From a virus: a stretch of 24,044 nucleotides of DNA. This document shows, one piece after another, positions 1 through 24,044 of the stretch. The stretch is from the IMG/VR virus record IMGVR_UViG_3300042691_023164, positions 1 through 24,044 of that record. One strand, written 5' to 3'. Below the pieces are notes generated by a model. It was given only the letters and a program-made list of their open reading frames with translations, was not told the origin of the DNA and ran no database searches. A program made the position numbers and the translations under genes. Within the stretch, counting starts at the first letter, position 1. The number at the start of each line of letters is the position of its first letter.

Positions 1-1
1 G

Positions 2-1816
2 ATCAGTAGCGACCTTGTTGATCCAGAGGACCTTCCAGAGCAGTATGACGTTGAGTTCCTCGGCGTGTTTTTGGCTGTCCTCAACGAGCTTCAGATGTCA
101 CAAGGTCAGGGCGCGATGGACCCTGCAATGGCCTCTCCCATGGTGGAGGGCTTGCCTCCGTTGGCCATGGCCGAGGGCGGCCTGGCTGACGTGGCCAGCT
201 ACCTGGCCTCCAAGGGCCGCCATGGCGACACCATGTTGGCACACATTACCCCGCAAGAGGCCGCGCTGCTCAAGCGACGTGGCGGCTCCGGCACGATCAA
301 TCCTGAGACGGGCCTGCCAGAGTTCTTCTTGAAGAAGCTGGGCAAGAGCATCAAAGGCGCTGTCAAGAGCGTTGGCAACGCCATCAAGAAGGTGGCACAA
401 AGCCCTGTGGGTCGAATCTTGCTGACGGTGGGCGCAACGGTGCTTTTGGGACCTGCTGGAGCGGGCCTGACGATGGGCACTGCAGCGGGCTTGGCCAGCG
501 CGGGTGTCACACTAGCCGGAGGCGGCAGTGTCAAGCAGGCACTGGTTGCCGGTGCTATGGGCTACATTGGCGGCGGCGGCACGATCATGGGTGCAAGCCC
601 GTTGTCGGCTGTTGGCGGCTATTTGCCTGGCGCAGCCGGTTCAGCATTGAACACAGGACTTGCCACTGGAGTTATTGGGGCCGGCGTTGGCAAGCTCGCA
701 GGCATGAGCACCGATGAAGCCCTGCGAATGGGCCTGACATCAGGCCTGTCCGCTGCTGGTAGCCAGGCGTATCAAAACTACAATGCGCCAGCGGCTGCCC
801 CTGCTGCCGCTCCTGCACAGGCCAATCAGCCTGTTGCCTTACAAAGCTCTGACGCCACGGTGGGGGCCGACGGTACCATCGGTGCCGCTGGTCCTGCGGG
901 CCCGGCTGGGGCCATTGGACCCACCGGAACCGCGCAGGACATGTTGGCCAGCATGCCGGCTGCCCCTGCTGCCCCTGCTGCCGCTCCTGCACCGGCCGAA
1001 TACGACTTCTACAGCGAGATCGGGATCGATCCCAAGTCGGTGTCGCCAACCCTCGGCCCGTCGCCCACGAACATTCAAATTGAACGTGGCAATTTGGGCA
1101 TGACAGGCCCAATCGACACCGTGCGTCAGTTTGTGCAAGAGCCTATCAACGTGGGAAAAGACCTGTACGACACGTACCTCTCCCCCAGCCGAGCCGGCCT
1201 GCCATCGGACGCCGGCTTTTTCCGCAAATACGCCCCGTTGGCTGCCGTCGGCACATTGGGGGCCGCTGCCCTCGGTGCGTTCAAGCAGGAGCCCGGTGAA
1301 GAGGAGCCGTTGTTTGACACCCAGTACACCGGTAGCGACTACATCCGAGATAATCCCCTGGAGTTCCAAGGCGGCTTGGATTCCAGCTACAGACGCCCTA
1401 AGTCACCCCCCAGCAGCGTGGTACCGCCCACCAGCTTTGGTCCCGCCATCCCGCTCGGCGGGGTTGCTCCCGTTTACATGGGCGGCGGAATCACCAACTC
1501 GCCCGGTGGTGTGGCACAGCCCTATAACGTGGCAGGCCTGTATGGCGTACCATTGATTTACGGTCAAGGCGGCCAGCCCCAGGGCTTCGCCAAGGGCGGA
1601 GACGCGCGCCCCACCAAGTTCCCACGTCGCACGGGCCCGATCAACGGCCCAGGCACCGGGACCTCGGATGACATCCCTGCGATGCTCTCTGATGGGGAGT
1701 TTGTGTTCACCGCCAAGGCCGTGCGCAACGCGGGTAACGGCAGCCGCCGCAAAGGGGCAGCGCGCATGTACAAGCTCATGAAAATGCTCGAAGGCGGGCC
1801 GGTGAAAGGTAAATAA
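2..1816 (+). CDS. Putative virion structural protein, Gly/Ala/Pro-rich (5' end outside window)
   Basis: The frame is open from the first base of the window, so the gene almost certainly begins upstream; a GTG at 65 and an ATG at 95 are only internal candidates. About 604 residues are visible. In order they show an acidic start, a GDTMLAH segment (near 226-246) followed by a Gly-Ser-Gly / PETGLPEFF stretch, a basic Lys-rich segment (330-400), a long Gly/Ala-rich hydrophobic region (415-720), a Pro/Ala linker with eight Gly-X-Y triplets (863-934), and a C-terminal block (about 1636-1800) with the core DDIPAMLSDGEFVF followed by basic residues. I recall GDTMLAH and IPAMLSDGEFV blocks from uncharacterised proteins of environmental tailed phages. 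The place at the head of a run of large low-complexity genes suggests a tail or internal-virion protein; the exact role is unknown. It ends directly against the next start codon. Confidence 0.75.
   Translation: MSSDLVDPEDLPEQYDVEFLGVFLAVLNELQMSQGQGAMDPAMASPMVEGLPPLAMAEGGLADVASYLASKGRHGDTMLAHITPQEAALLKRRGGSGTINPETGLPEFFLKKLGKSIKGAVKSVGNAIKKVAQSPVGRILLTVGATVLLGPAGAGLTMGTAAGLASAGVTLAGGGSVKQALVAGAMGYIGGGGTIMGASPLSAVGGYLPGAAGSALNTGLATGVIGAGVGKLAGMSTDEALRMGLTSGLSAAGSQAYQNYNAPAAAPAAAPAQANQPVALQSSDATVGADGTIGAAGPAGPAGAIGPTGTAQDMLASMPAAPAAPAAAPAPAEYDFYSEIGIDPKSVSPTLGPSPTNIQIERGNLGMTGPIDTVRQFVQEPINVGKDLYDTYLSPSRAGLPSDAGFFRKYAPLAAVGTLGAAALGAFKQEPGEEEPLFDTQYTGSDYIRDNPLEFQGGLDSSYRRPKSPPSSVVPPTSFGPAIPLGGVAPVYMGGGITNSPGGVAQPYNVAGLYGVPLIYGQGGQPQGFAKGGDARPTKFPRRTGPINGPGTGTSDDIPAMLSDGEFVFTAKAVRNAGNGSRRKGAARMYKLMKMLEGGPVKGK
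863..934 (+). repeat. Collagen-like Gly-X-Y coding stretch
   Basis: Eight uninterrupted Gly-X-Y triplets are encoded in frame here, with prolines in four of them (for example GPAGPAGAIGPTG). It lies between two Pro/Ala-rich linkers inside the first virion gene. Short collagen-like stretches are known in phage tail-fibre and other virion proteins, where they can help trimerisation; that role here is inference. Confidence 0.75.
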
Positions 1817-3463
1817 ATGGCAACCGAAACCACACAACAAATTGTCCGGGAAGCCCCGCAGATTGAAGCGTACAAGCTCAGGCTGCTGCAAGAGGCACAG
1901 AACCTTGCGTTCAACACCGGCAGGCAGCCCCTGTCGCAGCAGCTGCCTGACTTTCAGGTAGCTGGCTTTACGCCGGCCCAAACAGCGGCCATGGAAGCGG
2001 CCTCGCGCTTGGGCGTGGGCTCGTTTACGCCGTACATGACCGCTGCCAATCAGGCGCTGGGCTCTGCGTACAACACCACCGGTGAGGCGGCCGACGTTCT
2101 TCGCGGCGCGGACACCCGCAACCAGTTTACCGACGCCCAAGCAGCCATGCAACAAGCTGGCCAGGCCGCTGGCAACATCACCTCGGGCATTGGGCAGATT
2201 GGCCAAGGCATTGGTGCCGTAGACGAAGCTGCGCGGCGCGCGGCCATGTCCGACACCACTGGTCAGTTTGGTGCGGCTCGCCAGGGCCTCACAGGAGGCC
2301 TCGGAGCGCTGTCCACGGGCCAAGGCTTGGCAGCCTTATCCAGCCAAGCAGACTTTGACCGCTCGCAGGCCTTGATCCAAGGCGGCTTGGGCATGGGCAC
2401 GGGCGCGCTCCAAGCCGGTTTGGGCACGATCGCAGGCGCTGCACAGGGCTTTGACCCGCGTTCCGCACAGAGCTTTATGGACCCCTATCGCCAGCAGGTC
2501 ATTGACGAGACCATGCGTCAGATGGACCGCCAAGGTGCCATCGCGCAGCAGGGCCTGTCAGCGCAAGCGGTGCGCTCGGGTGCATTTGGTGGCGAACGCG
2601 AAGGCGTGCAGCGCGCTGAAATGCAGCGCAACTTGATGGACCAAAAGGCCGGCACGATCGCTAACCTCTTGTCGCAGGGCTTTAGCCAGTCACAGGCGCA
2701 GGCGTTGGCCGCCTTTGAGCAGCAACAACAGCGCCAGATGCAGGCCGGCCAAGGCATTGGCCAATTGGGCACGCAACAAGCGCAGCTGGGGCTACAAGCC
2801 GGCACCACCATTGGCCAACAAGCCGCGCAGCAAGCGCAGCTGGGCCAAGGCGCAGCGGGCCAGTTCCTGCAAGCATCGCAGCAGTACGGCAACTTGGCTT
2901 CTCAGGGCGGCGCACTGGCGGGCCAAGAGGCGGCCATCAACCAAAACATTGCCAACTTGGCGCTCCAAGAGGCGCAGGCGCGCAACCAAGCCGCTCAAAC
3001 CACTGCCGGCATCTACGGCCAGCAAGGGCAGCAGCTGCAGCAGCTGGGCCAAGGCATCGGCCAGTTGGCGGGCCAGCAGTTTGGCATTGGCCAGCAGACA
3101 GCACAGGGCCTCGGCGCGTTGGCCGGCCAGCTTGGTCAGTTGGGCGTGCAGCAAGGCGCGCTGGGCCAAACGGCACAGGCTCTGCAGCAGGGCGACATCA
3201 ACTTCTTGTACAACACGGGGCAGGCGCAGCAAGCGTTCAACCAGCAGGCCTTGGACGCGCAGCGCGCCACGGAGATGCAGAAGATTTATGCGCCGTATCA
3301 GCAGGCAGCCTTCCTGTCAGACATCCAAAAGGGCGCACCGTCGTCCCAGATGTCTACATCGGCTGTCAGCGCACCGTCAGCCAGCCCCTTCCAGCAGGCA
3401 GCAGGCATTGCATTGGGTGGCCTTTCTACCGCCGCCGCTGCCAAAAAAGCAGGCCTTTTCTAA
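1817..3463 (+). CDS. Putative virion structural protein, Gln/Ala/Gly-rich
   Basis: A 548-residue protein whose ATG directly abuts the preceding stop codon, with a purine-rich GAAAGG upstream. The N-terminal third is ordinary; a central segment (roughly residues 213-275) contains FMDPYRQQVIDETM and a later SGAFGGEREG, motifs I associate with uncharacterised structural proteins of environmental tailed phages. From about residue 295 to 470 it becomes a Gln/Gly/Ala-rich array built on variants of GQGIGQLG and QQAQLG, predicted to be extended or helical. There is no signal peptide or clear membrane segment. Position between two other large low-complexity genes suggests a tail or ejected internal-virion protein. 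I cannot assign a specific role. Confidence 0.75.
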   Translation: MATETTQQIVREAPQIEAYKLRLLQEAQNLAFNTGRQPLSQQLPDFQVAGFTPAQTAAMEAASRLGVGSFTPYMTAANQALGSAYNTTGEAADVLRGADTRNQFTDAQAAMQQAGQAAGNITSGIGQIGQGIGAVDEAARRAAMSDTTGQFGAARQGLTGGLGALSTGQGLAALSSQADFDRSQALIQGGLGMGTGALQAGLGTIAGAAQGFDPRSAQSFMDPYRQQVIDETMRQMDRQGAIAQQGLSAQAVRSGAFGGEREGVQRAEMQRNLMDQKAGTIANLLSQGFSQSQAQALAAFEQQQQRQMQAGQGIGQLGTQQAQLGLQAGTTIGQQAAQQAQLGQGAAGQFLQASQQYGNLASQGGALAGQEAAINQNIANLALQEAQARNQAAQTTAGIYGQQGQQLQQLGQGIGQLAGQQFGIGQQTAQGLGALAGQLGQLGVQQGALGQTAQALQQGDINFLYNTGQAQQAFNQQALDAQRATEMQKIYAPYQQAAFLSDIQKGAPSSQMSTSAVSAPSASPFQQAAGIALGGLSTAAAAKKAGLF

Positions 3464-3472
3464 GAGGACGAT

Positions 3473-5518
3473 ATGGACAAAAAGATGATCAACGAGGACG
3501 CCGATGTCGAGAACATTGGCATCATGCAGGGTTTCTTGGACAGCATGGATGACGATGGGGACGACGAAGACGATGAGACCCCGGAGGAGTTGATGGATCG
3601 TCGACCCGACAGCCCTGAAATCCTGATGAACAACCTGCGCGGGGACATGCGCTCCATTGATGCGCGCCGCGACGAGTTGGCCGACTTGGTGGGCTACGCC
3701 GCAGCGGCTGAGACACCCGAGACGGTGTTGGCCATGCTGCAGCCTGTGCTGGCGCAGCAGGGTGGTGGCGGCATTGGCGCGCTGCCTCAATCGCAAGACA
3801 TGGCCCAAGGGCCACAGCCCCCGATGATGGAGGGCATGCCCGGTATGCCTCCACCCGGTATGCCTCCCTTACCTGAAGGCGCTCCACCCATGATGCCCGG
3901 TGCAGACATGGCACCTCCTCCTGCACAGGACGGGGGCATTGCGGCGTTGCTGGCAGGTGCAGGTGGCATGCCTGCTGAAGGCGGCATGCCTGCCTCTGAT
4001 CAGCCTCCGATTCAGATGGCCCGTGGCGGGTACGTCCAGCGTTTTAGCGAGGGGTCCGATGAGGACGGTGTGACCCCTGCTGAAGATGAATCGTCCTCTT
4101 TGGGTTTTACGCCCCCGCCTGAGGTGGTGGCGGATGCGCGCACCCAGCTCTTGTCCACACTGGCCCAGCAGCCCCAACGGGTCCCAGAACTGGGTGCCGA
4201 GGCGGCCAAGCGGGCCGAGCTGTACAAGACGATCTTGGGTGACTCCTCGCAAGGGCGCGAGGCACAGATGCTCCTGTCCCTTGGACAACGGGCCTTTAAC
4301 TACGCGGCCAACGTCGACGATGCGGGTCGCCCGCTTCGCGGCTCGGGCTTTAGCCGCTTGGCCGGTGCCGTACGCACGTTGCCGGCCGAGATGGCGCAGT
4401 ACATCTCGGCCGCTGACAAGGAGCAGCGTCAGACCAAGTTGCTGGGCCTGCAGGCCGCTGAGAAGGAAATCGAGAGCGTGCGTGCCTCCAACCTCAAGCT
4501 GTTGGAGACCCAGCGCAAGAGCTACGCGGACGTGCTCAAGGCCGCTGGCAAGTCGGGCGACTCCAATCCATTCGGCAACAGTTTGGCAGGTCGAAGTTTG
4601 GACATGTTCGTGCGGTACGCTCCTTTGTATGCCAAGGGTGACCTCAACGAGGATTCCGAGCGCTACTTCTTATCGGCCGTGACCAACTACACACAGCCCA
4701 CGGTGACGGAGTACATCGACCCGTTGACGGGTGAAAAGACCTTGCGCACGCAGCAGAACAAGCTGCCGGAGTTTGTCACCACCGCCTTGCGGGCTCGCAA
4801 CAAAGCGCCTTCCAGTGCCGCGCCGCCTGTTTCGCCACCTGTCCGTGCGCCGGCTGCTCCTGGTGCAGGGACGGGTGCGGCGGTGGAGCCCGTACAGACT
4901 GCCCCTTCTCCCGATCCCGTGATCGGCATGGGCGCGGACCCTGCAACGCTGCCCGAAGCGGTGCGTCCTGTGGTGCAAAGCGCGCCGCAGTCCACCTTCT
5001 TTGACCTGTCAAGCACGGGCACGGGCTTTGTGCCGGTGATCGTCTCGGGCATCGCCCGAAACATCCCCATTGAAGCGGCAGGCCAGATCAAGCCGGAATT
5101 CCAACAGGGCACGACCATGTTGGAGAACATGCGCAACCGCGTGGTCAACGTCTTGCAAGAGAACCCCCGTTTCGCAGAGGGCGAGCGCACGCAAATCCTG
5201 CGTGAGTTGGACATCGGCCCGCGCGCCCTGACCAACAAGCAGGCGTATCTCAACCAGATCGTGGCCTTGGACAACGTCTTTGACGGCATCCAAACCAAGA
5301 CCCAGGGGGTAGCGGACACCAAAAACACGGGCATGGAAACACGGCGCGAGGCCTACAAAAAACTGGAAGAAGTCAACTTCATCCGAGACCTTTTGGGCGT
5401 GCGAGAGCGTAAGATCAGCACCACCGAGGCATGGAAATCGGCCCCTCCCGGGGAGTACCTCGTGTTCGATCCCAACCGCAAAGTCTACGTATACGCTCGC
5501 AAAAAAGGAACTCCGTAA
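3473..5518 (+). CDS. Putative virion structural protein with acidic N-terminus and Met/Pro-rich region
   Basis: A 681-residue protein starting at an ATG nine bases after the previous stop, with an AGAGGA ribosome binding site. Residues about 1-45 are very acidic (DDDGDDEDDE). A Met/Pro/Gly-rich low-complexity region follows (about 120-180, repeats of GMPPPGMPP type), then a short MARGGYVQRFSEGS block that I recall from environmental phage proteins. The middle (about 220-360) is predicted helical, followed by an Ala/Pro linker (about 440-480) and a conserved-looking C-terminal domain ending in PGEYLVFDPN. The mixture of acidic, linker and helical parts would suit a virion-assembly or internal-virion protein, but I recognise no defined family. 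The stop overlaps the next start by one base (TAATG). Confidence 0.73.
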   Translation: MDKKMINEDADVENIGIMQGFLDSMDDDGDDEDDETPEELMDRRPDSPEILMNNLRGDMRSIDARRDELADLVGYAAAAETPETVLAMLQPVLAQQGGGGIGALPQSQDMAQGPQPPMMEGMPGMPPPGMPPLPEGAPPMMPGADMAPPPAQDGGIAALLAGAGGMPAEGGMPASDQPPIQMARGGYVQRFSEGSDEDGVTPAEDESSSLGFTPPPEVVADARTQLLSTLAQQPQRVPELGAEAAKRAELYKTILGDSSQGREAQMLLSLGQRAFNYAANVDDAGRPLRGSGFSRLAGAVRTLPAEMAQYISAADKEQRQTKLLGLQAAEKEIESVRASNLKLLETQRKSYADVLKAAGKSGDSNPFGNSLAGRSLDMFVRYAPLYAKGDLNEDSERYFLSAVTNYTQPTVTEYIDPLTGEKTLRTQQNKLPEFVTTALRARNKAPSSAAPPVSPPVRAPAAPGAGTGAAVEPVQTAPSPDPVIGMGADPATLPEAVRPVVQSAPQSTFFDLSSTGTGFVPVIVSGIARNIPIEAAGQIKPEFQQGTTMLENMRNRVVNVLQENPRFAEGERTQILRELDIGPRALTNKQAYLNQIVALDNVFDGIQTKTQGVADTKNTGMETRREAYKKLEEVNFIRDLLGVRERKISTTEAWKSAPPGEYLVFDPNRKVYVYARKKGTP

Positions 5519-8500
5519 TGTCCGAGCCCACCGCCAAGCCCAAGTCACTTGAAGAGCTCTACCCAGGGCTTTCCACGGAAGATCGCACCGACGCTGAAAA
5601 CGAAGCGGACCTCCTAAATACCTACCCAGGAATGGAGGTCCCTGCTACAGCGGGAGACGCCGCGAAGGAGACGTTTCTCGGAACGGTGCAGGGGGCCCTG
5701 CGGGACAGCCCTACTGTGATGGGCGCGGTTACTGGCCTGAGGATGGGGATGCCACGTGGCCCTATTCCAGCGCTTGGCGGCATGGTGGTTGGTGGCCTCA
5801 CGGGCTTCTTCACCGGCGAGAGTGCGGAGAAGGGCTTTACCCAGGCGTTTCCTGAGCCCACCGACCCGGACCTGCGGCCCTACCGCGAAGGCGGCAAGAC
5901 CTTTGGCTCGTCCATTTCAGCCGCCCCTGGCGCGTACTTCCTCCCGCAGATGACAGGCACCCGTGTGGGCCGCTTTGTCAGCGGGATTGGCGAAAGCGCT
6001 CGACGCAATCCAAAAACCTTCATGCTGTCCGAAGTCTTTGGCGGGGCTGGCGCGGGCCTCGGAGGCGGCTTGGCAGAGGCATATGATCCAGGCGCACCTG
6101 GCACCCGATTCCTGGCTGAGACAACCGGCGGTTTCTTCTCGCCCGGCCGATTCTTGATCAACGGCAGCGCCACCGTCATGGATGGCCTGAGCAAGATCAA
6201 GGGCAGCTTCAGTGCCGGGTCCCGTGAAGCGCGGGCCGCGAACCGCCTGTACACCATCTTGGAAGAGTCCGGCGAGGACATTCCGACACTGATTCGCCGC
6301 CTGCAAGCCGAGATGCCCATTGACCAGCTGAACAAGCCCGGCGCACCACGGATCACGCCTACCTCTGCCCAAAAAACAGGCAGCCTGGCCCTGACGGAGC
6401 TGGAGACAGCGCTGGGCAAGTCCCACGCTCAGTTCCTTGGTGAGAGCCAGGAGCAGGGGCGGCAAGCGCACCTGGCCTACCAGTTGCTGGTGGACCGGCT
6501 CAAGGGCATTGGCACCCAAGATGCGTTGTTCGCTGCGGCCAAGCTGCAAGAAGCCCGCTTCACCTCTATGGTGGACGGACGCCTGGCTGCGGCGGATGCC
6601 AACGCTGCAGCGAAGATTTCTCGCATCACACGCGACACGCCCCAGGCGCGCCAACAGATCGGTACGATCGTCAAGAACGAGACCGAAACGGCACTGCGCG
6701 AGGCGCGCGACTACGAGAGCAAGCTGTGGACAAACGCGTTAGACAGCCTGACTGCTTCGTCCATTACAAAGAAAGAAGGCAGGGCCGCCGGTAACAATCT
6801 GGGCATTCGTGTAGCCTTTACGTTGACGCCCTCTAACACCGCCAACAGCTTCCTGAATCGGGCTGTCAGCGTGGGACCAGCCCTGTACGAAGACGCCATT
6901 CCACTGCCTGTGCGCAACGTCATGAAGGCGATGGGCATTGACAAGGAGTCCGTGCAGACATTCCGCGCTGGCCAAATGACCCAGGAGTTCATTGACACGC
7001 GTCAAGTGCCTGCTCGCTTCATGCCGAACGTCAAGACTCTGGGTGCAGATGAACTGGTGAACTACCGCTCCACGTTGCTGAAGATGTCCCGTGAGGCGGC
7101 AGGTAAGGGTGACGTCAACAACGCCAACTTTTACGGCACGCTGGCCGAGGGCATGCTGCAGGACTTGAACTCATTGAAGAACCCTGAGTTTGACGAGGCG
7201 CGCACCTTCTCCAAGTCCTTGAACGACGTGTTCACCCGTACGTTCGCCCGCACGGCCGCTGAGACCGCTGACGTGACCGCCCGTGGCGCGCAGCGGTTGC
7301 CGGCTGAGGTCTTGGTCACTCGTGCCTTTGGTGCCAACGCAGACGTCACTGCGATGCGCATGAACGAGATCGAAGACGCGGTGAAGTTCATGTCCTCCCG
7401 CTACGACGACGCGGTACGTCGCTTTGGTGTGGACAGCGCCCAGGCCAAGGCCCTCAAGCCCTCGGCCGACGTGTCCCGTGCAGGCGCGGCCTCTGTTGCT
7501 GACGCCCACCAGCGGGTGCTGCGCATGGGCGCAGCAGCGGCGGTTGACACCACGTTCGATCCGGCCACAGGCCGTGAGGTCTCTCGCGTCAACACCAAGA
7601 AACTGCAGAAGTTTGTGGCCGAGAACAAGCCGATGCTGGACAAGCTGGGCCTGACAAATGAGTTGACGGACGTGGTCAAGGCCGAGAACGTGTTTCGCAT
7701 GGTTCAAAACGAGAACAGCGCGCTGCTCAAGCGTGCTGCGGACCAATACGCCTTTGCCTCGGTCATCAAGGCCGGTGACGAGCGCCCCAGCTTGGCACTG
7801 GGCAACATCCTCAACAGCGGCACCCCCGTTCGTGGCATGCGCAACATCGCCACCATGGCCACCGAGGCCGGTCCTGCGGCCGTGCGCGGCCTTAAGGCCT
7901 CCTTGTACGACTACGCCTACACCAAGGCCACCACGGCCAACGGCACGTTCAGTCCCAAGAAGTTTGAGGACGCGTTCTTCGAGCCCCTGGCCCCGAACCA
8001 GCCTTCGCTGGTGAACATCATGCGTGCCAACGGCATCATGACGTTCACGGAGATGAAGAACATCAAGCGCCTGGTCGACCCGATGATCCGCATCGAGAAG
8101 GCCATGTCCAGCAACCGGACCATGGACAACGTCGTGCCCGGCAGTGACGCGGTCTCGGAGCTTGCCCAGCGCGTGATTGGTGCGCGTATTGGTTCTGCTG
8201 CCGCTCCTAGTGGCCCAGGGACCTTGATCGCTGCCGCTGCGGGCTCCAAGGCTGTGCGCTCGGTGTTTGACAAAATCCCCGGCGTCAACACCGTGGCTCT
8301 GCTGGAGAGAGCCTCACAGGACCCCGACTTCATGGCGCTGCTGCTCAAGAAGGGTCGCACGGAGCGCGAGAAGCTCCAGATCGCCCGACAGCTGCACGGC
8401 TACTTGGTCGCTGCGGGCCTGAACTATGCTCGGTTTGAAGAGCCTGAAGAAGCTCCAAGCAGCCAGGCCCCCTTCAGTGTGCAAGGGCAAGCGGCTCGCG

Positions 8501-8694
8501 CGCTGCGCCAGATTCCGCCCGCACCCCGCACTCGAGGGTTCCCTGGGATGAACGCCAACGCGGCCACGACAAAGCCTGCTGCGCCGTCTAGCGGTCCACC
8601 GACGCAGGGCAATGCTCGTGCCCAGTTCCAAGCACTGTTCCCGTTTGACTCGGTCAGTCCGATGCTCAATAATTCCAATACCCCCGCCAAATAA
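5518..8694 (+). CDS. Very large putative internal-virion or tail protein
   Basis: The frame is open from 5431, but the ATG at 5518 is chosen: it overlaps the previous stop as TAATG and has AAAAAAGGA at the right distance, while the upstream 29 codons lie wholly inside the preceding gene. The product is 1058 residues. An N-terminal Gly-rich hydrophobic stretch (about residues 60-105) resembles a membrane-inserting segment; the rest is mostly Ala/Lys/Glu-rich helix with few cysteines, then a Pro/Ala-rich disordered C-terminus (about 985-1058). Size, helical make-up and place at the end of the virion block resemble ejected internal-virion proteins of podoviruses, but that is inference; I see no lysozyme or transglycosylase motif with confidence. 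Confidence 0.75.
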   Translation: MSEPTAKPKSLEELYPGLSTEDRTDAENEADLLNTYPGMEVPATAGDAAKETFLGTVQGALRDSPTVMGAVTGLRMGMPRGPIPALGGMVVGGLTGFFTGESAEKGFTQAFPEPTDPDLRPYREGGKTFGSSISAAPGAYFLPQMTGTRVGRFVSGIGESARRNPKTFMLSEVFGGAGAGLGGGLAEAYDPGAPGTRFLAETTGGFFSPGRFLINGSATVMDGLSKIKGSFSAGSREARAANRLYTILEESGEDIPTLIRRLQAEMPIDQLNKPGAPRITPTSAQKTGSLALTELETALGKSHAQFLGESQEQGRQAHLAYQLLVDRLKGIGTQDALFAAAKLQEARFTSMVDGRLAAADANAAAKISRITRDTPQARQQIGTIVKNETETALREARDYESKLWTNALDSLTASSITKKEGRAAGNNLGIRVAFTLTPSNTANSFLNRAVSVGPALYEDAIPLPVRNVMKAMGIDKESVQTFRAGQMTQEFIDTRQVPARFMPNVKTLGADELVNYRSTLLKMSREAAGKGDVNNANFYGTLAEGMLQDLNSLKNPEFDEARTFSKSLNDVFTRTFARTAAETADVTARGAQRLPAEVLVTRAFGANADVTAMRMNEIEDAVKFMSSRYDDAVRRFGVDSAQAKALKPSADVSRAGAASVADAHQRVLRMGAAAAVDTTFDPATGREVSRVNTKKLQKFVAENKPMLDKLGLTNELTDVVKAENVFRMVQNENSALLKRAADQYAFASVIKAGDERPSLALGNILNSGTPVRGMRNIATMATEAGPAAVRGLKASLYDYAYTKATTANGTFSPKKFEDAFFEPLAPNQPSLVNIMRANGIMTFTEMKNIKRLVDPMIRIEKAMSSNRTMDNVVPGSDAVSELAQRVIGARIGSAAAPSGPGTLIAAAAGSKAVRSVFDKIPGVNTVALLERASQDPDFMALLLKKGRTEREKLQIARQLHGYLVAAGLNYARFEEPEEAPSSQAPFSVQGQAARALRQIPPAPRTRGFPGMNANAATTKPAAPSSGPPTQGNARAQFQALFPFDSVSPMLNNSNTPAK

Positions 8695-8705
8695 GGACAC
8701 CCCAA

Positions 8706-10025
8706 ATGGCCACCTTTAAACCAACAAGATCAGCCAAGGGCCAGTTGGCGGCTGTCCAGCAAGCCGCAGCTCAGCGTGCCGAACAGTTACAGCAAGTCGC
8801 TCAACGGCAGGCCGCAGCCCAGCGTGCCGCTCAACAGCAGGCCGCAGCTCAGCGTGCCGCTCAACAGCAGGCAGCAGCTCAGCGTGCCGCTCAACAGGCA
8901 GCACAGGAACGTGCTCAACGGGCCGCCCAGATGCAGCGTGCCGAACAGTTACAGCAAGTCGCTCAACGGCAGGCCGCAGCCCAGCGTGCCGCTCAACAGC
9001 AACTTGAATCAACTGTACGAGCAGCCGATCAACGAGCCTTAGATCAGCGGGTAGCCGATCAACGAGCCTTAGATCAGCGTGCCTCTCAGCAGCAGGTCGC
9101 AGCTCCGCGCTTGACAATGCCCGTGAGCCCTCCACCCCTATCCGGAGGTGTGCCAAACATGGGCAATCCTTTCAGTCGTGAAATGCCCAGCATGCCGGCC
9201 TTTCCTGAACAAAGAGTACTCGAAAACAACCCCTTTTTCAGCTCCCCAGAGTACCGAGCATTTATAGACAGCACTTCAGGACGACCTGCCACGCAGGACA
9301 TGTACAACTCTCCGTACTTTGGGACCCTAGGCTCCGGGTCGGTGGGTAGGGCGCAAGACGAGGCATATAGAAGCTATATGCAGAACAATGGCCAACCGGA
9401 CCCCGCTCCCCCACAACAACAGCCTCAGCAGCAGCCATTCCGGCCCATAGAAGGCATGGCAGGCAACTTGGTGGGAGGCTTTACCCCACCCCCCGGCATG
9501 TTTAGTTTTGGCCAGCAAATGCCGGCACAAAATACAGGGTTCTTCCAAGGTGCGGCAGGACCTCAACAGGCGCTTGACGTGACGCAGGGGTCACTGGCGT
9601 ATCCGCCTTCTCTCCCCGGCCAACAAGCAATGGGCCTTGGGATGGGCGCAATGGGCGCAATGGGCGCAATGGGCCAAGGCATGCCGCAACAATCTCCGAT
9701 GCAGTCTCCAACGCAGTCCGCCTTTCAGCAAGCTGCCCAAAAGACTCCCGCCAACCAGCTCAGCATGTACTCCAACATGCAGCAGGCGACGCCAATGCAG
9801 TCAAACATGGGCCAAGGCATGGGCGGGCAAAGCAACATGTTTTCAAACGCGCAGCAGGCGACGCCAATGCAGTCAAACATGGGCCAAGGCGCAATGCAGT
9901 CGGTGGGCCAAACCTCCTCCAACATGTTCGGCGGTGGCCCGTTTGCCTCCGCAGCGCAGTCGGGCCAGCAAGCCCAGCAGCCTCAACAAGGTAACGCCCC
10001 GGTCCGAAGCGGCGGCATTTTCTAA
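8706..10025 (+). CDS. Putative structural protein with repetitive Gln/Ala coiled-coil and Met/Gln-rich tail
   Basis: A 439-residue protein starting 11 bases after the previous stop, with AAGGAC upstream. Residues about 10-135 are an almost uninterrupted Ala/Gln/Arg helix built on a 10-residue unit (QAAAQRAAQQ) and encoded by several DNA repeats listed separately; this should form a long helix or coiled coil. A Pro-rich linker and a short ordinary segment (about 140-235) follow, then a Met/Gln/Gly/Pro-rich low-complexity half with MGAMGAMGAMG and two copies of a QQATPMQSNMGQG block. The repeats suggest an allele that can change length. Last gene of the virion block; its stop codon overlaps that of the convergent nuclease gene. 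Function unknown. Confidence 0.72.
   Translation: MATFKPTRSAKGQLAAVQQAAAQRAEQLQQVAQRQAAAQRAAQQQAAAQRAAQQQAAAQRAAQQAAQERAQRAAQMQRAEQLQQVAQRQAAAQRAAQQQLESTVRAADQRALDQRVADQRALDQRASQQQVAAPRLTMPVSPPPLSGGVPNMGNPFSREMPSMPAFPEQRVLENNPFFSSPEYRAFIDSTSGRPATQDMYNSPYFGTLGSGSVGRAQDEAYRSYMQNNGQPDPAPPQQQPQQQPFRPIEGMAGNLVGGFTPPPGMFSFGQQMPAQNTGFFQGAAGPQQALDVTQGSLAYPPSLPGQQAMGLGMGAMGAMGAMGQGMPQQSPMQSPTQSAFQQAAQKTPANQLSMYSNMQQATPMQSNMGQGMGGQSNMFSNAQQATPMQSNMGQGAMQSVGQTSSNMFGGGPFASAAQSGQQAQQPQQGNAPVRSGGIF
8772..9001 (+). repeat. Exact 68-bp direct repeat pair
   Basis: Positions 8772-8839 and 8934-9001 are identical over 68 bases, 162 bases apart (a multiple of three), so both copies encode the same AQRAEQLQQVAQRQAAAQRA-type stretch. 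Identity extends to synonymous positions, which points to recent duplication or gene conversion and not just to protein-level constraint. Confidence 0.9.
8808..8897 (+). repeat. 30-bp tandem repeat, three units
   Basis: Units at 8808-8837, 8838-8867 and 8868-8897 differ at only one or two third-codon positions. Each encodes the ten-residue unit QAAAQRAAQQ. The first unit overlaps the 68-bp direct repeat. Confidence 0.9.
9021..9080 (+). repeat. 30-bp tandem duplication
   Basis: Two adjacent 30-bp units (9021-9050 and 9051-9080) share an identical 27-base core. They encode two copies of the ADQRALDQR motif, continuing the ten-residue periodicity of the helix. Confidence 0.88.
9642..9668 (+). 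repeat. 9-bp microrepeat, three perfect copies
   Basis: ATGGGCGCA is repeated three times in tandem, encoding MGA units within a Met/Gly-rich segment. A short tandem of this kind can slip during replication without breaking the frame. Confidence 0.9.
9779..9890 (+). repeat. Exact 40-bp direct repeat pair
   Basis: Positions 9779-9818 and 9851-9890 are identical and 72 bases apart, in frame, encoding a QQATPMQSNMGQG block twice. The sequence between them is a degenerate continuation of the same unit. Confidence 0.9.
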
Positions 10026-10705
10026 GGCAGCTGCTCGCTGTCGGATAAGCGCTGCATCCACTGGGCCTTGAATTGCGAAAACTCTCGGCCAGTGGTGGTG
10101 AACTCCTGCGTCGTGCCGTCCTGAACTGCCACTAGCACAGCGGCGTAGTCGATCGACGTTCCGTGCTTCCAGTCATGCGCTACCGCATAGGCCGCAAGCT
10201 GGTGGAAGTAGTCGGTGATGTGCTCGTGGCGCTTGGTCCGCACGGACTGCTTGAAGTCCACGATGGCCAACTTGCCCCGGTACGTGGCCACCAAGTCGGT
10301 CGTCCCCGCATAGCGGTCCTGGTAGTACAGACCCACCTCGGAGCCGTGAATCTCGGAGAGCGCACCGAAGTACTTGTTGGCCAGCGTGAAGGCCATTTGG
10401 TGACCCTTCATGGCCAACCAATCGGGGCCCAAGGACAACGGATCACCGCAAAGAATCGACTCCAACGTGTGGTGCATCCACGTGCCAATGTACGCGGCCT
10501 GCTCCTTCTGTCGAACAGCCTCTTCCTGGCCCACTCGGTCGGCCCATTCCTTGAGCAGGGCCTTGTCCTTGGTACGGTCCAAGATCGTGGTCACTGAGGG
10601 CACGTGTACGTTTTTGGGCAAAGAATAAACACGTCCTGCCGACGTGTCGATTCGCTCGATCTTTTCGTACACAAAGCGGTCGGACCAGGGGATCAGATGA
10701 GCCAT
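10022..10705 (-). CDS. RecB/Cas4-like PD-(D/E)XK nuclease
   Basis: A 227-residue protein predicted to be a divalent-metal-dependent DNA exonuclease or single-strand nuclease of the PD-(D/E)XK superfamily. The diagnostic pieces are visible in order: GTWMHHTLE (about residues 74-82), E123, GTTD (D137), VDFKQS (D150, K152) and a QLAAY motif (Q169-Y173), the last typical of the RecB/Cas4-like subgroup. The ATG at 10705 has AGGAGA upstream and overlaps the end of the SNF2-type helicase gene by 13 bases, so the two are one transcript and probably work together, for instance in end processing or recombination during replication. Its stop codon overlaps that of the convergent virion gene. A mitochondrial-MGME1-like exonuclease assignment is also possible. 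Confidence 0.85.
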   Translation of the reverse strand: MAHLIPWSDRFVYEKIERIDTSAGRVYSLPKNVHVPSVTTILDRTKDKALLKEWADRVGQEEAVRQKEQAAYIGTWMHHTLESILCGDPLSLGPDWLAMKGHQMAFTLANKYFGALSEIHGSEVGLYYQDRYAGTTDLVATYRGKLAIVDFKQSVRTKRHEHITDYFHQLAAYAVAHDWKHGTSIDYAAVLVAVQDGTTQEFTTTGREFSQFKAQWMQRLSDSEQLP

Positions 10706-12144
10706 GACTTGATCTCCTCGCCCAACACCTGGGTGGCGATGTCAATCTTTGCCCGCAGCGCCTTGACGATCTTCTCGTCCACGGTGCCCACGGCCATGAG
10801 GTCAATGTAGGTGACGTTCTTGGTCTGGCCAATGCGATGCGCGCGGTCCTCTGACTGCAGGCGTTTTTCCAAGTCAAAGCTGTTGCTGTAGTAGACCATG
10901 GTGCTGGCCGCCGTGAGGGTCAGGCCGTAGCCGCCAGTACTGGGGTTGCCGACAAAGAAGCGCAGCTCACTGTTGGGGTCTTGGAAGTCATTGACGATGC
11001 GCTGGCGCTCCTCCGACTCGGTGTCGCCGTAGTACGTGGCCACGCTGTTCATGCCGTACTCCTTGGACAGCGCCAATTTGATGGCCTCGATGTCGTGCCG
11101 GTAATTGGCCCAGATGATAATCTTGCCGTCCGTCTCCTCGACCACCGACAGCAGCTCGTCCATGCGCTTGTTGGGCAGCTCCAGGACCGTACCGTCGTCG
11201 AGCTTGACGTGGCCACAGACGATTTGGTGCAGGCGCATGATCTGCGTGAGCGCGTTGACCGTGCTCACCAGGCCGCCTTCAATCTGCGCCATGGCAAAGG
11301 CCTTCATCTCGTTGTACGCCTTGACCTGCTCAGGCGTCAGGTCCACCTCCCGCTTGACATAGAGCTTGTCGGGCAGGTCCAGACACTCCTCCTTCTTCAC
11401 GCGAAACGCGAAGCGATCGAGCTTTTCCTTGAGCTCGTCCAAGCGCCGGTAGCCCACGATCTGCTTGAAGCTGTGCGTGTTGAGTTGGCGCTCCACGGTC
11501 ACCGCGTAGCGGGCCTGGAAGACGTAGTAACTGCTCACATCCAAGCAGCCCTCAGAGAGGAAGGCGCACTGCTGGTAAAGGTCCATCGGGCTCTTGGTGA
11601 CCGGGGAGCCTGTGAGGATGCGCCTGAATCGCGCGCCACGGCCCACCTTTTCGGTGTTCTTGCTGCGGGCCGAGCCCGGGGTCTTGATGGTGGTGCTCTC
11701 GTCGATGGCCATCATGGCGTTGTGCACGAGCAAGAACCGCTTGGCAAACGCGGTGCCCTTGGCGGTGCTGAAGGCCTCGACGTTCATCACCAAAATCTTC
11801 AAGTCCTCGGTGACGGTAAAGAGCTCGTCCATCGCCTTTTGCTCGGCTTTGCGGGGCGTGGGCGACCAGATGGCCATGCGGTAGACCACATGCGAGGGTA
11901 AATGCTTGGGGATTTCGGTGTCAAACCAGTTGCGGTAGACGCCCTTTGGCGCTACGATCAAAAACCCGTTGAGCCTGCCCTTGTCGTAGAGCATTGCGAC
12001 GTTGTTGATCAGCATGAAGCTCTTGCCGGTGCCCATGTCAGCGAATAACGCTGCCACAGGGCGCTCCCAAAAGCGTTCCAGGTAAGCCTGTTGATGAACG
12101 AAGGGCTTGTTCTTGAAGGGGTAGGTCGTTAAAAATTGGTCCAT
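10693..12144 (-). CDS. SNF2-family (SF2) DNA helicase/translocase
   Basis: A 483-residue ATP-dependent DNA translocase. Visible motifs: H17-Q18 (Q-motif region), Walker A DMGTGKS (36-42), Walker B DES (148-150, in place of the usual DEAH), TGS (178-180), and motif VI QSEDRAHRIGQ (430-440), whose Arg-Ile-Gly-Gln core is characteristic of the SNF2 family. The length fits a minimal two-RecA-domain phage enzyme without accessory domains. A TTG start at 12174 is possible in frame, but ATG at 12144 is preferred because of the AAAGAGA site just upstream. It is transcribed divergently from the early genes and is coupled to the PD-(D/E)XK nuclease. Likely role is in replication, recombination or displacement of DNA-bound proteins. 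Confidence 0.9.
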   Translation of the reverse strand: MDQFLTTYPFKNKPFVHQQAYLERFWERPVAALFADMGTGKSFMLINNVAMLYDKGRLNGFLIVAPKGVYRNWFDTEIPKHLPSHVVYRMAIWSPTPRKAEQKAMDELFTVTEDLKILVMNVEAFSTAKGTAFAKRFLLVHNAMMAIDESTTIKTPGSARSKNTEKVGRGARFRRILTGSPVTKSPMDLYQQCAFLSEGCLDVSSYYVFQARYAVTVERQLNTHSFKQIVGYRRLDELKEKLDRFAFRVKKEECLDLPDKLYVKREVDLTPEQVKAYNEMKAFAMAQIEGGLVSTVNALTQIMRLHQIVCGHVKLDDGTVLELPNKRMDELLSVVEETDGKIIIWANYRHDIEAIKLALSKEYGMNSVATYYGDTESEERQRIVNDFQDPNSELRFFVGNPSTGGYGLTLTAASTMVYYSNSFDLEKRLQSEDRAHRIGQTKNVTYIDLMAVGTVDEKIVKALRAKIDIATQVLGEEIKSWLI

Positions 12145-12162
12145 GATGTATCTCTTTCTGGC

Positions 12163-12180
12163 AGGGGCTTGCAATGCCCT
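12163..12180. promoter_or_regulatory. Operator-like imperfect palindrome over a -35 element
   Basis: The 18-bp sequence fits AGGG-N2-TTGCAA-N2-CCCT, with 14 of 18 positions symmetric. It covers the -35 of the plus-strand promoter and lies 18 bp upstream of the helicase start codon on the other strand. This is where a dimeric repressor could act on both operons. No binding protein is shown; the ribbon-helix-helix candidate at 19570 is one suspect. Confidence 0.4.
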
Positions 12181-12198
12181 GAAAAGATAGTGTACACT
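12169..12198 (+). promoter_or_regulatory. Sigma70-like promoter with palindromic -10
   Basis: TTGCAA (12169-12174), an 18-bp spacer and TACACT (12193-12198) precede the GTG-start gene at 12230. The -10 sits in a perfect 10-bp palindrome AGTGTACACT (12189-12198), so the opposite strand also reads TACACT and could serve the divergent helicase operon. The minus-strand -35 is poor, so bidirectional use is a hypothesis. Confidence 0.5.
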
Positions 12199-12229
12199 GG
12201 TCGCTCGAATTCAGAAAGGAGAAATTCAC

Positions 12230-12574
12230 GTGCCTAAGGTTTATGTCGTCTCTGAGACTACGCAACACAACATCGCAAGCGCTCTGGACTACGGCCAGAT
12301 CGAAACTATTCTGCCGCCCAATGCGCAGATAGCTTTCTCTGTTGTGCCCACCGTGCGCCGCATACAGCGCAAGCTGGAGAAATTTACCGACGAGGACTTC
12401 TTGCTCCTCATTGGTGACCCATCTGCAATAGGTATCACCTGTGCAGTAGCTGCCAGTAAAAACAATGGCCGCTTCAAGTGCCTCAAGTGGGACAAGCGCG
12501 AACGTCGCTACATTCCACTGGAGGTTGATTTGTTCAAGAAAGGAGAATCCGATGAGTCTTACGAATATCTTTGA
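12230..12574 (+). CDS. Hypothetical early phage protein (114 aa, GTG start)
   Basis: A 114-residue protein with a GTG start preceded at 6 bases by a perfect AGAAAGGAGAA ribosome binding site, which fixes the start. The N-terminus reads PKVYVVSETTQHNI; a middle segment (about residues 57-74) alternates hydrophobic and acidic residues (DFLLLIGDPSAIG), suggesting a small alpha/beta fold; the C-terminus is charged. There are no cysteine clusters, signal peptide or known catalytic motif. It is the first gene of the plus-strand early operon and overlaps the next gene by 23 bases. I do not recognise the family. Confidence 0.75.
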   Translation: MPKVYVVSETTQHNIASALDYGQIETILPPNAQIAFSVVPTVRRIQRKLEKFTDEDFLLLIGDPSAIGITCAVAASKNNGRFKCLKWDKRERRYIPLEVDLFKKGESDESYEYL

Positions 12575-13106
12575 AAACGATGCAGATGCCTTGAAGGTGT
12601 CTGATGAGCAGGTTTCCGGTATCGCAGGTCTGGCACGTCGTGCCAAGATGCTGGAGAAAGAAATTGCAGACCTGGAAGCCACGCTTTCTGAGCGCAGCGA
12701 ACAGTACCGCAAGCTCACTGAAATGACCATTCCTGAGGCCATGGCCGAATCAGGTATGAAGAAGTTTGTGATGGAAGACGGCTCGATGATTGACATCAAG
12801 CCCTACTACGGCGCGAGCATTCCTAAGGCTCGCCAGGCCGAGGCCTACCAGTGGCTTCGCGATCACAACTTTGACGACATCATCAAGAACACCGTCAGTG
12901 TCCGCTTTGGACGCGGCGAAGACGAACTCTGCGTTCGTCTACTCAATCTCCTGGGCACGCAAGGCTACCCGGCCGAGCAGGCGCAGAAGATAGAACCCCA
13001 GACCCTCAAGGCCTGGGTGAAGGAACGTGTCGAGAAGGGTGAGCCCGTCGACACTGAGCTCTTTGGCGTATTCATTGGCCAAAAAGCTGTCATCAAATCA
13101 AACTGA
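12552..13106 (+). CDS. Conserved hypothetical phage protein with coiled-coil N-terminus (184 aa)
   Basis: The ATG at 12552 is chosen over an in-frame start at 12465 because an AGAAAGGAGAA site ends 4 bases before it; the gene overlaps the previous one by 23 bases. The 184-residue product has a helical coiled-coil stretch (about residues 25-58), a small beta-rich segment (MKKFVMEDGSMIDIKPYYGA, about 69-88) and a helical C-terminal half with FGRGEDE. I have seen proteins of this layout in phage early or replication regions annotated only as unknown. It sits two genes before the candidate ssDNA-binding protein, so a DNA-metabolism role is a fair guess, not a demonstrated one. Confidence 0.78.
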   Translation: MSLTNIFENDADALKVSDEQVSGIAGLARRAKMLEKEIADLEATLSERSEQYRKLTEMTIPEAMAESGMKKFVMEDGSMIDIKPYYGASIPKARQAEAYQWLRDHNFDDIIKNTVSVRFGRGEDELCVRLLNLLGTQGYPAEQAQKIEPQTLKAWVKERVEKGEPVDTELFGVFIGQKAVIKSN

Positions 13107-13123
13107 AACAAGGAACACGAATC

Positions 13124-13360
13124 ATGAGCGAGACCCGTGAAATGACGTTTGGAGAGAAGGCCGTTGGCCTGACCTTCAACCCTGGCAACAATGCTGAGGT
13201 GGACGCATGCAAGCGCGAGTTTGCAGCTGTCATCGACCGCATGAACGACCTGCGCAACTCGACCGGCAACGCCGAGATCAAGCGCATGACAAGCGTTGCA
13301 ATCACTGAAGCGCAGACCGCGCAGATGTGGGCAGTAAAAGCCATCACATGGCAGTTTTAA
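13124..13360 (+). CDS. Acb2/Tad1-like small helical protein, candidate cyclic-nucleotide sponge
   Basis: A 78-residue protein preceded by an AAGGA site. After a short N-terminal part (MTFGEKAVGLTFNP) it should form a two-helix hairpin: about residues 22-45 and 49-76, the second ending in SVAITEAQTAQMWAVKAITW. The pattern of a small helical hairpin ending in S-x-A-x-T-x-x-x-x-A-x-M-W-A is what I recall of the Acb2/Tad1 hairpin family, whose characterised members bind cyclic oligonucleotide or cyclic ADP-ribose signals and so block CBASS or Thoeris defence. No binding residues can be checked here, and the family call is from memory. It lies between a conserved unknown gene and the ssDNA-binding candidate, and shares an almost identical 19-nt leader with the latter. 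Confidence 0.6.
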   Translation: MSETREMTFGEKAVGLTFNPGNNAEVDACKREFAAVIDRMNDLRNSTGNAEIKRMTSVAITEAQTAQMWAVKAITWQF

Positions 13361-13387
13361 TCAATCACTACACAAGGAACACGAACC

Positions 13388-14161
13388 ATGGCTAAGAACG
13401 AACTCGCGGAAAAAGCTGCCAACACCGCATTGGCAATCATGAGCGACCTGGAACAGGACGCAGGTGCCGGCTTTGACGGCATGACGCAAGAGGACTATGC
13501 ACTGCCCTTCCTGCGCTTGCTCACCAGCACCAGCCCTGAAGTCGGTGAAGTTGATGGTGCCCTCCCAGGCATGATGCTCAACTCCGTCACCGGTGAACTG
13601 TACGACGGCAAAGCCGGCCTGATGGTCGTGCCCTGCGCCTACGTTCGCCAGTACATCGAATGGGCCCCACGCGGCCAAGGTAGCGGTGCACCCGTGCACA
13701 TCTACCCCGCCACCAGCGACATCCTGTCCCAGACCCACAAGGAACCCGGTGACAACAAGGATTACCTGGACAACGGCAACTACATCGAGAACACCGCCAA
13801 CTATTACGTGATGGTGATCAACGATGCTGGCGTGCCTGAGCCCGCACTGGTGACCATGAAGTCGACCCAGCTCAAGAAGAGCCGCAAGTGGAACAGCATG
13901 ATGCAGTCGGTCAAGATGGCAGGCAAGAACGGTATGTTCACCCCTCCCATGTACAGCCAGGTGTACCGTCTGAGCTCTGTGGCCGAGTCCAACGACAAGG
14001 GCAAGTGGTATGGCTGGGAAATCGAGCGTATTGGCGCTGTAGAGTCAGCTGACATTTACAATGCCGCTCGATCGTTTGCGCAGTCGGTCGGCGCAGGCGA
14101 CGTTAAAGTTAAGCATGAAGGCGAGTCTGGCGCAACAGGCAACGGACCCGCTCCATTCTGA
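13388..14161 (+). CDS. Candidate phage single-stranded DNA-binding protein
   Basis: A 257-residue protein with an AAGGA site in the leader ACAAGGAACACGAACCATG. The middle is beta-rich with many aromatic residues (YVRQYIEWAPRG, NYYVMVIND, KWYGWEIERIG), compatible with an OB-type fold. The last part is flexible, Gly-rich and ends in GPAPF, which recalls the Pro-Phe tip that SSB proteins use to recruit partners, although the usual run of acidic residues is missing. Similar proteins occur next to primase and polymerase genes in phages and are often labelled ssDNA-binding. Here it directly precedes the structured RNA and the primase. The assignment is inferential; a recombination mediator is another possibility. 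Confidence 0.55.
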   Translation: MAKNELAEKAANTALAIMSDLEQDAGAGFDGMTQEDYALPFLRLLTSTSPEVGEVDGALPGMMLNSVTGELYDGKAGLMVVPCAYVRQYIEWAPRGQGSGAPVHIYPATSDILSQTHKEPGDNKDYLDNGNYIENTANYYVMVINDAGVPEPALVTMKSTQLKKSRKWNSMMQSVKMAGKNGMFTPPMYSQVYRLSSVAESNDKGKWYGWEIERIGAVESADIYNAARSFAQSVGAGDVKVKHEGESGATGNGPAPF

Positions 14162-14166
14162 GTTTT

Positions 14167-14292
14167 GGGGGACACATGCGGCTCGTTGGACCACCCGGGT
14201 TTAGCATGTGTCTGACCTTGTCCAAAGCGGAAAGCCAAGGGATTTGCAATTACCTCGGTAGCAAGAGGGCAGTAAACCGCATCGTGTCCCCC
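14167..14292 (+). ncRNA. Structured RNA element upstream of primase, with two mutually exclusive helices
   Basis: This fills almost all of the 151-base gap between the ssDNA-binding candidate and the primase. A long closing stem joins 14167-14181 to 14277-14292: nine pairs (GGGGGACAC with GTGTCCCCC), one bulged C at 14283, then six more (ATGCGG with CCGCAT). The same 5' strand can instead form a perfect 9-bp local hairpin, GACACATGC (14171-14179) with GCATGTGTC (14204-14212). Smaller helices are CCTTG/CAAGG (14216-14220 with 14236-14240) and TTGC/GCAA (14244-14247 with 14261-14264) with TAC/GTA inside. The 3' end is 20 bases before the primase ATG. It matches no tRNA or riboswitch I recognise. 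It could be a leader that switches primase translation, an RNase III processing site, or a free phage RNA. Confidence 0.7.
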
Positions 14293-14312
14293 ACCTAACG
14301 TAGAAAGAAGAA

Positions 14313-15845
14313 ATGACCGACATCACCAGGTTCAAGGCGATCTTTTCCGGCCTGGACATCGCCTATGGAACATACAAAATCGAATCGTCTCGTGGAGACG
14401 GCAAGCAGGCCGGAAAGGCCGTCGTGGTGCGCAAGCCACCGACTGACGACCTCTGGACCAAGCACCTACAGGGCGTTGAGCCGAGTCTGGGCATCATCCC
14501 AATCCGGGCGGATAACTCCTGTATCTGGGGCTGTATTGACATTGACCAGTATCCACTGGACCACGCCGGGCTCATAAAGAAGGTCCGCAGCCTGGGCCTG
14601 CCCATGGTGGTGTGCCGCAGCAAATCCGGCGGTGCACACGTCTTCTTGTTCACCCGTGAGCCTATTCCCGCTGCCGAGATGCAGCGCTACCTCAAGGCCT
14701 CTGCCGCCCTGCTGGGCGAGGCTGGCCGAGAGATTTTCCCTAAGCAAGCTGAGATTTTGGTTGACCGTGGCGACACGGGCAACTTTCTGAACCTGCCCTA
14801 TTTTGGCGGGGATCAGACCATGCGCTACGCCATTAAGGACGATGGCAATGCTGCAACCCTTGAAGAGTTTTACGAGCTCTACGAGCAGTGGGTGCAAGAC
14901 CCCGACCTGAAATTTCCTGAAGAGCCCAAGGCACCTGACCACCCCATCAAGGATGGCCCGCCCTGCCTACAGGCCCTGTGTGCACAAGGCGTGCCAGAAG
15001 GCACACGCAACAACGCGCTCTTCAACATCGGCATCTACCTCAAGAAGGTCATCCCCATCCACTGGGACGATGCCCTGGTTGAGCACAACATGAAGTACGT
15101 CTCGCCGCCGCTGCCAAACAACGAGGTTCAAATCCTCGTCAAGCAGCTGCACAAGAAAGAGTACCGGTACAAGTGCAAGGACGCGCCCCTCAACAGCTTT
15201 TGCAACAGCGGCCTGTGCCGTACCCGCAAACACGGGATCGGGGCCAACGGGCCAGACAGCCCGCAGATGTCCTCGCTCTCCAAATACAACTCCGAGCCCC
15301 CGCTGTGGTTCTTGGACATCAACGGTAAACGCATCGAGCTCGACACTGAGAGCTTGTTCGCACAAGCCGCTTTCCAAAAGGCCTGCGTCGAAAAGCTCAA
15401 CCTCCTGCCGCCCACGCTGCGCAAGCAAGACTGGGAGCAGCTGCTCAATGCGCTGCTCAAAGAGATGGTGGAGACCGAGCAAATCACGGAGGCCAGTGAA
15501 GACACCAGCATCACCGGGCGCTTCAACGACATGCTCGAAGAGTTCTGCACCCACCTGCAGCAAGCGATGGACCGCGATGAGATTCTCATGGGCCGTCCTT
15601 GGACAGATGACGCAGAGGCCAAGACATATTTCCGCATGAAGGACCTCGAGGCCCACCTGCTGCGCAACAACTTCAAGGGCATGACTCATCCGAAGATGGC
15701 GCAGCGCCTGCGCGACCTCGGAGGCGAGCCCATCAGCCTGTTCCTGAAGAACCGCACCACCCGCTGCTGGAAAATCCCACGCTTTGAGCGCCAGGATGCC
15801 CCGTTTGACACCCCCGAGCAACGCGCTGTAAGGAGCCCCTTCTGA
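14313..15845 (+). CDS. Archaeo-eukaryotic-type DNA primase (TOTE-like AEP)
   Basis: A 510-residue protein that should synthesise primers for DNA replication. The AEP catalytic motifs are visible in order: DID (76-78, the metal-binding DxD), SKSGGAH (103-109, the sxH motif) and ILVDRGD (149-154, third acidic site). A likely zinc site follows: C288, C297 and C302 with H307. The C-terminal 200 residues are helical and may contact a helicase. The motif set and the GCIDID context are those of the primase domain seen in TOTE conflict systems and many phages. The ATG follows an AGAAAGAAG site 20 bases after the structured RNA; the stop overlaps the next start by one base (TGATG). Confidence 0.85.
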   Translation: MTDITRFKAIFSGLDIAYGTYKIESSRGDGKQAGKAVVVRKPPTDDLWTKHLQGVEPSLGIIPIRADNSCIWGCIDIDQYPLDHAGLIKKVRSLGLPMVVCRSKSGGAHVFLFTREPIPAAEMQRYLKASAALLGEAGREIFPKQAEILVDRGDTGNFLNLPYFGGDQTMRYAIKDDGNAATLEEFYELYEQWVQDPDLKFPEEPKAPDHPIKDGPPCLQALCAQGVPEGTRNNALFNIGIYLKKVIPIHWDDALVEHNMKYVSPPLPNNEVQILVKQLHKKEYRYKCKDAPLNSFCNSGLCRTRKHGIGANGPDSPQMSSLSKYNSEPPLWFLDINGKRIELDTESLFAQAAFQKACVEKLNLLPPTLRKQDWEQLLNALLKEMVETEQITEASEDTSITGRFNDMLEEFCTHLQQAMDRDEILMGRPWTDDAEAKTYFRMKDLEAHLLRNNFKGMTHPKMAQRLRDLGGEPISLFLKNRTTRCWKIPRFERQDAPFDTPEQRAVRSPF

Positions 15846-16090
15846 TGATGAAAATTGACGGACATGACGACGCCATCATTGGGCCTGCAATGGTCTGGAC
15901 AGAGGATGGCAGCCTGCGTGAGGTGCTGGTGTACGACGCGGAGAAAATCCGTGAGAAGCTGATGAAGCGCGACGGCATGAGCTTTGAGGAAGCGCGCGAA
16001 TTCATCGAGTTCAACATCGAGGGCGCGTACATGGGCCCGCACACGGCCATCGTGGTTTGGCCCAATGACGATTGGGACCTCCCAGAATGA
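15845..16090 (+). CDS. Conserved hypothetical protein between primase and helicase (81 aa)
   Basis: An 81-residue protein translated from the ATG that overlaps the primase stop (TGATG); a second ATG follows immediately. It is acidic, with a probable beta-hairpin (AMVWTEDGSLREVLVYD), a helix rich in Lys/Glu (about residues 33-56) and a C-terminal strand ending in VVWPNDDWD. No catalytic residues or zinc ligands stand out. Placement between primase and SF1 helicase, with overlaps at both ends, makes a role in the replication complex likely but unproven. Confidence 0.75.
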   Translation: MMKIDGHDDAIIGPAMVWTEDGSLREVLVYDAEKIREKLMKRDGMSFEEAREFIEFNIEGAYMGPHTAIVVWPNDDWDLPE

Positions 16091-17586
16091 GCATCACCAA
16101 AGTCTTCGGCCCGCCCGGGTCGGGGAAAACCACCTATCTGCTGGGCATCGTCCAGACCGAGCTGGAAGGCGGCGTCTCGCCCCTTGAGATCGGCTACTTT
16201 GCCTTCACCAAGAAGGCCGCTACCGAAGCACGCGACAGGGCCATACAGCGCTTTCCCAGCCTGCGCCCCGACTCCGACTTCCCGTGGTTTCGCACGCTGC
16301 ACAGCCTGGCCTACCGATGCCTGGGCATCAGCACCAAGGACATGATGTCCCCCGACAACTACAAAGAGTTCGCTCAGGAGGCAGGCATCGAGCTGGCCAT
16401 TGAGAGCGGGGACGAGGAGTTCGCCGTCAAGGCCGACAACCCCATCCTCAACGAGATCAACATCGCCCGCATCCGGGGCATGGACCTGCGCACCCACTAC
16501 AACCAGTCGCGCATGGACATCGAGTGGTACCACTTCGAGTACGTCGAGCGCGCCTACCGCCACTACAAAACCTCGCGCAACCTCCTGGACTTCACCGACC
16601 TCTTGGAGCATGTCCTTCTCTGCCCCGAGCGCTTGCCCAAGCTGCAGTCCCTCATCATCGACGAGGCACAGGACCTCTCTCAGTTGCAATGGAGGCTGGT
16701 CGAGCAACTCGCGTTGCGTGCCCAGCGCACCTTTTTGGCAGGCGACGATGACCAGGCTGTCTACACCTGGGCCGGAGCCGACGTCAAGAGCTTCTTGAGC
16801 TTTGACGGCGACGTCAAAATCCTCGACCAGTCCTACCGCGTCCCCTCAAAGATTCACGCCCTGGCCGACCGCGTGGTCAGCCGCATCAAGCAGCGTCAGC
16901 CAAAGGTCTGGAAGGCCCGCGAAGAGGTCGGCAGCATCAGCTATTACAACGACTTCCAGCAGGTGGACATCAGCCACGGCAACTGGCTCATCTTGGCCAG
17001 CGCCAACTACATGCTCACCGACATGCACGACTGGATCAAGAGCCAAGGCCTGCTGTTCGAGCGCCACGGACAACGCAGCGTGAGCGAGAACATCCTCATC
17101 GCGGTGCTGGGCTGGGAGAAGCTGCGCAAAGGAGGCGAGGTCCCCTTTCACGTGCTCAAGATGATCTACAAGTACATGGACGGCAGCCACATCAAGCATG
17201 GCCACAAGATGCTGCGTACCGCTGACCCCGCCGCGCAGTACAGCATGGCCAAGCTGGTGGAGCACCACGGTCTCTTGACCGATGACCTCTGGCACAAGGT
17301 GCTCACCAAGATCAGCGAGGACCGACGCGACTACCTGGTCTCGCTCCTGCGCCGCAATACACGGCTCACGGGCCACGTGCCCATCAAGCTGTCCACGATC
17401 CACGGGGCCAAGGGCGGCGAAGCAGACAACGTGCTGCTGCTGGCGGACTTGTCCACGCGTTTTGCCAAGGAGTACGACAAGAACTCCGATGACATCAACC
17501 GGCTGCTGTACGTGGGCATCACCCGCGCCAAGCAAACGCTGCACATCGTGCGGCCTAAGAATGAACAGAAAGGCTTCCGACTATGA
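16087..17586 (+). CDS. UvrD/PcrA/Rep-like SF1 DNA helicase
   Basis: The ATG at 16087 is preferred over an in-frame GTG-type start at 16072 because it makes an ATGA overlap with the preceding stop and leads directly into the Walker A motif. The 499-residue protein carries the SF1A helicase set: GPPGSGKTT (8-16, K14), a motif Ia stretch FAFTKKAA, motif II IIDEAQD, motif III AGDDDQAVYTWAGA, motif IV QSYRVP, motif V STIHGAKGGEADNV and motif VI YVGITRAKQ. It would unwind DNA 3'-to-5' using ATP. It is short for this family, lacking the large 1B/2B insertions of UvrD. No DnaB-like helicase is present in the window, so this may be the replicative or a repair helicase. It overlaps the polymerase gene by ATGA. 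Confidence 0.92.
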   Translation: MSITKVFGPPGSGKTTYLLGIVQTELEGGVSPLEIGYFAFTKKAATEARDRAIQRFPSLRPDSDFPWFRTLHSLAYRCLGISTKDMMSPDNYKEFAQEAGIELAIESGDEEFAVKADNPILNEINIARIRGMDLRTHYNQSRMDIEWYHFEYVERAYRHYKTSRNLLDFTDLLEHVLLCPERLPKLQSLIIDEAQDLSQLQWRLVEQLALRAQRTFLAGDDDQAVYTWAGADVKSFLSFDGDVKILDQSYRVPSKIHALADRVVSRIKQRQPKVWKAREEVGSISYYNDFQQVDISHGNWLILASANYMLTDMHDWIKSQGLLFERHGQRSVSENILIAVLGWEKLRKGGEVPFHVLKMIYKYMDGSHIKHGHKMLRTADPAAQYSMAKLVEHHGLLTDDLWHKVLTKISEDRRDYLVSLLRRNTRLTGHVPIKLSTIHGAKGGEADNVLLLADLSTRFAKEYDKNSDDINRLLYVGITRAKQTLHIVRPKNEQKGFRL

Positions 17587-19460
17587 AGCGCGATACCAAG
17601 ACCATGTCCATGTTCCCCCGAATCTCCGAGTGGCTGCCGCCACAGACATTCCCCAACCTCAGCGAGGCCAAGGAGATTGCAATCGACCTTGAGACCTGCG
17701 ACCCCAACATGGAGTCCCTGGGCCCCGGCTGGCCTCGCAACGACGGCTTTATCGTCGGGTACGCAATCGCCGTGGACGGCTGGGCAGGCTATTACCCTGT
17801 TGCGCATGGCGGCGGGGGCAACCTGGATCGCCGGATCGTGGAGCGATGGATCAAAGACGTCCTGGCCACCCCAGCAGACAAGATCATGCACAACGCCGCC
17901 TATGACCTCGGCTGGCTGCGAGCCGCTGGCTTCACGGTGAACGGCACGATCTACGACACCATGCTGGCCGCGCCCGTGCTGGACGAGAATCGCTTCTCCT
18001 ACGCCCTGAACTCCCTGGGCTTTGACTACCTCAAGGAGATCAAGTCCGAGCAGGGCCTCAAGGAATCCGCCTCCGACTTTGGTGTGCACCCCAAAAAGGA
18101 GCTGTGGAAGCTGCCGGCCATGCACGTGGGTGACTATGCCGAGCAGGACGCGGCCCTCACTCTTAAGCTGTGGCACCACCTGAAGGCGCTCATGCACAAG
18201 GAGGAAGTGGACTCCATCTTTGCGCTGGAGACCGAGGTGCTGCCCGTGCTGGTGGACATCACCCTGCGAGGCATCAACTTCGATCGCGCCAAGTGCGAGC
18301 GCTATATGTCCGAGATGCGCAAGAAGGAAACCGAAATCCTGAAGTACCTCAAGAGCCAGGCCGGCATGCAGGTGGACATCTGGGCCGCCCAGTCCATCGC
18401 CACCGCGTTTGACCGCCTGGGCATCCAGTACCCCAAGACCGCCGCCGGCGCGCCGAGCTTCACCAAGAGCTTCCTGGACACGCACGAGCACCCCATGGCC
18501 AAGATGATCCTGGAGGCCCGCGAGCTCAACAAGACCCACGGCACGTTCTTGGAGCCCTACCTCAAGCACAGCGCCAAGGACGGTCGCATCCACACCCACT
18601 TCAACCAAATGCGCAACGAGGAAGGTGGCACCGTCACCGGTCGCCTCTCCGCGTCCAACCCCAACCTGCAGCAAGTGCCCGCGCGCCACGAGATCATCGG
18701 CCCAATGGTGCGGGGCCTGTTCCTGCCCGAAGAGGGCGAAATGTGGGCCGCCAACGACTTCTCCTCGCAGGAGCCGCGCTTGTTGGTCCACTATGCCACA
18801 TTGCTGGGCCTGCCTGGGGCGGAAAAGATGGCACAGGCCTACCGCGACAACCCCCGCATCGACTTCCACCAAATGGTGGCGGACATGGCGGGGATCAAAC
18901 GCAAAGCCGCCAAAACCATCGGCCTGGGCCTCATGTACGGCATGGGCAAAGCCAAGCTCGCCCAGCAGCTGGACCTGCCCATGGACGAGTCCAGCGAACT
19001 CATCGGCACCTTCCACAGCAAAGTCCCCTTCCTCAAGGGCACCGTGGATGCGGTCATGAAACGCATCGAGCACCCCGCCTCTGGCGGCTCCATCCGCACC
19101 CTGCTGGGCCGCAAATGCCGCTTCCCGCTGTGGGAGCCCGTAGAGTGGGGCGTGAACAAGGCGCTGCCGCGTGAACAGGCCATCGTGGAATACGGCTCAC
19201 GGATCAAGCGCGCGGGCACCTACAAGGGCCTGAACCGGCTGATCCAGGGCTCGGCCGCTGACCAGACAAAAGCGTCCTTGGTGGCCCTCAAAAAGGCCGG
19301 CTTTACCCTGCTGCTGCAGGTGCACGACGAGCTGGCGCTGTCGGTGCGCAACCGGGAAGAGGCGCGTGAGGCTGCTGACATCATGGCCAACTCCGTTCGC
19401 CTGGAGGTACCTTCCCTGGTGGACGTGGAAATTGGACCAAGTTGGGGAGAGGCTGCATAA
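17583..19460 (+). CDS. Family A DNA polymerase with 3'-5' exonuclease domain (PolA, Leu at the Phe762 position)
   Basis: A 625-residue replicative polymerase. The proofreading domain shows ExoI DLE (D35, E37), ExoII HNAAYDLGWL and ExoIII YAEQDA. The polymerase domain shows motif A DFSSQEPR (D392), motif B RKAAKTIGLGLMYG and motif C HDE (581-583, D582). No 5'-3' exonuclease domain is present, as usual in phage PolA. In motif B the residue aligned with Phe762 of E. coli Pol I is Leu448 (codon 18924-18926), a marker used in viral ecology. The gene starts with an ATGA overlap behind the helicase and is the last of the replication operon; an intrinsic terminator follows 44 bases after the stop. 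Confidence 0.95.
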   Translation: MKRDTKTMSMFPRISEWLPPQTFPNLSEAKEIAIDLETCDPNMESLGPGWPRNDGFIVGYAIAVDGWAGYYPVAHGGGGNLDRRIVERWIKDVLATPADKIMHNAAYDLGWLRAAGFTVNGTIYDTMLAAPVLDENRFSYALNSLGFDYLKEIKSEQGLKESASDFGVHPKKELWKLPAMHVGDYAEQDAALTLKLWHHLKALMHKEEVDSIFALETEVLPVLVDITLRGINFDRAKCERYMSEMRKKETEILKYLKSQAGMQVDIWAAQSIATAFDRLGIQYPKTAAGAPSFTKSFLDTHEHPMAKMILEARELNKTHGTFLEPYLKHSAKDGRIHTHFNQMRNEEGGTVTGRLSASNPNLQQVPARHEIIGPMVRGLFLPEEGEMWAANDFSSQEPRLLVHYATLLGLPGAEKMAQAYRDNPRIDFHQMVADMAGIKRKAAKTIGLGLMYGMGKAKLAQQLDLPMDESSELIGTFHSKVPFLKGTVDAVMKRIEHPASGGSIRTLLGRKCRFPLWEPVEWGVNKALPREQAIVEYGSRIKRAGTYKGLNRLIQGSAADQTKASLVALKKAGFTLLLQVHDELALSVRNREEAREAADIMANSVRLEVPSLVDVEIGPSWGEAA

Positions 19461-19463
19461 TTG

Positions 19464-19492
19464 CATCGGGGCGATTGCAGTTGCCCCTGATG
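19464..19492 (+). other. Stem-loop after the polymerase gene
   Basis: CATCGGGGC (19464-19472) can pair with GCCCCTGATG (19483-19492) with one bulged T, around a 10-base loop. It has no T-run, so it is not itself a terminator; it may protect the 3' end of the transcript or act with the terminator just downstream. Moderate support only. Confidence 0.4.
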
Positions 19493-19503
19493 TTCTCCAG
19501 TTT

Positions 19504-19534
19504 GGGACCAGGGCTTGTTCCTGGTCCCCTTTTT
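19504..19534 (+). terminator. Rho-independent terminator after the replication operon
   Basis: A perfect 9-bp stem GGGACCAGG (19504-19512) / CCTGGTCCC (19520-19528) with a 7-base loop is followed by C and five T residues (19530-19534). It lies 44 bases after the polymerase stop and would end the primase-helicase-polymerase transcript. Confidence 0.9.
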
Positions 19535-19543
19535 CGATACACT
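19515..19543 (+). promoter_or_regulatory. Promoter overlapping the terminator
   Basis: TACACT at 19538-19543 lies 12 bases before an AGAAAGGAGAA ribosome binding site and matches the -10 at 12193. A weak -35, TTGTTC (19515-19520), with a 17-bp spacer falls inside the terminator loop. The -10 is persuasive by comparison with the other promoters; the -35 is weak. Confidence 0.4.
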
Positions 19544-19569
19544 GCCCGTTCCCAAGAAAGGAGAATTAG

Positions 19570-19953
19570 ATGTCGAGAAACAAACAGGTTGTCCCTGCCT
19601 TCCCAGAGCCATACATCCGCAAGAAGCGCCATAAGAAGCCTGGTCCAAAGAAGAACTACGACAAGGTGCGTTCATCGCCCTCCATGCGCGCTGGTACACG
19701 CTACAAAACCGTGTGCCTGCCTGAGGAGGCGTATTACATGCTCAAGGAACTCTCCACCTTCTACAAGGTGTCCATGGGCGTGTACGTGTACTCACTGCTG
19801 CTGCCGGCCTTTGACCACGCCACCGAGGAATCCCGCACCCTGCAACGCATCGCCGAGAACCGCGAAAAAGCGGAACGCGAAAAAGAAGCCAAACTGAAAG
19901 AACTTCATGAAACACAAAACCGAACTGAGCCTGCCCGTCGAACTCATTTTTGA
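19570..19953 (+). CDS. Candidate ribbon-helix-helix DNA-binding protein
   Basis: A 127-residue protein with an AGAAAGGAGAA site ending 4 bases before its ATG. The N-terminal 40 residues are strongly basic (RKKRHKKPGPKKNY). Residues about 43-78 fit a ribbon-helix-helix layout: a beta strand TRYKTVCLP, helix EEAYYMLKELSTFY, then KVSMGVYVYSLLLPAF. The C-terminus is a charged Glu/Lys-rich helix. Such proteins bind operator DNA as dimers, so this is a candidate phage regulator, possibly acting on the palindromes near the early promoters. First gene behind its own promoter; overlaps the next gene by 47 bases. The fold call is by eye. Confidence 0.65.
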   Translation: MSRNKQVVPAFPEPYIRKKRHKKPGPKKNYDKVRSSPSMRAGTRYKTVCLPEEAYYMLKELSTFYKVSMGVYVYSLLLPAFDHATEESRTLQRIAENREKAEREKEAKLKELHETQNRTEPARRTHF

Positions 19954-20149
19954 CGTGCTCGAGCCCATGCAAGTGGGCGACGTCGTTATCCCCGCGCAGC
20001 TGGACATCACCAAGGTACTGATGACCATCACCGGCCCAGGCGGAAAGCCTCGCCAGGTGGACATCACCAACACCTTGACCGAAGAACAGATCATGTTCTT
20101 TGAAGACGAGATCGTCGACTCGTTCTTTGAAGACAACGAGGAACCATAA
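19907..20149 (+). CDS. Hypothetical acidic early protein (80 aa)
   Basis: An 80-residue protein whose first 47 bases overlap the 3' end of the preceding gene in another frame, with GAAAG upstream of the ATG. The sequence alternates hydrophobic strands (ELIFDVLEP, VGDVVIPAQLDITKVLMTI) and ends in an acidic helix (EEQIMFFEDEIVDSFFEDNEEP). This strand-rich then acidic make-up is convincing as a real protein, but I recognise no family. It precedes an AT-rich gap with the next promoter. Confidence 0.65.
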   Translation: MKHKTELSLPVELIFDVLEPMQVGDVVIPAQLDITKVLMTITGPGGKPRQVDITNTLTEEQIMFFEDEIVDSFFEDNEEP

Positions 20150-20178
20150 AATTCCTCCCAGAATTTTAAGTTGACCTG

Positions 20179-20206
20179 TTGACAAAGGAACTGGAGCTGC
20201 TAAGAT
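20179..20206 (+). promoter_or_regulatory. Sigma70 promoter with consensus -35
   Basis: A perfect TTGACA (20179-20184), a 16-bp spacer and TAAGAT (20201-20206) lie upstream of the gene at 20240. An A/T-rich tract (20161-20170) just upstream could act as an UP element. It is the only exact -35 consensus among the promoters seen here. Confidence 0.6.
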
Positions 20207-20239
20207 GCAGTCTCCAACACAGAAAGTAGAAAGACCGTT

Positions 20240-20458
20240 ATGCAAGAAAAACGACTTGGAACCACGTGGCACGTTGACACCGGCAAGGTTGTCATTGGCA
20301 GTGCCTATCAGCGCCCCACACGGAGCATGGATCGTGACGAAGAGATCATCCAATCCATCCTCCTGGGTATCCGGCCCACGGCCCACGAACGCCTTGCCAC
20401 CTGGTGCGCAGCGGGTGTTCTCGTCGTGGTACTCCTTCTCCTGGTGGTGAAGGTATGA
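20240..20458 (+). CDS. Small tail-anchored membrane protein (72 aa)
   Basis: A 72-residue protein with a purine-rich AGAAAGTAGAAAG leader. The first 50 residues are polar and charged; the last 20 or so (AAGVLVVVLLLLVVKV) form one hydrophobic helix at the extreme C-terminus, ending with Lys. This predicts a cytoplasmic domain anchored in the inner membrane by its C-terminus. Single-helix phage proteins of this size may be host-takeover or lysis accessories, but nothing in the sequence decides that. It is the first gene of a chain of ATGA-coupled small genes. Confidence 0.7.
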   Translation: MQEKRLGTTWHVDTGKVVIGSAYQRPTRSMDRDEEIIQSILLGIRPTAHERLATWCAAGVLVVVLLLLVVKV

Positions 20459-20940
20459 GAAAACGCAGCAAGTACCGTCCTCGCCAGGTCCTACAAAACC
20501 CACTGGACTTCGTGCTCTCTGGGCTCAAGCCTGTTCGAGACCTCCCCAACGTGTACCTGGATGTGCAACTCAGGAACCGACAGGCTCTCGAGCAAGTGCG
20601 CACGGGCCACGCCACACGACAAGACATAGACCTGCTCATCGGCGCGTTCAACATCGCCGAGGCCCTGGCCATACAAGGCCTGGGTTGTGACTGGATAGCA
20701 GAGATTAACGCCGCGCAAAACGACCTCCTGGAGTTGGCTCGCAAGGGCGTTGCAAGAGACATGCGGTTCACCATGAACGCGCAGCAGTGGGAATCACTGC
20801 GCCTGGTCCTGGACCTGCATGAAGAGCAGCTGGCCAACGCCACTGTGTATGACATCGAAAAAGCCCACGACTTTGTCCTAGCGGTCATCCGCAAAGGCAA
20901 GGCCCGTGCCATTGTTGAAACCCAAAAGGAAACCACATGA
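20455..20940 (+). CDS. Hypothetical early phage protein (161 aa)
   Basis: The ATG at 20455 is chosen because it makes an ATGA overlap with the previous stop and has GGTGAAGG upstream; an in-frame start at 20404 would lie inside the preceding gene. The 161-residue product has a basic N-terminus (RKRSKYRPRQ) and is then mostly helical, with LLIGAFNIAEALAIQGLG and a C-terminal DIEKAHDFVLAVIRKGKAR. There are no cysteine clusters or catalytic motifs that I can identify. Proteins with this pattern occur in phage early regions as unknowns; function is not assignable. Confidence 0.75.
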   Translation: MRKRSKYRPRQVLQNPLDFVLSGLKPVRDLPNVYLDVQLRNRQALEQVRTGHATRQDIDLLIGAFNIAEALAIQGLGCDWIAEINAAQNDLLELARKGVARDMRFTMNAQQWESLRLVLDLHEEQLANATVYDIEKAHDFVLAVIRKGKARAIVETQKETT

Positions 20941-21539
20941 ACAAGTCAGACAAAATCAGAGCGTATTTCCGCAAGCACCCCGACGCCACCCCCGCCGCTG
21001 TGGCCTCTAAGTTCGGGGCCTCCAAGCCCATGACCTACAAGATGCGCAAGCAGGTGCAGGAAGAGTGGCAGCCGCCCGAGATGGTGCCGATGCCTAAGCC
21101 GCCAGAGGTGGTGCCTGTGTTTGGCCTGGGCCGCAAGGTCACCGTCACCCCCTCGCAGCTGGATATCGCCCGCAAGCTGGGCATCAATCCCCAAGCGTTT
21201 ATCAAAGAAGGCCTCAAAGCAGGCATGCTGCAGTACGACGACGAGCGCGAAGTTGTGGGCGAAGAAACCGACATCGACGGGACCCTGGACGAGCGCGGCC
21301 AAGACTACGGCAAGTTCAAGGACGGCGCAGCACTGATGCAGGGCATCAAACGACTGCTCGCGGCCCACGCAGCTAAGCACAACAAGACCTTCACCGACGA
21401 CCAATGGGAAGCCCTGGAGATGATCGTCCACAAGATCGGCCGCATCGTCAACGGCAACCCCGACAAGGTGGACAGCTGGACAGACATCGCCGGCTACGCC
21501 AAGCTGGTCGCGGACCGCTTGCAGGGGAACGCACGATGA
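20937..21539 (+). CDS. Two-part protein: N-terminal HTH-like, C-terminal DUF6378-like domain
   Basis: A 200-residue protein starting with an ATGA overlap and an AAAAGGA site. Residues 1-40 look like a short helix-turn-helix (DKIRAYFRKHP..ATPAAVASKFGASKPMTYKMRKQ). A Pro-rich linker (50-60) and a KVTVTPSQLDIARKLGI segment follow. Residues about 117-195 (DERGQDYG, then MIVHKIGRIVNG, then WTDIAGYAKLVADRL) match what I remember of the phage DUF6378 domain, of unknown function. The HTH-like end suggests DNA binding. The DUF call is from memory; the two-domain layout is clear from the sequence. Confidence 0.72.
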   Translation: MNKSDKIRAYFRKHPDATPAAVASKFGASKPMTYKMRKQVQEEWQPPEMVPMPKPPEVVPVFGLGRKVTVTPSQLDIARKLGINPQAFIKEGLKAGMLQYDDEREVVGEETDIDGTLDERGQDYGKFKDGAALMQGIKRLLAAHAAKHNKTFTDDQWEALEMIVHKIGRIVNGNPDKVDSWTDIAGYAKLVADRLQGNAR

Positions 21540-22036
21540 GCAACCTACACTCGCACGCCATGGAGGAATTCAAGGCTGCCAAATGGATTGATGAAGACGG
21601 GAAGTACTGCAACGAGATGCAGGAGGCCATTTGCGCGCATGTGCTGGAGCTGTTGGACGTGTTTGCTGGTGAGGGCCACTCAGGCAGCACGGCCCCCTAC
21701 GCCATCAACGTGTTCAAGAAGCTGGCCATGTACGAGCCCCTGGTGCCGCTGACCGGCGAAGACCATGAGTGGCACGAGCCTGCCGAGGGTGTCTTCCAAA
21801 ACAAGCGCTGCGGCCGTGTGTTCAAACAGGCCGACCGCTTCAATGGCCAGGCCTATGACATTGACGGACGTGTCTTCTACGAGTGGGTCGAGCGTGACCT
21901 CGAACCCGACGAGCCAGGGTACCCCGGCAAGACCCGGTTCAAGAGCCACTACACCAGCGGCGAGAGCTTCGTGCCCGTCACCTTCCCATACACCCCGTCG
22001 ACAGAGTATGTCGAGCGTCCATCGGAGGCATCATGA
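21536..22036 (+). CDS. Conserved hypothetical phage protein (166 aa)
   Basis: The ATG at 21536 forms an ATGA overlap with the previous stop; an in-frame upstream start at 21404 would be buried in the preceding gene. The 166-residue product has recognisable pieces MQEAICAHVLELLDVF, EGHSGSTAPYAINVFKKL, PLTGEDHEW, QNKRCGRVFK and a C-terminal VTFPYTPSTEYV. I have met this combination in many tailed phages as a conserved unknown. It has no signal peptide. The ordered His, Cys and acidic residues might bind metal or nucleotide, but no mechanism is visible. Confidence 0.8.
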   Translation: MSNLHSHAMEEFKAAKWIDEDGKYCNEMQEAICAHVLELLDVFAGEGHSGSTAPYAINVFKKLAMYEPLVPLTGEDHEWHEPAEGVFQNKRCGRVFKQADRFNGQAYDIDGRVFYEWVERDLEPDEPGYPGKTRFKSHYTSGESFVPVTFPYTPSTEYVERPSEAS

Positions 22037-22200
22037 ACGAACTTTTCCCCTTTATCCTCGGAGGCTGGTTCCTCCTGGCATGGCTCACGCACGTCGTCAC
22101 CTGCCTCAAGGCCGCCTCCTGGGGCTTCTTGATCGCAGGAGCGGTGTTCTTTCCCGTCGGCTGCGTGCACGGCACAGGCATCTGGTTTGGCTGGTTCTAA
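22033..22200 (+). CDS. Small two-helix membrane protein (55 aa)
   Basis: A 55-residue reading frame starting at an ATGA overlap with a GGAGG site 5-10 bases upstream and ending at TAA 22198-22200. It is almost entirely hydrophobic and aromatic: a first helix FPFILGGWFLLAWLTHVV, a short turn with Cys-Leu-Lys, and a second helix SWGFLIAGAVFFPVG, then HGTGIWFGWF. Two transmembrane segments in the inner membrane are predicted. Small Trp/Gly/Phe-rich proteins of this kind are common among phage early genes and are easily missed because of their length. A holin is conceivable but not supported by position. Confidence 0.75.
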   Translation: MNELFPFILGGWFLLAWLTHVVTCLKAASWGFLIAGAVFFPVGCVHGTGIWFGWF

Positions 22201-22248
22201 AATTTTTTGAAAAGGTACTTGCAGGCGTCGGATAGATGCCTGTATACT
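22198..22248 (+). promoter_or_regulatory. Promoter with A/T-rich upstream element
   Basis: TTGCAG (22219-22224), an 18-bp spacer and TATACT (22243-22248) precede the gene at 22281. An A/T tract (22198-22213) directly upstream of the -35 could act as an UP element. Spacing and both hexamers mirror the promoter at 12169-12198. Confidence 0.6.
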
Positions 22249-22280
22249 TGTCCACTCATCAACTAAGAAAGGAGAAAGAG

Positions 22281-22475
22281 ATGAACTTCAACTTGAACAT
22301 TCATCGCGTCAAGGGCATTCGTTTGAGCGAGGTCCGCGTGAGCAAGGTCAACGGGGGTCGTCATGCCTCGCGTGACCTGATCATCGAGACCAGCGACGGC
22401 GACTTCGAACTGAATCTGTTTTCGGAGCATGTCGACGAGGACAACGACCAGGAGCTGCTGGAGGTGAAGGTATGA
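22281..22475 (+). CDS. Hypothetical early protein (64 aa)
   Basis: The ATG at 22281 is fixed by an AGAAAGGAGAA site ending 4 bases before it; an in-frame start at 22236 would overlap the promoter. The 64-residue product is strand-rich, with a basic first half (MNFNLNIHRVKGIRLSEVRVSKVNGGRHASRD in pieces) and an acidic second half (EHVDEDNDQELLEVKV). Likely a small beta-sheet protein. No family recognised. First gene of the last operon in the window; overlaps the next as ATGA. Confidence 0.72.
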   Translation: MNFNLNIHRVKGIRLSEVRVSKVNGGRHASRDLIIETSDGDFELNLFSEHVDEDNDQELLEVKV

Positions 22476-22678
22476 GAGCCGTCAACCAGTGCCTGGACTG
22501 CAAGTATTGGTCCGACATGCTCGCCAAGTGCGAGGGCCTCGGCCCCGTGCAGGCCATGTGCCTGAACAAGTCCTCGAGAAACTACATGATGTACACCGTG
22601 GACCGCGTGTCCTGCGACAGGTGGGAATACGCTGAAGCTGGGTTCCGTGTGGACTCACCAGGGGAGGAGCAGCCATGA
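22472..22678 (+). CDS. Small cysteine-rich phage protein (68 aa)
   Basis: A 68-residue protein starting with ATGA overlap. Five cysteines are arranged as C8-x2-C11, then C20, C30 and C49, in a context (CLDCKYWSDM, CEG, AMCLN, VSCDRWE) that looks like a small zinc-binding fold. I have seen this arrangement in phage proteins of unknown function. A host-factor-binding or nucleic-acid-binding role would suit such a size, but this is inference. Confidence 0.75.
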   Translation: MRAVNQCLDCKYWSDMLAKCEGLGPVQAMCLNKSSRNYMMYTVDRVSCDRWEYAEAGFRVDSPGEEQP

Positions 22679-22995
22679 GCATGAACACCCCCTTCCACCT
22701 GCGCCAGCGTGAGTTCAACGCCTTCAACGCCGCCAACCCGGCCGTGTGGGAGTACTTTGAGCGCTTCACGCTCGAGGCCATCAACGCCGGCCACCGCAAG
22801 ATCAGCCACTGGCTCATCATCAACCGCATCCGCTGGGAAGTGGCCATGAAAACCACCGGGCAAGACTTTAAGATTTGCAACAACCACATCGCGTTCTACG
22901 CGCGCCTGTTCGTCAAGGTGCACCCGCAGTACCGATTCATCTTCAACCTCAAACGCATGGACGACGAACCATGGCACGGGGACATGCCACTATGA
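22675..22995 (+). CDS. Conserved hypothetical phage protein (106 aa)
   Basis: A 106-residue protein with ATGA start overlap and GGGGAGG upstream; a second in-frame ATG lies two codons later. Recognisable pieces are FNAFNAANPAVWEYFERF, ISHWLIINRIRWEV, FKICNNHIAFYARLF and FIFNLKRMDD. This pattern, with NP, RW, NN and YAR landmarks, is widespread in phages and prophages as a protein of unknown function. Mostly helical, slightly basic, without membrane segments. Confidence 0.82.
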   Translation: MSMNTPFHLRQREFNAFNAANPAVWEYFERFTLEAINAGHRKISHWLIINRIRWEVAMKTTGQDFKICNNHIAFYARLFVKVHPQYRFIFNLKRMDDEPWHGDMPL

Positions 22996-23105
22996 CCGAA
23001 GAAGAGCAGCGAGAAATCAACGAGCGCATCCGGGACAAAATCTGGGATGAGCATGCCAGTGGCCTAGATGGCTCACCAGACGAGCCTGAGGAGGACGAGG
23101 AATGA
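22992..23105 (+). CDS. Tiny acidic protein (37 aa)
   Basis: A 37-residue frame bounded by ATGA overlaps at both ends (starts at 22992, next gene starts at 23102). It consists of one charged helix (EEEQREINERIRDKIWDEH) and an acidic tail ending in EEDEE. An in-frame ATG-type start farther upstream (22875) would be inside the preceding gene. The double coupling supports real translation; function unknown. Confidence 0.6.
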   Translation: MTEEEQREINERIRDKIWDEHASGLDGSPDEPEEDEE

Positions 23106-23305
23106 ACAAACTATGGATAGCACTGAGCGTAGTCCTCGCCGCTTTCCTGCACGTGCACCTTGTTGAACAAGAGTACTGGCAAGGCTACGAAGACGCAGAG
23201 ATGGCGCTGGGCACAACGGCAGAGCAGTGCCACAAATGGTGGTTTGGCGGAGAAAAACGCCACGAACAGGAACTCAAACAATTTTGCAAGAGGTGCGAAA
23301 TATGA
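23102..23305 (+). CDS. Small secreted or N-terminally anchored protein (67 aa)
   Basis: A 67-residue protein with ATGA start overlap and a GAGGACGAGG leader. Residues 3-18 (KLWIALSVVLAAFLHV) form a hydrophobic segment after one Lys, so it is either an uncleaved signal anchor or a signal peptide without a clear cleavage site. The rest is charged, with three cysteines (QCHKWW, FCKRC) and GGEKRH. The exported portion could form a disulfide. It may act at the cell envelope; no family recognised. Confidence 0.65.
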   Translation: MNKLWIALSVVLAAFLHVHLVEQEYWQGYEDAEMALGTTAEQCHKWWFGGEKRHEQELKQFCKRCEI

Positions 23306-23505
23306 AAATCAAACATGTCAGAACCCTCAAGAATGGCAAGACTCATGCGCTGGTCGAGCTTGACCCCGGCGAACACATCGCCAGCTACCGCGAAAGCCGC
23401 TATTACAAACTCGGCTACCCATCCGAGGAAATTGTGGCGAGTCATGTTCTCGACGAAGCTGTGCCCGTCACATGGTGCAGCGCTCAACAGGAGTGGGTTG
23501 AATGA
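23302..23505 (+). CDS. Hypothetical early protein (67 aa)
   Basis: The ATG at 23302 is chosen for its ATGA overlap and AAGAGG leader; an in-frame start at 23227 would lie within the previous gene. The 67-residue product is strand-rich with alternating charge (MKIKHVRTLKNGKTHALVEL, then YYKLGYPSEEIVASHVL) and ends in CSAQQEWVE. No known domain is visible. Real by coupling and codon pattern, function unknown. Confidence 0.68.
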   Translation: MKIKHVRTLKNGKTHALVELDPGEHIASYRESRYYKLGYPSEEIVASHVLDEAVPVTWCSAQQEWVE

Positions 23506-23831
23506 AACACATCATCACGGCACTGGCCATTGTTGCCAGCACCACGGCCACGGCTCAGTTCTACTCGGGCAACGAGTTGCTCCAGCGCATGGACTCTGGG
23601 GATGCAAACCAAAACATGCTGGCCATGGGCTACGTGGCGGGCGTGGTTGACATGACGCGGGGCGAGTACCACTGCGCTCCTTACAACGTGACGCTCGGGC
23701 AGGTGCGGGACATGGTGCGCAACTACATCTTCAACAACCCTGCCAACCGACACATGAACGGCTCGGTGTTGGTGGCGTTGCCACTCGTAGAGATATGGCC
23801 TTGCCCTAAAAAGAAAGGCGGCAACCTATGA
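23502..23831 (+). CDS. Rap1a/Tai-like secreted protein
   Basis: A 109-residue protein with a typical signal peptide (MKHIITALAIVASTTATA, cleavage near residue 18-19), so probably periplasmic. The mature part reads FYSGNELLQRM, GYVAGVVD, YHCAPYNVTLGQVRDMVRNYI, NNPANRHMNGSVLV and EIWPC. The GY-x-x-GV, C-x-P-x-x-VT and P-C landmarks are those I recall of the Rap1a/Tai immunity family, first known as periplasmic proteins that neutralise type VI secretion amidase effectors. C58 and C101 could form a disulfide. The role in a phage is unknown: protection of the infected cell from rivals is one idea. ATGA overlaps join it to both neighbours. Confidence 0.68.
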   Translation: MKHIITALAIVASTTATAQFYSGNELLQRMDSGDANQNMLAMGYVAGVVDMTRGEYHCAPYNVTLGQVRDMVRNYIFNNPANRHMNGSVLVALPLVEIWPCPKKKGGNL

Positions 23832-24044
23832 CTCAAAAAGACATCCACGGTGGGCCAGCGTTCCCAGTGGTCCACAACAACTGGACCAAAACAGGCATGA
23901 CACTGCGCGATTACTTCGCGGCCAAGGCGATGCAAGGAATGATGACCTCAGCCCGATACACCGGAATTATTGGCGTAAATAATTATGAACATAGCATTGC
24001 AAACCAAGCCTATCAAATGGCCGACGCCATGCTGAAAGCGAGGG
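23828..24044 (+). CDS. Conserved small phage protein (3' end outside window)
   Basis: The ATG at 23828 overlaps the previous stop as ATGA; 72 codons are visible and the frame is open at the window end. Recognisable pieces are GGPAFPVV near the start, GMTLRDYFAAKAMQGMM in the middle and ANQAYQMADAML near the end. This is one of the most widespread small proteins of tailed phages and prophages, of unknown function. It continues the coupled early-gene chain to the right. Confidence 0.85.
   Translation, partial: MTQKDIHGGPAFPVVHNNWTKTGMTLRDYFAAKAMQGMMTSARYTGIIGVNNYEHSIANQAYQMADAMLKAR

Follow-up and report, generated by a model that had tools for sequence, protein, structure and literature searches.

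A putative autonomous RNA family with a three-way junction, carried between the SSB-like and primase genes of an environmental phage

The gap between the gp34-family gene and the primase gene of the sequence analyzed here, a fragment from an uncultured phage (the window, meaning the whole stretch of 24,044 nucleotides from IMG/VR record IMGVR_UViG_3300042691_023164) encodes, as we conclude with high confidence from comparative sequence analysis, a real and conserved folded RNA. This RNA and its homologues, termed class A, are predicted to form a three-way junction of the stems P1, P2, and P3, and our confidence that this is the real fold is equally high (Table 1). Our preferred reading, which we hold about as readily as we doubt it, is that class A represents a phage RNA family that has not been described before, is autonomous, travels as a cassette, and yields a stable excised RNA acting in trans or bound by protein. 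Class A adds a covariation-supported family absent from Rfam 15. It also draws attention to one intergenic slot in a large environmental phage group that almost always holds a structured RNA, the type of which has changed at least 15 times while the flanking genes stayed constant. This raises a testable question, namely whether the RNAs of the slot insulate mRNAs and can replace one another, or are small phage RNAs that have targets of their own.

Table 1. Positions in the window of the class A element, its helices, and the adjoining features
Feature	Position	Strand	Evidence or remark
Upstream gene, Pam3 gp34 family	13388..14161	+	PF23977, E 1.1e-66; phrog_2402
Whole structured RNA element (class A, three-way-junction RNA)	14167..14292	+	Model R1, 15-homologue alignment, covariation
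P1 closing stem, 5' strand GGGGGACACATGCGG	14167..14181	+	Pairs with 14277-14292
P1 closing stem, 3' strand CCGCATCGTGTCCCCC	14277..14292	+	Pairs with 14167-14181
Competing (nascent) helix, 5' strand GACACATGC	14171..14179	+	Exact complement of 14204-14212
Competing helix, 3' strand GCATGTGTC, within the enlarged P2 loop	14204..14212	+	Complement of 14171-14179
P2 hairpin, 5' strand GUUGGA	14185..14190	+	Pairs with 14211-14216
P2 hairpin, 3' strand UCUGAC	14211..14216	+	Pairs with 14185-14190
P3 base, 5' strand UUGUCC	14218..14223	+	Pairs with 14267-14272
P3 base, 3' strand GGGCAG	14267..14272	+	Pairs with 14218-14223
P3 upper helix, 5' strand GCCAAGG	14234..14240	+	Pairs with 14253-14259
P3 upper helix, 3' strand CCUCGGU	14253..14259	+	Pairs with 14234-14240
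Purine-rich ribosome-binding region of the primase, outside the RNA	14300..14312	+	AGAAAGAAGAA or a close variant in many relatives
Downstream gene, archaeo-eukaryotic primase	14313..15845	+	AEP-TOTE PF22548, E 1e-12; phrog_21866, E 9.8e-98

Fold and covariation of the class A RNA

The class A architecture consists of the closing stem P1, the sequence CUCG, the P2 hairpin, (A)CC, a long P3 with conserved internal loops (CCRAAGCGGRAAGCC / GGUAGCAAGAGG), and UAAA leading back into P1, over a length of about 115 to 140 nt. In the window, P1 comprises 15 pairs and one bulged C (14283). An earlier note, made from the DNA of the window, had pointed out that nine bases of a 15-pair closing stem are also perfectly complementary to a nearby segment, and that the stem ends 20 bases before the primase ATG. 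On reading the sequence, the two nine-base segments proved to be exact reverse complements, the first of them lies inside the 5' strand of the 15-pair P1, and the distance from the end of P1 to the ATG is indeed 20 bases. The region 14160-14315 has a minimum free energy (MFE) of -54.5 kcal/mol (z -2.57), and 3 of 200 shuffled sequences were equally low.

To analyze covariation, we used an alignment of 15 distinct class A sequences, 8 from the window clade and 7 others, so that half of it comes from one clade. Compensatory changes in homologues, the check called for in the earlier note, were present in P1, P2, and P3: double-sided compensatory cells numbered 60 against 21.4 in shuffles, paired cells amounted to 89.3% against 75.3%, and the covariation score was 0.470 against 0.198 (0/500 shuffles in each comparison). 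Changes on both sides were detected at 14 pairs distributed over the three stems, and shifting the partner columns by 1 to 3 positions reduced pairing to 27% to 51%. In P1, the four inner pairs show 4 to 5 pair types each across the family, and both sides have changed at 5 of the 6 pairs of P2. At the base of P3, the element pair 55-103 is UA, CG, GC, or UG across the family, and double-sided changes occur at three pairs of the P3 upper helix in the window clade. When this clade was taken alone, the P1-P3 fold likewise exceeded shuffles. The covariance model R1 matched the window element over the full model length with 117.5 bits, the window being itself a member of the training set.

Two G-U pairs in the P3 base are fixed or nearly so (15/15 and 13/15 sequences), and many more G-U cells are present in the alignment. 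This argues that the + strand RNA, and not the DNA, is what folds. The junction sequence GGCTCG, CCTTG, and AGTAAAC is invariant across unrelated genomic settings. Nearest-neighbor energies were -40.6 kcal/mol for the covariation-supported fold, -42.1 kcal/mol for the fold constrained to the alternative helix, and -51.6 kcal/mol for the MFE fold. Because the covariation-supported fold lies far above the MFE, it is covariation and not energy that identifies the interior helices. Two further candidate pairings were considered and set aside. The alternative P2 helix 14185-14192/14198-14205, which the energy model prefers, was 89% paired with a single double-sided pair, and is thus weaker than P2. 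A pseudoknot between UUUGC in the P3 loop and GUAAA, noticed by eye, involves a loop that is not conserved beyond the window clade, and we make no claim for it.

Genomic settings of class A and the RNA types of the slot

The gp34-family protein upstream of the element is probably an SSB-like, single-stranded (ss) DNA-binding protein. Its structure, predicted with moderate confidence (pLDDT 73), suggests an OB-like fold, and the best PDB matches include T4 gp32 and RB69 SSB, with weak scores (E approximately 0.05, Z at most 4.8), and a chain of a phiC31 integrase-RDF fusion (Z 6.7). The structure also weakly resembles annotated viral SSBs, and gp34 and most of its homologues end in a "..PF" C-terminal tip, as bacterial SSBs do. 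Downstream of the primase gene lie genes for a helicase of the UvrD type and a DNA polymerase of family A, and the primase is 78% identical to that of phage DSL-LC04, to which the window phage is related. Just upstream of gp34, positions 13124-13357 (+) encode a small protein with an Acb2/Tad1 hairpin domain (PF24729, E 1.7e-9), which suggests a cyclic-nucleotide sponge of the anti-CBASS/Thoeris type.

Pattern scans of viral contigs located the class A core outside the window clade; gene names at these loci were read from protein sequences, except for the families searched at the loop-E loci described below. Class A occurs in eight genomic settings. In the window clade, the SSB-like gene precedes it and the primase follows; in L181, its neighbors are an SSB-like gene upstream and a primase-like gene downstream. 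In L145/L148, it comes after an SSB-like gene and ahead of an HTH gene, which is itself followed by a primase-like gene. L168/L171 carry it upstream of a polymerase gene in a replication operon. In L173/L175, it sits flush between two tRNA genes, tRNA-Tyr and tRNA-Asp, and a 16-pair P1 takes up all but one base of the inter-tRNA gap. The remaining settings are a position near tRNA-Thr and tRNA-Trp (L182), one directly behind a promoter-like site (L183), and an intergenic region ahead of a terminase-like gene (L188). Replication operons thus host 4 of the 8 settings, and in 3 of these 4 class A comes right after an SSB-like gene. No single type of gene is conserved downstream, where a primase, an HTH protein, a small predicted protein, a tRNA, or a terminase gene is found. 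Model R1 detected exactly one copy per viral record and had no match in 369 bacterial genomes. When the elements of the window, L182, and L173 were searched as DNA against named phages and plasmids, only the primase coding part matched, and class A has been seen only in metagenomic viral contigs. In L182, approximately 440 bases without an evident gene (2446-2884) precede class A and the tRNAs and may hold more RNAs.

The autonomy of class A, in which we place moderate confidence, is argued from the invariance of the junction sequence together with the copies in tRNA arrays, and the flush position between two tRNA genes suggests excision from longer transcripts. According to this preferred reading, the class A RNA would be cut from longer transcripts, would fold and act alone, and would exert its effect in trans or within a particle with bound protein; its place in the window, after the SSB-like gene and ahead of the primase, would be that of a passenger. 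Any specific target can be named with low confidence only. More tentatively, the replication-operon slot next to the SSB-like gene may swap unrelated RNA cassettes, with class A as a stable trans-acting one, produced inside tRNA arrays as well, serving, for example, anti-defense or the control of host RNA machinery.

The slot itself was analyzed in primase relatives, of which 80 were kept of 594 confirmed, and nearly all 80 provided the sequence of the gap between gp34 and the primase. Nearly every gap contains a stem-loop, the type of which varies: class A as in the window (151 nt), class B, class C, class D, or plain hairpins. Class B spans approximately 119 nt and has the form GGGGCCGAAAGTG..GATAGTTG..GTAGCTC..GGGTACCC..GAGTAGGCCCC, and class C carries a loop-E motif, GAA/AGUA, at its base. 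Both share with class A the slot and the GGGG-type closing stem; however, in these loop-E hairpins the GAA/AGUA base motif replaces the long P1 and the interior differs. Model R1 matched none of the slot RNAs of classes B to E. In class B, strong covariation was detected in an alignment of L003 4882-5000 and 14 more slot sequences (30 double-sided cells against 9.9, 0/500). Class B is apparently unrelated to class A and a second structured RNA of the same slot. Some relatives have a plain GC hairpin alone in the gap, and some of the plain hairpins have T-rich tails; in another relative (L073, 758-997), two loop-E elements lie in tandem within one gap. Stop-codon readthrough into the primase was rejected as an explanation of the gaps, since their lengths fall in all three frames.

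A tree of 79 primases requires 15 changes among the five RNA types. Class A accounts for 4 changes (5% to 95% bootstrap range 4-4), 3 of them forced by well-supported branches, and the nearest relatives of the window primase include class B carriers. The RNA is therefore exchanged, whereas the genes on either side of it are kept.

Elsewhere, too, loop-E hairpins (GAAAGCGGATGCTG..CAGACGCAGCGAGTA) closed by a GGGGCC stem were found repeatedly, and several directly follow ssDNA-binding genes that belong to differing families. They were observed upstream of family A polymerase-like genes (L117, L120, L125, L127, L129, L133, L134, and L138) and at further loci (L121, L131, L135, L139, L165, and L166), where the preceding ssDNA-binding gene is of the Enc34 type (PF10991, L121), DUF669/phrog_6015 (L131 and L135), or an SSB of PF00436 (L166). 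That several such families are followed by loop-E elements indicates that the SSB neighborhood is a recurrent pattern. In L168, a loop-E element (4585-4665) directly follows the SSB-like gene and class A (4895-5015) comes after the next small gene. The loop-E core was also seen in three bacterial contigs (L162, L163, and L164, from a Xylophilus MAG, Achromobacter, and Geminicoccus), in one case near a tRNA. That the motif in these contigs derives from a group II intron or a DGR was considered and dropped, Rfam having given only a tRNA.

The reading that ranks second after an autonomous RNA, and that we hold with distinctly less conviction, is an intercistronic element acting in cis. An element of any class would block 3'-5' exonucleases or mark the place of processing, and the abundant SSB-like message would thereby last longer than that of the primase and polymerase, an effect that intercistronic hairpins have in other operons. 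Classes A, B, C, and D and plain hairpins would be interchangeable in this role. The observed interchange of types, down to a plain GC hairpin in some relatives, is consistent with this, as is the fixed position of the stems: the outer pair begins at most 16 nt from the stop codon and ends 12 to 40 nt ahead of the primase ATG in 51 of the 60 distinct gaps, the typical offsets being 6 and 19 nt. The cis reading likewise accommodates the share of class A settings found in replication operons, and the related elements behind Enc34-type, DUF669/SSB, and PF00436 SSB genes. T4 moreover provides a parallel for cleavage at the end of an SSB gene, because its gene 32 (SSB) mRNA is cut by RNase E close to the stop codon (PMC3014915). 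However, a cis element leaves unexplained both the invariant single-stranded junction sequence and the copies in tRNA arrays and in intergenic regions without an SSB gene.

The competing helix and the primase start

The earlier note had taken the two overlapping helices as the sign of a bistable, riboswitch-like or translationally timed leader of the primase. That the helices are mutually exclusive is real, and a nine-nt perfect complement of the P1 5' strand occurred in the loop region of only 1 of 2,000 shuffles. All 8 members of the window clade retain the competing helix, with 9 pairs in 7 of them and 8 pairs in L106, where 14174 and both of its partners have changed such that U-G pairing is possible in both helices, one alternative pair being broken. 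The bistability, however, is unbalanced at full length and limited to the clade. The competing helix was not found in the 7 class A members outside the clade or in 20 other slot RNAs tested (7/7 and 20/20), and its covariation within the clade, at one pair, was matched or exceeded by 65 of 500 shuffles and is not significant. In the full-length window RNA, P1 is preferred by 10.3 kcal/mol (probability of the alternative approximately 1e-6), and across the 8 clade members it wins by 5.2 to 11.7 kcal/mol (probability of the alternative at most 0.004). In nascent RNAs of approximately 51 to 128 nt, the competing helix is predicted in all 8 members with a probability of 0.92 to 1.0.

These predictions suggest that the pair of competing shapes probably reflects a transient stage of RNA synthesis and not a primase switch, the competing helix being at most a co-transcriptional intermediate. 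In the window clade, the nascent transcript would form the 14171-14179/14204-14212 hairpin, which would be displaced once the 3' strand of P1 (14277-14292) emerges. A role of the helix in folding order is possible in this clade, as a device of folding and not a regulatory switch of the primase.

A riboswitch or timed leader in which the competing helices switch primase expression would fit their retention throughout the clade, including the L106 changes compatible with both helices, but is improbable. The primase start region (14298-14315) is equally accessible in the two folds (unpaired 0.50 against 0.51). P1 is followed by ACCTAACGTAG, which is not the U run expected behind the GC stem of an intrinsic terminator, and a scan of the window element gave no terminator- or promoter-like site. 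The switch is thus unlikely because the start region is equally exposed, there is no terminator, and the helix is clade-limited with non-significant covariation; the genes downstream of class A vary as well, and this part of the earlier proposal was not supported.

We consider it just as improbable that the RNA is an autoregulatory operator, to which the SSB-like protein or the primase would bind and repress translation. The two genes adjoin the element, and in T4 gp32 and gp43 bind mRNA structures (PMC3014915); the window element resembles the gene 32 and gene 43 operators as a structured RNA at phage replication genes for SSB or polymerase. However, the T4 operators act at the start of their own gene, whereas the window RNA follows the SSB-like gene, and its stem stops 20 nt before the primase ATG and leaves the exposure of the start unaltered. 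Class A also occurs without SSB-like or primase genes nearby, and the same proteins accompany unrelated RNA folds in related slots. A DNA element such as a single-strand replication origin recognized by the primase, suggested by a hairpin adjoining the primase gene, is very improbable, since the fixed or near-fixed G-U pairs would be A-C mismatches on the other strand and class A copies lie in tRNA arrays.

Comparison with known RNAs

Class A is new as a family to Rfam and to the literature searched, and as a kind it belongs among the orphan structured RNAs of phages. The impression of the earlier note that the element resembles no known RNA class is borne out by Rfam 15, in which the window had no match at the gathering score and, at E 10, gave only chance-level matches to RAGATH-30 (12.3 bits) and GA-cis (11.3 bits); L182 gave none at E 10, and L145, L168, L173, and L175 had no match in Rfam 15 except tRNAs. 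A search of published papers found no matching description of the element.

GOLLD and ROOL RNAs are several hundred nucleotides long. They are ornate RNAs of bacteria and phages without known function, and phages and tRNA arrays are mentioned in a 2025 cryo-EM paper on them (PMC12286853); class A differs from them in its size of approximately 120 nt, its three-way junction, and its lack of an Rfam match. Like class A, the STAXI motif (Weinberg et al. 2010; PMC2864571) adjoins genes for ssDNA-binding or DNA-handling proteins; unlike class A, which has no Rfam match, it is a tandem array of pseudoknots. The int-alpA RNA (RF02996) is, like class A, a phage-associated structured RNA of the junction type, but it has another conserved core, a 71-position model, and a U-rich 3' end, and it did not match the window element. 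An int-alpA RNA (52.9 bits) was itself observed directly downstream of the primase gene of one relative (L021, 6544-6609).
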